Assembly (NCBI RefSeq): GCF_947581915.1
Contig: NZ_CANPWG010000074.1
Span: forward strand, 1-60,527
Reading direction: 5' to 3'
Length of the DNA: 60,527 bases
Origin: Candidatus Palauibacter scopulicola
GTDB taxonomy: Bacteria > Gemmatimonadota > Gemmatimonadetes > Palauibacterales > Palauibacteraceae
Numbering within the stretch: the first letter of the stretch is position 1; each line of letters begins with the position of its first letter. A program made the translations under genes and the position numbers. The notes beneath the pieces were generated by a model, which saw only the letters and a list, made by a program, of their open reading frames with translations, made no database searches and was not told the DNA's origin. This document shows, one piece after another, positions 1 to 60,527 of the stretch.

Positions 1-25
1 GTCCGCCCCCGCCCTCCGGCTCAAG

Positions 26-44
26 CAGCCCGTGGCCACGGCTC
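26..44 (-). terminator. hairpin at the end of the minus operon
   Basis: Bases 27-43 can fold as AGCC.GT / AC.GGCT with one bulge, and the hairpin overlaps the kinase stop codon. No T-run follows inside the window, so a terminator role is only suggested. The left arm contains GCAGCCCGTGG, an 11-mer repeated elsewhere in the window. Confidence 0.3.
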
Positions 45-1524
45 AGACCCGGGCGGGACGGCGCGGCCAGTCCGCCGATTCGCGGTGCGTGACCTCCACG
101 CGCACGTCCGGGAAGCGGACGCTCAGGTGCTGGCGCAGCCGCTCCGCCATGTACACCGAGCGGTGCTGTCCCCCCGTACACCCGAAATGCACGCTCAGGC
201 TGTGGAACCCGCGGTCGAGGTAGTTCGCGATGTGGGCGTCCACGATCCCCCGCACCCGTTCCCAGAACTCCTGCGCCTCCGGCCGGGCCGCGATGAAGGC
301 GATCGTCTCCTCGTCGAGCCCCGTGAGGTTGCGGTACGCCTCCTCCCGGCCCGGATTCGGGAGCCCGCGGCAGTCGAACACGTATCCTCCGCCGTGACCC
401 GACGTGTCCGCCGGGTATCCGCCGGGATACCGGAAGCTCGAGACCGTCACCTCCAGCCCTCTCTCGACCGCCGACGGCTCCGCCTTGCGGCCCCAGCGCT
501 CGACGATCGCGCGCAGCGCCCCCTCGAGTTCGGGGACGTCCACGGGCAAGCCCGCCCTGAGCAGCCCCCGCAGGTTCTCCGCCGCGTAGGGTACGCTCTG
601 CAGGAAGCGCGGCTTGCGTTCGAAGAACCCCCGGTAACCGTAGGCTCCGAGCGCCTGCAGCAGCCGCACGAGGACATACCCGGGCCAGAGTTCGAGAAAC
701 TCGTCGCGCCGCGCGACCCCGTGCGATTCGAGGACGCCGATGTAGTGATCGAGCAGCGCCTCCCGGTGCCGGCGCGCGAGATTCGCCTTCGAATCGTAGA
801 GGAGCGACGCCACGTCGTACTGCAGCGCCCCGCGCCGTCCGCCCTGGTAGTCGATGAACCAGGGCTCCGGACCCTCCGCCCCCCGTCGCACCATCACGTT
901 GCGGGACTGGAGGTCGCGGTACAGGAACCGGGACCGGTCGCACGCGAGCAGGTGGCGGGCAAGCCGCGAGAAGTCGCGCTCCAGATCCGCCTCGTTGAAC
1001 GGGATGTGCGCGAGCTTCAGGAAGTGGTACTTGAAGTAGTTCAGGTCCCAGAGGATCGACTGCCGGTCGAACGCCGCCCGCGGATAGGCCCGGCGGAAGT
1101 CGATCCGCTTCCCTCCCTCGACCTGGAAGCGGGGCAGGATCTCGAGCACCTGCCGGTAGAGGGGGAGGACGGCGTCCGGGAAGGCGTCCGATCCCGGATC
1201 GCGCGCCTCCTTGATCGCGTCGAAGAGGGTCGTGTCGCCGAGGTCCTCGAGGAGCCACACGCCGGACCTCTCGTCCGCGCCGTACACCTCCGGCACGGGC
1301 AGCCCGAGTTCGCGCAGGGTACGGGAGTAGGAGAGGAAGGCCCGGTTCTCCATCGCGTCCGGCCCGTGGGCGCCGATGGCGGACGCCCCGTCCCCCGCCG
1401 TGAGACGCCAGTAACTGCGCGTGGAACCGTCCGCGGCGACCGGCCGGATGTCCCGCGGCGGCTCGCCGTGCCACTCGACGAAGAGCGCCGACGCGAGGTC
1501 GACCAGCGCCTTGCCGGGAATCAT
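43..1524 (-). CDS. AmgK-like sugar kinase fused to RapZ C-terminal domain
   Basis: 493 residues. The N-terminal ~340 residues are an APH/choline-kinase fold of the COG3178 type, which includes AmgK, the anomeric MurNAc/GlcNAc kinase. The catalytic loop YRDLQSRN (Asp204, Asn209) and metal-binding FIDYQ (Asp225) are intact. Residues ~358-482 are a RapZ C-terminal domain with the signature GCTGGQHRSVY (448-458) and YVFDCRGLPNP. In enterobacterial RapZ this domain binds glucosamine-6-phosphate and regulatory RNA, but sits behind a P-loop domain; here that domain is replaced by a sugar kinase. The ATG at 1524 overlaps the pyrD stop as ATGA, so it is the last gene of the minus operon. Amino-sugar phosphorylation coupled to GlcN6P sensing is inference. 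Confidence 0.88.
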   Translation of the reverse strand: MIPGKALVDLASALFVEWHGEPPRDIRPVAADGSTRSYWRLTAGDGASAIGAHGPDAMENRAFLSYSRTLRELGLPVPEVYGADERSGVWLLEDLGDTTLFDAIKEARDPGSDAFPDAVLPLYRQVLEILPRFQVEGGKRIDFRRAYPRAAFDRQSILWDLNYFKYHFLKLAHIPFNEADLERDFSRLARHLLACDRSRFLYRDLQSRNVMVRRGAEGPEPWFIDYQGGRRGALQYDVASLLYDSKANLARRHREALLDHYIGVLESHGVARRDEFLELWPGYVLVRLLQALGAYGYRGFFERKPRFLQSVPYAAENLRGLLRAGLPVDVPELEGALRAIVERWGRKAEPSAVERGLEVTVSSFRYPGGYPADTSGHGGGYVFDCRGLPNPGREEAYRNLTGLDEETIAFIAARPEAQEFWERVRGIVDAHIANYLDRGFHSLSVHFGCTGGQHRSVYMAERLRQHLSVRFPDVRVEVTHRESADWPRRPARV

Positions 1525-2471
1525 CCGGTCGGAATCGCGGGTCCGGAGCCCGGCCGGGCCCGGAGTGCGCCCACGAGATCCTCGAGGCGCGCGACGCCGT
1601 TCGCCTTCAGGTATGCCGAGAGCCCTTCGTGTACGTCCACCGCCGCGCCGGGATCGACGAACGAAGCCGTCCCGACCTGGACGAGACAGGCGCCGGCGAG
1701 GATGTACTGCAGGGCGTCCTCGGCGTTGCGGATGCCCCCGATTCCCATGATCGGAAGCCCGCACGTCTGCCGCGCCCGCCACGTCGCGTAGACGCCCATG
1801 GGAAGGATCGCGGGGCCGCTCACGCCGCCGGACCGGTTGCCGATCAGCGGTTGGCGCCGCCCGATGTCGACGACCATCCCGGGGAAGGTGTTGATCGCGC
1901 TCAGGCCGTCGGCCCCCGCCTCCTCGCAGATGCGGGCGAAGTCGCCCACGTCGGGGACGTTGGGCGTGAGCTTGATCACGAGCGGCCGCTCGGTGCAGCC
2001 GCGGAGCCGCGCCACGAGGTCGGCCAGCGCCCGTTCGTCGGTGCCGAACATCGTGCCGCCCTTCACGTTCGGACAGGAAACGTTGATCTCGTACCCGAGG
2101 AAGCCGTCCTCCCCGTCGAGTCCGCTCACGACGGCCGCGAAGTCCTCCGCCGAGTGCCCGACGACGTTCACGAACACCTGGGCGCGACGGAGGTGCTCGC
2201 GCAGCCACGGGAGCTTCTCCGCGATGAAGCCGTCCAGGCCGGGGTTCTCGAGCCCGATCGCGTTGATCATCCCGCCGGGCGTCTCCGCGACGCGGTGCGG
2301 CGGGTTCCCGGGGCGGGGCTCGAGGCTCACCGCCTTGGTGACGAGTCCTCCGATCTCGTCGAGGGGGATGAGATCCGCGTATTCCTGCCCGTAGCCGCAC
2401 GTGCCGGAGGCCAGGAGCACGGGACTCGGAAACTCCGCCCCGAACACGCGCTGGACGAGGCCCGGGGACAC
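1521..2471 (-). CDS. pyrD: dihydroorotate dehydrogenase, class 1B catalytic subunit
   Basis: About 316 residues; oxidises dihydroorotate to orotate in pyrimidine synthesis. It is an FMN TIM barrel with the class 1 active-site cysteine in NVSCPNVKGG, the phosphate-binding IGIGGI segment and a C-terminal GASLVQVG-type motif (GACLVQVGTASF). Class 1B needs PyrK to pass electrons to NAD, and pyrK lies directly upstream. No ATG is available near the expected N-terminus; I chose the GTG at 2471, which gives the normal family length, but a CTG overlapping the pyrK stop is possible. The 3' end overlaps the kinase-RapZ start by 4 bases. Confidence 0.93.
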   Translation of the reverse strand: MSPGLVQRVFGAEFPSPVLLASGTCGYGQEYADLIPLDEIGGLVTKAVSLEPRPGNPPHRVAETPGGMINAIGLENPGLDGFIAEKLPWLREHLRRAQVFVNVVGHSAEDFAAVVSGLDGEDGFLGYEINVSCPNVKGGTMFGTDERALADLVARLRGCTERPLVIKLTPNVPDVGDFARICEEAGADGLSAINTFPGMVVDIGRRQPLIGNRSGGVSGPAILPMGVYATWRARQTCGLPIMGIGGIRNAEDALQYILAGACLVQVGTASFVDPGAAVDVHEGLSAYLKANGVARLEDLVGALRARPGSGPAIPTG

Positions 2472-2482
2472 CGATGCCGAGC

Positions 2483-3295
2483 TCAGATCGCCCCCCAGTC
2501 GAGTTCCTCGGCGGGGAAGACGGAGCCCTCGATGCACGACTTCACCCAGCGGCCGTCCGCTCCGCGCACGACGCACCCCTGGCAGGTGCCGATCCCGCAG
2601 CCCATGTGCTCCTCGACCGAGACCTGGAGCCGGCGGCCGTGTTCCCGCGCGAAGGCCTCGAGCGCCCGCAGGAGCGGCGTCGGGCCGCAGCCGAGGAGGA
2701 GCGCGCTGGACGCCGGATCGAGGCCCGCGGTCACGAGGCCCTTGCGGCCGGCGCTCCCGTCTTCGGTGAACAACTCCGGGTCGTGATCCGTGAGGCGGGC
2801 GATGAGCGCGGGATCGAAGACGGCCGCGGCATCGCGCTCTCCGTAGATGAGCCGCACGCGCCGCCCCGCCGTCGCCTCGCGCGCCGCGAGGAAGATGAAG
2901 GGGGCGAGCCCGACGCCGCCCGCGACGCACTCGACCTCCTGGCCCTCCGTATCGAAGGGGCGGCCCAGCGGACCGAGGAGGAGGGCGGTCTGCCCGACCT
3001 CCAGCTTCGCGAGCGCCCTGGTGCCCTCTCCGTAGGCGCGCAGGAGGATGCCGACCTCGCCGCCGGGGCCCGTCCAGCCGACGCTGAACGGACGCGGAAG
3101 GAGCCAGGCCCCCGGCGCGTCGAGCCCGACGCCGAGCATGACGAACTGCCCGGGGAGCGCGGCGGCCGCGATGTCCGGGCAGTCGAACTCCTGCCACCAG
3201 GTATCGCGGGCCACGAGGCGCGTGGAGAGCAGCGCCGCCCGCCGGCTCACGGGGGTCGCGCGCCCCACGGCCACATCGCCGCCGGCGCTCAGCAC
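2483..3295 (-). CDS. pyrK: dihydroorotate dehydrogenase electron transfer subunit
   Basis: 270 residues. Ferredoxin-reductase-like protein carrying FAD and a 2Fe-2S cluster that links PyrD to NAD. The FAD-binding motif RPFSV, the nucleotide-binding GGVGLAP and LLGCGP loops, and the C-terminal cluster CGIGTCQGCV plus a fourth Cys (SCIEG) are all visible. The ATG at 3295 lies inside the end of the amidase gene (7-base overlap), which indicates translational coupling. Length and motif order are normal for PyrK. Confidence 0.94.
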   Translation of the reverse strand: MLSAGGDVAVGRATPVSRRAALLSTRLVARDTWWQEFDCPDIAAAALPGQFVMLGVGLDAPGAWLLPRPFSVGWTGPGGEVGILLRAYGEGTRALAKLEVGQTALLLGPLGRPFDTEGQEVECVAGGVGLAPFIFLAAREATAGRRVRLIYGERDAAAVFDPALIARLTDHDPELFTEDGSAGRKGLVTAGLDPASSALLLGCGPTPLLRALEAFAREHGRRLQVSVEEHMGCGIGTCQGCVVRGADGRWVKSCIEGSVFPAEELDWGAI

Positions 3296-4548
3296 CCCGA
3301 CTCCGGCGCGGGGGCGTACCGGCGCAGCAGGTCGGCGCGATAGGCCACGACCGCATCCGCGATCGCCCGCGCGATCGCTTCCTGTCCCTCCACCCCGTTC
3401 AGGTAGCGCTCCTCTTCATCGTTCGAGAGAAAACCCACTTCGACGATCACCGACGGCATGCGCACGAGCGCCCCGAGGAGGACCCACCAGGGGCCCTGTA
3501 TGACGCCGCGGTCGGGGGACCCGCCGCGCCGGACCCTTCGGATCGAGTTCTGCACGAACCCGGCGAAGAGCCGCGACTCCGCAAGATTCTCCGTACGGTC
3601 GATTCCCGCGAGGATGAACTGGACATCGGAGGGCGAACCCGCTGCGTCATCCACTTCCGGGCCCCGGTTCTCGCGCAGCGCGACCTCGCGCGCCTCCTCC
3701 GAGCGGGCCTGTCCGAGGAAGATGGTCTCGAACCCGCGCGCCCGTTCGTCTCCCGCGGCGTTGGCGTGGATCGAGACGAAGAGGTCGCCGGCTCGGTCCA
3801 CCGCGAACTGGGACCGCTCGTCGAGATCCACGTAGACATCCGTGGTCCGGGTCATGTGAGGCTCGAACATCTCGCGCCCATCGAGTTCGTCGTACAGCCG
3901 TCTCGCGATCGCGAGCACGACATCCTTCTCGTAACTCCCGCTGCCCAGCGTTCCCGGGTCCCGGCCTCCGTGCCCCGGGTCGATGATCACGCGCCACGGC
4001 GCCGTCGGGTCGACGCGGGCCGGCAACGGGTCCGGCGGCGGCGGTGAGGACGGGGACGCCGGGGTCGAGGCGGGCACCGGCGACCCTTCGGCCGCGGCGG
4101 CGACCGGCGGCGGTCCCTCCGACACCCACCGCGTGACGAACTCGGCCGGAAGCCAGAAGGCGCCGCCTTCCTCGTAGGGTGGGTTCGCAAGCTGCACCGC
4201 GCGTCCCCCGTGCCGGAAGAAGGGAGACTCCGCCTCGAACGCGACCTCTTCGCCGTGGAAGCGGGCGCGCAGGAACACACCGTTTCTCGTGACGCCGTCG
4301 AGGGCGGTCTCCAGCGCGAGCGCGAGATCGGCCGCCGCCACCACGGGGTAGGCCCGGTGCCGCGCGACGGGGAAGCTCACGGTACGGCCCGAGACCTCCG
4401 CCTGTACCGTGTCGGGTGGCGCCTGTGCGTCGATTCGCACCGGGATTCCGCAGAGCACGGTCTGGGCAACGACGACGGTGGCAACCGCGATCCGCCCCTG
4501 CGCCCCCACCCGGTCGCGTCCGCCGCCGGCTCCCTCGTCAACCGCCAC
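3289..4548 (-). CDS. N-acetylmuramoyl-L-alanine amidase, AmiC-like
   Basis: 419 residues. Zinc amidase (Amidase_3) that cuts peptide stems from septal peptidoglycan. It has an N-terminal hydrophobic export segment (~20-36), an AMIN-like or copper-amine-oxidase-like N-terminal region, a Pro/Ser-rich linker (~147-180) and the catalytic domain (~185-410). Zinc ligands are His193 (IDPGHGG), Glu207 and His261 (SIHANA); catalytic Glu370 lies in VEVGFLSN. Residues ~285-340 form an insertion rich in Glu/Arg, in the position of the autoinhibitory helix of EnvC-regulated amidases. The start overlaps the smpB end by 11 bases. Confidence 0.92.
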   Translation of the reverse strand: MAVDEGAGGGRDRVGAQGRIAVATVVVAQTVLCGIPVRIDAQAPPDTVQAEVSGRTVSFPVARHRAYPVVAAADLALALETALDGVTRNGVFLRARFHGEEVAFEAESPFFRHGGRAVQLANPPYEEGGAFWLPAEFVTRWVSEGPPPVAAAAEGSPVPASTPASPSSPPPPDPLPARVDPTAPWRVIIDPGHGGRDPGTLGSGSYEKDVVLAIARRLYDELDGREMFEPHMTRTTDVYVDLDERSQFAVDRAGDLFVSIHANAAGDERARGFETIFLGQARSEEAREVALRENRGPEVDDAAGSPSDVQFILAGIDRTENLAESRLFAGFVQNSIRRVRRGGSPDRGVIQGPWWVLLGALVRMPSVIVEVGFLSNDEEERYLNGVEGQEAIARAIADAVVAYRADLLRRYAPAPESGC

Positions 4549-5011
4549 GTGCCGCCTCTCTCTTCGCCCGCTCGGCCTCCCGCTGCATCGTCTTCCTCTT
4601 CAGGTCCTCCCGCCGGTCCCGGTGCTTCTTCCCCCGCGCCAACCCCAGCGTGACCTTGGCAAAGCCGCGCCGAAAGTGGAGGTCCAGCGGCACGAGCGTC
4701 AGCCCGCTCTCGCGCGTCTTCGAGCGCAGGCGATCGATCTCGCGTCTCTTGAGCAGGAGCTTTCGCCGGCGCACCGGGTCGGGAGCATCGATGGTCGCCT
4801 TGTCGTACGGAGGAATGTGGAGATTATGGAGCCACGCCTCCCCGTCATCGATGCGCCCGAACGAGTCCGCGAAGCTCGCCTTGCCGTCCCGCAGCGACTT
4901 CACCTCCGCGCCCCGCAGCACGATCCCCGCCTCGAACTGTTCGAGCACCTCGTAGTCGTGCCGAGCCTTCCTGTTGCGGGCGATGACCCGAACCCCATCG
5001 CGTTCGCCCAC
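4538..5011 (-). CDS. smpB: SsrA-binding protein SmpB
   Basis: 157 residues. Binds tmRNA and brings it to stalled ribosomes for trans-translation. Conserved N-terminal HDYEVLEQFEAGIVLRG, the central NLHIPPY segment and the basic C-terminal tail GLARGKKHRDRRE are intact. No ssrA gene was recognised in the window. It sits 3 bases after the YtxH-like gene within the minus operon. Confidence 0.97.
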   Translation of the reverse strand: MGERDGVRVIARNRKARHDYEVLEQFEAGIVLRGAEVKSLRDGKASFADSFGRIDDGEAWLHNLHIPPYDKATIDAPDPVRRRKLLLKRREIDRLRSKTRESGLTLVPLDLHFRRGFAKVTLGLARGKKHRDRREDLKRKTMQREAERAKREAARGG

Positions 5012-5014
5012 GGC

Positions 5015-5560
5015 TCACTCGCGGGACGCCCCCCCGTCGGCGTCCCCCGCGCTCCCATCGGCCTTCGGCGCATCGCCCGCGCCCTCCCCCGTCCCGTCTC
5101 CCGATCCATCCTCGGACGCTTCCTCCGAGTGTTCCTCCGGCGCCTCGCCTTCCGTCAGCGCCGCGCGGTAGGCTTCCTTGGACTCGGCGACGCGCGCCTC
5201 GAGGTCGGAGCGGGCCTGCCGGGCCGCGTCCTTTCCCGCCTTGATCGCCTCCCCCGCCTGCTTCTGGCGGTCGGCGACGTTCCTGCGAAAGGCGTCCACG
5301 CGCGTTCCCACCTCGTCGCGCGTGCGGTCGTAGCGGTCTCCCAGCGTTTCCCGGAGGTCCGTGAGCCGCTCCTCCGTTCCCTCCTTCAGGCGGCGGGCCC
5401 CCTCGCGCAGGTCGGCCTGCGTTTCGCGTCCGGACTTCGGCGCCAGGAGCAGCGCGACGCCCGCGCCCACCAGGGCGCCGCAGAAGAATGCGACCACCCC
5501 GGACGCCCGGCGCTCCACGATCACGTACGGCTGTTGATCCTGCTCCGACATGTCACTCAC
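5015..5560 (-). CDS. YtxH-like membrane-anchored coiled-coil protein
   Basis: 181 residues. A single transmembrane helix (~19-40, VVAFFCGALVGAGVALLLAP) is followed by KSGRETQADLRE, the YtxH signature, then a long charged region predicted to be coiled coil, and an acidic Gly/Asp/Glu-rich tail (~140-181) of low complexity. YtxH proteins are associated with envelope or general stress, but no biochemical role is established. The ATG at 5560 overlaps the M28 stop by 8 bases; a second ATG at 5551 is also possible. Confidence 0.8.
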   Translation of the reverse strand: MSDMSEQDQQPYVIVERRASGVVAFFCGALVGAGVALLLAPKSGRETQADLREGARRLKEGTEERLTDLRETLGDRYDRTRDEVGTRVDAFRRNVADRQKQAGEAIKAGKDAARQARSDLEARVAESKEAYRAALTEGEAPEEHSEEASEDGSGDGTGEGAGDAPKADGSAGDADGGASRE

Positions 5561-7019
5561 TCTCCTGCTGGCGCCCGACTCCCTCTACAACCCGCCGGTA
5601 CGCGGCCGGATCCCACTCGGGCCGTTCGTCGGCGTCGGCGATGCGCCGCCCGAGATGAAAGATGAGGCGCGTGATGCGCGCCGTCTTGTCGTAGAGAATC
5701 CGGTCCGGTTCGTCGTTGGGGCCGTGATAGTCTTCGTGCGTACCCGTGAAGAAGAAGAGAATGGGTACGCCCTTCCTCGCAAAACTGTAGTGGTCGGAGC
5801 GGAAATAGAAATTCTCCTCCGGCCACGGGTCGTCGATCGTCTCGAGCCCGAGTTCCGGGTGCGCACGCAGCGTCTGCCGAAGCGTCGCGCCGAGGGTCGA
5901 TTCGTCGGCCCCGATCGCCACGACGGTGTCGCGCCAGTTCCGTCCGATCATGTCGATGTTCAGATTGGCGACCGTCGCGCCGAGGGGGAACAGCGGGTTC
6001 TCCGCGTACCACCCGGAGCCGAGAAGCCCGCGCTCCTCCCCGCTCACGGTCATGAATACGAGGGAGCGGCGCGGCGGCGTTTCCAGCGACGCGAAGGCCT
6101 GCGCGAGTTCGATGATCGCCGCGGTTCCGGAGGCGTCGTCATCGGCGCCGTTGTAGATGGAGTCCCCGTCGACGGGCCGCCCCACGCCCACGTGGTCCAT
6201 GTGGGCCGTGAACACGATGAACTCGCCCCGGAGGTCGGGGTCCGAACCCTCGATCCAGCCGATCGTGTTGTAGGCCCTCTCCTCGCGGAATTCGGAGTGC
6301 GTGCGCACCCTCGCCTCCCAGGGGGTCGTGCCCGCGCCGGAAGCGAGGGCCGCGCGCAGCGCTTCGGGGAGCGCGCGCGTCCGGACGAGCGCGACCGGGG
6401 CGCCGAGTTCCTCCGGCATGCCGACGGCCAGCCGCTCCCGCTCGTAGAAGCGCCGGATGCCATCGAAGTAGTCGTCCGGCGCATCGACCGCGAGCAGGAC
6501 GGCGACCGCGCCACCGTCGAGGACGCCGCGCACGGCTTCGAGGCCTCTCCGGGTGTCCTCGGGCGCGAGCGGCATGACCGCGACGGCGCCGGCGGGCGGG
6601 TCCGCGCCGCCGGGCGTCACGATCGCGAGCGGACCCACGGCCTCGCCTCGGCCACCCGGCACGGCGAGGACGTCGGGCCCGTTGATCGTCCCGCCGCCCG
6701 GACCCTCGATCTCGATCAACTGCCGGTCGGGGGCGCCGGCCCGGGAAGCGGTCAGCGGATACTCCTGCAGGTAGCTGTCGCCGTCCGCCGGCTGGAGGCC
6801 GAACTCCTCGAAGCGACGGGCGATATGCCGCGCCGCCTTGTCCAGTTCCGGGCTCGGTGTCGCTCGGCCGCGCATCGAGTCGTGCGCCAGGGCGCCGATG
6901 CGGAGACGAAGGTCGCCCGCGGTGATGGTCGCCGCCCCGGCCCCGGCTTCGGCCTGCGCGGAGATCCCCGCGGGGGCGGCTGCGAGCGCCAGGACCGGGA
7001 CCCACAGTTTCATTTTCAT
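5553..7019 (-). CDS. exported M28-family zinc aminopeptidase
   Basis: 488 residues. The signal peptide at the ATG at 7019 ends near GISAQA. A PA-like insert (~120-260) precedes the di-zinc peptidase core. Metal ligands are visible in order: AHMDH (His), NGADDDASG (Asp), GEERGLLGS (catalytic Glu plus Glu ligand), NIDMIG (Asp) and SDHYSF (His). Probably releases N-terminal amino acids from peptides in the periplasm or outside. It is the first gene of the minus operon; AGGAAA lies 5 bases before the start. An in-frame ATG at 7121 would add 34 residues before the signal peptide and overlap the divergent gene, so it was rejected. Confidence 0.92.
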   Translation of the reverse strand: MKMKLWVPVLALAAAPAGISAQAEAGAGAATITAGDLRLRIGALAHDSMRGRATPSPELDKAARHIARRFEEFGLQPADGDSYLQEYPLTASRAGAPDRQLIEIEGPGGGTINGPDVLAVPGGRGEAVGPLAIVTPGGADPPAGAVAVMPLAPEDTRRGLEAVRGVLDGGAVAVLLAVDAPDDYFDGIRRFYERERLAVGMPEELGAPVALVRTRALPEALRAALASGAGTTPWEARVRTHSEFREERAYNTIGWIEGSDPDLRGEFIVFTAHMDHVGVGRPVDGDSIYNGADDDASGTAAIIELAQAFASLETPPRRSLVFMTVSGEERGLLGSGWYAENPLFPLGATVANLNIDMIGRNWRDTVVAIGADESTLGATLRQTLRAHPELGLETIDDPWPEENFYFRSDHYSFARKGVPILFFFTGTHEDYHGPNDEPDRILYDKTARITRLIFHLGRRIADADERPEWDPAAYRRVVEGVGRQQESE

Positions 7020-7090
7020 TCGTTTCCTGCCCGGAGGGACGTTCGACCGAAGGCGAGTCCGACGTGTAGCCGGCCTCCGCCACGGGCTGC

Positions 7091-7096
7091 TAGTTT
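7091..7096 (+). promoter_or_regulatory. possible -10 element for a leaderless DUF58 transcript
   Basis: TAGTTT lies 6 bases before the ATG at 7103 and there is no Shine-Dalgarno sequence, which fits a transcript starting at the start codon. No convincing -35 is visible 16-18 bases upstream. Confidence 0.35.
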
Positions 7097-7102
7097 TTTC
7101 CG

Positions 7103-8044
7103 ATGACCGAAGGCACCGCAACTCTCACCTCCGCTCTCGAAGCTTCCCGGCAGCGCCTCGACCTCGCGAGTCCGCGCGAGATCGTGGGTCTATCGCACCT
7201 GGAACTCGTGGCGCGCCACATCGTCGAAGGGTTTCTCATCGGGCTCCACGACTCGCCGAAGCGCGGCTTCTCCGCCGAGTTCGCCGAGGATCGCCCCTAC
7301 AACCGCGGCGACGACATCCGGCACCTGGACTGGAAGGCCTACGCGAAGACGGATCGCCTCTTCATCAAACAATACGAGGAGGAGACGAACCTGCGGGCGT
7401 ACCTGCTCGTCGACGTGAGCCGGTCGATGGGCTGGGTGTCGGACGGGGAACGCTTCCCGACCAAGCTCGCGTACGCGCGGCTGCTCGCGGCCTCGCTTTC
7501 GCTGCTCCTCGTACAGCAGGGGGACGCGACGGGACTCATCGCCTTCGACGAGGCGCTGCGGGCGCACATCGCACCGCGCACGACGCGCCGCCACTGGCGC
7601 CGGCTGCTGGGCGAGCTCACGCGGCTGTCTGCCGATGGCCGGACCGATGCGGGTTCCGCGCTAAAGGAGATCGCCGGCCGGCTGCAGCGGCGGGGTCTCG
7701 TCGTGCTCATCTCGGACCTGCTCGTGGACCCGGAGACGACGCGGATGTCGCTGCGCTATCTCCGGCACCGCGGCCACGAGGTGATCCTGTTCCACATCAT
7801 GGACCCCGGCGAGCGGGAACTTCCGGCCGAGGGGGAGGCGATCTTCTTCGACCCCGAGACGGGCGAGGAACTGGGCGCCAACTCCGCGGCGCTCCGCCGG
7901 CAGTACCGGGAGGCGGTCGAGGCGGCGGTCGACGGCTGGCGCAAGGAGGCGCTGCGCTGGGGGGCCGACTACGCGCTCCTCACGACGGACACTCCCATCG
8001 GGCTCGCGCTGAGGCAGTTCATGCGCAGGCGGGCCGGCGGGTGA
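7103..8044 (+). CDS. DUF58 / von Willebrand A domain protein
   Basis: 313 residues, cytoplasmic. The N-terminal DUF58 core has the family motif (RGDDIRHLDWKAYAKTDRLF) and is followed by a vWA domain whose MIDAS metal site reads DVSRS (~residue 105), then a Thr in the SADGRTDAG loop. DUF58 proteins usually work with a MoxR AAA+ ATPase and BatA/BatB-like membrane proteins in chaperone or envelope maturation roles. Here the BatA-like partner follows but no MoxR gene is adjacent. First gene of the long plus-strand run. Confidence 0.88.
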   Translation: MTEGTATLTSALEASRQRLDLASPREIVGLSHLELVARHIVEGFLIGLHDSPKRGFSAEFAEDRPYNRGDDIRHLDWKAYAKTDRLFIKQYEEETNLRAYLLVDVSRSMGWVSDGERFPTKLAYARLLAASLSLLLVQQGDATGLIAFDEALRAHIAPRTTRRHWRRLLGELTRLSADGRTDAGSALKEIAGRLQRRGLVVLISDLLVDPETTRMSLRYLRHRGHEVILFHIMDPGERELPAEGEAIFFDPETGEELGANSAALRRQYREAVEAAVDGWRKEALRWGADYALLTTDTPIGLALRQFMRRRAGG

Positions 8045-8060
8045 CGGGAGCCCGGGTGGC

Positions 8061-10049
8061 TTGAGCTTCCTCTACCTGTCGGCGCTGGCGCTCGGGCTGA
8101 GCGTGGTCGTGCCCCTCATCCTCCACCTGCGGCGCCGCCAGACCGACCGGCGCGTGTCCTTCCCGGCGCTCCGCTACCTAAGCCGCGCGGAGGACGCGCG
8201 CTCGCGGTCGCTCGCCGCCTCGGACCTGCTGCTGCTCGCCGTGCGGATCGGCCTCCTGATTGCACTCGCGCTCGCCGCGGCGGGCCCGCTCATCGGACGC
8301 GGCGGGGCCCGCGACCACGAGCCGACGGACCTCGCGCTCATCGTGGACAACTCGGCGAGCGTCGGGCGCCTGGACGAGAACCGCATCCTGTTCGAGTCGC
8401 TCGTGGAGCTTGCCCGGGCGGCGCTCGCCGCGGCCCGCCCGGAGGACCGCGTGTGGCTCTTCCCCACCGTCGGGGAGCCGCTCGCGGCCGGCGTCTCCGC
8501 GGGGCAGGCCGCGCCGGCACTCGGGCAGCTCCGGCCGACCGACGGCGCGGCCGATCTGGCCGCCGTCGTGGCCCGGGCGGCCGCGGCGCTCCCCGCCGAC
8601 GGCGGGCGGCGGCGCGAAATCCAGTTGCTGTCGGACCTCCAGGCGTCCGCTCTGCGGACCGTCCCGGCGGCCGCGAGCGACGCCGCGCCCCTCGTGGCCT
8701 ACGCGCCGCGGCCGCCGGCCGAGCCCAACGGCGCGCTCGTCGATGTCGAACTCACCGGCGGCACGACGGCGCCGTCGGGCACCGGGCACGGCGTCATCGT
8801 GCGGAGCGCCCGCGCCGGGGCGGCCGTCCCGCCGGATCCAGCGGACGACGCCGCGGCGGAAGCCGACATCCGGCTCGAGCTCGACGGGCGGCTCGCCGGC
8901 GCGGCACGGGCCCCGTGGGGAGCGAGCGCCATCCTCGGCCTCCCCGAACTCGGGCCGGGGCTGCACGAGGGGCGGCTGGAGGTCGACCCCGCCGGCGCGC
9001 GGGCGGATGACCTCCGCTACTTCGCGATCCGGGTCGTGCCTCCGCCCACGGTTCGCTTCCATGGCGACGCGAACGGCTTCGTCGGACTCGGGATCGAAAC
9101 CCTCCGCGACGGAGGACGGCTGGGAACGGGAGGAAACGGGGCCGTCGCGGTCGTGGATGGAGATGTGAGCGACGGCGCGCCGTGGGAGGGCGCGGAGACC
9201 GTCATCTTCGTTCCGCCCGCCGACCCGGTGGATCTGGCGGCTTTCAATCAGGGGCTGGCCTCCGTCGGGATCGCCTGGCAGGCACGCGTCGATGCGGGAT
9301 CGGGCGATCTCGGACTCGCGGAGCCGGAGGCCGCGTTCTCGCTCTCGGGGGTACGGGTCCGGCAACGCTACCTCCTTCGCACGACGGGGGGCGGGTCGGC
9401 CGCCGACACGGCGCTGCTGCGGACGGAAGACGGAGAACCGTGGCTCGTCCGCACGGATTCGGACGACCGGATGGCGTTGATCCTCGCCTCGCCGCTCACG
9501 GCCACGGCCAGCGATCTCCCGGCGCACCCCGCCATGGTCCCCTTCCTCGAAGCGCTCCTCGTGCACTGGTCGCACCTGGCCACCTGGCCCTTCGCCGACT
9601 TCGGCGCGGGGCGGCCGCTGACCCTCCCCGAGTGGGCGAGCGAGGTCGAATCGCCCGACGGGACGGTGCGCGGCGTGGAGGGCGGCGCGCGGTTTACGCC
9701 GCTCGGGGCGGGCGTGTATGCGGTCCGGGGCACCGGGAGCGACGGGGCGGGCGCGGAAACGCACTTCGCGGCAAACGTGCCGGAGGAGGAGGCCGATCCG
9801 ACCCCGATGGGGCGGCGCGAACTGGAGGAACTGTTCGCCGGCCGGCCCGTATTCACGGCGGGCCCGGACGCGAGCGCCTGGGAAGACGGTATCTTTCGCG
9901 CGCGGCGGGGCCGCGACGTGGCCCCGTGGTTGATCGCGCTCGCGCTCGCGCTGATCGGGATCGAGCTGTACCTGGCGACGCCGGGCCGGTCGCGCCGCCC
10001 GAGCGCGGACGGTGAAGGGAGCGAGGTCACATCGGGCGCGTCGAACTGA
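8061..10049 (+). CDS. BatA-like membrane protein with vWA domain
   Basis: 662 residues from a TTG start (GGGAG about 10 bases upstream). The N-terminal BatA_N region has two hydrophobic helices (~4-22 and ~55-80) around the typical RRRQTDRRVSFPALRYL segment. A vWA domain begins at LALIVDNSASVG, with MIDAS DNSAS. A long beta-rich periplasmic region follows and a C-terminal helix (~618-640) re-enters the membrane. Pairs with the DUF58 protein just upstream. Exact role unknown; some Bat proteins were linked to aerotolerance. Confidence 0.83.
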   Translation: MSFLYLSALALGLSVVVPLILHLRRRQTDRRVSFPALRYLSRAEDARSRSLAASDLLLLAVRIGLLIALALAAAGPLIGRGGARDHEPTDLALIVDNSASVGRLDENRILFESLVELARAALAAARPEDRVWLFPTVGEPLAAGVSAGQAAPALGQLRPTDGAADLAAVVARAAAALPADGGRRREIQLLSDLQASALRTVPAAASDAAPLVAYAPRPPAEPNGALVDVELTGGTTAPSGTGHGVIVRSARAGAAVPPDPADDAAAEADIRLELDGRLAGAARAPWGASAILGLPELGPGLHEGRLEVDPAGARADDLRYFAIRVVPPPTVRFHGDANGFVGLGIETLRDGGRLGTGGNGAVAVVDGDVSDGAPWEGAETVIFVPPADPVDLAAFNQGLASVGIAWQARVDAGSGDLGLAEPEAAFSLSGVRVRQRYLLRTTGGGSAADTALLRTEDGEPWLVRTDSDDRMALILASPLTATASDLPAHPAMVPFLEALLVHWSHLATWPFADFGAGRPLTLPEWASEVESPDGTVRGVEGGARFTPLGAGVYAVRGTGSDGAGAETHFAANVPEEEADPTPMGRRELEELFAGRPVFTAGPDASAWEDGIFRARRGRDVAPWLIALALALIGIELYLATPGRSRRPSADGEGSEVTSGASN

Positions 10050-10072
10050 TTCGAACGTCGTTCCTCCAGACC

Positions 10073-13000
10073 GTGCGAGCCGCCGGAATCCCCGAGGCGC
10101 TCTCGCGGCGTGGCGCCCGTGCGTCCGTCCACCCGCTCCCGGGTGCCGGATCCGCCGCACTCGCGCTCGCGCTCGACGACCTGGCCATCGGCGCGCCCAT
10201 CGTCCTGGTCGCCGACACGCCCGAGCGGGCCGAGGCGCTGCACGAGGATCTCCGCACGCTCGGGGCCGCGGGCGCCCGCTGCTATCCGCAGCGAGAGGCC
10301 CTCCCGTACGAGGACTCGGACCCTCACATCGAGATCGAGGCCCAGCGCGTGGACGCCATGGGCACGCTGCTCGGCGGGCGCTGCCGCATCCTCACGACGA
10401 CGGCCCGGGCGCTCGCCGAACGGGCCCCGATCCCGGTCGGTCCCGGCGCGAGCCTCGCCCTCACGATCCGGCGCGGGACCGAGCACCCCCTGGCCGAACT
10501 CGGCCGCCGCCTGGAGGAGATGGGATTCGGCCGCACCCACACGGTGCGTGAAGTCGGGGATTATGCGATCCGCGGCGGGATCGTGGACCTGTTCCCGTTC
10601 GGGCATCCGGCGCCGCTCCGGATCGAACTCTGGGGGGACGAGGTGGAGTCGGTACGCCGCTTCGACGCGCTCACCCAGCGTTCGACCGAACCCCTGGAGA
10701 GCGTGAACGTCCTTCCGGTCGCGCTGCTGGGCTCCGAAACGGCGGGCGACGTGGAGCGGCGCGCCCTCCTCGAGACACTGCCTCCGACGGCACTCGTGCT
10801 GATCCTCGACCCGGAAGGGGGCGTCCGGGCCCGCGAACGCCTGTGGGCCGAGGTCCGGGACGCGAGGAAGCGCGTCGGCGCCGGCGCCGAGCCGGCCGAG
10901 TCCCTCGTCCTTCCCCCTTCCGAGGCGGAACCGCGGCTCGCCACCTTCAGCCGCCTCGAGTTCCTGGCGCCGGAGCAGGCCCCCGCGGCCGCGATTCGGC
11001 TTCCGGTCGAGCCTCCGCCCTCCATAGACCGCGACATGAAGCGGCTGGTGGCCGAGATCGGCACGGCGCGGGCCCGCGGCGAACGGCTCCTCGTCTTCTG
11101 CGACAACGACGGCCAGGTCGAGCGGCTGGAGGAGATCCTCACCGAACGCGGAGGCGCGGCGCTCGCCCGCGAGGTCGCCCTCGCCATTGGATCGCTCAGC
11201 GGCGGGTTCAGGGTCGGGGTCCCCGGCACCCTGCTCGTCCTCACGGATCACGAGGTGTTCCGGCGCCGGTATCGCCGCCACCGCGTCCGCCTGCGCGGCG
11301 CCGCGACGATCGAGTCCATCGCGGCCATCGAACCCGGAGACTACGTGGTTCACATGGAGCACGGGATCGGCCGCTACATGGGCCTGGAGCGCGTCGAGGT
11401 GCGCGGCGAGACGATCGAGACGATGGAGATCCGCTACGCCGACGGCGAACTCCTGAGACTCCCGCACTATCGGCTGGACCTCATCGAGAGGTGGAGCGCC
11501 GCCGGCTCCGACGCGCGGCCGCCCGCGGTCCACAAGCTCGGCCGGCGGAAGTGGAAACAGCTCCGGAACCGGACCGTCGCGGCGATCGAGGCCACGGCGG
11601 TCGAACTCCTCCAACTCTACGCGCGCCGCAAGATGTCGCCCGGACGCGCCTTCCCGGCCGAGACCGCCTGGCAGCGCGAGATGGAGTCCGCCTTCCTCTA
11701 CGATGAGACGCCGGATCAGCTCAGCGCCTGGGAGGCCGTCCGGCGCGATCTCGAGGCGCCGGTCCCGATGGATCGCCTCGTGTGCGGGGACGTCGGCTTC
11801 GGGAAGACGGAGGTCGCGATCCGCGCGGCGTTCAAGGCGGTGCAGGACGGCGCGCAGGTCGCCGTGCTCGCCCCGACCACGATCCTTGCGGACCAGCACC
11901 TCGCCACCTTCCGCGAGCGGCTCGCGGGCTTCCCCGTGCACGTGGACGGGTTGTCGCGCTTCCGCACTCCGCGTGAGCAGCGAGAGGTCATCGCGGGGCT
12001 CGAAGCCGGGACCATCGACGTCGTCATCGGCACGCACCGGCTCCTCTCGCGCGATGTCGGATTCCGCGACCTGGGCCTCCTCATCGTGGACGAGGAACAG
12101 CGATTCGGCGTGCGCCAGAAGGAGCGGCTGAAGGAGGTCCGCGAGACGGTGGATGTCCTCACCCTCACGGCAACCCCCATCCCCCGGACCCTCCACCTCG
12201 CGCTCGGCGGGCTGCGCGACCTCTCCACGATCCGCACACCGCCCCGAAACCGCATGCCGATCATCACGCACGTGCTGTCCTGGGACGACGGGATCCTGGA
12301 GGAGGCCCTGCGCCGCGAGTTCGACCGCGGCGGCCAGGTGTTCTTCGTCCACGACCGCGTCGAGACGATCGACGCCGCCGCCAGCCGGGTGAAGAGACTG
12401 ATGCCCGAGGCGCGGGCCGCCATCGCGCACGGCCAGATGCCGGAGCGGGAGCTCGAGAACGTCATGCACCGCTTCGTCGACGGCGAGATCGACCTCCTCA
12501 TCTGCACGTCCATCATCGAGAACGGGCTCGATGTCCCGTCGGCGAACACGATGATCGTCCACAGGGCCCACAACTTCGGCCTCGCCCAGCTCTACCAGTT
12601 GCGGGGGCGGGTCGGCCGCTCTCACCGCCGCGCCTACTGCTATCTCGTCGTCCCCTCCGATGTCGCCCCGGACGCGGCGGAGCGGCTGCGCGTGCTCGAA
12701 CACCACACGGAGCTGGGCTCGGGATACGAGGTCGCACTCAAGGACCTCGAGTTGCGGGGGGCGGGGAACCTCCTGGGCGGCGAGCAGAGCGGCTTCGCCA
12801 CCGCGGTGGGGATCGAGACGTGGCAGCGGCTCGTGGAAAGCACGCTCAGACGATTGAAGGGGGAATCCTCGGACCCCGCTCCACGCGCCCGCGTCTCCGT
12901 GGACGGAGAATCGTTCCTCCCCGACGACTACGTCGCCGGGTCTCCGATAAAGATGCATCTCTATCGCCGCCTCTCGCGTCTCACCAAGTGGGAAGAGGTG

Positions 13001-13372
13001 AAAGCGTTCCGCGCGGAACTCGAGGATCGCTTCGGCCGCCTTCCGCCACCCGCGGCGCGTCTCATCGCGGCGGCGGAGCTCCGGATTCTCGGGGCGGCGA
13101 TCGGCGCGGACTGGATCCGGGCATCCGACGACGACGCCCGCATCTCGTTCGAGGCGACGGCCTCGCCGCAGCTCAGACTGCTTACGAACGCGCTCGCGGA
13201 CCGCCAGTTGCACGTTGAAGTGCGGCGGCTGGAACCGTTATCGTTGGTCCTGCGACGGGCGGGAACCGAACCCCTCCTGCCGATGCTGGTGGAGGCCCTG
13301 GGGATCCTGGCGGCGCCGGGGCGCACGGAGGCGAAGGAGACCAGAGTTCCGGCGGTCGCCGGAGGAGTCTAG
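10073..13372 (+). CDS. mfd: transcription-repair coupling factor
   Basis: 1099 residues from a GTG. Frees RNA polymerase stalled at DNA lesions and recruits UvrA. The order is UvrB-like N-terminal modules (DSDPHIEIEAQRVDAM; the loop EVGDYAIRGGIVDLFP), the CarD-like RNA polymerase-binding domain (~420, GDYVVHMEHGIGRYMG), the RecG-like helicase with Walker A GDVGFGKTE (~571) and DEEQ box (~672), and the TRCF C-terminal domain. Translation could begin earlier: the frame is open back into the previous gene, but no standard start codon is seen there. Confidence 0.97.
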   Translation: MRAAGIPEALSRRGARASVHPLPGAGSAALALALDDLAIGAPIVLVADTPERAEALHEDLRTLGAAGARCYPQREALPYEDSDPHIEIEAQRVDAMGTLLGGRCRILTTTARALAERAPIPVGPGASLALTIRRGTEHPLAELGRRLEEMGFGRTHTVREVGDYAIRGGIVDLFPFGHPAPLRIELWGDEVESVRRFDALTQRSTEPLESVNVLPVALLGSETAGDVERRALLETLPPTALVLILDPEGGVRARERLWAEVRDARKRVGAGAEPAESLVLPPSEAEPRLATFSRLEFLAPEQAPAAAIRLPVEPPPSIDRDMKRLVAEIGTARARGERLLVFCDNDGQVERLEEILTERGGAALAREVALAIGSLSGGFRVGVPGTLLVLTDHEVFRRRYRRHRVRLRGAATIESIAAIEPGDYVVHMEHGIGRYMGLERVEVRGETIETMEIRYADGELLRLPHYRLDLIERWSAAGSDARPPAVHKLGRRKWKQLRNRTVAAIEATAVELLQLYARRKMSPGRAFPAETAWQREMESAFLYDETPDQLSAWEAVRRDLEAPVPMDRLVCGDVGFGKTEVAIRAAFKAVQDGAQVAVLAPTTILADQHLATFRERLAGFPVHVDGLSRFRTPREQREVIAGLEAGTIDVVIGTHRLLSRDVGFRDLGLLIVDEEQRFGVRQKERLKEVRETVDVLTLTATPIPRTLHLALGGLRDLSTIRTPPRNRMPIITHVLSWDDGILEEALRREFDRGGQVFFVHDRVETIDAAASRVKRLMPEARAAIAHGQMPERELENVMHRFVDGEIDLLICTSIIENGLDVPSANTMIVHRAHNFGLAQLYQLRGRVGRSHRRAYCYLVVPSDVAPDAAERLRVLEHHTELGSGYEVALKDLELRGAGNLLGGEQSGFATAVGIETWQRLVESTLRRLKGESSDPAPRARVSVDGESFLPDDYVAGSPIKMHLYRRLSRLTKWEEVKAFRAELEDRFGRLPPPAARLIAAAELRILGAAIGADWIRASDDDARISFEATASPQLRLLTNALADRQLHVEVRRLEPLSLVLRRAGTEPLLPMLVEALGILAAPGRTEAKETRVPAVAGGV

Positions 13373-13373
13373 C

Positions 13374-14774
13374 GTGATCGAAATCAATGGTGGAATGAAG
13401 GCCTTCCGGGCCGGGGCCTGCCTGCTCGCCGCGGTGTTCGCCCTCGGCGCGCCGCTCTCCGGGCTGCAGGAGAACGAACCCGCGGCGTCCGACACCGTGG
13501 CGGTGACGGAGTTTCCCTCCGGCGTGGCCTCGCTCGACAGGATCGTGGCCGTGGTCGGCGACACGGCGATACTCATGTCCGATATCCAGGTCACGCTCTA
13601 CCAGCTGCAGGCCCGCGGCGCGCGCGTTCCGCTCGAAGGGACCGAAGGCTGGGAGACGTTCGCCCGCGAAGTGCTCGATGCGATGATCGACGATCTCATC
13701 TATCTCCAGGAGGCGAGGAACGCGGGCATTACGGTGCCCGAGGGCCGCGTCACGGAGATGGCGGACGCCTACTTCGCCGAGACGCGGGCCAACTTCTCCT
13801 CCGACGAGGAGATGATGCTGGCGGTGGAAGAGACGGGCATGAACATGCTCCAGTTCCGCCAGATGCAGCGCTCGCAGGCGCAAGCGGAGGGCATGCGCCA
13901 GGCCTACCGGATCGAACTCGAGCAGCGCGACGACCTGCCGCCGGTCATCGTGAGCGAGGAAGAGGTCGAAGCCGCCTTCGAGGAGTTCGCGCAGAACCAG
14001 CCGCCCCGCCCGGCGCTCGTCTCGTTCAACCGGCTCGTGGTCACGCCGAATCCGAGCGGAGACGCGCGGGACAGCGTTCTGGCGCGCACCATTCGCGTGC
14101 AGAACGATTTCGCGAACGACGAGGAGTTCTCGGTCCTCGCCCGCCGCCATTCCGACGACGACGGTACCCGGGAGCAGGGCGGCGAGTTGGGCTGGATGAA
14201 CCGGGAACTGCTCGTGAAGCCCTTCGGCGACGCCGCCTGGGGGGCGCGCCCCGGCCAGACGGTGGGGCCGGTGCAGACGCAGTTCGGGCTCCACTTCATC
14301 AAGATCGAGCGCCAGCGCGGGGCGGAGCGCTTTCTGCGTCACATCCTCCTGCGCCCCGAGATCACGGAGGAAGACATCGAGGAGGCCCGGACGCTCGCGA
14401 TCCAGGTCGCGGACAGCCTGCGGGCGGGCACCGACCCGGAACGGCTCGTGGCCCTGTTCCGCGGACGGGTGGCCGACGAGGCGATCCGCTTCGACGACGT
14501 CTCGCTCGCGAGCCTGGTCAGCCAGTTCACGGGTGCGGGCGCCGAATCCGGACTCACCGCCCCGACGCCCGGCACGGTGTACGGGCCGCTGCCGATGGAG
14601 CGCGGCGGTCCCACCGAGTTCGGGCTCGTCCACGTCCTGCAGTTCCGTCCCGAGGGTCCGATCGAGCTCAACGACGTGCGGGACCAGATCCGGCAGAGCC
14701 TCCGAACCCGCAAGCAGATCGACATCATCCTCCAGGAAGTGCGTTCCAACACCTATATCGATGTGAGATTCTGA
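13374..14774 (+). CDS. SurA-like periplasmic peptidyl-prolyl isomerase
   Basis: 466 residues. A signal peptide runs through ACLLAAVFALGAPLSG. A SurA N-terminal chaperone region (DRIVAVVGDTAILMSDIQVTLYQ) leads to a parvulin/PpiC domain (~220-310: LARRHSDDDGT, GGELGWM, FGLHFIKI). A second, degenerate PpiC-like region follows. GGAGGAG ends 6 bases before the GTG at 13374, which decides this start over the ATG at 13395. Likely chaperones outer-membrane proteins. Followed directly by pdxA, the same order as the surA-pdxA pair of Escherichia coli. Confidence 0.9.
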   Translation: MIEINGGMKAFRAGACLLAAVFALGAPLSGLQENEPAASDTVAVTEFPSGVASLDRIVAVVGDTAILMSDIQVTLYQLQARGARVPLEGTEGWETFAREVLDAMIDDLIYLQEARNAGITVPEGRVTEMADAYFAETRANFSSDEEMMLAVEETGMNMLQFRQMQRSQAQAEGMRQAYRIELEQRDDLPPVIVSEEEVEAAFEEFAQNQPPRPALVSFNRLVVTPNPSGDARDSVLARTIRVQNDFANDEEFSVLARRHSDDDGTREQGGELGWMNRELLVKPFGDAAWGARPGQTVGPVQTQFGLHFIKIERQRGAERFLRHILLRPEITEEDIEEARTLAIQVADSLRAGTDPERLVALFRGRVADEAIRFDDVSLASLVSQFTGAGAESGLTAPTPGTVYGPLPMERGGPTEFGLVHVLQFRPEGPIELNDVRDQIRQSLRTRKQIDIILQEVRSNTYIDVRF

Positions 14775-14788
14775 GGAGGATGACCCAC

Positions 14789-15736
14789 ATGCCGCGCCTC
14801 GGGATCACGCTGGGGGATCCGCGCGGGGTCGGGCCGGAGGTGACCGCGGCGGCGCTCTCCTCGTTCTCGGCCCGGGACGGGATCGAAGCGGTCCTCGTGG
14901 GGCCGCGGTCGCTCGGCGAGGTGGAGGACCGACTCGAGGGAGTGCCCCGGGAGACGGTGGGAGACTGGGACCCCGCGGGCGGCGAGGGGCTCGCGGGCCT
15001 GCTCTCGGCGCGGGCCATCGAACGGGCCGTCGCGATGGCGCGGACGGGGGAGATCGACGGGATCGTCACGGCTCCGATCAGCAAGACCGCCCTGCGGGCC
15101 GCGGGGTACGCGCACCCGGGGCATACGGAGTTCCTCCAGGAGTTGGCCGGAGCGCACGAGGTCACGATGATGATGTCCGCCGAGCGCACGCCCCTCGGAG
15201 GATCCCTGCGCCTGGCGCTCCTCACCGCGCACCTTCCCCTGCGCGACGTCCCCTCGGTGCTCGACGCGGACCTCTTCGCGCGCCGATCCGGGATCGCGAT
15301 CGAAGCCCTGCGCGTCTGGTGGGGGATCGAACGGCCCCGTGTCGCCTTCGCGGGTCTCAATCCGCACGCGGGCGAAGGCGGACTGTTCGGCGACGAGGAG
15401 ATCGAGGTGTTCGCGCCGGCGCTCGCCCGGCTCGCGGGCGACCCCGCGCTCGACATCCTCGGCGTCTTCCCCGGAGACACCGTCTTCCTGAAGGCGCTCT
15501 CGGGAGAGGCGGATCTCGTCGTGACGCCCTACCACGATGTGGGCCTCGCCGTGCTGAAGACGATCGCGATGAACGAAGGCGTGAACGTGACGGCCGGGCT
15601 TCCCTTCCCGCGCACTTCTCCGGATCACGGCACGGCCATGGATATCGCGGGCCGCGGGGTCGCGGACCCGGGGGCGATGCGGGCCGCGATCGACCTCTGC
15701 GCCCGGTTCTGCGCGGCGCGGGCCGTCGCGACATGA
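14789..15736 (+). CDS. pdxA: 4-hydroxythreonine-4-phosphate dehydrogenase
   Basis: 315 residues; a step in the DXP-dependent pathway to pyridoxal phosphate. Motifs: GITLGDPRGVGPEV, the metal ligand in HPGHTEFL, GLNPHAGEGGLFGDEE, and the C-terminal block with YHDVGL, GLPFPRTSPDHGTA and DIAGRG. YHDVGL replaces the more usual YHDQGL. AGGAGG at 14774-14779 touches the upstream ATG at 14780 but is 9 bases from the ATG at 14789, so the latter is the better start. Ends in an ATGA overlap with ftsE. Confidence 0.94.
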   Translation: MPRLGITLGDPRGVGPEVTAAALSSFSARDGIEAVLVGPRSLGEVEDRLEGVPRETVGDWDPAGGEGLAGLLSARAIERAVAMARTGEIDGIVTAPISKTALRAAGYAHPGHTEFLQELAGAHEVTMMMSAERTPLGGSLRLALLTAHLPLRDVPSVLDADLFARRSGIAIEALRVWWGIERPRVAFAGLNPHAGEGGLFGDEEIEVFAPALARLAGDPALDILGVFPGDTVFLKALSGEADLVVTPYHDVGLAVLKTIAMNEGVNVTAGLPFPRTSPDHGTAMDIAGRGVADPGAMRAAIDLCARFCAARAVAT

Positions 15737-16401
15737 TCTGGCTGAGGGATGTCTCGAAGGCCTATCCGCGCTCCGGAGACGCACTGCGGGGGGTTTCGTT
15801 CCGTCTCCGGAAGGGGGAGTTCGCCTTCCTCACGGGACCGTCGGGGGCCGGCAAGTCGACGGTGCTCGAACTGATCCACTTCCAGACCCGGCCGACCGAG
15901 GGCGAGGTGCAGGTCTCGCGCTACAACTCGAGGCGGGTCCGCCGCCGGGACATCCCCGCGCTGCGGCGGCGCGTGGGGTTCGTGTTCCAGGACTTCAAGC
16001 TGCTGGAACGGCTGACGGCGGCGGAAAACGTGGCCTTCGCGCTCGAGGTCATCGGGACGCCGCGGCGCGAGATCGCCGGGCGCGTCCAGCGGCTGCTGAG
16101 CCAGGTCGGGCTCGCGGCCCGCGCCCGCTCGAGACCCTCGGAACTCTCCGGCGGGGAGCAGCAGCGCGTCGCGGTGGCGCGCGCGCTCGCCACCGAACCG
16201 CGGATCCTCCTCGCGGACGAGCCCACGGGCAACCTCGATCCCGACGCCGCCGGGGGGGTGTTCGAGTTGTTCCGGATGCTGAACCGCCTCGGCACGGCCG
16301 TGCTCATGGCGACACACGACGCGGATTTCGTGCGCCGGCACGCCGGGATCCGCCAACTTGAACTGGAGGACGGGCGACTCGTCCGCGATTCCGCCGCGTG
16401 A
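15733..16401 (+). CDS. ftsE: cell division ATP-binding protein FtsE
   Basis: 222 residues. ABC ATPase that powers FtsX-dependent activation of septal cell-wall hydrolysis. Walker A GPSGAGKST (~36-44), Q-loop FVFQDFKLL, signature LSGGEQQRV, Walker B ILLADEPTGNLD and switch His (ATHD) are intact. Overlaps pdxA and ftsX by 4 bases at each end. Followed by ftsX and envC, which fixes the identity against other short ABC ATPases such as LolD. Confidence 0.95.
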   Translation: MIWLRDVSKAYPRSGDALRGVSFRLRKGEFAFLTGPSGAGKSTVLELIHFQTRPTEGEVQVSRYNSRRVRRRDIPALRRRVGFVFQDFKLLERLTAAENVAFALEVIGTPRREIAGRVQRLLSQVGLAARARSRPSELSGGEQQRVAVARALATEPRILLADEPTGNLDPDAAGGVFELFRMLNRLGTAVLMATHDADFVRRHAGIRQLELEDGRLVRDSAA

Positions 16402-17273
16402 GAGCCGTGCGCGAGGCGATCGCCGGCTTTCGGCGCACCCCCCTGCTGTGCGCCCTTTCCACCGGAGCGGTGGGGCTCAGCCTCGTGATCCTCGGTCTCT
16501 TCGGGCTCGTCGCGCACAATGTCGGAGGGGCGATCGGCGACGTGGAACGCCGCGTGGAGGTCGTCGGGTACCTGCTTGACGACGCCGGTCCGGAACAGGT
16601 GCGGGCCGCCCGGCGGGAGTTGGAGGCGCTCCCTGCGGTGGAGTCGGTGCGCTACGTCTCGAAGGACGAGGCGCTGGAACGGGCCCGGCGCGATCTCGTG
16701 GAGTTCTCCGACGTCTACGGGGAACTGCGGGTGAACCCGCTTCCCGCCTCGTTTCACCTCAGGTTGCGGGAGGGCTTCCGCACGCCGGAGACGGTGTCGG
16801 AGACGGCGGGCGCGCTCGCGGCGTATCCGTTCATCGAAGAGGCGCGCTTCGGAGACGAGTGGGTGGAGCGGCTCTTCACGCTGCGGAGCGCGGCGGCGGG
16901 GATCGCCCTCGCCCTGGGCGGCGGGTTCGCGCTGGTCGCCGTGCTCCTGATCGTCACGACGGTGCGCATGGCCGTCCTCGCGCGCGGCGAAGAGATCGAG
17001 ATCATGCAGATCGTGGGCGCGCGGGAAGGCTACATCCAGCGGCCCTTCCTCCTCGAAGGGGCGGTGACGGGGCTCGCGGGCGGGCTGCTCGCGCTCGGCG
17101 TCACGCGGCTCGCGTACGCCGTCTTCCCCGCGCGTTTCGCGGCCGTCGAATCTCTCGCGTGGCTCCCGCATTCCTGGACCGCGGCGGGCGTCGCCGCCGC
17201 CGCCGCGCTCGGCCTGCTCGCCGCCGCCTTCTCCGTGCACCGTGAAGTGGGACGGGTGTATGGCCCATCCTAG
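16398..17273 (+). CDS. ftsX: cell division protein FtsX
   Basis: 291 residues from a GTG overlapping the ftsE stop. Four transmembrane segments: one near residues 16-40, then a periplasmic loop (~45-150, ending near the EARFGDEWVERL segment), then three C-terminal helices. The periplasmic loop is the part that contacts EnvC in characterised systems. EEIEIMQIVGA is the typical FtsX cytoplasmic coupling motif. Confidence 0.94.
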   Translation: MRAVREAIAGFRRTPLLCALSTGAVGLSLVILGLFGLVAHNVGGAIGDVERRVEVVGYLLDDAGPEQVRAARRELEALPAVESVRYVSKDEALERARRDLVEFSDVYGELRVNPLPASFHLRLREGFRTPETVSETAGALAAYPFIEEARFGDEWVERLFTLRSAAAGIALALGGGFALVAVLLIVTTVRMAVLARGEEIEIMQIVGAREGYIQRPFLLEGAVTGLAGGLLALGVTRLAYAVFPARFAAVESLAWLPHSWTAAGVAAAAALGLLAAAFSVHREVGRVYGPS

Positions 17274-18504
17274 TCCGGGCGGGGGCGTGCAATGCCGCGC
17301 GTGGAAGGCGCGGATCGTTGCGGCCGTGAGCGTCGCCGTCGCGACGATCCCGGCGTGGACCGCGCCGGCTTCCGCGATCGCGCAGGAGTCGCCGGATGTG
17401 CGGCGCCGCCTCGACGAGAGCCAGGCGCGGCTGGAGGTCATCCGCGAGGAGCGGCAGCGGCTGCGCCGGGAACTCGCGGGGATCGCCGGGCAGGTCAGCG
17501 GCGACTCGGCCGAACTCGTGAACATCGAACGCCAGATCGACGCGTCGGCGAGCCTCATGGCCGAGTTCGACGTTCAAGTGCTCGCGCTCTCCGACCGGCT
17601 CACGGCCATGACGCGCGAGATGCTGCTCACGCGCGACGAACTCACGGCGCGCCGGGTCGTGCTGAGGGCGCGGCTCCGCGACATCTACAAGCGCGGCCCC
17701 CTCCGCACCGTCGAGGTGCTCCTCTCCTCGAGGTCCTTCTCGGACCTGCTCAATCGCTACCGGTACCTTCGCGATGTCGCCGTCTTCGACCGCATGCTCC
17801 TGGAGGACGTGAGGGAACTCGAAGGCAGGCTCGTGGAGCAGCGCGGCGGGTTGAGCCGGGAAGGCGACCGAATCGCCGGCGTACGGGCGGAGCACCTCCG
17901 GGAATACGACGAGCTCGAGAGGCTGGAGTGGGAGCGGCAGGAGCGGTTGCGCCGCTTCGCCGACCGACGCGACGAGGCGCAGTCGACGCTGGCCCGGCTG
18001 GCGACGGAAGAGGCCGAGCTTCGCGCGCTCATCGGAGGCCTGGAAGAACGACGCCGCGCGGCGGAACGCGCGGCGGGGTCGGCGTCCGTCTCATCGCTGA
18101 CGACCGGGGATCTCGGTCGCCTCGCCTGGCCGGTCGAGGGCGAGCTCCTGTGGCGCTTCGGGCCCGAGCGGGAAGGACGCACGACGATCCCGCGCGAAGG
18201 GATCGGCATCGCGGCCCCGCGCGGCACGCCCGTGAACGCGGTGGACCGCGGCACCGTCGCTTCCGTGGCGGCACGCGCCTCGGGACATACGGTGATCCTC
18301 GATCACGGAGGAGGCTTCTACTCGTCCTATCAGAAGCTCCGCGACGTCAGCGTGCGCGAGGGACAGCCGGTCGGCGAGGGACAGCCGATCGGACACGTGG
18401 GCGGGGACGCCACCCGGCCGCACATCGAGTTCCAGATCTACGAGCCGGGGGCGGTGGGGCCCCGCGCGGTGGATCCGGTCCGGTGGCTGCGGGGCCGCCC
18501 ATGA
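17260..18504 (+). CDS. envC: EnvC-like murein hydrolase activator (degenerate LytM)
   Basis: About 414 residues (GTG at 17242 is an alternative, +6 residues). Signal peptide ends near SAIAQE. Residues ~35-270 are a long coiled coil typical of EnvC, followed by a LytM/M23 domain. The metal site is degenerate: the HxGxD-type motif reads REGIGIAA, lacking both the His and the Asp, and the final HxH reads HIE. This fits an inactive LytM domain that activates amidases instead of cutting peptidoglycan. It directly follows ftsEX and overlaps ftsX; the amidase partner is likely the AmiC-like protein in the divergent operon. Confidence 0.9.
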   Translation: MAHPSPGGGVQCRAWKARIVAAVSVAVATIPAWTAPASAIAQESPDVRRRLDESQARLEVIREERQRLRRELAGIAGQVSGDSAELVNIERQIDASASLMAEFDVQVLALSDRLTAMTREMLLTRDELTARRVVLRARLRDIYKRGPLRTVEVLLSSRSFSDLLNRYRYLRDVAVFDRMLLEDVRELEGRLVEQRGGLSREGDRIAGVRAEHLREYDELERLEWERQERLRRFADRRDEAQSTLARLATEEAELRALIGGLEERRRAAERAAGSASVSSLTTGDLGRLAWPVEGELLWRFGPEREGRTTIPREGIGIAAPRGTPVNAVDRGTVASVAARASGHTVILDHGGGFYSSYQKLRDVSVREGQPVGEGQPIGHVGGDATRPHIEFQIYEPGAVGPRAVDPVRWLRGRP

Positions 18505-19712
18505 ACGGCGAGCGTCCGTGGGGACAGGAAGACCTCCTGCGGCGCCTGGCCGGGGCCGTCGCGGGCCGGAGACTGCCGCAGTCGCTCCTCGTCCACGGCC
18601 CGGAGGGCGTCGGCAAGCGGACGCTGGCCCTGTGGCTCGCGCGCGCGCTCCAGTGCGAGGCGGTCGAGACCGGGGATGGACCCTGCGAAGCGTGCCGGAG
18701 CTGTCGCATGGCGGCGCGGCTCGAGCACCCGGACATCCACTTCCACTTCCCGATGCCGCGCCCGAAGCGAGCCGCCTCGCGGGCGAAGTTGAGAGAGGCC
18801 ATCGAGACGCAGCGACACGAGCGTCTCGCGCTCCTGCGGGAGGATCTCCACGCGCGGCTGGACCCGGACGCGGTCACGGGGCTCTATGTGGCCGCCGTGG
18901 AGAATATCCGGGACCAGGCATCGCGGCGACCCGCGATGACGCGCAGGTCCGTATTCGTGATCGAGGACGCGGAACGGATGGTGCCGCAGAGTGCCAGCCC
19001 CGAGGCGGCGAACGCCTTCCTCAAGCTCCTGGAGGAACCGCCACCCTTCGCCTACATCGTGCTCACGAGCAGCCGCCCGGACGCGCTTCTGCCGACGATC
19101 CGGTCCCGCACGGTGCCGCTCCGCGTGGCGCCGCTGCCGACCGAACGCGTGGCGGCCTACGTGGCGGAACACCTCGGCGTTGACGATGACGACCGGGCGC
19201 GCGGGGTGGCGCGGCGGGCCGGCGGCGCCGTCTACCGGGCCCGCACGCTCGTCGACGCCGAAGCCGGCGAATCGGAGGCCGCCGCGGACGGTCTGCTGGC
19301 CGCCGCCCTCGACGGCACCCCGCAGGCACGCTACCGCGCCGCGTCCCGCTACTCCGCCCGTGGCGCGCGCGGGGAGTTGGAGCCTGCGCTCGAGGCGCTG
19401 CGCATCCGCCTGCGGGACATGCTCTGCGTCGCCGCGGGAGCCGCCGACGCGGCACTCGATCCGGGGCGCACGAAGAAGTCCGTCGGAGCGGGAAGCCGCG
19501 ACGCCCGGGGAACCGTCGGAGGCCCCGCGGAGGGAGCGGTCCTCGAAGCCCTCGGGGCCGTCGATGCGGCGGTGGAAGGGGTGGGCCGCAACCTGAATCC
19601 GCAGGCGACGACGGCCCTCCTGCTCGAGGGGATGAGCGCGGCCTTCGCCGGCCGCTCCACTGGCCGAACGGCGGGAACACCGCAGTTTGCGGGGGTACTC
19701 AGAAGTCTGTGA
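18501..19712 (+). CDS. holB: DNA polymerase III delta' (clamp-loader) subunit
   Basis: 403 residues. Helps load the sliding clamp. Walker-A-like HGPEGVGKRTL is near residue 33, a zinc module has Cys spacing C..C..C in CEACRSC plus an upstream Cys, and LKLLEEPPP and TSSRPDALLPTIRSR are the typical delta'/gamma blocks. The SRC motif reads SRT, so the sensor Cys is absent. A long loop around residues 85-105 carries a His/Phe run. ATGA overlap with envC and GTGA overlap with moaC. Confidence 0.88.
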   Translation: MNGERPWGQEDLLRRLAGAVAGRRLPQSLLVHGPEGVGKRTLALWLARALQCEAVETGDGPCEACRSCRMAARLEHPDIHFHFPMPRPKRAASRAKLREAIETQRHERLALLREDLHARLDPDAVTGLYVAAVENIRDQASRRPAMTRRSVFVIEDAERMVPQSASPEAANAFLKLLEEPPPFAYIVLTSSRPDALLPTIRSRTVPLRVAPLPTERVAAYVAEHLGVDDDDRARGVARRAGGAVYRARTLVDAEAGESEAAADGLLAAALDGTPQARYRAASRYSARGARGELEPALEALRIRLRDMLCVAAGAADAALDPGRTKKSVGAGSRDARGTVGGPAEGAVLEALGAVDAAVEGVGRNLNPQATTALLLEGMSAAFAGRSTGRTAGTPQFAGVLRSL

Positions 19713-20209
19713 CGGGAGGCAGCTTCGTGGACGGACTCACACATCTGGACCCGGACGGCCGGGTGCGAATGGTCGACGTGGGGGAGAAGCCGCTCACCCG
19801 ACGCGTGGCCGTGGCCGAGGGCCGGATCCGAATGCGCCGGGCAACGCTCGATGCCATCCAGGCGGGCGAGATCGAGAAGGGAGAGGCGCTCGCCGTGGCC
19901 CGTCTCGCGGCGATCCAGGGAGCCAAGGCGGCGTCCACGCTCGTGCCGCTCTGCCATCCGATCCCGCTCGACGCGGTCGACGTCGACCTCGAAGCGGAGG
20001 AGACGCCGCCCGGCTACCGGCTCAGCGTGCGGGCCTCGGCGGAGTGGCGCACGGGCGTCGAGATGGAGGCGATGGCCGGCGTCGCCGCGGGCCTGCTTGC
20101 CCTGTACGACATGTGCAAGGCGATCGACCGGGGCATGGCGCTGGGGCCGATTCGACTCCTCGAGAAGCGCGGCGGACGATCCGGCGCCTGGACGGTGGAC
20201 GCGGAGTGA
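19709..20209 (+). CDS. moaC: cyclic pyranopterin monophosphate synthase
   Basis: 166 residues. Converts the MoaA product to cyclic pyranopterin phosphate in molybdenum cofactor synthesis. Diagnostic motifs: GAKAASTLVPLCHPIPL, GVEMEAM and YDMCKAIDRGM, ending in KRGGRSGAW. GTG start overlaps the holB stop. moeA lies 37 kb away in this window; moaA is not seen. Confidence 0.96.
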   Translation: MTGGSFVDGLTHLDPDGRVRMVDVGEKPLTRRVAVAEGRIRMRRATLDAIQAGEIEKGEALAVARLAAIQGAKAASTLVPLCHPIPLDAVDVDLEAEETPPGYRLSVRASAEWRTGVEMEAMAGVAAGLLALYDMCKAIDRGMALGPIRLLEKRGGRSGAWTVDAE

Positions 20210-20228
20210 CGCGGATACGGGGGACGCG

Positions 20229-21686
20229 GTGAACCACAGAGAGGCGCTACGGAAGAAGATCGAGTCGGGCGAAGCCCGGGTGGGCGTGCTCGGGCTGGGC
20301 TATGTCGGTCTTCCCGTCGTCACGGCGTTTTCCGGAGCCGGCTTCCGGACGCTGGGGTTCGACATCGACGAGCGTGTCGTGCGGCGGGTGCGGCGGGGCG
20401 ATTCCCACATCGGCGATGTTCCGGCGCGGGCCGTCGCCGCCGTCGTCGAGAGCGGCCTTCTCGATGCGACGACGGACTTCGGACGTCTCGCGGAGATGGA
20501 CGCCGTCATCATCTGCGTTCCCACGCCGCTCGGGAAGACCGGAGACCCGGACGTTTCCCACATTCTCGACGCGCTCGGGCACATCCGGGCCGGCCTCCAG
20601 CCCGGCCAGCTCATCGTCCTCGAGTCAACCACCTGGCCGGGCACGACCCGGGAACTCCTGCAGCCGGAACTCGAACAGGGCGGACTTAACGTGGGGGAGG
20701 AGTTCTTCCTCGCCTTCAGCCCCGAGCGCGTCGACCCGGGTAATCCCACCTACACGTTCACGAACACGGCGAAGGTCGTGGGCGGACTGACCGCCGCATG
20801 TCGCGAACTCGCCGCCGGTCTGTACGAACGGGTCATCGACGAGGTCGTGAGCGTTTCGTCACCGGAGGTCGCGGAACTCACGAAGCTGCTGGAGAACACC
20901 TTCCGTGCGGTGAACATCGGTCTCGTGAACGAGATGGCGGTCATCGCGGATCGTCTGGGGATCGACATCGGCGAGGTCGTAGAGGCCGCGGCGACGAAAC
21001 CATACGGCTTCATGCGTTTCACGCCCGGCCCCGGCCTGGGCGGCCACTGCCTCCCGATCGACCCGCAGTACCTCGCCTGGAAGATGCGGACGCTCCAGTA
21101 CCGGACCCGCTTCATTGAACTCGCCGCCGAGGTCAACGCGGAGATGCCGCGCTACGTCGTGGACCGCGTCGCGCAGGCGCTCAACCGGCATCGACTGCCG
21201 CTGAACGGCAGCTCGGTCCTGCTGCTGGGCGTCGCCTACAAGCCGGGCGTCGGCGATGTCCGCGAGAGTCCGGCGCTCGACGTCATCGAGCTTCTGCGCC
21301 GGCAGGGCTCCGAGGTCTCATACCACGATCCGTTCGTACCGCGACTGGCGCTCGAGGGCGGAGATCTCGAATCGCAGCCCCTGACGCCGGAGTTGCTCGC
21401 ATCGAGTCACGCGACGGTCGTCATCACGGATCACCCGCAGGTGGACTACGGTCTCGTGCTCGAGCAGGCGCGGATCGTCGTCGACACGCGTAACGGACTG
21501 CCGAAGGGGGCCGGCGAGCCCGTGGAGCCGAGCGGGGCGGTCCTCTATCCGCTCTCCGGCCCGCCGCGCGAACGTTCAGCGCCGGATCTCAAGCCGATCG
21601 CCGGGGTGGATCCGGGTCGAGGAGAGGCGATTCCACTCGATGAGCTCGCGCGTCGATACCGAATGTCGGCGGGCGATCAGCCATAG
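20229..21686 (+). CDS. UDP-N-acetylglucosamine 6-dehydrogenase (WbpA/TviB-like)
   Basis: 485 residues. NAD-dependent four-electron oxidation of UDP-HexNAc to the uronic acid. Rossmann motif GLGYVGLP, the CVPTPLGKTGDPD block typical of the UDP-HexNAc branch, and the catalytic cysteine Cys274 in GPGLGGHCLPIDP. The conserved core ends near residue 440; the remaining ~45 residues are an atypical tail encoded opposite the 3' end of the mltD-like gene (111-base overlap). The likely pathway partner is the epimerase at 25.5 kb. Last gene of the eleven-gene plus run. Confidence 0.88.
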   Translation: MNHREALRKKIESGEARVGVLGLGYVGLPVVTAFSGAGFRTLGFDIDERVVRRVRRGDSHIGDVPARAVAAVVESGLLDATTDFGRLAEMDAVIICVPTPLGKTGDPDVSHILDALGHIRAGLQPGQLIVLESTTWPGTTRELLQPELEQGGLNVGEEFFLAFSPERVDPGNPTYTFTNTAKVVGGLTAACRELAAGLYERVIDEVVSVSSPEVAELTKLLENTFRAVNIGLVNEMAVIADRLGIDIGEVVEAAATKPYGFMRFTPGPGLGGHCLPIDPQYLAWKMRTLQYRTRFIELAAEVNAEMPRYVVDRVAQALNRHRLPLNGSSVLLLGVAYKPGVGDVRESPALDVIELLRRQGSEVSYHDPFVPRLALEGGDLESQPLTPELLASSHATVVITDHPQVDYGLVLEQARIVVDTRNGLPKGAGEPVEPSGAVLYPLSGPPRERSAPDLKPIAGVDPGRGEAIPLDELARRYRMSAGDQP

Positions 21687-23294
21687 CGAGTCGCCGGGCC
21701 GGACCACGATCGTCACAGGCCCGGCGCCGTCGCTCGCGGCCCCGGCGGACGCCGTTCCGGCGCGCCCGGCCCGCGGCACCAGCAGCTCCTGGCCGACCTG
21801 CAGGCGACGCGGATTCACGTTGCCGTTCGCGGCCCGCAACGCCGCCACCGACACGCCGTAACGCTGTGCGATCACGCCCAGCGTCTGCCCGCGCTGCACC
21901 GTGACGACGGTCGTCCCCTCGGCATTCGTCCGCGCGGAGATCGGACGGGCGCTCGAACTCCGCGCAATCGATGCGCCGGAGGCCCGCGCCGAGCGGGGAA
22001 CCACGAGTTGCTGGCCGATCTGCAGGCGACGCGGATTCACGTTGCCGTTCGCCGCGCGCAGCGCCGCCACCGACACCCCGTACTGCTGTCCGATCCACCC
22101 CAGCGTGTGACCGCGCTGGACCGTGTGGAACGTCCAGGTCACCCGCTCATCCTCCGGCACGGCCGCATACCGCGCCGCGAACCGGGCCGCGCCCTCGACC
22201 GGGACCCGTACCTCGACCTCGCGGTGCGGAGGGGTCACGTCGCGCGGAAACTCGGGGTTGAGGAGGTTGATCGTCGCCTCGTCGGTCCCGGCGACCTCGG
22301 CCAGGACGTCGAAGCTCGTCGCGTCGGGCACGCGCACCTTCACGTACTCCGGCATCGTCTCCCGCTCCGGATCCGGGAACCCGTAACGGGCGGGATCGTG
22401 TCCGATCATGGCCGCCGCGATGATCTTCGGCACGTAGTCCCGCGTCTCGCGCCGCAGCAGACGGCGGTCGGCGAGATCCCAGAACGTCGCGCCCGGCACG
22501 GTGCGAAGCCCGCGGCGGACCCGGTTCGGCCCCCCGTTGTAGCCCGCCGCCGCGAGGTACCAGGAGCCGAACTCGTCGTACAGGTCCTTGAGGTGCCGAA
22601 CCGCGGCGTCCGTGGCCTTCTCCGGATCCCTTCGTTCGTCGATCCAGTAGGAGATCTCGAGGCCGTACTGGCGTCCCGTACCCGCGATGAACTGCCAGAG
22701 GCCCACCGCGCTCGCGCGGCTGTACGCGTTCGGGTTCATCCCGCTCTCGATGAGCGCGAGGTAGATGAGGTCCTGCGGCAGCCCCGCCTCGCGGAGCTTC
22801 CGGCGGATCATGGGCTCGTAGCGCGTCTTGCGGCCGAGGTAGTTCGCGAAGCGCTCGCCGATGACGGTCTGGAAGTAGTGGACCCACGATTGGACGCGCT
22901 CGTTCATCTCGAGCTTGAAGACGCGCGGATCCTCTCCGTCGTGGACCAATCCCAGGGGGTCGCCGCCGAGCATCTCGCGGACGGCCCGGTCGATCTCCGC
23001 CGCGGTCGGCCCGGCACCCGTTTCGTCTACGGGATCCGGCACGAGCGGGTCCTCCGGCATCCACTCGTCGTCCGGCGCCGGCGCGGCGGCGTCTGCCGGT
23101 TCCGGGGTCGCTTCGGACGGGTCCGCCCGGCCGGCCTCGACCGCCCCCGGCTCGACGTTCGCGGTCGCCGGGACCGGGCCCCGGTCGACCGTACGCTGCG
23201 TGAACGCGCAACCGTGCAGCACGAGCGCCCCGAGCACCGGACCGGCCCAGTGAAGGCGCGCGCGGAAGCGGCTTCCTGACGATCGATTGGTCAT
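21576..23294 (-). CDS. MltD-like lytic transglycosylase lipoprotein with three LysM domains
   Basis: 572 residues. Lipobox LHGC (Cys29) predicts an outer-membrane lipoprotein. An acidic/Pro-rich linker (~40-100) precedes an SLT domain with catalytic Glu183 (ALIESGMNPNAYSRASAVG, then GLWQF and AGYNGGP). LysM domains lie at ~388-433, ~463-508 and ~526-572; the first two share a nearly identical core, AALRAANGNVNPRRLQ. Cleaves glycan strands to 1,6-anhydroMurNAc. The third LysM is encoded within the overlap with the dehydrogenase gene. Confidence 0.93.
   Translation of the reverse strand: MTNRSSGSRFRARLHWAGPVLGALVLHGCAFTQRTVDRGPVPATANVEPGAVEAGRADPSEATPEPADAAAPAPDDEWMPEDPLVPDPVDETGAGPTAAEIDRAVREMLGGDPLGLVHDGEDPRVFKLEMNERVQSWVHYFQTVIGERFANYLGRKTRYEPMIRRKLREAGLPQDLIYLALIESGMNPNAYSRASAVGLWQFIAGTGRQYGLEISYWIDERRDPEKATDAAVRHLKDLYDEFGSWYLAAAGYNGGPNRVRRGLRTVPGATFWDLADRRLLRRETRDYVPKIIAAAMIGHDPARYGFPDPERETMPEYVKVRVPDATSFDVLAEVAGTDEATINLLNPEFPRDVTPPHREVEVRVPVEGAARFAARYAAVPEDERVTWTFHTVQRGHTLGWIGQQYGVSVAALRAANGNVNPRRLQIGQQLVVPRSARASGASIARSSSARPISARTNAEGTTVVTVQRGQTLGVIAQRYGVSVAALRAANGNVNPRRLQVGQELLVPRAGRAGTASAGAASDGAGPVTIVVRPGDSLWLIARRHSVSTRELIEWNRLSSTRIHPGDRLEIRR
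21799..22088 (-). repeat. near-identical direct repeat encoding LysM cores
   Basis: Bases ~21799-21867 and ~22020-22088 differ at only a handful of positions over about 69 bases, including the identical block CTGCAGGCGACGCGGATTCA in both. They encode the LysM1 and LysM2 cores. Identity well above protein-level need suggests recent duplication or gene conversion. Confidence 0.85.
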
Positions 23295-23397
23295 CGGGCG
23301 GTAAAATCCCCTCTCGGCACCACAACTAACCCCCCCCAGGCCCCTCCGCCCCACCAGGGCGTCGCTCCGGAAGCAGGACCGGACAACACGCGGATAC

Positions 23398-23426
23398 ATG
23401 GTACCGAACGCGATATGCGGTGTCGA
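23398..23426 (-). promoter_or_regulatory. promoter for the mltD-like gene
   Basis: On the minus strand TCGACA (23426-23421), 17 bases, TACCAT (23403-23398). Predicted start near 23391 gives a leader of about 97 bases before the ATG. It lies in the 146-base gap after guaB. Confidence 0.5.
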
Positions 23427-23440
23427 GAATTGATCCGGTT

Positions 23441-24907
23441 TTAGACGTGGTAATTCGGAGCTTCGCGCGTGATTACGACGTCGTGCGGGTGGGATTCGCG
23501 AAGTCCGCCGGACGTGATGCGGAGGAAGCGGGCATCGCGCCGGAGTTCGTCGATGGTGGCGGCGCCACAGTAGCCCATGCCGCTGCGAAGGCCGCCGACG
23601 AGCTGGAACACGGTGTCCGATACCGGCCCCTTGTAGGGCACCCGGCCTTCGATCCCCTCGGGGACCAGTTTCTGGGCGGCCGATCCCTCCTGGAAGTACC
23701 GGTCCGCCGAGCCGGCCTGCATGGCCGCGAGCGAGCCCATGCCGCGAATGACCTTGAACCGCCGGCCCTCGAGGAGGAAGGTCTCCCCGGGGCTCTCGTC
23801 GGTGCCCGCGAACATCGACCCGAGCATGCACGTCTCCGCCCCCGCCGCGATCGCCTTCACGAGGTCGCCGGAATACTTGATGCCGCCGTCCCCGATCACC
23901 GGCACGCGGCCCTCCGCCCCCGCCACGCTGTCCTCGATCGCCGTGACCTGAGGCACGCCGACGCCCGTGACGACGCGCGTCGTGCAGATGGATCCCGGCC
24001 CCACGCCGACCTTGACCGCATCCACGCCCCGCTCGACGAGCGCCGCCGCCCCCTCGCGGGTCGCGACATTTCCGGCAATGAGATCGATGTCGGGCAACGC
24101 TTCCCGCACGCGGGCGACGGCCTGGAGAACGCCCTCGGAGTGTCCGTGCGCGGTGTCGACGACGATGACGTCCACTCCGGCCTTCGAGAGTTCCCGCGCC
24201 CGCCCGAGTTCACTCCGGCTCGCCCCCACGGCCGCCCCCACCCGGAGCCGTCCGTGCCCATCCTTCGTCGCGTGGGGAAACTGCCGCCGCTTGAAGATGT
24301 CCTTGACCGTGATGAGCCCGGCGAGCCGCCCATCCTCCCCCACGACGGGGAGTTTTTCGATCTTGTGGCGGCGGAGAATCTCCTCGGCCTCCTCGAGCGA
24401 CGTCCCGGCGGGCGCGGTCACGAGGTTCTCGCTCGTCATCACGTCCCGCACCGGCCGCGAGAGGTCCGTCTCGAACACGAGGTCGCGGTTGGTGAGAATC
24501 CCGACGAGCGCGCCGTCATCGCCCACGATCGGGACCCCGCTGATCGAGAAATCCCTCATTCGCCTGCGGGCCTCGCTCAGCGTGGCGTCGGGTCCGAGCG
24601 TGATCGGGTTCAGAATCATCCCGCTCTCGGACCGTTTCACCCGGTCGACCTGCTGCGCCTGGGCTTCGATCGACATGTTCTTGTGGATGATGCCGATCCC
24701 GCCCTCGCGCGCGAGAGCGATCGCCATGCGGTACTCCGTCACCGTGTCCATGGCGGCGGAGAGCAGCGGAATCTGGAGTCGGATGCGCCGGGTCAGGCGG
24801 GTGGAGACGTCGACGTCCGCCGGATGGACGAGCGCGTGCCCGGGCGCGAGCAGAACGTCGTCAAAGGTGAGCGCTTCGCGGCTGGAGCGCGGCACGGGAG
24901 CTTCCAT
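23441..24907 (-). CDS. guaB: inosine-5'-monophosphate dehydrogenase
   Basis: 488 residues. NAD-dependent IMP to XMP, the committed step to GMP. TIM barrel with catalytic Cys in GPGSICTTR, a CBS pair inserted at ~95-205 ([19 protein letters not shown]), the IGDGGI and mobile-flap regions, and the C-terminal loop [10 protein letters not shown]. Length and domain order are standard. The start is the ATG at 24907; no Shine-Dalgarno sequence precedes it and a strong promoter abuts the start codon. Confidence 0.98.
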
Positions 24908-24912
24908 GCGCC

Positions 24913-24941
24913 ATCGTAGGCGCCGGCCCGCGCGGCGTCAA
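24913..24941 (-). promoter_or_regulatory. guaB promoter, probably leaderless
   Basis: Minus-strand TTGACG (24941-24936), exactly 17 bases, TACGAT (24918-24913), then 5 bases to the ATG. Transcription would start on or next to the A of the start codon, so the mRNA would lack a 5' leader. Confidence 0.6.
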
Positions 24942-24985
24942 ACGAGCCGGCGGCCGGGGGAGACCGCCGCGACGGCGGCTTGGGT

Positions 24986-25363
24986 CTAGGGGTCGACGAC
25001 GATCTCGCGCGTCTCGGGCGGCGGACGATCCTCCCGGGGTTCCGGTTCGGGGCTGCCGGCCTCGAGTTCGGCGAGGAATCCGCGCCCGGCTTCGCGGAAC
25101 GAGTCGATCACGCGGTCGGCCGCACCGAGCACCTTCATCGTTCCCTTGACCGCGGTCGTCGAGGCCCGCGTCCTCCGCAACCCCCGGTGGACGGATTCGG
25201 CGAAGTGCTGGAACGGGTCCGCGCCGGCCGCCGGCCGGGACGCGTACTTCGATGCGAGATAGTCGATGAAATCGACGACCTCGTACTGCTTGTCCTCGGG
25301 GAGAGCCTGGAGCTTCCTCCAGATCTTCTTCCTCAGGATCTCGTTCATGCCTTCTTCGGCCAT
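24986..25363 (-). CDS. small conserved-type hypothetical protein
   Basis: 125 residues, function not recognised. The N-terminal ~35 residues ([20 protein letters not shown] and [11 protein letters not shown]) resemble the helical segment of DUF2281-like short proteins. The rest is helical with Lys/Arg, and the tail is Glu/Pro-rich. No signal peptide or membrane helix. I chose the ATG at 25363 (GGAAAGG about 7 bases upstream) over the one at 25426, which adds a disordered basic stretch. It could be co-transcribed with guaB, but guaB has its own promoter. Confidence 0.6.
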
Positions 25364-25485
25364 CGCGCCTTTCCGACTTCGTGGTCGCCCGCACTCGCCC
25401 TGCGTTTCTGCGCCGGCTCCCCTCATACTCCGCCCGACAGGGGGCAGGTTTCAAGGAGGGGTTCCGCCTTCCGCCGCCCGAAGCA

Positions 25486-25491
25486 TAACAT
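25486..25491 (+). promoter_or_regulatory. possible -10 element, leaderless from GTG 25499
   Basis: TAACAT is followed by 7 bases and an in-frame GTG. A weak -35 (TTCCGC, 25462-25467) lies 18 bases upstream. If real, translation starts at 25499, three codons inside the annotated frame. Confidence 0.3.
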
Positions 25492-26518
25492 GTTGCGCGT
25501 GAAAACCGCCTATCATCTCGCCTGCGAAGCACTCGCGGCGGCCCCTCGACGGTGGCTGGTCACGGGGGGCGCCGGCTTCATCGGATCCCACCTCGTCGAG
25601 CGGCTCCTGACGCTGAGACAGGAGGTCGTGGCGCTCGACGACCTCTCGACCGGACACCGCCGCAACATCGACGACGCCGTAGCGGCCGCGGGCGCCCCCG
25701 CGGACCGCTGCCGGTTCGTGCAAGGGGACATCGTCGAGGCCGACGCCGCCGTCGAGGCCTGCCGCGGTGTCGACATCGTGTTGCACCAGGCCGCGCTGGG
25801 TTCGGTGCCCCGATCGGTCAAGGAGCCGCAGGAGGCGTATGCCCGCAATGTCGAGGGGTTCATCAACGTGCTGGACGCGGCCCGCGACGCCGGCGTCTCC
25901 CGCCTCGTTTACGCCTCCTCGAGCTCGGTGTACGGGGACTCGCCCTACCTTCCGAAGGTGGAAGCCCGCATCGGGAACCCGGCGTCCCCGTATGCGGCCA
26001 CGAAGCGCGTCAACGAGCTGTACGCGGAAATGTACCGCCGCAGCTACCACCTCGAGATCGTCGGACTCCGCTATTTCAACGTTTTCGGCAAGAGGCAGGA
26101 TCCCGAAGGGCCGTACGCCGCCGTCATACCGCGCTGGGCCCTGCGGATGCTGGCGGGAGAGCCGTGCCGGATCTATGGGGACGGGAAGACGACCCGGGAC
26201 TACTGCTACATCGACAACGTGGTACAGGCGAACCTGCTCGCCGCCACGACGGGAGCGGAGACGGCGCTCGGCGTCTACAACGTCGCCGCGGGCGATCCGA
26301 CGACGCTGAACGAGCTGTTCGCCCTCATCCGGTCGGGGCTCGCGGAGAAGCGGCCGGATGTGGGAGGCGCGGAACCCGTGTACGAGGGCTTCCGGACCGG
26401 TGATGTACGGCATTCCTATGCGGATGTCTCGAAAGCCCGGGAACAGCTGGGATACGAACCGCGCTGGACGCTCCTCGAAGGCCTTCGGTCCACGCTCGAC
26501 TGGTACGCCGCCCTCTGA
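25490..26518 (+). CDS. UDP-GlcNAc/GlcNAcA 4-epimerase (WbpP/TviC-like)
   Basis: About 342 residues. Extended SDR fold: GGAGFIGSHLVE binds NAD, catalytic residues lie in YASSSSVYG and SPYAATK (YxxxK). The segment LRYFNVFGKRQDPEGPYAAV, then IPRWALRML, is characteristic of the WbpP/TviC group, which accepts N-acetylated sugars. With the dehydrogenase at 20.2 kb it would produce UDP-GalNAcA for a surface polysaccharide. Start uncertain: ATG 25490 or GTG 25499, the latter 7 bases after TAACAT and with no Shine-Dalgarno. Confidence 0.87.
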   Translation: MLRVKTAYHLACEALAAAPRRWLVTGGAGFIGSHLVERLLTLRQEVVALDDLSTGHRRNIDDAVAAAGAPADRCRFVQGDIVEADAAVEACRGVDIVLHQAALGSVPRSVKEPQEAYARNVEGFINVLDAARDAGVSRLVYASSSSVYGDSPYLPKVEARIGNPASPYAATKRVNELYAEMYRRSYHLEIVGLRYFNVFGKRQDPEGPYAAVIPRWALRMLAGEPCRIYGDGKTTRDYCYIDNVVQANLLAATTGAETALGVYNVAAGDPTTLNELFALIRSGLAEKRPDVGGAEPVYEGFRTGDVRHSYADVSKAREQLGYEPRWTLLEGLRSTLDWYAAL

Positions 26519-26577
26519 ACAGCGGGGACTGGCCTGCGCGCGCCCGTCCTCCGGGACTACCGGGGTCCGGCCTTCAC

Positions 26578-27231
26578 GTGTGGAGAATCGACCTCTCCGC
26601 CCGTGGCGAGGCCGGCGGCCGCGCCATCCTGAGTCCGGACGAGCGGGCCCGCGCCGAACGGCTCGTCAACGCGAAGGCGCGCGCCCGGTTCCGCCGCGCC
26701 CGCATCGCGCTGCGGCGTCTCCTCTCCGAGTACTTGCGCGTCCCGCCCGGAGAGTTGGCGCTGGAGTACGGAGAGCACGGAAAGCCCCGCCTGGTGTCGG
26801 CCCGAGCGGACGACGGGGCCGGCGTCGAGATCCCGTTCTTCTTCAATCTCAGCCACTCGGGCGGCCTCGCGCTCTGCGCGGTGGGCCAGTTCGGCGAGAT
26901 CGGCGTCGACATCGAACGCATCCGGCCGCTCAGCTACCCGGGGCCGCTCGCCCGCGACCATCTATCCCCCGAAGAATGGCGCCTCCGGTCCGACTGGGAG
27001 ACGGCGGCGGCCAGGCCGGAGTTCTTCCGCATCTGGGCCCGAAAGGAGGCGATCCTCAAGGCGGCCGGACTCGGCCTGTCGCGTCCGCTGGGCCGCGTCG
27101 ACACGATTCGCGGCGAACTCGACGGGCGCTCCTGGTGGCTGATGGACCTCTTCCCCGGCGAGGGCTTCACGGGCGCCGTGGCATGCTCCCGGGCACCCGA
27201 ATCCGTCCGGCAGTGGAGCTGGCCCTCGTAG
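26578..27231 (+). CDS. 4'-phosphopantetheinyl transferase (Sfp type)
   Basis: 217 residues from a GTG. Attaches the phosphopantetheine arm of CoA to a carrier-protein serine. All core motifs are present: FFFNLSHSGG, GVDIERI with the metal Asp and Glu, and FFRIWARKEAILKAAGLGL. Slightly short at the N-terminus, since HVWR often sits about 10 residues in; the frame is open upstream without a standard start codon. Lies 59 bases after the epimerase on the same strand. No polyketide or peptide synthetase is present here, so the substrate could be a general acyl carrier protein. Confidence 0.9.
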   Translation: MWRIDLSARGEAGGRAILSPDERARAERLVNAKARARFRRARIALRRLLSEYLRVPPGELALEYGEHGKPRLVSARADDGAGVEIPFFFNLSHSGGLALCAVGQFGEIGVDIERIRPLSYPGPLARDHLSPEEWRLRSDWETAAARPEFFRIWARKEAILKAAGLGLSRPLGRVDTIRGELDGRSWWLMDLFPGEGFTGAVACSRAPESVRQWSWPS

Positions 27232-27244
27232 TTCGTGGGAAAAG

Positions 27245-27269
27245 CCCTGCCGCGGTTCGAGCGGCAAGG
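27245..27269 (+). terminator. hairpin after the PPTase gene
   Basis: TGCCGC (27248-27253), 7-base loop, GCGGCA (27261-27266); two more pairs form across one C.A mismatch. No T-run follows. It immediately precedes the glnA -35 element. Confidence 0.4.
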
Positions 27270-27298
27270 TTGACGATGGTCGATTCGCCCCCCATAGT
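27270..27298 (+). promoter_or_regulatory. glnA promoter
   Basis: TTGACG (27270-27275), 17 bases, CATAGT (27293-27298). Predicted start near 27305, leaving a leader of about 92 bases that includes GGAGG before the ATG. Confidence 0.5.
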
Positions 27299-27300
27299 GC

Positions 27301-27328
27301 CCCGCGACATCGCGGGTCGTGCCCGACC
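27301..27328 (+). promoter_or_regulatory. palindrome at the predicted glnA transcription start
   Basis: CCCGCGACATCGCGGG (27301-27316) is a perfect inverted repeat with a CA centre. It overlaps by two bases a second stem, GGTCG TGCC CGACC (27315-27328). Sited on the predicted +1, it could be an operator, or the pair could be alternative RNA stems. Confidence 0.45.
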
Positions 27329-27396
27329 GCCCGGCGCGGAACCGAACGTACGAACCCCCCTCTCCAGTACGCCCCAAGTGACCCGGAGGTCGCACC

Positions 27397-28797
27397 ATGT
27401 CCGACGCCGTTTTTGCGGCACCCAGTGAACATTCCTCGCACGTTCAATACGATGACTACGGGAGCACCGTCGCCTCGGGCGACCGGGACGCGATCCTGAA
27501 GCTCTGCGAGGAACTGAACGTCCGTTTCCTTCGTCTCATCTTCATCGACATCAACGGTTTCGCGAAGAACGTCGAGGTCCCGGCGAGCAAGCTCGAAGAC
27601 GGGTTCGACGCCAAGGTCATGTTCGACGGCTCGTCGATCGCCGGCTACGTCCGCATCGAGGAGAGCGACATGCTCCTCCGGCCGGATCTCGACACGTTCC
27701 GGGTCTTGCCGTGGGGGAACCCGGACGCCCGGGTGGCCCAGATGTACTGCGACGTCCGGCGCCCGTACAACAAGCCGTTCGGCGGCTGCCCGCGAGCGGC
27801 GCTCAAGCGCGTCGTCGCCAGAGCGGAGTCGATGGGCTACACGATGTACTCCGCCGTCGAGGCCGAATTCTTCCTCTTCAAGACGAACGAGGACGGTAGC
27901 TGCAACTTCGTCACGCACGACGATGGGGGGTACTTCGACCTCACGCCGTCGGATCTCGCCGAGCGGGCGCGGCGGGAGATGGTGACCGGCATGGAGGCGA
28001 TGGGCCTCGATATCGAGGCCGCGCACCACGAGGTCGCCGAAGGCCAGCACGAGATCGACTACAAGTACGCCGAGGCGCTGCGGACGGCCGACGATCTCAT
28101 GACCTTCAAGTTCATCGTCCGCAACGTCGCGCTCGCGCACGGGCTCCACGCGACGTTCATGCCGAAGCCGATCTTCGGCGCGAACGGCTCGGGCATGCAC
28201 ACGCACCAGTCGCTGTTCAAGGACGGGAAGAACATCTTCCACGACGCGAACGCCGACTACGAGCTGACCGACGTCATGCTCCACTACATCGGCGGCCTCA
28301 AGAAGCACGCGCGAGCCATCGCGGCGGTCACCAACCCGATCGTGAACAGCTACAAGCGGCTCGTGCCCGGCTACGAAGCCCCGATCTCCATCGCGTGGTC
28401 GCAGCGGAACCGTTCGCCGATGATCCGCATTCCGGAGCAGCGGGGCGTTGGCACGCGGCTCGAGTTCCGCATGCCCGACCCGTCCTGCAACGGCTACCTG
28501 GCGACGGCCGTCCAGCTCGCCGCCGGCCTCGACGGCATCGCAAACAAGATCGATCCCGGCCCGCCGCTCGACACGAACGTGTGGCAGCTGTCGGACGAGG
28601 AGCGGGCGAGGATCGGGCTCGAGGTGCTGCCGGCCAACCTCGGCGAGGCCGTGGAGGAACTCGAGGCGAACGAAGTCATGAAGGACGCCCTCGGCGACCA
28701 CATCTTCGAGCAGTTCGTGAGCCGCAAGAAGGCCGAGTGGAGCGACTACGTCGCGTCGGTCTCCGAGTGGGAACTCGAGCAGTACATCAACTACTAG
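27397..28797 (+). CDS. glnA: glutamine synthetase type I
   Basis: 466 residues; ATP-dependent synthesis of glutamine from glutamate and ammonia. Motifs in order: MFDGSSIAGY, AEFFLFK, the metal-binding GQHEIDYKY, ATFMPKP, GANGSGMHTHQSLF, NSYKRLVPGYEAP and LEFRMPDPSCNGY. The adenylylation-loop tyrosine context of GSI-beta enzymes is absent, so it resembles the GSI-alpha class controlled by feedback or partner proteins. GGAGG lies about 8 bases before the ATG. Converges with the glutamate dehydrogenase gene. Confidence 0.96.
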   Translation: MSDAVFAAPSEHSSHVQYDDYGSTVASGDRDAILKLCEELNVRFLRLIFIDINGFAKNVEVPASKLEDGFDAKVMFDGSSIAGYVRIEESDMLLRPDLDTFRVLPWGNPDARVAQMYCDVRRPYNKPFGGCPRAALKRVVARAESMGYTMYSAVEAEFFLFKTNEDGSCNFVTHDDGGYFDLTPSDLAERARREMVTGMEAMGLDIEAAHHEVAEGQHEIDYKYAEALRTADDLMTFKFIVRNVALAHGLHATFMPKPIFGANGSGMHTHQSLFKDGKNIFHDANADYELTDVMLHYIGGLKKHARAIAAVTNPIVNSYKRLVPGYEAPISIAWSQRNRSPMIRIPEQRGVGTRLEFRMPDPSCNGYLATAVQLAAGLDGIANKIDPGPPLDTNVWQLSDEERARIGLEVLPANLGEAVEELEANEVMKDALGDHIFEQFVSRKKAEWSDYVASVSEWELEQYINY

Positions 28798-28805
28798 CAG
28801 TCCCG

Positions 28806-28825
28806 GGCAGCCAATCGCCGCTGCC
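28806..28825. terminator. bidirectional hairpin between glnA and gdh
   Basis: GGCAGC (28806-28811), 8-base loop, GCTGCC (28820-28825), within the 36-base gap between two converging stop codons. It may end both transcripts; no long T-run is present on either side. Confidence 0.5.
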
Positions 28826-28833
28826 TGAGCCGA

Positions 28834-31800
28834 TCAGCGATCCGGGGGTTCCAGGATCCCCGGGTCGTTGACGGCGTCCACGGCCACGACGAGTCCGGGA
28901 AGCCCCACACCGCCGCTCCGGACGTCGACGATCACATTCCGAATCCGGCTCAACCCCACCGCGTTCCGGCGGCGGAAGGATCGCATCGCCTCTTCCGTCG
29001 TTGACGCGTCGGCGTGGGCGATGATTTGCGCCGCCATGCGCGAACGCGCCAGTTCGAGTCGCGTGACGAGGATGCGCGCAGCCCTCTGGTCCCACGGATC
29101 GTCCGCGGCCAGCGAGTAGATGCGGCCCCGCAGCCACGGAAAGTCGATCTCCTCGGCGAGGCCGAAGTACACGGCGCCGACCTCGCGCGTGCCGGCGCCC
29201 GTCTCCCGGATGAGGCTGGCAATCGGCAGCAGTTCGTCCACGTAGCGGAAGGTTGTGAGTCGCGCCGCGCCCTCCGGATCGAGTCCGTCCATCTCGTGCA
29301 GCGAGCAAGTGGACTCGAAACGTTCCAGCCGCTCCGCGGTGAGCAGTTCCGGCAGGGCCTCGCGGACGGCCCGCACGGGGTCGTGCAGCCACTCGATCGC
29401 CTCGCTGATCGGCTCCGCGGGGTCGGTCCGCTCCAGGAGCCACCGCGTCGCGCGCGTCAAAGCGTCCGCCATCGCGAGGTAGCACTCGTTCTGCGCCCCG
29501 CTCCGCATCCGGACATCCGCGACGCGCAGCCGCTCGTACAGATCCTCGGCGTCCGCGATCCGGGACGCGACGTACCAGGTGCGGGCAACGGTCGCGGCGG
29601 CGCGGCCGGTCTCCTCCATGAGCCGGATGTGGCTCGTGGCGCCCATGCGGTCCACGTAGCGGTTCGTCAGCAGCATGCTCGATATGTTCGGGCGCAGCCG
29701 GTGCTCTTCGAGGTCCGACGTTTCGACCTCCTTCAGCGCCCCGAACGGGAAGTAGTCCTCCACGAGTTCCATCATGGCCGGGTCGCGGGACACGCTCGAT
29801 TCGGTGAGCGCATGCTTGAGGTGAAGCTTCGAGTAGGCCATCACGGTGGCGAGTTCCGGCCTCGTCAGGTGCGCCCCGAGGTTCTCCCGCTCGATGAGAT
29901 CCTCCCCCGCCGGCAGGTATTCGAGAGCCGGATCCAGAATCCCCTCCCGCTCGAAGCGCTGGATCACCTCGCGAAACGTCGCGGGGGCGCGCCGTGCCCG
30001 GATGTAGTCGAGGCTGATGGCGAGGCTCTGGCTGTACGTGTTGCGGAGGACCTTCCACGCGACCTCGTCCGTACATTCGCGGAGCAGGTCGTTTCGGGCC
30101 CCGTAGTCGATCCCGCCGCGCGACAGCGGGGCGCCCAGCAGGATCTTCAGGTTGACCTCGTGGTCGGACATGTCGACCCCGGCGGAGTTGTCCACGGCAT
30201 CGGTGTTTATGCTGCCCCCGCGGAGCGCGTATTCCACCCGCGCGCCCTGCGTGAAGCCGAGATTGCCGCCCTCCCCCACGACACGCGCCTGAATGGCCGT
30301 CGCATCGACCCGCGTGGGATCGCCGCTCGGGTCGCCGACATCGGCGTGACGCTCCGAGCTCGCCTTCACGTACGTGCCGATGCCGCCGTTCCAGAGGAGG
30401 TCGACCGGCGCCGACAGGATCGCGCGAATCAACTCGTTTCCGTTCATCTCCTCGCGATCGATGGCGAGGCGCTCGCGGATCTGCGGCGACAGGCGGATCT
30501 GCTTCTCCGTACGGTCGTAGACGCCGCCCCCCTCGCTCAGGAGTTCGGCGTCGTAGTCGGCCCACGACGAAGCCGGGAGACCGAACAGCCGCTTCCGTTC
30601 CTCCCACGCTGCCTTCGGCTCCGGATTCGGATCGAGGAAGATGTCCCGGTGATCGAAGGCGGCGACGAGCTGGATCTGCTTACTGAGCAGCATCCCGTTG
30701 CCGAACACGTCGCCGCTCATGTCCCCGATGCCGACCGCCGTGAAGGGTTCGTTCTCGTAGTCGATGTCCGCTTCCCGGAAGTGGCGCTTCACGCACTCCC
30801 ACGCGCCGCGGGCCGTGATCCCCTCCTTCTTGTGGTCGTACCCCTGCGATCCGCCGGAGGCGAAGGCGTCATCGAGCCAGAAGCCCGCTTCCGCCGCGAG
30901 TTCGTTGGCCGTATCCGAGTTCTTCGCCGTTCCCTTGTCCGCGGCGACGACGAGGTACGGGTCGGGTCCATCGTGGATCACCATCCCCCGGGGTCGCGTC
31001 ACCTCGCCATCGACGACGTCGTCCGAGACTTCCAGCAGGCCGCGAATGAAGTCCCGGTAGCTGTCCAACCCGGCCGCGAGCCGCGCCTCGCGATCCTCCG
31101 GCAGACCCTTCACGATGAAGGCGCCCTTCGCGCCGCCGGGCACGATGACGGCGTTCTTCACCCGCTGCGTCTTCACGAGTCCGAGCACCTCCACCCGGAA
31201 ATCGCCGTAGCGGTCGCTCCACCTGATCCCGCCGCGCGCCACGTCGTCCATGCGCAGGTGGGCGGCCTCGGTGCGAGGGCCGCGCAGGTAGACCTCGTGT
31301 TTCGGCTTCGGCTCCGGAATGAAGTCGACGGAGCGGCTCGAGATCTTGAGCGCGAGAAGCGGCGAACGGCGCAGGTCGCCCCGGTAGTGGTTCGTGCGCA
31401 CGGTGGCATGGACGAGTTCCATCATCCGCCGCAGCGTCCGGTCGTCCTCGATCCCCCGTACCGAAGCCAGTCCTCGCGTGAACTCGCGCTTCAGACGCCG
31501 CATCGCGACGTCCGCCCCCTCCTGCGCCTCCGGATCGAAGCGCACCTCGAAGGCCCGGAAGATGCAGCGTGCGATGTCGGGGTACGCCGTGAGCGGAAAC
31601 TGGCCGCCCGTGGGAGCGGCAACGGCGCCGATGCGGAACGTGTACCCCGCGTAGGCCCGGAGGACCGATACCTCGCGCCATGTGAGACCGGCCGTCACGA
31701 TGAGTTCGTTCAGCCGGTCATCTTCCGCCACCCCCGCACGGATCGCCCGCAGCATGTCGCCGATGCGGTCCTGCGCCGCCGCGATGTCGAGGTCGCCGGC

Positions 31801-33675
31801 ACGCCGCGCTTCGGCTTCGAAGGACTGGACGCGCGCCGCGAACGTCTCTTCCGTGGCGTCGGGCGTCTCGTCCTTGAGCTGGATCGTGAAGCGGAGCGAG
31901 TCGAGCACCCGGAGCCCCAGGTTCTCGAGCGTGGGGATCACGTCGCTGAGGACGTAGTGGCCCTTCCGGGCGTACAACCGCAGATGATAGTGTCGCCCGT
32001 CCGTCTCTCCCGGGGACCGTTTGAGCAGCACCTGGCTCTCGCCCGTCTCGGCCAGCCGGGCGAGACAGGCCACATCCTCGACCGCGGTGTCGATGTCCAT
32101 CGCCGCCTGGTAGCCGGTCGAGAAACGCACGACATGCGTCGCGAGTTCGTGGCCTCGCGTGGGACCGTGGACGGCATCGAGCGCGTCCTCGAGGCGCTCC
32201 TCCCAGGTGCGCACGATCGAGCGGACCTGGGCCTGGACGGCGTCGAGGTCGACCGACCCCACCTCGTCCGGGTCGTGAGCGAGGTAGAAGTGAAGGCGCG
32301 CCTGGTCGCCCTGACCCAGCGCGAGATGGTAGTTGAGGAGCGTCCCCCGGTAGGCCTCGATCAGCGCCGCCTGCAGCCGCCTTCGCACCTGCCCCGAGAA
32401 ATGGGTCCTGGGGAGGATGACGAGGATCTGGACGCCGCGGCCGAGCTGGTCGGGACGCGCCGTGACCCGCACGTCGTCCCCGCCTCCGGTCGCCATCACC
32501 GCGTCGATGACCGAGCGGATCTCCTCCACCGAGGCGAGGAACAGTTCCTCCTTCGGCATCGAGTTGAACGTCCCCAGGATGACGTTGTAGTCGTGCGATC
32601 CGGGGGGCGCGGCTTCCAGTTGGAGGATCTCGCGCAGCTTGCGGCGCAGGATCGGGATGGAGGAGGCGTCCTGCGAGAACGCCTTCGCGGTGAACAGGCC
32701 GAGGAACCGGTGCTCGCCGTACACCGTCCCGTCCGGGCGCAGACGTTTGATCCCCACGTAATCCATGCGGACGTTGCGCCGGATCGGACTCTGGGCGTTG
32801 GTCTTGGAGATGATGAGAAGCGGGCCGCCCAGCACGCGGGCACGGAGGTACGCGGGGAGTTCGTCCAGCGGCCGGGGTTCGTGGTACTTCGACGTGTCGT
32901 CGTCCCTGAGGATCCCGAGCCCGCTCCCCTCGTCGACGTGGATCCAGTCGCGGCCGGCATCGTCCGTCTCGATGCGGTAGGCGCGATAGCCGAGGAAGAC
33001 GAACCCGGGGTCCACGAGCCACCGGAGGAGGTCCTGGATCTCCTCGAACTCGGTGCTGCGCCACGGTGTCTCCCGCCGCTTGTCGTCGAGTTCGCCGACG
33101 AGCGTCTTCACCCGCTCGATCATGGGGGAGAAGTCCCCGGTGACGGCTCTCACGAGTTCGAGGCGCCGCCGCACTTCGGCTTCCAGCGTGTCCCGGACCT
33201 CCGCGTGGTGGGCGTCGTCGAGCACGATGTGGACGACGGACACGCGTGTGCCGTCGGCGGAGTGGTCGCGGATGTCGAGTACACGGCCGGACACGTCCCG
33301 GTCCACGACGACGACCGGGTGCAGAAGGAGCGGCAGGTCGAGCCCCGCCGAGTGGAGGTACTCGCGAAGCGTGTCGACGATGAAGGGCCGGTCCTCCATC
33401 ACCGTCTGGAGCACGCCGCGCGACGGATCGTCCTCGTCCCAGGCGAGTCGGATCGCGATTTCGCCGTCGTCGGCGCCGGCCACGAGGCGATAGAGGGCGG
33501 CGACATCGTCGGCCAGCGCGCGGACCGGGCGTCCATCCGCGATGTGGGCATAGCCGCGGCTGAAGAGACGGCGGGATAGACCCCGGACCGCTTCGCCGGG
33601 CGCGTCCGGGAGTCGCGATTCGATCTCGCGGATCAGGGGCCCGAGGTCCGACTTCTGCGCAGGCTTGTTTTTCAT
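28834..33675 (-). CDS. gdhB: NAD-specific glutamate dehydrogenase, large (GDH-180 type)
   Basis: 1613 residues. Oxidative deamination of glutamate to 2-oxoglutarate; the large class has ACT-like N-terminal regulatory modules before the catalytic core. The N-terminal half contains the typical DRPFIVDTLREYL and DPGFVFLGYRAY segments. The catalytic part shows DDVARGGIRWSDRYGDFR, PGGAKGAFIVK, the DGPDPYLVVAADKGTAKNSD loop and GGSQGYDHKKEGITARGAWE. The ATG at 33675 is chosen because a -10 element lies just upstream; the longer frame to 33849 adds a disordered Arg-rich stretch. Whether it is catabolic is inferred from family. Confidence 0.95.
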   Translation of the reverse strand: MKNKPAQKSDLGPLIREIESRLPDAPGEAVRGLSRRLFSRGYAHIADGRPVRALADDVAALYRLVAGADDGEIAIRLAWDEDDPSRGVLQTVMEDRPFIVDTLREYLHSAGLDLPLLLHPVVVVDRDVSGRVLDIRDHSADGTRVSVVHIVLDDAHHAEVRDTLEAEVRRRLELVRAVTGDFSPMIERVKTLVGELDDKRRETPWRSTEFEEIQDLLRWLVDPGFVFLGYRAYRIETDDAGRDWIHVDEGSGLGILRDDDTSKYHEPRPLDELPAYLRARVLGGPLLIISKTNAQSPIRRNVRMDYVGIKRLRPDGTVYGEHRFLGLFTAKAFSQDASSIPILRRKLREILQLEAAPPGSHDYNVILGTFNSMPKEELFLASVEEIRSVIDAVMATGGGDDVRVTARPDQLGRGVQILVILPRTHFSGQVRRRLQAALIEAYRGTLLNYHLALGQGDQARLHFYLAHDPDEVGSVDLDAVQAQVRSIVRTWEERLEDALDAVHGPTRGHELATHVVRFSTGYQAAMDIDTAVEDVACLARLAETGESQVLLKRSPGETDGRHYHLRLYARKGHYVLSDVIPTLENLGLRVLDSLRFTIQLKDETPDATEETFAARVQSFEAEARRAGDLDIAAAQDRIGDMLRAIRAGVAEDDRLNELIVTAGLTWREVSVLRAYAGYTFRIGAVAAPTGGQFPLTAYPDIARCIFRAFEVRFDPEAQEGADVAMRRLKREFTRGLASVRGIEDDRTLRRMMELVHATVRTNHYRGDLRRSPLLALKISSRSVDFIPEPKPKHEVYLRGPRTEAAHLRMDDVARGGIRWSDRYGDFRVEVLGLVKTQRVKNAVIVPGGAKGAFIVKGLPEDREARLAAGLDSYRDFIRGLLEVSDDVVDGEVTRPRGMVIHDGPDPYLVVAADKGTAKNSDTANELAAEAGFWLDDAFASGGSQGYDHKKEGITARGAWECVKRHFREADIDYENEPFTAVGIGDMSGDVFGNGMLLSKQIQLVAAFDHRDIFLDPNPEPKAAWEERKRLFGLPASSWADYDAELLSEGGGVYDRTEKQIRLSPQIRERLAIDREEMNGNELIRAILSAPVDLLWNGGIGTYVKASSERHADVGDPSGDPTRVDATAIQARVVGEGGNLGFTQGARVEYALRGGSINTDAVDNSAGVDMSDHEVNLKILLGAPLSRGGIDYGARNDLLRECTDEVAWKVLRNTYSQSLAISLDYIRARRAPATFREVIQRFEREGILDPALEYLPAGEDLIERENLGAHLTRPELATVMAYSKLHLKHALTESSVSRDPAMMELVEDYFPFGALKEVETSDLEEHRLRPNISSMLLTNRYVDRMGATSHIRLMEETGRAAATVARTWYVASRIADAEDLYERLRVADVRMRSGAQNECYLAMADALTRATRWLLERTDPAEPISEAIEWLHDPVRAVREALPELLTAERLERFESTCSLHEMDGLDPEGAARLTTFRYVDELLPIASLIRETGAGTREVGAVYFGLAEEIDFPWLRGRIYSLAADDPWDQRAARILVTRLELARSRMAAQIIAHADASTTEEAMRSFRRRNAVGLSRIRNVIVDVRSGGVGLPGLVVAVDAVNDPGILEPPDR

Positions 33676-33680
33676 GCCCG

Positions 33681-33710
33681 TAGATACCCCATTGTGCCGC
33701 ACAGGGTCAA
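33681..33710 (-). promoter_or_regulatory. gdh promoter, probably leaderless
   Basis: Minus-strand TTGACC (33710-33705), 18 bases, TATCTA (33686-33681), then 5 bases to the ATG at 33675. No Shine-Dalgarno. Same geometry as the guaB promoter. Confidence 0.5.
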
Positions 33711-33864
33711 CGGCAAACGTGCCGGAAGCCGAAGTACGAACCGAAGGCCGCCACCGGCCGGCACCCGACCCATGACGAAATCCTCGACGCGCTGAGTTAG
33801 CGGGGCGCGTCCGGGGTGGCGGGCCCGACATTCCCGCGGGAACGTCCAAACCGGATCGAGCGGT

Positions 33865-34239
33865 TCAACGGATCCGCCCGTAGCGGTCTTCGAGGCGCAC
33901 CAGGTCGTCCAGTTCCGGCGTGCTCACCTCGAGGATGATGCTGTCTTCGAGCGCCTCCATGCGGTGCACGTTCCCGGGCGGGATCGAGACGACCTCGCCC
34001 GGGAGCCACTCGAAGACCGCATCGTTGAGCGTGAAGCGCATGCGCCCGGACTGGAGCAGCATCGTCTCGTGCTTCACGAGATGCTTCTGCAGCGAGAGGA
34101 TGTGCCCCTTTTCGACTTCGAGAACCTTCCCCGCGTAGCGGTCCGTGTGGGCGTACCACACCTCGCGCCCCCAGGGCTTGTCCACGATGCGGGGCTCCCC
34201 GCGGCCCGCCGGTTCCCGTCCCTTCTCATGCCCCTCCAT
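33865..34239 (-). CDS. cupin-fold protein (mannose-6-phosphate isomerase C-terminal type)
   Basis: 124 residues. A single cupin domain starting at VDKPWGREVWYAHTDRYAGKV, with the metal-binding His pair region SLQKHLVKHE (motif 1) and PPGNVHRMEAL (motif 2). It resembles the C-terminal cupin of type II phosphomannose isomerase/GDP-mannose pyrophosphorylase but stands alone. A role in sugar-phosphate isomerisation or as a small-molecule sensor is possible; substrate unknown. The N-terminal ~15 residues are charged and poorly conserved in character. Confidence 0.8.
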   Translation of the reverse strand: MEGHEKGREPAGRGEPRIVDKPWGREVWYAHTDRYAGKVLEVEKGHILSLQKHLVKHETMLLQSGRMRFTLNDAVFEWLPGEVVSIPPGNVHRMEALEDSIILEVSTPELDDLVRLEDRYGRIR

Positions 34240-34247
34240 GGCGGGAC

Positions 34248-34253
34248 ATGATA
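34248..34253 (-). promoter_or_regulatory. -10 element of the cupin gene
   Basis: Minus-strand TATCAT, five of six to TATAAT, 8 bases before the ATG at 34239. It is embedded in ACATGATACAC (plus strand), shared exactly with the promoter region of the SUMF1 gene. Confidence 0.45.
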
Positions 34254-34278
34254 CACGGGCGGGTCCGGGGCTGCCGAA

Positions 34279-35700
34279 TCAGGGGAGCGATCGGGCCACG
34301 CGGAAGCCGTAGTACATGTCCCGGCTGTCGGGGAGATTCCTGGACCGGTTCGCGGAGCGGAGGAACCACGCGCCAATGAACCAGGAACCGCCGCGGAGGA
34401 CGCGGCGGTCGCAGTCTCCCGACTCCCGGGCGCTTCCATCCGCCGGAGCGCCCGAGTAGCTGTCGTTCCAGCAGTCCTGCGTCCATTCCGACACGTTCCC
34501 CAGCACGTCGTACAACCCGAACGCGTTCGGCGCGAACGACCCCACCGGCGCCGTCCCGCCGTACCCGTCGTTGCACGGCGGCTCGCTGCCGGACCCGCGA
34601 CTGAACCGGAGACCCCTGAACGATCGGGCTCTGGGCCCGCCCCCGGCTCCGTTCGCGTAGCGGCACAGGTCCGATACGTCATTCCCCCAGTGCCGGGCCG
34701 TCACCGTTCCGGCCCGCGCCACGTATTCCCACTCCGCCTCGCTCAGGAGCCGGTACGGCTGCCCCGTCAGCCCGGAAAGCCACAACACGTAGGCCTGCGC
34801 ATCCTCCCAACTCACGTACAGCACCGGACGACGTTCCCGGCCCCAGCGCCGGTCGGCCGGCGTGTAGCGGCACCCTCCCATCTGCACGCACGCGTCCCAC
34901 TCCGCGAACGTGACCTCGTACACGCCCACCGCGAACGGAGCCCCTATCGTCACCGAATGCTGCGGACCCTCGACGGCTCCGCGGAACTCCTCCGACTCCG
35001 GCGAGCCCATCGTGAACGTCCCCGGCGGCACCACGACCATCTCCGGACAGAACGCGCAGTCGCGGAACGTCTCGAACGCCTCGAACATCTCTTCCGGGGG
35101 CCGATCCGCCGTTCCGGACGCCGCGCCGTCTCCCACGGCGCCCCAGCTTTCGCGGGCGACGACTTCGTAGCCGCCCCCGTCGTAGTACCTCGCGAAATGG
35201 TCGTTGCCGGTCGTCGCGTTCGTCTCGGCCGCCTCCGCGCTCGCCCCGAACCCCACGGCGATACGCTCGAACGCCGAGCCGTCCGGATCCGACGTCGGGG
35301 CGAGACGGACCGACGACGTGTAGCCGATGATCGCCACGTGCCGGTCCCCCCGGTTCGACCAGGCACACGAAGCTTCCGCGTGGTCGCCGAGTTCCGAGCG
35401 CAGCGCCCGTTCCACGCGCTGCCGGTCTTCGAGCCGGACGCCGACCCGGTAGGCCAGGGCCACGTCGGACCGATAGACCACGGTGATGCCCTCCCAGCCG
35501 AACCGGCGGTCGGGATCCGGAGTCCGCGGCGTCGACAGTTCGCTTCCCACGCACACCACCGCCCCCGGCGGGGACGGGGAGGCGTCGGACTGCGCGGCGG
35601 CGGGGAGACTCTCGGCGAGGATACCGCCGGCGAGGAGGAGGAGATCCGCTCCCGCGTGCGCCGCGGTGACGGCGGCGAGAGTTCGTCGTGGCCCTTTCAT
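34279..35700 (-). CDS. exported SUMF1/FGE-sulfatase-domain protein
   Basis: 473 residues with a signal peptide ending near LPAAAQS. Residues ~30-215 have no recognised domain. The SUMF1 domain starts at FCPEMVVVPPGTFTMGSPES and runs to the end (EVTFAEWDACV, LPYRLLSEAEWEYVAR-type block, NAFGLYDVLGNVSEWTQD, RRVLRGGSWF). The two cysteines that carry out formylglycine formation in true FGE are absent from the C-terminal strand (SWFIGAWFLRS), so this is unlikely to be a formylglycine-generating enzyme. Strong GGGGAGG leader. A structural or binding role is more likely. Confidence 0.85.
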   Translation of the reverse strand: MKGPRRTLAAVTAAHAGADLLLLAGGILAESLPAAAQSDASPSPPGAVVCVGSELSTPRTPDPDRRFGWEGITVVYRSDVALAYRVGVRLEDRQRVERALRSELGDHAEASCAWSNRGDRHVAIIGYTSSVRLAPTSDPDGSAFERIAVGFGASAEAAETNATTGNDHFARYYDGGGYEVVARESWGAVGDGAASGTADRPPEEMFEAFETFRDCAFCPEMVVVPPGTFTMGSPESEEFRGAVEGPQHSVTIGAPFAVGVYEVTFAEWDACVQMGGCRYTPADRRWGRERRPVLYVSWEDAQAYVLWLSGLTGQPYRLLSEAEWEYVARAGTVTARHWGNDVSDLCRYANGAGGGPRARSFRGLRFSRGSGSEPPCNDGYGGTAPVGSFAPNAFGLYDVLGNVSEWTQDCWNDSYSGAPADGSARESGDCDRRVLRGGSWFIGAWFLRSANRSRNLPDSRDMYYGFRVARSLP

Positions 35701-35744
35701 CTCCGGCGCCTCCCCGTACGCGGCGGTGATCAGCCTCCCGCTAC

Positions 35745-35750
35745 ATGATA
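35745..35750 (-). promoter_or_regulatory. -10 element of the SUMF1 gene
   Basis: Minus-strand TATCAT about 45 bases before the ATG, inside the same ACATGATACAC 11-mer (35743-35753) found before the cupin gene. No clear -35. Confidence 0.4.
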
Positions 35751-35921
35751 CACCCGTGGGGTGCGGCGGGCCGGACCGACGCGGCGGACGGCGCGGGCTC
35801 TTGACGCGCAGCGGAGAACCCATGAGCGGCGGATGGGGTACCGTACGGGGTCGCTCCCTCAGAGCCCGGTCGATGTAACTGGGACGCGGGGGTGGCAGCC
35901 ATCATGCCGAGGAGGGCTCCA

Positions 35922-36716
35922 ATGCGCACCAGCAGATACGCTTTCTTCTTCCTGCCGGCCCTGGTCGTTGCCGGCTGTGGCGATGCCTCGGGGCCGGGCG
36001 AGCCCGAATATCTGGAAGTCGTGGAGGTGACCGTCGGCCCCGCGCTGGCCAAGTGTTACGGCGTGGGCGTGCGGACGTGCATGGTGGTCAACGGCGGACT
36101 GTTCTACGACGGAATCGAGGGATTCGAGTACGAGGCCGGCTACGACTACCGGCTTCGCATCGGCAAATACGATCCCTGGGGCGGTAGCGAACCGCCGCAG
36201 GATGCCGGGCAGTATGCGTACCGTCTGCTGGAGCAGCTGGAGAAGACCCTGGCGCCCTCCACGCCGGCCACGCTTTCGGTAGGTCCGGCACGGGTGGTGT
36301 GCGCGCGGAGCGACGACTTCTGCCCGGTGGTGGACGGCGCGCCGTACGACGACATCGTCACCGGCTTCGAGTACGAGGCCGGCTACCACTACGCCCTTGA
36401 GGCCGACCGGTACGCCGATGGCCGGTACGTGCTGAGTGAAGTCGTCTCGAGAACGCGGGCGGCGGGCACGGAGGAGGAGATCGCCATCGACCGCCACCGG
36501 GTCGAGTGCGACGATGGCTATCCCGGGTACTGCAAGGTCGTCAACGGCGCCCCCTACCGCGGCGAGATCGTGGGCTTCCAGCCCCGGCACGAAGTCGACT
36601 ACCGCCTGCGCGTCGAGCGGTTCGACATGTTCTCCGACGGCATGACCGGATCACCCGGTGTGCCGGCCTACGGCTACCGCTGGCTCGAAACGCTCGAGGC
36701 CACCCCGGGCACCTAG
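35922..36716 (+). CDS. lipoprotein with three tandem DUF4377 domains
   Basis: 264 residues. Lipobox VVAGC. Three repeats of a ~75-residue DUF4377 unit follow (about 30-105, 110-175, 180-260). Each has a Cys pair 6-7 residues apart followed by V-x-(N/D)-G and a GFEYEAGY-like turn, suggesting one disulfide per unit. The first two units share the exact DNA string TTCGAGTACGAGGCCGGCTA. DUF4377 often occurs beside heat-shock or META-type lipoproteins; function is unknown. GGAGGG 5 bases before ATG 35922 decides the start over ATG 35892. Confidence 0.82.
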   Translation: MRTSRYAFFFLPALVVAGCGDASGPGEPEYLEVVEVTVGPALAKCYGVGVRTCMVVNGGLFYDGIEGFEYEAGYDYRLRIGKYDPWGGSEPPQDAGQYAYRLLEQLEKTLAPSTPATLSVGPARVVCARSDDFCPVVDGAPYDDIVTGFEYEAGYHYALEADRYADGRYVLSEVVSRTRAAGTEEEIAIDRHRVECDDGYPGYCKVVNGAPYRGEIVGFQPRHEVDYRLRVERFDMFSDGMTGSPGVPAYGYRWLETLEATPGT

Positions 36717-36743
36717 TGTCGCCAGCCGATTGCGCCGCCTTCA

Positions 36744-39700
36744 TCAACGGCAGCCGCCGCCGCGGCCCCAACTCATGGTGGGGGGCGGGTCGCGTCTCAG
36801 CGCCTCCAGGTACGCGAAGGGCGTCTCATCCTCACCTTCAACGGCGGGGACCGTCTCGCGGCCCGGGCGGAGTTCGGGGCTCAGGCGCAGCGGGTACACG
36901 CCCCCGGCGAGCACGTTGTACGTCGCGCCGTCCTTCTGGAGCGTGCCGTCGATGTAGAGGAAGGGTTCGAGGCGGATCGCGGCGCGGCATTCCCGGTACA
37001 CCTCGGGCCTCACGATCGCGTTGACGGGCCCGAATTCGTCCTCCATGAGGATGAAGATGTAGCCGTTGGCCGTGTGCGGGCGCTGGCGGGCCACGACGAT
37101 TCCGGCCACCCGCACGTCGCTCCGGTTCGGAAGATCGGGGAAGCGGGACGAGGAGACGGTGCGCTCGGGGAGGTGGTCGCCCACGAGCGCGAACGGGTGG
37201 TGCTGTGAGGCGGCGAAGGAGAGGAGGCGGTACTCCGCGATCAGCTTCTCCATGTCGTGCGTGCCCGCGAAGCGGAGATCCGCGTAGGGATCGCCGAGCG
37301 AGAGTTCGATCTGGCCCTGGTCCGAGCGGCCGGCGCCTCGGCGGCCCCGTACGGGGGGCGGCGCGTCTCCGCCCAGCCCCGCGGCGCCCGTCGCCAGTTC
37401 GCGGCGGCGGCGTTCCGTTTCCGTCTCGGCCTCCGGACCCAGCCAGAGCCCCGTCTGCCACAGCAGGTCGCGGCGTTCGATCCCCAGCGAGTCGAGCCCG
37501 CCGACCCAGATCAGGTTCTCGATCGCGGCCCGCTTGAGCGCGGCCGGGGTGCGGCGCAGGAAGTCGGGCAGCGACGCGAACGGCCCGTCCCTCCCGCGCT
37601 CGGCCACGACGAGTTCGGCCGCCTCCGCCCCCCAGTCGCGGACCATGCCGAGGCCGATGCGGACATCGCCCTCTTCGGCGGTGCAGGCGACCTCGCTGAC
37701 GTTCAGGTCCGGAAGCCGGACGCCGACCCCGTGCCGGCGCGCATCGCGCCCGATCGCGTCGAGCGAGTAGAAACCCATCGGCTGGTTGTTGAAGAGCCCG
37801 ACGTAGTACTCGGGCGGGTAGCGGTCGCGGAGCCAGGCGGACTGGTAGGCGAGGAGCCCGAACGCCACCGCGTGCGACTTCGGGAACCCGAACTCCGAGA
37901 ACGCGACGACCTGTTCGAACACTTTCTTCGCGGTGGGGCCGTCGACCCCCTTCGCCGCCGCACCGTCCCGGAACGCGGTCCAGTACCCCAGCAGCGCCTC
38001 GCGCGAGCGCTTGCGGCTCATGGCGCGCCGCAGCCCCTCGGCCTGGCCGTCGCTGAAGCCCGCGAGCGCCCGGCACACCTGCAGCACCTGGTCCTGGAAG
38101 ATGATCACGCCCAGAGTCTCGCCGAGCGCCTCCTCGAGCAGGGGGTGGTCGTAGGGGACGACGTAGTCCGGGTCGTTGCGCAGCTTCTCGCGTCGCCGGA
38201 CGTAGGGGTTCACCGCCCCGCCGACGATCGGGCCCGGCCGCACGATCGCGACCTGGACCGCGAGGTCGGCCAGGTTCCGGGGCCGCACCCGCCGCAGCAT
38301 CTGGATCTGCGCGCGGCTCTCGACCTGGAACAGCCCCACCGTGTCTCCCGAACAGATGCGGTCGTAGATCCCCTCATCCTCGTAGTCGATGCGGGAGAGA
38401 TCGGGGACCTCGCCGTGGCGCAGATGAATCGTCTCCACCGCTTCCTCGACGAGCGACAGCATCCCGAGCGCGAGGAAGTCGATCTTGATGAAGCGCGCGT
38501 CGTCGCAGGAGTCCTTGTCCCACTGGCAGAGGACGCGCCCCTCCCACGCGGCGGGCTCGAGCGGGACGATCTCCACCAGCGGCCGGCTCGAGATGATCAT
38601 CCCGCCCACGTGCTGGGAGATGTGCCGCGGGAGCCCCCTGATCTCCCCGGCCAGTTCGGCGAAGACCCGCCAGATGCGCGAGTTGGCGCGCGCTTCGAGG
38701 CCGGGGATGCGCTCGAGTTCGGCCATGAACCCGTCCTCTCCCGGCTCGGCGAGTTTGGCCAGCTTCTCCACGTCGCCGGCAGGCAGGCTGAGCGCCTTGC
38801 CCAGTTCGCGCACGATCGAGCGCGTGCGGTAGGTGGGAAAGGTGCACACGAGCCCGACGTGGTCGTACCCGTAGCGCTCGTAGACGGCGAGGATCAGTTC
38901 TTCCCGGATATCGCGCGCAAAGTCGATGTCGATGTCCGGGACGCTCTCCATGGCGTCGTTCAGGAACCGGCCGAGGAAGAGGTTCGTCCGTACCGGGTCG
39001 ACGTGGGAGAGTCCGATCAGGTAGCAGATGATGGAGGAGACCGAGGATCCGCGTCCGCGCCCCGGCGGAAGCAGTTGGCGCGGCATCGAATCGCCCCGCA
39101 CGCGGTGCGCGACCTCCCGGGCCAGTTCGAGGATGTCGTGATAGACGAGGAAGAACCCGGCCAGGTCGTGCCGGTCGACGAGCGCGAGTTCGGAGGCGAG
39201 CCGCTCCTCGGCTTCGCGGCGGTATCTGCTGCCGGGGGGATAGCGGATCTCGAACGCCCCGCGGCAGGCGTGGTGCAGGACGCGCATGGCGGGGGCGAAG
39301 CCGCTTCCCCTGAAGTCGGGGAAGCGGTAGCCGAGGTCGGCGGTGAGATCGAACGCCCGGCAGCGCTCGGCGATCGCGCGCGTGTTGCGGAGCGCGTCGG
39401 GCCGCGACGCGAAGCGCCACGCCATCTCGCGGGGCGAGGCGAGGTGGAAGCAGGCGTTGGGGCGGCGGAGCTCGTGCGAGTCGTCGACCGTCGTCCGGTT
39501 CCGGATCGCGACCATGACGTCCTGGAGACGGTGCCGGTCGGCGACGTGGTAGTGGACGTTGCCCGTGGCCACGACCGGGATGCGGAGCCGGTCGGCCAGC
39601 GCGCCCAGCGCCCGTCCGCGCGCGAGGTCGCCGTGGACCGCGTTGTTCTGGAGCTCGACGAACAGGTTGCCGGGGCCGAAGGCGTCGCGCAGGCGGGCGG

Positions 39701-40211
39701 CCAGCCGCTCGGCCTCGTCCGTCCCCCGTTCGAGCGCCGCGAGGAGGGGGCTCCGGCGGCACCCCGTGAGGAGGATGAGCCCCTCGGGCCGCTCGAGGAG
39801 CGCGGCGAGGTCGAGCCGGGGCTCCCTTCGCGGACTCTCCATATGCGCCTGTGTGATGAGCCGGCACAGGTTCGCGTACCCCGCCGCGTTCTCCGCCAGC
39901 ACCGTAACGTGGCAGTCGCCCGTTTCCGCCCCCCGTTCCGTTGGCGCGCGGCCTCCGGACGTTCCCGCGGGAACGTCTCCGGCGGCGGCAAACGGCGAGG
40001 CGAGGGTGAGTTCGGCACCGGTGATCGGCTGCAGCCCGTGGGCGCGGGCGAATTGCGCGAACTCCATCGAGCCGTACAGCCCGTCGTGGTCGGTGAGCGC
40101 GAGCGCGGGATAGCCCAGTTCGAGCGCCCGCGCCGCGAGTTCCTCGGGCCGCGACGCTCCATCGAGGAAGGAGTAGGCCGAGTGCGCGTGCAGTTCGACG
40201 TAGTCGGCCAC
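36744..40211 (-). CDS. dnaE2: error-prone DNA polymerase DnaE2/ImuC
   Basis: 1155 residues. Translesion polymerase of the SOS mutasome, partner of ImuB. PHP domain with the DnaE2 signature ELHAHSAYSFLDGAS, the catalytic palm with PDIDIDFARDIRE, the HhH and C-terminal OB domain (VRVAGIVVARQRPHTANGYI). The region following ALTDHDGLYGSMEFA has a ~25-residue Gly/Pro-rich insert (~75-100) that makes it slightly long. Last gene of the imuB operon, 6 bases after the DUF6504 gene. Confidence 0.95.
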   Translation of the reverse strand: MADYVELHAHSAYSFLDGASRPEELAARALELGYPALALTDHDGLYGSMEFAQFARAHGLQPITGAELTLASPFAAAGDVPAGTSGGRAPTERGAETGDCHVTVLAENAAGYANLCRLITQAHMESPRREPRLDLAALLERPEGLILLTGCRRSPLLAALERGTDEAERLAARLRDAFGPGNLFVELQNNAVHGDLARGRALGALADRLRIPVVATGNVHYHVADRHRLQDVMVAIRNRTTVDDSHELRRPNACFHLASPREMAWRFASRPDALRNTRAIAERCRAFDLTADLGYRFPDFRGSGFAPAMRVLHHACRGAFEIRYPPGSRYRREAEERLASELALVDRHDLAGFFLVYHDILELAREVAHRVRGDSMPRQLLPPGRGRGSSVSSIICYLIGLSHVDPVRTNLFLGRFLNDAMESVPDIDIDFARDIREELILAVYERYGYDHVGLVCTFPTYRTRSIVRELGKALSLPAGDVEKLAKLAEPGEDGFMAELERIPGLEARANSRIWRVFAELAGEIRGLPRHISQHVGGMIISSRPLVEIVPLEPAAWEGRVLCQWDKDSCDDARFIKIDFLALGMLSLVEEAVETIHLRHGEVPDLSRIDYEDEGIYDRICSGDTVGLFQVESRAQIQMLRRVRPRNLADLAVQVAIVRPGPIVGGAVNPYVRRREKLRNDPDYVVPYDHPLLEEALGETLGVIIFQDQVLQVCRALAGFSDGQAEGLRRAMSRKRSREALLGYWTAFRDGAAAKGVDGPTAKKVFEQVVAFSEFGFPKSHAVAFGLLAYQSAWLRDRYPPEYYVGLFNNQPMGFYSLDAIGRDARRHGVGVRLPDLNVSEVACTAEEGDVRIGLGMVRDWGAEAAELVVAERGRDGPFASLPDFLRRTPAALKRAAIENLIWVGGLDSLGIERRDLLWQTGLWLGPEAETETERRRRELATGAAGLGGDAPPPVRGRRGAGRSDQGQIELSLGDPYADLRFAGTHDMEKLIAEYRLLSFAASQHHPFALVGDHLPERTVSSSRFPDLPNRSDVRVAGIVVARQRPHTANGYIFILMEDEFGPVNAIVRPEVYRECRAAIRLEPFLYIDGTLQKDGATYNVLAGGVYPLRLSPELRPGRETVPAVEGEDETPFAYLEALRRDPPPTMSWGRGGGCR

Positions 40212-40217
40212 CGGCGG

Positions 40218-40520
40218 CTACTCCGGCTGCAGGAACCAGCGATCCAGCATCAGATCGTGGTACGCGGTGAGGTGGGCGCCGTTCTCGAGCACGATCGAGA
40301 AGTAGGCGCGCGAGATCGGTTCCCTCCACCACTCGTCATCGATCCGCCACTGGTCGGCCACGTCGCCGATTCGGCGCCAGCGCCCCCGGATCTCGAGGCT
40401 CACGGGCACCCCGGCGCCGCCGAGCCGGACCCGCACCGGACGCGGCCGGTTGAGCGGGCGCAGCTTCCCCGCGGGCGGCTTCGGCCCCCGCGATTTCGGC
40501 GCCGCACCGGGGCTCGCCAC
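40218..40520 (-). CDS. DUF6504 small protein of the mutasome operon
   Basis: About 100 residues from a GTG 5 bases after the imuB stop. An N-terminal basic Pro/Lys-rich stretch (~1-35) leads to a compact domain: RVRLGGAGVPVSLEIRGRWRR, then the conserved DQWRIDDEWWREPISRAYF, then a strand ending in DRWFLQ. DUF6504 proteins recur next to Y-family polymerase genes in other high-GC bacteria. No biochemical role is known to me. Its place between imuB and dnaE2, with no imuA nearby, suggests an accessory of the mutasome (inference). Confidence 0.75.
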   Translation of the reverse strand: MASPGAAPKSRGPKPPAGKLRPLNRPRPVRVRLGGAGVPVSLEIRGRWRRIGDVADQWRIDDEWWREPISRAYFSIVLENGAHLTAYHDLMLDRWFLQPE

Positions 40521-40525
40521 GCCCG

Positions 40526-41815
40526 CTACGCGATCTCCATGAGCGCGTGCCGGCGCTCGGGGATTCGGGAGTTCGGCTCCAGTTCGAGCACCCGGAACAG
40601 CGCGGCGCCGCCCAGCCGCAACCGCAGCAGGCGCGCCGCGCGGCGGAACGCGGGCAGGAGTTCGCCATCCTTCGTCTCCAGCGAACCGAGGACGCGGGCC
40701 GCGCCCTCCTTCGGGTCGAAGAGCCCCGTCTGCGCGCTCGCCGGGCCGAAGCGGAAGAGTTCGAGCCGCAGCGTCTCGACCGCGCGGCGGGGCCGGTCGA
40801 GCGCGATCCGCGAGCGCAGGAACGCCCCGAGCCGTTCGGGCTCGCTCGTGGGTTCCCGGGCAACCGCGCGAATCGACCAGGAGCCGCCATCCTCGAGGCT
40901 CGCAGACACCCTGAGGCCGCGGACGCTCTTGCCTCGCCGCCGCGGATGCTCGAGCGCGCGAGCGATGAGCCGGTCGAGCGCGGCGTGCAGCAGTTCGAGC
41001 TGTCCGATCGGGCTCGGGAAGTCGAGCGCGACGCGAATCGGCCGGGCCGGCGCCTCCGGCCGCACATGGTCGATGCGCGTCCCCCGCGCCCAGGCGAGCG
41101 CCCGGCGCCCATCGGCCCCGAACTGCGACACGAGCGCCGGCTCGGGCATGCGCACGAGCTGCCCGAGCCGCCGGACCCCGAGCCGCTTCAGCCGCCCGGC
41201 CATGCGCGGCGACACCGGCAGCACATCGACCGGCTGCGGCGCCAGAAACGCGGCCAGGTCGACCGCCGCCACGCAGACGGCCGCGCCCGGCCGATCGGAA
41301 CCCGCCGGGCAGGCGGGCTCCGCGGCCCGCGCCGCGACCCAGGCCGCGAACTTTCCCGGCGCGCAGCCGATCCGCGCGCTCGACGCGAGCCACGGCGACA
41401 GCGCTTCGAGCCGCGCCCGAAGTCCCGCGACCTGCCGCCCGGGGGGGCCGTACAGGCGTTCGAGCCCATCGACCCCCACGAACATCCGGCCCCGCTCGGT
41501 CGACCGCTCGACGATCGGACTCCACCGGCGGAGGACTTCCAGAACCCGGTCGCGCGCCGCGTCGTGAAAATCCGGATCCGGCTCGCAGAGGACGAGCGAG
41601 GGACAGAGCGCGATCGCCTGCGAGACGATCATCCCCGGCTCGACCCCGAAGGAGGCCGCGAGCGCGCACCCCATCTCGATGCGGCGGCGGTCCCCCAGCG
41701 TGGGCAGCGCGAGCGGCCGGTCCGCGAGCGACGGCGTCCGGACCCGCTCCAGTTCCAGTTCGAATCCCGGCCACCAGAGGCAGAGCGCCATCCGGCTCCC
41801 GCGACCTGCGTCCAT
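40526..41815 (-). CDS. imuB: ImuB-like, catalytically degenerate Y-family polymerase
   Basis: 429 residues (ATG 41791 would give 421). The Y-family fold is recognisable from FGVEPGMIVSQAIALCP, GVDGLERLYG, LARIGCAPGKFAA-type blocks and the HhH segment RLKRLGVRRLGQLVRMP. The first catalytic Asp of active polymerases is replaced by hydrophobic residues (LCLWWPGF), and the SxDE motif is absent, as in ImuB. It links the beta clamp, DnaE2 and other factors without polymerising. AAAGG 5 bases upstream favours ATG 41815. First gene of the imuB-DUF6504-dnaE2 operon. Confidence 0.88.
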   Translation of the reverse strand: MDAGRGSRMALCLWWPGFELELERVRTPSLADRPLALPTLGDRRRIEMGCALAASFGVEPGMIVSQAIALCPSLVLCEPDPDFHDAARDRVLEVLRRWSPIVERSTERGRMFVGVDGLERLYGPPGRQVAGLRARLEALSPWLASSARIGCAPGKFAAWVAARAAEPACPAGSDRPGAAVCVAAVDLAAFLAPQPVDVLPVSPRMAGRLKRLGVRRLGQLVRMPEPALVSQFGADGRRALAWARGTRIDHVRPEAPARPIRVALDFPSPIGQLELLHAALDRLIARALEHPRRRGKSVRGLRVSASLEDGGSWSIRAVAREPTSEPERLGAFLRSRIALDRPRRAVETLRLELFRFGPASAQTGLFDPKEGAARVLGSLETKDGELLPAFRRAARLLRLRLGGAALFRVLELEPNSRIPERRHALMEIA

Positions 41816-41830
41816 GCGACCTTTCCAAAC

Positions 41831-41862
41831 CCGAAGAAAACCGAATAAAAACCGAAAATCGG
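41831..41862 (-). promoter_or_regulatory. candidate operator of the imuB operon
   Basis: On the plus strand CCGAA occurs at 41831, 41841 and 41852, spaced 10 and 11 bases (one helical turn). The last copy is part of the perfect inverted repeat CCGA AAA TCGG (41852-41862), which sits on the predicted imuB transcription start. A damage-response repressor site is inferred. Confidence 0.45.
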
Positions 41863-41869
41863 ACCGGCC

Positions 41870-41897
41870 AATCTAGGCGGTTCGAAACGGGATGCAA
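41870..41897 (-). promoter_or_regulatory. possible imuB promoter
   Basis: Minus-strand TTGCAT (41897-41892), 16 bases, TAGATT (41875-41870). Predicted start near 41863. The spacer contains the palindrome TTCGAA. Confidence 0.4.
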
Positions 41898-41935
41898 GAG
41901 CCCCGGGATGCGTCGCCGACAGGGTCAACGCCGGA

Positions 41936-41941
41936 TACTTT
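41936..41941 (+). promoter_or_regulatory. possible -10 element of the DoxX gene
   Basis: TACTTT, 6 bases before the ATG at 41948, no Shine-Dalgarno; fits a leaderless transcript. The -35 region is poor. Confidence 0.35.
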
Positions 41942-41947
41942 CGACTC

Positions 41948-42403
41948 ATGAACCGGGAGTCCGACACGGGAGAGGCGCTCGCGCCGAGGAGCTGGGCCGC
42001 GTTCGTGGCGCGGATCATCCTCGGCCTCATCTTCTTCATGGCCGGGTTCTGGAAAGTGTTCGAACTCGGAGCCGTCCAGCACGCGCGGGGCCTGTTCGTG
42101 GAGGCCTACGCCGACACGTTCCTCCCCGCCTGGTCGCTGTGGGCCGCCGGGGTCGCGATCCCGTTCATCGAACTGGCCTGCGGGGCGCTGATGCTGGTGG
42201 GCTGGCGGCGCCGGATCGCCGCCCTGGGGCTGGGCGGGGTCCTCATCCTCGTCACCTTCGGACACCTGCTCGCCGAACCGCTCTACGTCTTCAGCGCGCA
42301 CGTCATCCCGCGCACGCTCCTGCTCGTCATCGTCCTCATCCTGTTCGATGACGACCGCCTCAGCCTGGACGCCCGACTCGCCCGCCGCACCGCCCCACGC
42401 TGA
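41948..42403 (+). CDS. DoxX-family membrane protein
   Basis: 151 residues with four predicted transmembrane helices (~18-36, ~63-82, ~88-106, ~118-135). ARIILGLIFFMAGFWKVFEL matches the DoxX/SURF4 N-terminal helix. Members are linked to redox or thiosulfate metabolism in some organisms, but most have no assigned role. Divergent from imuB, sharing a 132-base intergenic region. No neighbour suggests a function. Confidence 0.82.
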   Translation: MNRESDTGEALAPRSWAAFVARIILGLIFFMAGFWKVFELGAVQHARGLFVEAYADTFLPAWSLWAAGVAIPFIELACGALMLVGWRRRIAALGLGGVLILVTFGHLLAEPLYVFSAHVIPRTLLLVIVLILFDDDRLSLDARLARRTAPR

Positions 42404-42428
42404 CCGCCTTCGCCCCGTTGATACGGCG

Positions 42429-42458
42429 TTGACACGACGCAACACCGTGGGACATGAT
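42429..42458 (+). promoter_or_regulatory. promoter of the HTH gene
   Basis: TTGACA (42429-42434), 18 bases, CATGAT (42453-42458). CGTTGA is repeated 11 bases apart at 42417 and 42428, overlapping the -35, a possible autoregulatory site. Confidence 0.45.
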
Positions 42459-42502
42459 CAGGCTCCGGAGACACCCGAAGAAGGACATCGAAAAGGCAAA
42501 GA

Positions 42503-42898
42503 ATGGCCATCCATAGCTTTACGTTGATCGTCGAGGCCGAATCGGTCGATGGTCTCCGGGTGGTTCGGATTGCAGACCCCGACCTGGTGTCGATGTCGGA
42601 AATTGCCGCCCGGATCGGGCGCTCGCGCGAGTGCGTCCGGCTGTGGGTGAACGGAAAGCGCGGACCGGGCGGATTCCCGGCACCCCTCAACAACCCTCAC
42701 GACCGGTATCGGTTCTGGCGCTGGTCCGACGTGGAAGGCTGGTTGAGGGGAGTCCTCGGAGGCGAACCGTGGTCAGCCGAGGATCACCTGCGGGCCGCGA
42801 TCAACGCGGCCCTCGAACTGCGCCACCACTTCCGCCAACTCGATCCGCAGGACCGCCCCGACCTGCGCGCCTTGGTCAGCCCCGCCCTCGCTGGCTGA
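42503..42898 (+). CDS. short HTH DNA-binding protein, N-terminal domain apparently shortened
   Basis: 131 residues. A MerR/AlpA-like helix-turn-helix covers ~28-75 (LVSMSEIAARIGRSRECVRL, then GKRGPGGFPAP and the wing RFWRWSDVEGWL). Related proteins, from memory, have about 40 more residues between the HSFTLIVE strand and the LRVVRI strand; here those strands are almost adjacent, suggesting an internal deletion. It could still bind DNA. Often such proteins accompany toxin-like or accessory genes; the downstream ORF is not a recognised toxin. AAAAGG precedes the ATG. Confidence 0.68.
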   Translation: MAIHSFTLIVEAESVDGLRVVRIADPDLVSMSEIAARIGRSRECVRLWVNGKRGPGGFPAPLNNPHDRYRFWRWSDVEGWLRGVLGGEPWSAEDHLRAAINAALELRHHFRQLDPQDRPDLRALVSPALAG

Positions 42899-42970
42899 CA
42901 CACCCCTTCTCCACAAGGAACCAAACCGCCACTCGCCGGTCTTATCCCCCGGACTTCATCGAGGAATGAC

Positions 42971-43816
42971 ATGACCGGAACCATGCGGAGCACGAGAAGA
43001 ATCCGTAACACGCTCGCGTCAGCTACGGTCGCGGGGTTCGTGGATTCCTTCCCTTACCGTTTCTCCTACTACAGCTACGTCTTCCAGGGAGCGATGACCG
43101 CGGATGGTCGCATCGTTCGTCCCACCCGGCGAAGACAAGGCTTCGAGGTCTACGACCTGAACATGGAGCCTGTGGCGTCGTTTTCGGAGCCGGACGATGG
43201 GAGCAGGGCGATCTCGGCCCGGGAGGCGGCACAGCAACGGGACCGAGGCGGGCCTTCCGGCTTCGCCTGGCAGTCCGGTGACGGGCGCAGTTCCGGCTTC
43301 ATGAGCGTCCCCTACTCTCCGCGCAGTGTCCGGTACTACGACCGCGAGGGGACGGTCTGGGTCGGGGTGCACGAGGCGGACCCGGCAGGCTATCGCTTCA
43401 GGCGGCAACACCTGGCCGGAGACACAACGCTGATCGTCGAGGCCCGGAAGCCTCACATCCCTGTCTCGCGTGCAGAGCGCGACGCCGCGATCGAGAGGAT
43501 CCGGGAGCAACTACGCGAGCGGGGCGCGGACACCGACCGCGATTGGTCGAAGATCCCCGACGTCAAGCCCTCGATCGCCAACCTCTTCACCTCGGACGAA
43601 GGCAACATCTGGGTCCGGACCCCCTCGGCGAGCGGAGATCCGGCCTGGGACGTTTTTGCGGCGGACGGCGCCTACGTCGGGACGGTGACCTCCACGGAGC
43701 TCAATGCCCTGCCCTTCATGCCACCCATCGTCCGCGGTGACGAGTTCTGGGCCATCGTCACCGACGCGTTCGATGTCCAGCACGTGGTGCGCGCGAGGAT
43801 CACGCCCTCCGGCTGA
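42971..43816 (+). CDS. hypothetical protein, possibly a truncated beta-propeller
   Basis: 281 residues, no family firmly recognised. Strand-rich blocks resemble propeller blades of exported 6-bladed proteins: ADGRIVRP, FEVYDLNMEPVASF, REGTVWVGVHEAD, DEGNIWVRTPS and WDVFAADGAYVGTV. Only about four blades are visible, there is no signal peptide, and the first 23 residues are basic and unlike the rest. This suggests a 5'-truncated gene that gained a new start. GAGGA 5 bases before the ATG would still permit translation. Confidence 0.5.
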   Translation: MTGTMRSTRRIRNTLASATVAGFVDSFPYRFSYYSYVFQGAMTADGRIVRPTRRRQGFEVYDLNMEPVASFSEPDDGSRAISAREAAQQRDRGGPSGFAWQSGDGRSSGFMSVPYSPRSVRYYDREGTVWVGVHEADPAGYRFRRQHLAGDTTLIVEARKPHIPVSRAERDAAIERIREQLRERGADTDRDWSKIPDVKPSIANLFTSDEGNIWVRTPSASGDPAWDVFAADGAYVGTVTSTELNALPFMPPIVRGDEFWAIVTDAFDVQHVVRARITPSG

Positions 43817-43827
43817 GGCAACCTCCC

Positions 43828-43846
43828 CCGCCGCGATTCTCGGCGG
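43828..43846. terminator. hairpin between converging genes
   Basis: CCGCCG (43828-43833), 7-base loop, CGGCGG (43841-43846), in the 39-base gap between the propeller-like ORF and the FG-GAP lipoprotein stop. Likely bidirectional terminator. Confidence 0.5.
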
Positions 43847-43855
43847 CGTGCCGCG

Positions 43856-46800
43856 TCAGGGCGGGCCGACGGTGACCTCGCGGGCGCCCGGAGTGATCTC
43901 GACGCGTTCGACGGCGCCTCCGGGCCACCGGACCTCGATCGCCACGGGATCGCCCGAGAGGCCGAGGATCTGCACGGGGTCGTCGTGGGAGCCGGTCCCG
44001 GATCCGGCCCTCACTTCGCGCGCGGGGCCGAGGCCGTCGGCGTACACCACGCGCAGGACGGCTCCGATTCCGTGGCGGTTCTCCGCCGTCCCGGCGACAC
44101 GGACCCGCAGGCCGGGCGACGTTCCGGCGCCGCGAAACAGTCGTGCCGCGCCTCCGTTGATCCCGAGCACGAAATCGAGGCGGCCGTCGCCGTCGATGTC
44201 CGCGGCCGCGGCGCCGCGCTGGTCTCCGTAGGCGGCGACCCCCGACTCCTGTCCCGGGACCGGGCGGAACCCGCCGCGCCCGTCGCCCTCGAGCCACAGC
44301 CCCCGCCCCGCGTCGTAGCGCGGCGTGTCTTCGTCCGTGGCGAAGAAGTTCTGGGACAGGAACAGGTCCTCGCGGCCGTCTCCGTTGGCGTCCGCCACCA
44401 GGACGCCCAGCGAAGGGGCCTGCTGCGCCTCGCGCGGGAGCGGCGCCGCCTCGAAGCGGTCGCCCCGGTTCAGGAACACCATGTGCCGCAGTTCCGCCGC
44501 CTCCAGCCGACCCTCCGGCCACGCGCCCAGCGCCTCGCCGACATCCGCCTCGGCGTAGGCCGCGCGCGTTGGCACGCGTCCGCCCACCGGCGGGATGTGC
44601 TCGGCGAGCCGGCCCAGCGCACCCAGAGGCGCGGACGCGCCGAGCCGTTCGTCCCGCTGCGCCTCCACGAGGTCGAGGGTTCCGTTGCGGTCCACGTCGC
44701 CAAAATGGAGTTCGAGCGGGGTCCCGGGCGTCGGGCGGTATTCGGTGTTGTCCCCCCAGGAGACCGCCACCAGGTCCGGGCGCCCATCGCCGTCGAAGTC
44801 GCCCGCGGATACGGCGTTCCAGCGCCCGCGGTGCTCGCTCAGTCCCACATCTTCCGTGACGTCGGAGAACCGCCCCCGGTCGTTCCGGAGCAGCCGCACG
44901 GGGCCCCACTCGATGGAGAGCGCGAGGTCCGGGTCGCCGTCCAGGTCGTAGTCCGTGAACACGGCGCCGGTCACCATGCCCAGCCTCCCGAAGACCGCCG
45001 CGTCCCGCCGGTCCTCCTCGAAGCCGCCGCCCGGACGGCCCCGGAACACCCGGGAGGGCCCGGCGAGCGGGTAGCCGCCCGGCACGACCCGCGCGCCCGC
45101 GAAGAGATCGAGCCGTCCGTCAAGGTCGTAGTCGGCGGCGGCCAGCGGGCCCACCGACCCCGCTGAACCTGGCGCCACGCCGCGGTTGAGGGGGGTCAGC
45201 GCCACGCCCGTCATCGCGTCCCCTGGCCACTCCGCAGACACGACGGCCGGCACCTGCGCCACCTCGGCCGGCGGCGCCTCGTAGCTGGACAGCCCGAGCA
45301 GCACCCTCGCCGTGTCCCCCGCGGGGAGCGGGATCACCGCGGTCTGGTCCACCGGCGCCCGCGGCCCGGCCAGCGTCACGCGGACGAGCGTGCCCCCGTC
45401 GTTCCGGAACAGCACCGGCGCCGCGCCGGCGCCCGAGCCCAGCAGCAGGTCTGGGTCCCCGTCGCCGTCCAGGTCGTGCCACGCCACGCTCGGCCCCATG
45501 CGGGACAGGCGCAGCGGGAGGAGCGGCTGCCGCGCCACCTCGGCGAACGGCGGCTCGTCGTGGATCGGCCCGAAACGCTCGTCCAGCTCGAACCACGGTG
45601 CCGCGACCGGGGAGGGTGGCGGAGCGACGGCCCCAACGCCGGACGCCTCCACCTCCAACACCTCGTACAGCCGGTCCGCGCCGTCCACGCGCACCACCGA
45701 CCGCCCCCCGCCGCGCCAATCCACGCCCAGCGTGCCCTGGGCGGCGTCTCCCATGGCGAACGAGACGAGCGCCTCCGAACCCGAGAGATATCCGCCGCCC
45801 GCCGCGACCTCCTTCGTCTGGCGCGGCAGACCCTCGACTTCGAGCCACACCGTGGCCCCGACTCCGGCCGTGTTCGGCGCCTCTCCCCGCAGGCGGACCG
45901 CCAGCCGGGGCGCCGCGGCGTCGTTGCGCAGCAGCAGGGCCGGGCGGTCGAGCCGGTTCACGACCGCGTCCAGGTCTCCGTCCCCGTCGAAATCCGCCAG
46001 CGCCGCCCCGTGCGACACATCCGGCTCCGGCGCCACGCCCCACGCCCGCCCCACCTCCTCGAACCCGGCCCCGCCCCGGTTCCGGAACGCCACGTTGTAC
46101 AGCGGCAGCGGCCGGTACAGGAGGGTGGACTCGCGCTCGCCCGAGAGGCCGGCCTCGCGGATCGAGATCTGCGTGTCCGCGTCCATCAGGTCCCGGATGT
46201 GGCCGTTCGGGATGAGGAGGTCCTCGAACCCGTCCAGGTCCACGTCGAGGAAGAGCGCCGACCACGACCACCCGGACGCCTCGACCCCCGCCTGGCGCCC
46301 GACCTCCGCCCAGGTGCCGTCCCCGCGGCTGGCCAGCAGCGTGTTGCGGTTCACCTGCTGCGCCCCGGCGGCCTCGCCGGGCGGCGTGTGCTCCACGCGC
46401 GACACCGGGTCCTGCGTCTTCCTCGACCGCGAGTCGCGGGCCAGCATGTCGAGCACGAACACGTCCGCGTCCCCGTCCCGGTCGACGTCCGAGAAGTCCA
46501 CCGCCATCGAGGAGGCGCTCGTCGTGGGCAGCGCGTGGGGCGGCGGCGGGCGGAAGGTCCCGTCCCCCCGGTTGATCCACAGCCGGTCGGGGCTGTGCAG
46601 GTCGTTCGCGACGTAGAGGTCCGGGTCCCCGTCGGCGTCCAGATCCCCGAACCGGGCCGCCAGCCCCCATTCGGTCGGGGCGGCTTCCAGCGGCGCGCCG
46701 TCGGCGTCGAGGAAGGCGCCGGAGGAGAACGGCACGTGCCGGAAGCCGCCGCCTGCGCCGCCCGCGCCCGCGTTGAACTCGTTCAGGTAGAGTTCGTCGG

Positions 46801-47659
46801 CCTCCCCCCTCTCGAGCCGCACCACGCCGTCCGCCCGCCACGCCAGTTCGTAGTGGCCGGCGAAGCGCTCCACGACCTCGAACTCCCGCCCCGCGCGTCG
46901 CACCGTGTTCGGGAAGGCGACCTCGTCCCCGGGAAAGAGATCGAGGACGGAGCGGCTCTTGTAGCGCGTGAGGTAGAGGTCGAGATCCCCGTCCCCGTCG
47001 ATGTCGGCCAGCGCGCTCGACATCCCCCCGCGCGAGTCCAGCAGTCCCGCTTCGGGCGCCTCCGTGAAACGCCCCGCCCCATCGTTCAGGAAGAGGGACT
47101 TCGGGCCCTCGATGGAGGTGAGAAGGAGGTCGAGGTCACCGTCTCCGTCCACGTCCACGAAGGTGGCGCCGGTCGAGAAACGGTCCCCCGCGGCGACCCC
47201 GCTCTCCGCCGCCGCCTCACGGAACCGCCAGTCCCCGAGGTTGATGTAGAGGGCGTTCGGGCCCTCGAGGCGGGCCAGGTAGAGGTCGGGCCGGCCATCC
47301 CCGTTCACGTCGCCCGCCGCAACCCCCGAGCCGTTCCCCCGCATCTGGTTCTCGAGGAAGCTCGCGTCCGAGAGCGCGTTGCCGAAGTCGAGCCCGGACC
47401 AGGTGGGCGGCACCGCGGTGAACCCGGCGCCGCCGCCCTCCACTGCGAGGGGCCGCCAGCGGGCGCCCGGTACTTCCGTCCACGCCTCGGGCTGCGCGGG
47501 CGCGGAGAAGTCCGCCGGGCCGCAGGCTACCGAAGCCGTCAGCAGCAGGCAGGCCGCGGCCGACGGCGCGCTGGAGGCGCAACGGCCGGCGACCCGCGGC
47601 CCGGCGGCCCGAGACGGGTGCGACGCGGACTTTCGCCGCGAGCTGCCGGGGCGGGTCAT
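43856..47659 (-). CDS. double FG-GAP/VCBS propeller lipoprotein with two ASPIC/UnbV domains
   Basis: 1267 residues. The lipobox TASVAC predicts a surface lipoprotein. Architecture is propeller, ASPIC/UnbV (~585-680, around APNTAGVGATVWLEVEG), second propeller (~700-1160), ASPIC/UnbV (~1185-1260, AENRHGIGAVLRVVYADG). Many calcium-binding loops of the D-x-D-x-D-G type are present (DVNGDGRPDLYLARL, DIDGDGDLDLYLTRY, DVDRDGDADVFVLD). Most relatives have one such pair, so this is a tandem doubling. Third gene of the S9 peptidase operon, overlapping nothing but starting 17 bases after its neighbour. Adhesion or polymer binding is a guess. Confidence 0.88.
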   Translation of the reverse strand: MTRPGSSRRKSASHPSRAAGPRVAGRCASSAPSAAACLLLTASVACGPADFSAPAQPEAWTEVPGARWRPLAVEGGGAGFTAVPPTWSGLDFGNALSDASFLENQMRGNGSGVAAGDVNGDGRPDLYLARLEGPNALYINLGDWRFREAAAESGVAAGDRFSTGATFVDVDGDGDLDLLLTSIEGPKSLFLNDGAGRFTEAPEAGLLDSRGGMSSALADIDGDGDLDLYLTRYKSRSVLDLFPGDEVAFPNTVRRAGREFEVVERFAGHYELAWRADGVVRLERGEADELYLNEFNAGAGGAGGGFRHVPFSSGAFLDADGAPLEAAPTEWGLAARFGDLDADGDPDLYVANDLHSPDRLWINRGDGTFRPPPPHALPTTSASSMAVDFSDVDRDGDADVFVLDMLARDSRSRKTQDPVSRVEHTPPGEAAGAQQVNRNTLLASRGDGTWAEVGRQAGVEASGWSWSALFLDVDLDGFEDLLIPNGHIRDLMDADTQISIREAGLSGERESTLLYRPLPLYNVAFRNRGGAGFEEVGRAWGVAPEPDVSHGAALADFDGDGDLDAVVNRLDRPALLLRNDAAAPRLAVRLRGEAPNTAGVGATVWLEVEGLPRQTKEVAAGGGYLSGSEALVSFAMGDAAQGTLGVDWRGGGRSVVRVDGADRLYEVLEVEASGVGAVAPPPSPVAAPWFELDERFGPIHDEPPFAEVARQPLLPLRLSRMGPSVAWHDLDGDGDPDLLLGSGAGAAPVLFRNDGGTLVRVTLAGPRAPVDQTAVIPLPAGDTARVLLGLSSYEAPPAEVAQVPAVVSAEWPGDAMTGVALTPLNRGVAPGSAGSVGPLAAADYDLDGRLDLFAGARVVPGGYPLAGPSRVFRGRPGGGFEEDRRDAAVFGRLGMVTGAVFTDYDLDGDPDLALSIEWGPVRLLRNDRGRFSDVTEDVGLSEHRGRWNAVSAGDFDGDGRPDLVAVSWGDNTEYRPTPGTPLELHFGDVDRNGTLDLVEAQRDERLGASAPLGALGRLAEHIPPVGGRVPTRAAYAEADVGEALGAWPEGRLEAAELRHMVFLNRGDRFEAAPLPREAQQAPSLGVLVADANGDGREDLFLSQNFFATDEDTPRYDAGRGLWLEGDGRGGFRPVPGQESGVAAYGDQRGAAAADIDGDGRLDFVLGINGGAARLFRGAGTSPGLRVRVAGTAENRHGIGAVLRVVYADGLGPAREVRAGSGTGSHDDPVQILGLSGDPVAIEVRWPGGAVERVEITPGAREVTVGPP

Positions 47660-47675
47660 GAAGCGGGGGCGACGC

Positions 47676-48299
47676 TCAGAATCCGGAGAGGATGGCATCC
47701 GCACGGCCGACGAGGGCCCGGTTCAGGGACAGCCACGCCTCCACCGTCGCGGGATCCGCCCAGCCGGAGACGGCCGCCGCCGCGAGCCCCGAGCCTTCCG
47801 GCCAGGGACGCCCCTCGACGAACTCAAGCACGTCCTCGAAGGCGGAGAACACGGTCGGGTCCACCTCGGCCCCGATCGAGGCGAGACGTTCGGAGACCGC
47901 TCTCCACTCCGCCCGCGTCGCCGCGTCCGCCGCCAACTGGGGCAGGCGCACGGCGCCAGCCAGCGAGCCGCCCAGCGGATCGCCCGAGCCCGCCGACGCG
48001 CCCGGCACGATCCACGTCACGATCTGTCCCTCGAGCCCGAAGCGCCGGAACTCCTGCAAGCGGTAGAAGAGCGCGAGCGCGAGTTCGCGCTGCAGTCGAG
48101 CCGATTCGTCCGCCTCCCGCGTCAACCGCCCGAGCCGCTCGTCCTGCCGCGCCGCCATGCTCGCCAGCAGGTCCGCGGCCTCGCCGTCCGCTCCTGAAGC
48201 CGCACCGCGCCCTCCGCCGAGTGCGATCCCGGCGGCGCCGCCCACGACGAGACCCGCAAGCAGACCCGCCACCGCAGCCGGAACCGGCTTCACCGGCAT
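47676..48299 (-). CDS. unknown membrane-anchored protein
   Basis: 207 residues, no family recognised. One Gly/Ala-rich N-terminal helix (~8-30, VAGLLAGLVVGGAAGIALGG) anchors a predicted mainly helical periplasmic domain. A coiled-coil-like stretch (~45-75) precedes a segment with LFYRLQEFRRFGLEGQIVTWIVP. No conserved catalytic motif is apparent. It lies 22 bases after the S9 peptidase stop and 16 before the FG-GAP lipoprotein start, so the three genes probably act together. Confidence 0.72.
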   Translation of the reverse strand: MPVKPVPAAVAGLLAGLVVGGAAGIALGGGRGAASGADGEAADLLASMAARQDERLGRLTREADESARLQRELALALFYRLQEFRRFGLEGQIVTWIVPGASAGSGDPLGGSLAGAVRLPQLAADAATRAEWRAVSERLASIGAEVDPTVFSAFEDVLEFVEGRPWPEGSGLAAAAVSGWADPATVEAWLSLNRALVGRADAILSGF

Positions 48300-48321
48300 G
48301 CCGCTTCCCGCATTCTCCGCC

Positions 48322-50916
48322 TTACTCGCGACCGAAGTCCGTCGTCGTGTGCGCGCCCTCGCCGGCGGCGCCCTTTACGTAGCGGTCGAACCAGCCGATC
48401 CAGCGCGCCCACATGTCGAGGTTGTTCTCGAGCGCGCGCGGCGTGTGCGACTCGAAGGGATATTCGAACAGCGCCGCCGTCTTCCCGAGCCCGGTGAGCG
48501 CGTGGATCATGCGCCTCGACTGGATCGGATAGGTGCCGGAGTTGTTGTCATCCGCCCCGTGGTAGAGGAGGAGCGGCGTGTTGATCTGGTCCGCCTTGAA
48601 GAACGGCGACATCTCCATGTACACGTGGGGCGCCTCCCAGATGTCTCGCGGCTCGGCCTGGAACCCCATCGGCGTGAGGGAGCGGTTGTAGGCGCCGTCC
48701 CCCGCGATCCCCGCCTTGAAGAAGGGCGTGTGCGCGAGGAAGTTCGCGGTCGCGAAGGCGCCGTAGCTGTGCCCGCCGTGGCCGATCCGGTCCATGTCGA
48801 CGACGCCGAGCGCGTCGACCGCGCGGATCGCGGCGTACATCCCGTCGACCATGTTCGAGATGTAGTAGTCGTTGTAGTTCTCGCCGACGATCGGGATGTC
48901 GGGATAGACGATCGCGTACCCCTGCGTGAGCCAGATGTCGGACCAGCGCAGCCACGTCAGGTTCGTGTACGCGTTGTGGTTGCGCGCGCGGATCGTCGCG
49001 TTGTCGAAGTCGTCCTCGCTCCGGTACTCGCGGGGATACGTCCAGAAGACGGCCGGCACGCGGGTGCCTTCGACGTAATCGACCGGGAGCGACACCCGCC
49101 CCTGGACCTCCAGTCCGTCGCGGCGCGTGAACTCGAAGTCGATGCGGCGCGCGGCGGTGAGTTGCGGGAACGGATCCACGTTCCGCGTCAGGTTCTCCAT
49201 CCCCCCGTCCCGGGTCCACAGGTAGCTGTCCGGGAACGTGTTCTTCCCTTCCCGGCTCACGACCAGGCGTTCGAGGTCGGCGTCGAGCGGGACGAGCGGC
49301 CGGTCGAAGCTGTCCCGCGACCCCTCGAACAGGCGCTCGGTGGCCCCATCAGGAATCGACAGCCGGTCGACGAAGGGCTGCGGCCGGAAGTCCTCCTTCC
49401 ACCCGTCGCCGCGCAGGTAGGCGCTCGTCCCGTCCGCCGACACCCAGGCGTACTCGAGCCCGTTCCCGGTACGGGCCGTGAGCAGGTCGCCCGGCAAATC
49501 GACGGCGTCGCCAGGGTCGTGGAACGGAACGAGGGTGTGTCCCTCCGGGTCGCCATCCCCCAGCCCGTAGTGTACCAGGGCGGCGTCGCCATCCCGCCGT
49601 ACGTCGGCGAAAGCGTGCCGGCCGTCCGCGGAGTAGGTGACGCCCGAGATCCGGTCAGCGCTCGTCGCCACGACCTCCGCATCGCCGTCGCCGAACGGGG
49701 CGCGCAGCAGCATGATGCGGTCGGGGCGGTCCCCGCCTTCCCGCTCCGCCGCGGCCCCGGTCTCGCCCGCATCGCCTTCCCCGGCCTCGGCGCGGTGCAG
49801 ATAGGCGATCCCGCTACCATCCGGACGCCACGTCCAGTCGCGCGGGTCCCCGCCCGATCCGCCGCCGCCCGGCCCGCCGCCGCGCGCGCTTTCACGCAGT
49901 TCGCGTTCCTCCAGCGTGGCGAGCACGTCGCCGCTCTCCACCTCGATGACCTCGGTCACGCGCGGGAAGCCGGTGTAGCTCGCGATGTAGGAGAAGGGAC
50001 GCGCGAGGCGGGTGGCGATCACATGCCGCCCGTCGGGACTCGACGACAGCGACTCGTACATGCCCGGCGCGCCGACCGTCCGCGGCGACCGGCCGGGCGT
50101 CAACTCCACGATCTGGCTGCGCGTGTAATACTCGAACAGGTCCGCGCCGTGCGCGTCCTCGAGCAGGAAGGGCATCGTGCGCGTCGGCGTGGCCTCCGCC
50201 CGCGTGTGCCGGATCGTGGGGCCCGAGGGCAACGCCGGAGCCGGCGGCGGCGAGCCGCGGTCCGCCGGAGCCGCGAGGGTGAGGATCGAGCCCGAGGGCG
50301 TCCACTGCAGCATGCGCGAAGGCGCCGATCCCTGGCCCCGAGACGAGGTCCCGATGGAGCTGATCACATGGACATCGCCGGCCGGCGTCACACTGCCGTC
50401 GCTCGTGTCGGCGATCCAGACTTCCGTCCGCTCCTCGAGGTGCGCGAGAAAGGCGAGCCGCGACCCGTCCGGCGACCACATGAGGTCGCTCACGTGGATC
50501 CCCTCGGGAAGGTCCACGTCGATGTAGGCGCGGTCGCTCAGCGAGTAGAATCGAAAGCCGTACAGGCCGTAGATGTCGAGGTGCCACGGGCGGTCCGTGC
50601 GCGCCCGGATCTCGAGCATCGCCAGCCGCAGCGTCTCTTCCCCCACCTCGGCCAGCGTCGAAAGCTCCGTGGAGAGCGGCACGACGAAGTGGTTCCCGTC
50701 CGGACTGACGTGGTCCAGCGTCGCGTAGTTGGGGTCGGTCGCGAACAGTTCCTGCACCGTCGCATCGGGCAGGATGTACCCCCGGGGGAGGTCGAGTCCG
50801 GCCTTCTCCTCCCCATCCTGAGCGGCCAGCGGCGGAGGCGCGGCGCCTGCCGACGCCAGAGCCAGGACCAGAGCCAGAGCGAAGAGGACGGGAAGACTGC
50901 GGAAGATCCTCATCAT
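48322..50916 (-). CDS. exported S9-family (prolyl oligopeptidase-like) glutamyl endopeptidase-type peptidase
   Basis: 864 residues. Signal peptide ends near PPLAAQD. A beta-propeller of about 580 residues contains the WSPDGSRLAFLAHLEE and WRPDGSGIAYLHRAE type repeats. The alpha/beta-hydrolase domain has nucleophile Ser717 in GHGGHSYGAFA, an Asp in HGADDNNSG and a His in FESHTPR. The arrangement and the long propeller resemble the S9D glutamyl endopeptidase group. It probably degrades peptides outside the cytoplasm. First gene of a three-gene operon; the propeller has a Gly-rich insert (~345-360). Confidence 0.9.
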   Translation of the reverse strand: MMRIFRSLPVLFALALVLALASAGAAPPPLAAQDGEEKAGLDLPRGYILPDATVQELFATDPNYATLDHVSPDGNHFVVPLSTELSTLAEVGEETLRLAMLEIRARTDRPWHLDIYGLYGFRFYSLSDRAYIDVDLPEGIHVSDLMWSPDGSRLAFLAHLEERTEVWIADTSDGSVTPAGDVHVISSIGTSSRGQGSAPSRMLQWTPSGSILTLAAPADRGSPPPAPALPSGPTIRHTRAEATPTRTMPFLLEDAHGADLFEYYTRSQIVELTPGRSPRTVGAPGMYESLSSSPDGRHVIATRLARPFSYIASYTGFPRVTEVIEVESGDVLATLEERELRESARGGGPGGGGSGGDPRDWTWRPDGSGIAYLHRAEAGEGDAGETGAAAEREGGDRPDRIMLLRAPFGDGDAEVVATSADRISGVTYSADGRHAFADVRRDGDAALVHYGLGDGDPEGHTLVPFHDPGDAVDLPGDLLTARTGNGLEYAWVSADGTSAYLRGDGWKEDFRPQPFVDRLSIPDGATERLFEGSRDSFDRPLVPLDADLERLVVSREGKNTFPDSYLWTRDGGMENLTRNVDPFPQLTAARRIDFEFTRRDGLEVQGRVSLPVDYVEGTRVPAVFWTYPREYRSEDDFDNATIRARNHNAYTNLTWLRWSDIWLTQGYAIVYPDIPIVGENYNDYYISNMVDGMYAAIRAVDALGVVDMDRIGHGGHSYGAFATANFLAHTPFFKAGIAGDGAYNRSLTPMGFQAEPRDIWEAPHVYMEMSPFFKADQINTPLLLYHGADDNNSGTYPIQSRRMIHALTGLGKTAALFEYPFESHTPRALENNLDMWARWIGWFDRYVKGAAGEGAHTTTDFGRE

Positions 50917-51017
50917 CGAACTCCCGGGGACGAGGTGGGGATGGGCGAAGGTTCAAAGCTGGACCCCCCCGACGACCCTTCGCAAGCGGGCATGCGCGGC
51001 GCGCCCGGCACATTTAC

Positions 51018-51035
51018 GTTGCGGCGGCCCGCAAC
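51018..51035. promoter_or_regulatory. perfect inverted repeat in the divergent intergenic region
   Basis: GTTGCGG CGGC CCGCAAC, 7-base arms with 4-base loop, between the divergent S9 peptidase and NTF2-like genes. Could be an operator serving both, or a hairpin. Confidence 0.35.
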
Positions 51036-51075
51036 CCCGGCCGCACCATCGAACCACCCCGACACGGGAGGACAA

Positions 51076-51597
51076 TTGAGCCTTCAGCCGCACTCGCGTC
51101 ACCGCCGCCTGCCGCCAGGCGTGTATCTGGCCAGCCTCGCCATCTGGCTCGGTTTCGGATGCCAATCGGCCCCCGCGCCGTTGACGGAAGAATATGCCGC
51201 GGCGATGCGCGACAGCGTGTCGGCGACGCTCGAGGAGTTCCGGGCCATGGGGGTCGCCGGGGCGTGGGAGGCCGCGGGCGACTTCTATTCGGACTCCCCC
51301 GCGTTCCGCTTCTACGAGAACGGGGAGTTGCGCTACGCGTCGGCCGCCGACGTGCGCGCCGCCCTCGCGGACCTCGGTCCGGGGGCGCAGCTCACGACGG
51401 AGTACTCGGATACAGACATCGCGCCGCTGGCGCCCGGCCTCGCCCAGGTCCGGTCCCGGTTCGAAAGCACGCTTCGCGGAGAGGACGGATCCGAGGTCGG
51501 CTATGGGGGCGCGGTGACCATGCTGTGGGTCCACGAGCCGGGAGGCTGGCGCATCCTGAGCGGCCACTCCTCGGCTCCGGTCCCGCGCGGAGGATAG
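51076..51597 (+). CDS. NTF2-like (SnoaL/DUF4440) lipoprotein
   Basis: 173 residues from a TTG, with GGGAGG 4 bases upstream. Lipobox LGFGC. The rest is a single NTF2-fold domain: MRDSVSATLEEFRAMGVAGA, then FYSDSPAFRFYENGELRYAS and WVHEPGGWRILSGHSS. Such domains bind small ligands or serve as scaffolds; no catalytic residues identified. The TPR gene follows 4 bases later. Confidence 0.8.
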   Translation: MSLQPHSRHRRLPPGVYLASLAIWLGFGCQSAPAPLTEEYAAAMRDSVSATLEEFRAMGVAGAWEAAGDFYSDSPAFRFYENGELRYASAADVRAALADLGPGAQLTTEYSDTDIAPLAPGLAQVRSRFESTLRGEDGSEVGYGGAVTMLWVHEPGGWRILSGHSSAPVPRGG

Positions 51598-51601
51598 GCC
51601 C

Positions 51602-52171
51602 ATGCCCGACAGTACCGCCCCGGAAACCGACCCCTCGACCCGCGACATCGTCGAGTCGATCATCCGGAAGGGGATGGCCGCGCGGCTCGAGGACCGGCTG
51701 GATGAAGCGATGCGGCACATGAAGGCGGCCGTCGCGCTGGGCCGCCACAGCGACGATCCGCTCGCGCTCGCCCGGGCCCTTCACGGGCAGGCGAACGTCG
51801 AGCGCGACAGGGGGGAGGCGCGCGCGGCCGTCGCGCTCTACCTCGAAGCCGTCCCCCTCTGCCGTCAGGGGGACGACCCGCTCGTCTACGCCCACACCAC
51901 GCGTCACCTGGGGGATGTCCTTCGGGAGATGGGCGACCTCGACAAGGCGGAGCGGTGCTACGCGGAAGCGCTGGCCGTCTACCGGGCGGACCCGGCGGCC
52001 CCGCCGCTCGACGTGGCCAATGCCGTGCGGTCCGCGGCCATCCTGCGCGAGGCGCAGGACGGAGTTGATGAGGCGCGCCTGCTGTGGACCGAGGCGCGAG
52101 ACCTGTATGGCAAGGCGGACGTCGAGGCCGGCGTCTCCGAGAGCGCGGCCCGTCTCGAACGCCTCGCCTGA
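51602..52171 (+). CDS. cytoplasmic TPR protein
   Basis: 189 residues, no signal peptide. Four to five TPR helices pairs: LEDRLDEAMRHMKAAVALG, ARALHGQANVERDRGEARAA, TTRHLGDVLREMGDLDKAER and the final VDEARLLWTEARDLYGKAD. Such proteins act as protein-protein adaptors. Neighbours are a lipoprotein and a Tat-exported PLP enzyme, which do not reveal the partner. Confidence 0.78.
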   Translation: MPDSTAPETDPSTRDIVESIIRKGMAARLEDRLDEAMRHMKAAVALGRHSDDPLALARALHGQANVERDRGEARAAVALYLEAVPLCRQGDDPLVYAHTTRHLGDVLREMGDLDKAERCYAEALAVYRADPAAPPLDVANAVRSAAILREAQDGVDEARLLWTEARDLYGKADVEAGVSESAARLERLA

Positions 52172-52293
52172 CAGCTCGCCGGGGGCGACGTCCGACGCCC
52201 CTCCGTCTTGCCACGGCCGGACGTTTCGACCACCCTGATTCGGATTGGCGGTGTCGATCCGCCGCGAGGGAAAGTTCCGAGGAGGGCGCGCAA

Positions 52294-53658
52294 ATGCTGG
52301 GGAATCACGGTCTGAACCGTCGGGCGTTTCTCAAGAGCACGGGAGCCACCGCCGTCCTGGGCGCCGTGGGCGCGCGTTCGGCGCTCGCGAGCGAGGTCGC
52401 CGCGCCCGATGTCGCCCCGGTCGGGCTCCGCGCGGGCCGCGAGGATTTCGACTTCGACGAGATCTACGACCGGCGCGGGAGCGATTCGATCAAGTGGGAC
52501 CGCGCGATCGAGCAGTTCGGCCCGGAGATCGAGGTCGGCATGGGGATCGCCGACATGGACTTCCGCGCCGCACCGTGCATCACCAACGCGATCGCCGAGC
52601 GCGCCGCGCATGAGAACTGGGGCTACCTGAGCCGCGACAGTTCGTACACCGACGCGGTCGTGGCCTGGAACCAGCGCCGCTACGACCTCGACATCGACCC
52701 GTCGACGATCGTCTGGACCAGCGGCGTGCACCCCGGCGTCATCGCGGGACTGCACACCTTCGCGCCTCCGGGCAGCCGGGTCCTGATGACGACCCCCACC
52801 TACAACGGCTTCTACACGGACCTCCGCTTCGCGCGGAACGTCGCCGAGGATAGCGAGATGAAGGTGGTCGACGGCGTTTACGAGATCGACTGGGACGACT
52901 TCGAGCGCCGCGTGCAGCGGGTCCATGCCTTCATCCTGTGCAACCCCCAGAATCCGACCGGAAACTGCTGGTCGGCGGAGGACATGACGCGCATGGGCGA
53001 GATCTGTCTCGAGCACGGCGTGCCCGTGCTCTCCGACGAAATCCACTGCGATTTCGTGACGAAGGGACAGAAGTACACCCCGTTCGCCAGCCTCGATCCG
53101 AAGCTCGTCGACAACAGCGTCACCTTCAAATCCAACAGCAAGACCTTCAGCCTCGCCGCCAACAAGGTCGCCTGGTACTTCTCGACCAACCCCTCCTTCA
53201 TGACGCGCCTGCGCCAGAACACGCGGGCCGACCTGAGCACGATCGGCATGGTCGCCGCCCGCGCCGCCAACAACGAAGGGGACGAATGGCTCGACCAGCT
53301 TCTCGTCTACCTCGACGGCAACCACGACCTCACCGAGGCCTACATTCGCGAGAACGTGCCGGGCGTGAAGTACACGAAGGCGCAGGGCACCTTCCTCGCT
53401 TGGCTCGACATGGGCGGGCTGATGGACCGCATCGACGCACAGGGGAAGGCGGACCATGAGAACCGGACCGCCGCGCAGCCGGTGTCGCCGGAGAGCATCC
53501 TGCAGCGCTGGCTCGCCGAGAACGCGCGCATCTATCTCAACAACGGGCCCAGCTACGGGACCGGCGGCGAGCAGCACATGCGGATGAACATCGCGACCTC
53601 GCGCACGCTCGTGAAGCGCGCCCTCGACAACCTGTCCAACGCCGTCGCGGAGCTCTAG
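52294..53658 (+). CDS. Tat-exported MalY/PatB-type PLP beta-lyase
   Basis: 454 residues. Fold-type I PLP enzyme of the MalY/PatB family, which cleave C-S bonds of cystathionine or cysteine conjugates. Conserved blocks: IEVGMGIADMDFRAAP, WTSGVHPGVIAGL, PTYNGFY, ILCNPQNPTGNCW, SDEIHCDF and the Schiff-base lysine region SNSKTFSLAANK. The N-terminus has a Tat signal NRRAFLKSTGATAVLGAVGA, which predicts export in folded, cofactor-loaded form. GAGGAGGG about 7 bases upstream decides the start; longer frames extend into the TPR gene. Substrate unknown. Confidence 0.9.
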   Translation: MLGNHGLNRRAFLKSTGATAVLGAVGARSALASEVAAPDVAPVGLRAGREDFDFDEIYDRRGSDSIKWDRAIEQFGPEIEVGMGIADMDFRAAPCITNAIAERAAHENWGYLSRDSSYTDAVVAWNQRRYDLDIDPSTIVWTSGVHPGVIAGLHTFAPPGSRVLMTTPTYNGFYTDLRFARNVAEDSEMKVVDGVYEIDWDDFERRVQRVHAFILCNPQNPTGNCWSAEDMTRMGEICLEHGVPVLSDEIHCDFVTKGQKYTPFASLDPKLVDNSVTFKSNSKTFSLAANKVAWYFSTNPSFMTRLRQNTRADLSTIGMVAARAANNEGDEWLDQLLVYLDGNHDLTEAYIRENVPGVKYTKAQGTFLAWLDMGGLMDRIDAQGKADHENRTAAQPVSPESILQRWLAENARIYLNNGPSYGTGGEQHMRMNIATSRTLVKRALDNLSNAVAEL

Positions 53659-53702
53659 AGAGGACCCGGCAGCAACGGCGGCGGCAAACAGAGAAGCCCG
53701 GC

Positions 53703-54116
53703 ATGGCGCGCGCGGTCGCCTCCTTCGAGGTCACCGGCTGGGACCAGGGCGAACCCGAGTCCGACGCCGGGGGGCCGACGCTCTCGCACGCCACCGTGCT
53801 GAAGCGGTTCGGGGGGGGCCTCGTGGCCGAGAGCGAGGCCCGGCTCCTCATGTGCCAGGCGGATGTGGCGGATATCACGGCGGGCGCGGGCTACATCGCC
53901 CGCGAGGTCGTGCGCGGGGCGCTCGACGGACGGGAGGGGACGTTCGTCATGCAGCACTGGGGGCTGAGCGCGGACGGCCGCGAACGGACGGGCGGACAGG
54001 TCGTGCCGGGCTCGGCGACCGGAGATCTGAAGGGACTGACGGGCTCGGTCGAGATCGCCGTCGACGGCGACGGAGCGCACACGCTGACGATCGACTACGA
54101 ACTACCGGACGCGTGA
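53703..54116 (+). CDS. DUF3224 domain protein
   Basis: 137 residues, no signal peptide. Matches DUF3224 in order: ASFEVTGWDQGEP, LKRFGGGLVAESEARLLM, YIAREVVRGALDGREGTFVM, QHWG and VVPGSATGDLKGLTGSVEI. Beta-barrel-like small protein of unknown role, common in soil and marine bacteria. Lies 44 bases after the PLP enzyme on the same strand. Confidence 0.82.
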   Translation: MARAVASFEVTGWDQGEPESDAGGPTLSHATVLKRFGGGLVAESEARLLMCQADVADITAGAGYIAREVVRGALDGREGTFVMQHWGLSADGRERTGGQVVPGSATGDLKGLTGSVEIAVDGDGAHTLTIDYELPDA

Positions 54117-54248
54117 GGCGGCGCGAGACGCGGCGGCGCGGCGTGACGCGGCGTGACGACTTGCCGCCCGCTTCCGGTTTTGACACCGTAACTTCAGCAC
54201 AATGCCGGACAAGGCAGACCGGCGTTTCTACCTGAGAGGGATAGTACG

Positions 54249-55856
54249 ATGAAAAGATGGCTCCCGATGCTTCCGGCGTTCCTCCTCGGCGCCATGCTGT
54301 CGATGGTTCCGGCGCAGGTCGAGGCGCAGTTCGACGAGGTCGGATCGATCACCTTCCCGACCTCCGCCACGGGCGAGGCCCAGCAGCACTTCCTCCGGGG
54401 CGTGGCGATCCTGCACAGCTTCGGCTGGAAGCAGGCGCGCGAGCAGTTCCACGCGGCGCAGGAACTCGATCCCGACTTCGCGATGGCCTACTGGGGCGAG
54501 TCGCTCGCCTACAATCACCCGCTCGTGTCGCAGATGGACCCGACCGAGCCGCGCAAGGCGCTGGAAAGGCTGGGCGCGACCCCGGCCGAGCGCCTCGCGA
54601 AGGCACCGACGGATCGGGAGAAAGGCTTCCTGAAGGCGGTCGAGATCCTGTGGAGCGAAAAGGATCATGTCGATCGGCGCGTGGGGTACATGGAGGCGAT
54701 GCGCGACCTGTACGAGGCCTATCCGGAGGACCCGGAGATCGCGGCTTTCTACGCCCTGTCGCTCCTGAGCGCGACGGCCGCCACGCGCGACCTCAGCGAC
54801 CGCTGGAACGTGATGGCGGGGGCGATCGCGCTCCGGCTGTTCAACGACAACCCGATGCACCCGGGCGCGGCGCACTACACGATCCACTCCTTCGACAATC
54901 CGATCATGGCCCCGCTCGCGCTGGACGCCGCCTACGCGTTCGCGGACATCGCGCCGGCCGTTTCCCACGCGCGGCACATGCCGACGCACATCTTCATCCA
55001 GCACGGGATGTGGGATCTAGTGTCCGGCAACAACCAGTCGGCCTACAACGTGGCGCAGGAGCTGTGGCAACCCGGCGACGCGGTGGGCGACGCGGTGCAC
55101 TCGCTCGACTGGGGCCAGTACGGCGACCTGCAGCGCGGCGACTACGAGAAGGCGCGGCTGTGGATGGATCGCCTCGCGGACATGGTCGACAACGAGGGCT
55201 TCGCGACGACCGGCGGGGCGCGGGGCGCGGCCGGCATCGCGCGGGCGCAGGGCGCGGTCTCTCTCCTCAAGGCGCGCTACATCGTCGAGACCGAGCAGTG
55301 GGAGACGCAGCCGATCACGGAGGACTCCCGGGCGCACGAACTCCTGGCCACGGGGCTCAGCGCCCACCGCATGGGCGACCAGGCGATCGTCACCGAGGCG
55401 GAGGCCGCCCTGAAGGAGCTGTCGGAGGGCGACGGCTACACCCACGTCATGCACAAGCAGGTCGGAGCGCTCCGGCACGCGGCGATGGGACATCCCGACG
55501 TGGCCATCGACCTCATGGACGAAGCGGAGGCGGAGGTCATGAGCATGGCGCCGCCGCGCGGTTCGGCGAGCCCGGTGAAACCCGTCCATGAACTCTACGG
55601 CGAGATGCTGCTCGAACTCGGGATGCCCGACAAGGCGGTCGAGAAGTTCGAGACCTCCCTGCTCCGCATGCCGAACCGGCCGCGTTCGCTCCTCGGCCTG
55701 GCCCGGGCGCACGCCGCCAACGGCGACGTGGTCCTCGCCGCCGAGGCCTACGCGAAGGTCGCGGATTTGTGGAGCGGTCTCGCGCACGCGGGCCTCATGG
55801 AAGCCGAGGCCTTCCTGAACGAGGCCGAGAGCGAGGGGAACCCGGGAAACCGGTAG
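54249..55856 (+). CDS. exported TPR protein with conserved histidine cluster
   Basis: 535 residues. Signal peptide ends at VEAQF. TPR-like helices begin at QQHFLRGVAILHSFGWKQAR, and a C-terminal TPR pair is KPVHELYGEMLLELGMPDKA and LLGLARAHAANGDVVLAAEA. Between them (~204-284) is a His-rich core: HPGAAHYTIHSF, SHARHMPTHIF, QHGMW and VHSLDW (His204, 209, 213, 240, 243, 247, 252, 284), followed by aromatic residues. Such a density of conserved His suggests a metal or ligand site. The family is common in Gemmatimonadota, Acidobacteriota and relatives; function is not established. GAGAGGG precedes the ATG. Confidence 0.83.
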   Translation: MKRWLPMLPAFLLGAMLSMVPAQVEAQFDEVGSITFPTSATGEAQQHFLRGVAILHSFGWKQAREQFHAAQELDPDFAMAYWGESLAYNHPLVSQMDPTEPRKALERLGATPAERLAKAPTDREKGFLKAVEILWSEKDHVDRRVGYMEAMRDLYEAYPEDPEIAAFYALSLLSATAATRDLSDRWNVMAGAIALRLFNDNPMHPGAAHYTIHSFDNPIMAPLALDAAYAFADIAPAVSHARHMPTHIFIQHGMWDLVSGNNQSAYNVAQELWQPGDAVGDAVHSLDWGQYGDLQRGDYEKARLWMDRLADMVDNEGFATTGGARGAAGIARAQGAVSLLKARYIVETEQWETQPITEDSRAHELLATGLSAHRMGDQAIVTEAEAALKELSEGDGYTHVMHKQVGALRHAAMGHPDVAIDLMDEAEAEVMSMAPPRGSASPVKPVHELYGEMLLELGMPDKAVEKFETSLLRMPNRPRSLLGLARAHAANGDVVLAAEAYAKVADLWSGLAHAGLMEAEAFLNEAESEGNPGNR

Positions 55857-55870
55857 ACCTCCCCCATCCA

Positions 55871-55916
55871 CCGGACCCCCGGCAGTCCGTGGCAGCCACG
55901 GGCTGCCGGGGTCCGG
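55871..55916. terminator. strong bidirectional hairpin
   Basis: Left arm 55871-55892 and right arm 55896-55916 pair along about 20 base pairs around a 3-base CAG loop, with one bulged C and one G.T pair. It lies between the converging TPR and 160-residue genes. It is the most stable stem noted here; it contains CCACGGGCTGC. Confidence 0.75.
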
Positions 55917-55929
55917 TACGGAATCCGGC

Positions 55930-56412
55930 TCAGTAGAGCGCGAGCAGATCCAGTATGGGGACCCTCAGTAGCGCCGACCGGCCCGTCCGGACCCTCACGA
56001 GCATGTCGAGGGTCTGGAGGGGCCGGAGTCCTTCCGCCTCCGCCAGCAGTTCCGGCGGGACGGCCACGTAGATCAGCCCGTCCCCGGGATCGGGGGCGCG
56101 CGCGAGCAGGAAGGGTTCCCCCTCGTAGAAGTCGATCCGCTCCGGTTCGGCCCGCTCCAGCGACAGGAACCGGACGGTCCAGCGGAGGCGCGTGCCAATG
56201 TACTCGTCCGGGTTCGCGCGCAGCGCGGCGGCCGAGACGCCGGCCAGGACGCCGGCTCCGACACCGACCGTGTCGCCGTCGCTGACGACTTCGCGCACCT
56301 GCGCGGCGGCGGGGGGCGGCGCGTACGCACACGCCAGGACGACGGGCAGGAGAAGCCGGCGTCGCAAGCGACCGCGACGAGACGTTTTTCTGGTAAGGAC
56401 CCGGTCCTCCAC
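55930..56412 (-). CDS. exported hypothetical protein
   Basis: 160 residues from a GTG (GAGGAA 6 bases upstream). N-terminal Arg-rich region and signal peptide through LLLPVVLACAYAPPPAAAQ. The mature part begins VREVVSDGDTVGVGAGVLAG and is a small beta-rich domain (ANPDEYIGTRLRWTVRFLSL, GLIYVAVPPELL), reminiscent of OB-fold nucleotide or RNA-binding folds, but not recognised as a family. No neighbour in its own direction. Confidence 0.62.
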   Translation of the reverse strand: MEDRVLTRKTSRRGRLRRRLLLPVVLACAYAPPPAAAQVREVVSDGDTVGVGAGVLAGVSAAALRANPDEYIGTRLRWTVRFLSLERAEPERIDFYEGEPFLLARAPDPGDGLIYVAVPPELLAEAEGLRPLQTLDMLVRVRTGRSALLRVPILDLLALY

Positions 56413-56512
56413 CTACATTCCTCGCGCCGCGACCCCGTCGTGAGACTCGTGAGGCGGGGCCGTTCCCGTTCGAGATCCGACTCACCCAAGATATGGATTC
56501 CGCGTCAACACG

Positions 56513-57235
56513 GTGTCAAACAGACTGATCCTCATCGTCGCGCTCGCCCTGCTCGCCGTCGTTCCGGCGACGCTCGAGGCGCAGGCGGAACGCATCGATT
56601 CACCCTATCGCTGGCGCGAGAAAGGCTTCCGCGTCGGCCTCTTCGGGGGCCACCACGCGGGGAACCGCGGGCGGCTCGAGTTCGCGCAGGGACCCACCGC
56701 CGTGGGCGGGGCCAGGATGCGCGTCCGCGCATCGAGTCCCCTTTCTCTCGAGCTTGGAGCCACGTACGGGGCGGCGGACCGATGGACGCTGGACGTCCTC
56801 GACGAGGCCGGGCCGATGGTCGTCGACACCGTCGCCGCGGGCTGGCTGCGGGCCGATGTCGGCGCGCAGATCGGCCTCACCGGCGCGCGGACGTGGAACG
56901 GGATCCACCCCTACGGGCTCATCGGCGGCGGCTTCGTGTTCGGGGTCGACGAGGGCGCCTCCGAGTTCCTCGCCGACCAGGCGCTTGAACCCTTCCGCTA
57001 CGACATCTCCACCGCTCCGCACATCTTCGTGGGGCTGGGCTTCGAGATCTTCCCGTCGGAGACGATCGGGATCGGCTTCGAGGTCCGCGACTACCTGGTC
57101 CGCGTGACGTCTCCGGACGGATTCCTCTTCGGGACCACGCTGGAGCTGTTCGAAGCTTCCGGAGCGCCGGCGCCGCAGGGTTCCGTGTGGGGCCACAACC
57201 CGGAGTTCAGCATCTCCATCTGGTACTACTTCTAG
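56513..57235 (+). CDS. outer-membrane beta-barrel protein
   Basis: 240 residues from a GTG. Signal peptide ends near ATLEAQAE. The mature protein shows alternating polar/hydrophobic strands (FRVGLFGGHHAG, LSLELGATYGAADRW, IHPYGLIGGGFVFGV, HIFVGLGFEIFPSETIGIG) and ends in a C-terminal aromatic FSISIWYYF, the usual sorting signal of outer-membrane barrels. Function unknown; resembles OmpA/OmpW-like small barrels in size. moeA begins 38 bases later. Confidence 0.78.
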   Translation: MSNRLILIVALALLAVVPATLEAQAERIDSPYRWREKGFRVGLFGGHHAGNRGRLEFAQGPTAVGGARMRVRASSPLSLELGATYGAADRWTLDVLDEAGPMVVDTVAAGWLRADVGAQIGLTGARTWNGIHPYGLIGGGFVFGVDEGASEFLADQALEPFRYDISTAPHIFVGLGFEIFPSETIGIGFEVRDYLVRVTSPDGFLFGTTLELFEASGAPAPQGSVWGHNPEFSISIWYYF

Positions 57236-57272
57236 TGCGGTGGCCCATGGCGAACCCCCGCAGCGGCCAAGC

Positions 57273-58523
57273 ATGAACGACGCGGACTGGATCTCCTTTG
57301 ACGAGGCCCTCGCTCTCGTGCTGGACGCCGTGTCGCCGCTGGAGACGGAGAAGGTCCGGCTCTCCGCCGCCCTCGGCCGCTCCCTCGCACGCGGCGTGGA
57401 AGCCGTCGCCCCGCACCCGCCGTGGGACAACAGCGCCATGGACGGATTCGCCGTGCGAATCGACGAGGTCCGCGGTGCGAGCCCGGAACGGCCCGTGGTC
57501 CTGCCGGTCTCCGACGACATCCCGGCCGGCGCCTTTCCGCGCGGGCCGCTGGAGCCCGGCTCCGTGGCGCGCGTGATGACGGGGGCGCCCGTGCCGGAGG
57601 GCGCCACGGGCGTCGTCCGCGTGGAGCACACGGACGGAGGCGCGGACGGGCGCGTGAGCATCTTCGACGACGCGGACGGGGAGCGGCACATCCGTTTTCT
57701 CGGAGAGGACGTGCAGGCGGGCGACACGATGGTGGAGCGCGGGGAGGAACTCGGGGCGGCGGCGGTGGCGCTGCTCGCGACGGCCGGCTGCGAGCAGGTG
57801 GACGTGGGCCGGCGACCTCGCGTCGGCGTGCTCGCGAACGGAGACGAACTCGCGGATTTCGATGAGTTCGAGGAGGTGCGGGCCGGGCGGCGGATCATGA
57901 ACTCGAACGGGTACGCGCTTGCCGCCCAACTCGCGGATTCCGGGGCGGAGCCGGTGCCGCTCGGCATCGCCCGGGACGACCCCGGCGATCTGCACCGCTG
58001 TCTCGCGCGGGCCGAATCCTGCGACGCGATCGTCTCCGCGGCCGGCGTGAGCGTCGGGGAACACGACTACGTGAAGCAGGTGCTCGACGAACTCGGTTTC
58101 GAACGCGCCTTCTGGCGCCTGCGGATGCGCCCCGGCAGCGCCACCGTCTTCGGCCGGCTCGGCGGCCGGCCGTTCTGGGGCGTACCGGGCAATCCGGCCT
58201 CGGCTCTCGTCACGTACGAGACGCTCGTGCGACCGGCGATCCGCAAGATGGCGGGGTTCGCGCGCCCCTGCCGGCGACCGCTGCGGTGCGTCGCGGCCCA
58301 CGACCTGCGCGGCCCCCGGCACGTGCTCTCGTTCCTGCGCGTGCTCGTCGGATCCGCCGAGTCGGGCGCCCTCACGGCCCGCCTGAGCGGCGCGCAGGGC
58401 TCGGGCAACCTGGGGTCCATGCTGGCCGACGGGCTGCTCGCGATCCCGGTCGGGACCGACGCCATCGGCGCCGGTGATCCGGTCGACGTGATCCCGCTCA
58501 GGGAGTGGGCGAGTCCCGCCTGA
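57273..58523 (+). CDS. moeA: molybdopterin molybdenumtransferase
   Basis: About 416 residues (GTG at 57240 would add 11). Inserts molybdate into adenylylated molybdopterin. Motifs: HPPWDNSAMDGFAVR, VMTGAPVPEGATGVVRVEH, GDEL, then AAGVSVGEHDYVK and GVPGNPASALVTYE. The catalytic-loop motif usually reads SGGVSVGDYD; here SAAGVSVGEHD. Four-domain MoeA length is normal. No Shine-Dalgarno precedes either start. Confidence 0.93.
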   Translation: MNDADWISFDEALALVLDAVSPLETEKVRLSAALGRSLARGVEAVAPHPPWDNSAMDGFAVRIDEVRGASPERPVVLPVSDDIPAGAFPRGPLEPGSVARVMTGAPVPEGATGVVRVEHTDGGADGRVSIFDDADGERHIRFLGEDVQAGDTMVERGEELGAAAVALLATAGCEQVDVGRRPRVGVLANGDELADFDEFEEVRAGRRIMNSNGYALAAQLADSGAEPVPLGIARDDPGDLHRCLARAESCDAIVSAAGVSVGEHDYVKQVLDELGFERAFWRLRMRPGSATVFGRLGGRPFWGVPGNPASALVTYETLVRPAIRKMAGFARPCRRPLRCVAAHDLRGPRHVLSFLRVLVGSAESGALTARLSGAQGSGNLGSMLADGLLAIPVGTDAIGAGDPVDVIPLREWASPA

Positions 58524-58536
58524 CGCCGGGCGGGTG

Positions 58537-58561
58537 GACGGGCCGGGCCGGCAAGCCCGTC
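58537..58561. terminator. hairpin between moeA and the FabH-like gene
   Basis: GACGGGC (58537-58543), 11-base loop, GCCCGTC (58555-58561). It overlaps the FabH-like stop codon and lies between converging genes. Confidence 0.55.
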
Positions 58562-59639
58562 AGATGCGGACGACCGCCGCCGCCATCGTGTAGCCGCCCC
58601 CGATCGAGGTGAGGACGATGGTGGCCGGGTCCGGCACGGGCCCGTGCTTTCCGCGAACGACTTCGTCGAGCGTCACCGCGACGGTCGAGGCGGACATGTT
58701 ACCGTAGTCGACGATGTTGTGGACGACGCGCCCCTTCGGAAGTTCCAGCCTGTGCTCGAGACCCTGCGTGATCCGGGCGTTCGCCTGGTGAGGAATCACG
58801 AAATCCACGTCGGACCAGTCGAGACCCGCCTTGCGAAGCGCCTGATCACCCACTTCGGCCATCTTGACGATCGCGTTGCGCACGATCCGCGGCCCTCCCT
58901 CCATGTGGAGCAGCGGGATCCGGTCCCCGTCGTCGCGCCAGCTCTGCCCGACAAGGAACAGCGGGTCGCGCGCGAACCAGCCCGACGCAGCCATCGGACC
59001 GAGTACGCCGTGATCCGTTTCGCTCCGCTCGAGCACGACCGCTCCGGCCCCGTCGCCGAAGAGCACGGCCGTCCGCACGTCCGTGTAGTCCACGAGCCGC
59101 GTGAGGGCATCGCCCGAGACCACCAGGACCCGCTCCGCCATGCCGCTGACGATCGCCGACCAGGCCGCCCCCACGCCGTACACGAAGCCGGCGCAGGCCG
59201 CGTTGATCGAGAATCCCCCCAACCGCGGATTTCCGATCTTCGTCGCCACGGTACAGGCGCTGTTCGGAACCTCGTCGGACGGCGACACGGTCGCGACGTA
59301 GAGCTGGTCGATCTCGTCCGGCTCGCGTCCGGCCGCCTCCAGCGCGGCGAGCCCCGCCCGGGCGCACATGTCCTCGGTCGTCAGATCGCTGCCCGGCGGG
59401 ATTCGACGGCGCGACCTGATGCCGGTCAGCTGGTACGCCCACTGATCGAAGACGTCGGGGGCCGACAACCCGTTGACACCCTCGACACCCCTGAGCGCGG
59501 ACCGCGCCTGTCCGACGTCGAACGATTCGCGCAGCGTACCCATGCCGAGAAGCTGGAAGTTGTCGATGCTGTCAGGCGGCAGGTAGCTCCCGGTACCCGT
59601 GACCGCCGCGGTCACTCTGGCTGCCAAGGCCGTCTCCAT
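58560..59639 (-). CDS. 3-oxoacyl-ACP synthase III (FabH-like)
   Basis: 359 residues. Condensing enzyme; catalytic triad Cys149 (NAACAGFVYG), His284 (IPHQANARI) and Asn314 (DYGNMSAS) is intact. C-terminal TSIGGGYTMAAAVVRI is typical. Between residues ~25 and 70 it has about 25 extra residues relative to standard FabH (317-330 residues), placed before QLTGIRSRR, close to the CoA-binding entrance. It may start fatty-acid synthesis or a specialised acyl chain; the single copy here does not decide. Divided from its neighbour by a 120-base gap. Confidence 0.88.
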   Translation of the reverse strand: METALAARVTAAVTGTGSYLPPDSIDNFQLLGMGTLRESFDVGQARSALRGVEGVNGLSAPDVFDQWAYQLTGIRSRRRIPPGSDLTTEDMCARAGLAALEAAGREPDEIDQLYVATVSPSDEVPNSACTVATKIGNPRLGGFSINAACAGFVYGVGAAWSAIVSGMAERVLVVSGDALTRLVDYTDVRTAVLFGDGAGAVVLERSETDHGVLGPMAASGWFARDPLFLVGQSWRDDGDRIPLLHMEGGPRIVRNAIVKMAEVGDQALRKAGLDWSDVDFVIPHQANARITQGLEHRLELPKGRVVHNIVDYGNMSASTVAVTLDEVVRGKHGPVPDPATIVLTSIGGGYTMAAAVVRI

Positions 59640-59732
59640 CGTCCGTGGGCAACATCCGTGGGCCAGCAGCCGGCGCAGGGCTCTGCCGGGGGCTGCCGGG
59701 CGTCGGCGGGCTCGGCCACCGGAAAGTCCGAG

Positions 59733-59738
59733 AGTATA
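59733..59738 (-). promoter_or_regulatory. possible -10 element of the FabH-like gene
   Basis: Minus-strand TATACT (5 of 6 to TATAAT) about 93 bases before the ATG. The -35 region is weak. Confidence 0.3.
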
Positions 59739-59759
59739 CGGCGGAGACCGGGGAGGTTG

Positions 59760-60488
59760 CTAGCCTGTGACCGATCGCGCGGCGGGAGGCGGGGAGCGGG
59801 CGAGGAGGAACTGCTCCGCAGCCGAGCGCGCAGCGTCCGCGAGCGTCTGCGTCGGACACGGCCGGGTCGGCATCACGCGGGCGCACTCCCGGATGCTCGC
59901 CTGCGACCAGCAGGAGTCGGGCTGACCATTGCCACACTCCCGAATGAGCAGCTTCACGCTGGCGGGCAGTCGCAGCACCGCATCGCTGTCCAACTCCTCG
60001 GCCACCGCGTAACGCACGAGATCTTCGGCCAGACGCAGTTCCACACCGGCATCCAGTAACTCTTCGAGGGAGACGATGAGGAGGGGAAAATCGGCGCGGT
60101 CACGCCCCAGCCGCACCAGAAGCTCTCGCCCCACGCCGCGGCGAAGGGCATCGGCGGCTTTCTCGAGCGCGACCGGCTCCGCCCGTGGACCGACGACCGA
60201 CGCCGCGTCCCGCAACTCCGCGGCGAACGCGTCGACGGCGGCGAGGACGACTTCCGGCGACATCCCCTTCGCCACGCCCTCCATGGCCTTGTCGATGAGG
60301 AGACCCCGGGGCAGACCGTCCTGCACACCGGCCTCGATGACGGAAAGCGTGCGCGCCGCGTAGACCGCGCCCAGATGCCGACTGAAGCGCGCGCGCGCGT
60401 CCTGGCCTGCAAGCGGCGGCCCGAGCGCGAGAAGCAAGGCGGCGAGGAACACGACCGCGATGGACCGGCGCAGCAGCGCTCTTGCCAC
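59760..60488 (-). CDS. exported hypothetical protein
   Basis: 242 residues from a GTG at 60488. Signal peptide near ALLRRSIAVVFLAALLLAL, cleaved around LAGQDAR. The mature part is mostly helical (LIDKAMEGVAKGMSPEVVLAAV; LEKAADALRRGVGRELLVRLG) and contains three C-terminal cysteines (IRECGNGQPDSCW, RECARV, PCPTQ). No family recognised. The start codon lies inside the repeated 11-mer CCACGGGCTGC (plus strand). Confidence 0.6.
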   Translation of the reverse strand: MARALLRRSIAVVFLAALLLALGPPLAGQDARARFSRHLGAVYAARTLSVIEAGVQDGLPRGLLIDKAMEGVAKGMSPEVVLAAVDAFAAELRDAASVVGPRAEPVALEKAADALRRGVGRELLVRLGRDRADFPLLIVSLEELLDAGVELRLAEDLVRYAVAEELDSDAVLRLPASVKLLIRECGNGQPDSCWSQASIRECARVMPTRPCPTQTLADAARSAAEQFLLARSPPPAARSVTG

Positions 60489-60527
60489 GGGCTGCTGCTC
60501 AGGGGGCCAGCGAGCGGGCGCCCGCGC

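Follow-up and report, generated by a model that had tools for sequence, protein, structure and literature searches.

An AmgK-like sugar kinase was found fused to the C-terminal domain of RapZ in one protein of 493 aa, encoded at 46..1524 on the minus strand of the window, which is the whole 60,527-nucleotide stretch of DNA that was analysed. This architecture is real and old, it occurs widely, and no description of it was found in the literature searched. Judged from sequence, the salvage of MurNAc to UDP-MurNAc was its best-supported function, since a gene for a MurU-like nucleotidyltransferase adjoined the fusion gene, including in the window's own genome, where the pair was reconstructed across a 55-bp contig overlap. 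In the proposed mechanism, the kinase half would add a phosphate at the anomeric carbon of MurNAc and perhaps of GlcNAc as well, and MurNAc-1-P would be converted to UDP-MurNAc by the MurU-like enzyme that the next gene encodes. In the RapZ-C half, a CX5R loop would hydrolyse the MurNAc-6-P that AnmK produces, and the resulting MurNAc would be handed over to the kinase half. One polypeptide would then perform the steps of both MupP and AmgK.

The gene started with ATG at 1524 and ended with a TGA stop codon at 43-45. It consisted of an N-terminal APH/AmgK-like kinase domain (residues 1-344; 493..1524, minus strand) followed by a RapZ C-terminal domain (residues 358-482; 79..453, minus strand). 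AlphaFold2, using 54 related sequences, predicted two confident domains with a mean pLDDT of 93.4, and a low-confidence linker was located at residues 348-353. Foldseek matched the two domains to APH-type kinases and to the RapZ C-terminal domain (RapZ-CTD), respectively. The preliminary description had placed the gene at 43-1524, with the kinase in front and RapZ-C behind, and had reported an intact kinase motif set and the sequence GCTGGQHRSVY in the back half. These points were all borne out, the order of the domains by Pfam, AlphaFold and Foldseek alike. The fusion gene lay in a same-strand run with pyrD, pyrK, an N-acetylmuramoyl-L-alanine amidase gene (Amidase_3; 3289..4548, minus strand, context only) and smpB on its upstream side. 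Its start overlapped pyrD (dihydroorotate dehydrogenase; 1521..2450, minus strand, start approximate) by 4 bp (ATGA), so the two genes are probably co-transcribed. Two other gene sets were seen elsewhere in the window. A DNA polymerase III alpha-like gene adjoined an ImuB-like (IMS) gene at 36744-41815 (minus strand), which is the layout of an ImuB/DnaE2 mutasome. At 16398-18504 (plus strand), an FtsX-like gene was followed by a gene for an M23 peptidase with a PcsB-type coiled coil, and these likely form an FtsX/EnvC-type division pair.

The window's genome was placed in Gemmatimonadota on the basis of its relatives, and the distribution of the fusion was investigated in a phylum sample of 297 Gemmatimonadota genomes. 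The kinase/RapZ-C protein was detected in 44 of them, although the match in G179 covered the front part only and the copy in G148 was split over two contigs. RapZ_C (PF22740) was found in 43 of the 297 genomes, all within the 44 and at fusion sites. This meant that the RapZ-C domain was obligately fused in this sample (43/43 RapZ-C-bearing genomes), and canonical RapZ was not seen among the 297 genomes. A scan of GTDB contigs gave at least 587 confirmed relatives. The best 80 of these carried the labels Gemmatimonadota, Bacteroidota, Ignavibacteria, Calditrichia, Marinimicrobia, Elusimicrobia, Acidobacteria, Opitutae, Armatimonadetes, Planctomycetota and Deferribacteres, taken as given on the contigs, many of which were metagenome bins. 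An assembly or frame artefact, or a chance reading frame, was rejected, as the full length was conserved across phyla, with fused copies in 43 further Gemmatimonadota genomes and on hundreds of contigs elsewhere. The tree of 55 fused proteins roughly tracked these groups, with many forks weakly supported, and its sequence-based topology therefore suggested that the fusion is old and mainly vertically inherited. It had been supposed earlier that the architecture may recur in other phyla and that it lacked a functional description. Fused homologues under about eleven phylum labels confirmed the first point. The second agreed with our literature search, in which no paper was found on RapZ together with AmgK or MurU, nor on the fusion. 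The possibility that the two halves are separate proteins in most relatives was contradicted for Gemmatimonadota, where all 43 RapZ-C-bearing genomes had the fused form.

Further copies and relatives were also recorded. G124 carried two fused copies (L041 and L050), 63% and 56% identical to the window protein, and a separate MurU-like gene followed each copy. At L136-L141, in another class of the same phylum, unfused kinases were found that shared about 35% identity with the kinase half. They were rejected as orthologues and treated as paralogues because they had no MurU-like neighbour and lay in a different, recurring gene setting. Among 50 fusion genomes outside the window's class, ten contained a second RapZ-C protein, and all ten were canonical RapZ with the P-loop half. 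The fusion as a substitute for canonical RapZ was thus not general.

The kinase half matched APH (PF01636) with 41 bits over residues 25-262. The catalytic Asp204 (913-915), Asn209 (898-900) and the Mg-binding Asp225 (850-852, all on the minus strand) were present and at least 97% conserved among 124 fused proteins. The AmgK models were the top NCBIfam kinase matches for the window protein. However, the scores of 49.9 and 49.7 bits did not reach the equivalog cut-offs of 500 and 550, respectively, and the fused kinases of two other phyla scored 36-67 bits. In Foldseek, the front half was most similar to 3csv. This structure itself scored best against an AmgK model, with 270 bits, which was likewise under the cut-off. 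Since about 50 bits stood against cut-offs of 500-550, the sequence of the kinase half is AmgK-like, distant from characterised AmgK, and no AmgK equivalog.

The gene neighbourhood supported the salvage function. Wherever a Gemmatimonadota locus left room downstream, the fusion was directly followed on its own strand by a MurU-like nucleotidyltransferase gene. In a wider set of 78 loci, from which two loci without room were excluded, it lay within 600 bp of the fusion in 51. In the window, only the intergenic lead into this gene was present (1..42, minus strand, by own-genome match), and the partner was missing for the sole reason that the contig ends there. The own-genome partner was identified on contig C42 (C42:12169-12924, minus strand), with 92% identity to the gene of a relative, and it began 57 bp from the end of C42. 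The end of C42 and the window edge at base 1 overlapped by exactly 55 bp, between the fusion and the MurU-like partner. This meant that the window edge is an assembly break. The MurU models were the best NCBIfam match for all seven partner representatives tested (7/7), and one partner had MurU of P. putida and P. aeruginosa as its best solved relatives. The partners scored 118-145 bits against the cut-off of 250 for NF045761, so that the MurU equivalog cut-off was not reached. A survey of flanking genes also showed that, at the Bacteroidota loci L104, L130, L122 and others alike, the pair is flanked by genes for an AddA-like UvrD helicase and an AddB-like PD-(D/E)XK nuclease.

These results suggested that the salvage part alone is probable, with the kinase making MurNAc-1-P and the MurU-like partner making UDP-MurNAc. 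Work on Tannerella forsythia points to a route from MurNAc to UDP-MurNAc in Bacteroidota (PMC5790795, PMC7670621). A search of the own genome for AmpG (TIGR00901) gave no match.

The back half was a RapZ-C domain by profile and by predicted structure. PF22740 scored 110 bits against a cut-off of 27 over residues 358-482. Foldseek aligned the model to E. coli RapZ-CTD with TM scores by query of 0.73-0.79, a TM score by target of 0.88 for 5o5s, and about 35% identity. The P-loop ATPase domain (PF03668) was not found by profile search in the window protein or in the own genome. The sequence GCTGGQHRSVY was located at residues 448-458, and Gln453 and Tyr458 varied slightly among the 124 fused proteins. 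In contrast, C449, G451, G452, H454, R455, S456, D384, R386, N390, G392 and H480 showed no variation. The pocket residues of E. coli RapZ have been defined previously (PMC5737377, PMC9841335), and C247, T248, G249, H252 and R253 were retained in the loop of the fusion. However, the position of the pocket residue His190 was occupied by Gly392 in 124/124 fused proteins. For this position and for insertions, the fused form was compared with RapZ of E. coli and with ten canonical RapZ proteins encoded in genomes that also carry the fusion, and the His190 position varied among the canonical proteins. A Gly-rich insertion of five residues (374-378), roughly x-S-G-H/N-G, was present in the fusion and absent from canonical RapZ. 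In the window protein it read TSGHG, within the segment D373-Y381 (382..408, minus strand).

It had been proposed that the protein could be an amino-sugar kinase coupled to a sensor, with the back half reporting the level of GlcN6P. The kinase part of this proposal was supported by the intact motifs, and a role in amino-sugar (MurNAc) salvage by the MurU-like partner gene. The sensor part was unsupported as stated. The GCTGGxHRS phosphate loop was kept, and E. coli RapZ-CTD binds GlcN6P by SPR (PMC7073468). However, the remaining pocket appears remodelled, by the change at His190 and by the insertion. In addition, the RNA-binding tail of E. coli RapZ, a feature reported for Enterobacteriaceae alone (PMC7073468), was absent from the fusion, whose C-termini were short and variable among the 124 proteins. 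GlcN6P sensing is therefore not simply transferable from E. coli RapZ.

The phosphate loop C449-T-G-G-Q-H-R455 (160..180, minus strand) had the CX5R pattern with invariant Cys449 and Arg455, and the models placed it between a strand ending at C449 and a helix beginning at R455. The domain may be a MurNAc-6P phosphatase because of this CX5R layout, which has been likened in print to the loops of tyrosine phosphatases. Khan and Goerke pointed out a resemblance between the RapZ pocket and the loop of cysteine-dependent tyrosine phosphatases, and they proposed that GlcN6P is hydrolysed (PMC7199280). Islam and colleagues found that C247A and C247S of E. coli RapZ were both inactive and suggested a catalytic thiol, and density in the E. 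coli RapZ crystal with GlcN6P was taken for chemically transformed GlcN6P (PMC9841335). A tyrosine-phosphatase fold was not found for the C domain among the 50 Foldseek matches listed of 83 at E <= 10, so that the resemblance was local only. The residues D384, H454 and H480, all invariant among the 124 fused proteins, were mere candidates for a general acid. We regard the phosphatase part, in which the loop would hydrolyse MurNAc-6-P and pass MurNAc to the kinase, as tentative, with substrate, activity and hand-over all putative. The whole explanation, which joins this part to the salvage kinase and its MurU-like partner, is plausible and falls a little short of an even chance. A broader reading is possible and somewhat more speculative: RapZ-C would be a RapZ-fold CX5R sugar-phosphate phosphatase, the fusion a bifunctional MupP-AmgK, and E. 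coli RapZ a regulator that keeps or reuses an enzyme active site.

The main alternative was that RapZ-C is a non-catalytic sensor, which would bind GlcN6P or a similar hexosamine phosphate, switch the kinase and thereby adjust salvage to the amino-sugar supply. The invariant anion-binding loop and the GlcN6P binding of E. coli RapZ-CTD would suit such a role, and the low-confidence linker predicted at 348-353 would suit a tethered regulator. The fusion was also retained in AnmK-less genomes, where AnmK would supply no MurNAc-6-P. However, the uniform Gly392 and the Gly-rich insertion alter the pocket, and strict conservation of a Cys would be unusual if the site only bound a ligand. Sensing may occur, but we consider it somewhat doubtful. 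An enzymatic, phosphatase role of RapZ-C appeared at least as likely, with a slight lean to hydrolysis.

The MurNAc-6-P link was followed in the phyletic pattern of AnmK and MurQ. AnmK was present in 41/44 fusion genomes of the Gemmatimonadota sample compared to 196/253 of the others. MurQ was nearly universal in the sample and occurred together with the fusion in the window's own genome. A general replacement of MurQ by the fusion, as simply predicted, was not borne out, since most fusion genomes keep MurQ, and only the subset with AnmK and without MurQ fitted it. Among AnmK-bearing genomes, MurQ, here judged by a strong E-value rather than the curated cut-off, was absent from 6/41 with the fusion and from 1/196 without it (Fisher p = 1.2e-4, which is optimistic because the counted genomes are related). 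The six genomes belonged to six genera in three families, and one of them, G068, was a single-contig genome. In the 50 fusion genomes of other groups, AnmK was found in 37 and MurQ in 32. AnmK occurred without MurQ in 11 of the 50, which therefore need another outlet for MurNAc-6-P. Seven had neither gene, including the isolate Alkalitalea saponilacus, and MurNAc-6-P therefore need not be the substrate. These mixed data leaned towards a link with MurNAc-6-P without requiring one.

A second alternative was that the kinase acts on another sugar, such as GlcNAc only, a heptose or another hexosamine, and that the neighbour makes a different NDP-sugar. The scores far under the AmgK and MurU equivalog cut-offs would allow this, and the models for HddC and mannose-1-P guanylyltransferase matched the partner as well. 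However, the AmgK and MurU models were top-scoring in every case tested, and the two-gene order mirrors that of amgK and murU, which have consecutive locus tags in Caulobacter (PMC13046382). Another substrate was considered improbable. It is very unlikely that the fusion links the kinase to an RNA or to another protein, in the way that GlmY/GlmZ and RNase E are bound by E. coli RapZ, with the sugar chemistry of the C domain secondary: the E. coli RapZ domain alone binds sRNA and its pocket touches the RNA backbone (PMC9841335, PMC7073468), but the RNA-binding tail is reported for Enterobacteriaceae alone (PMC7073468), the C-termini of the fusion are short and variable, and the canonical RapZ of 10/50 fusion genomes could keep such a role.

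RapZ has been studied in enteric bacteria as an RNA adapter and a sensor of GlcN6P, and the need for its pocket Cys, irreplaceable even by Ser, has been a puzzle. In the fusion, often in a genome without canonical RapZ, the RapZ loop is joined to a probable kinase of cell-wall sugar and paired with a MurU-like gene. This offers a metabolic setting in which the chemistry of RapZ-C can be assayed directly. In addition, the MurU salvage route, known until now from few species, would extend to several major phyla in fused form, and the annotation 'RapZ' need not imply RNA regulation.

The fusion was compared to known systems. It resembled the AmgK-MurU pathway of Pseudomonas and Caulobacter in that an APH-fold kinase gene was followed by a MurU-like nucleotidyltransferase gene, in the best matches to AmgK and MurU models and in the occurrence of AnmK in most fusion genomes. 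However, its kinase bears an extra RapZ-C domain and is distant from characterised AmgK. With RapZ/YvcJ (RNase adapter RapZ), the fusion shared the C-terminal fold and the GCTGGxHRS anion loop. It differed in having a sugar kinase in place of the P-loop ATPase half, Gly at the His190 position, the Gly-rich insertion and no enterobacterial RNA-binding tail. The C-x-x-G-x-x-R-S loop between strand and helix, with invariant Cys and Arg, was similar to that of cysteine-dependent (CX5R) phosphatases, whereas the C domain of the fusion has the RapZ-CTD fold and its activity is putative. MupP, the MurNAc-6-P phosphatase of Pseudomonas, is a HAD-family enzyme. The reaction proposed for RapZ-C would occupy the same place in the pathway as that of MupP, but the candidate RapZ-C is an unrelated domain.
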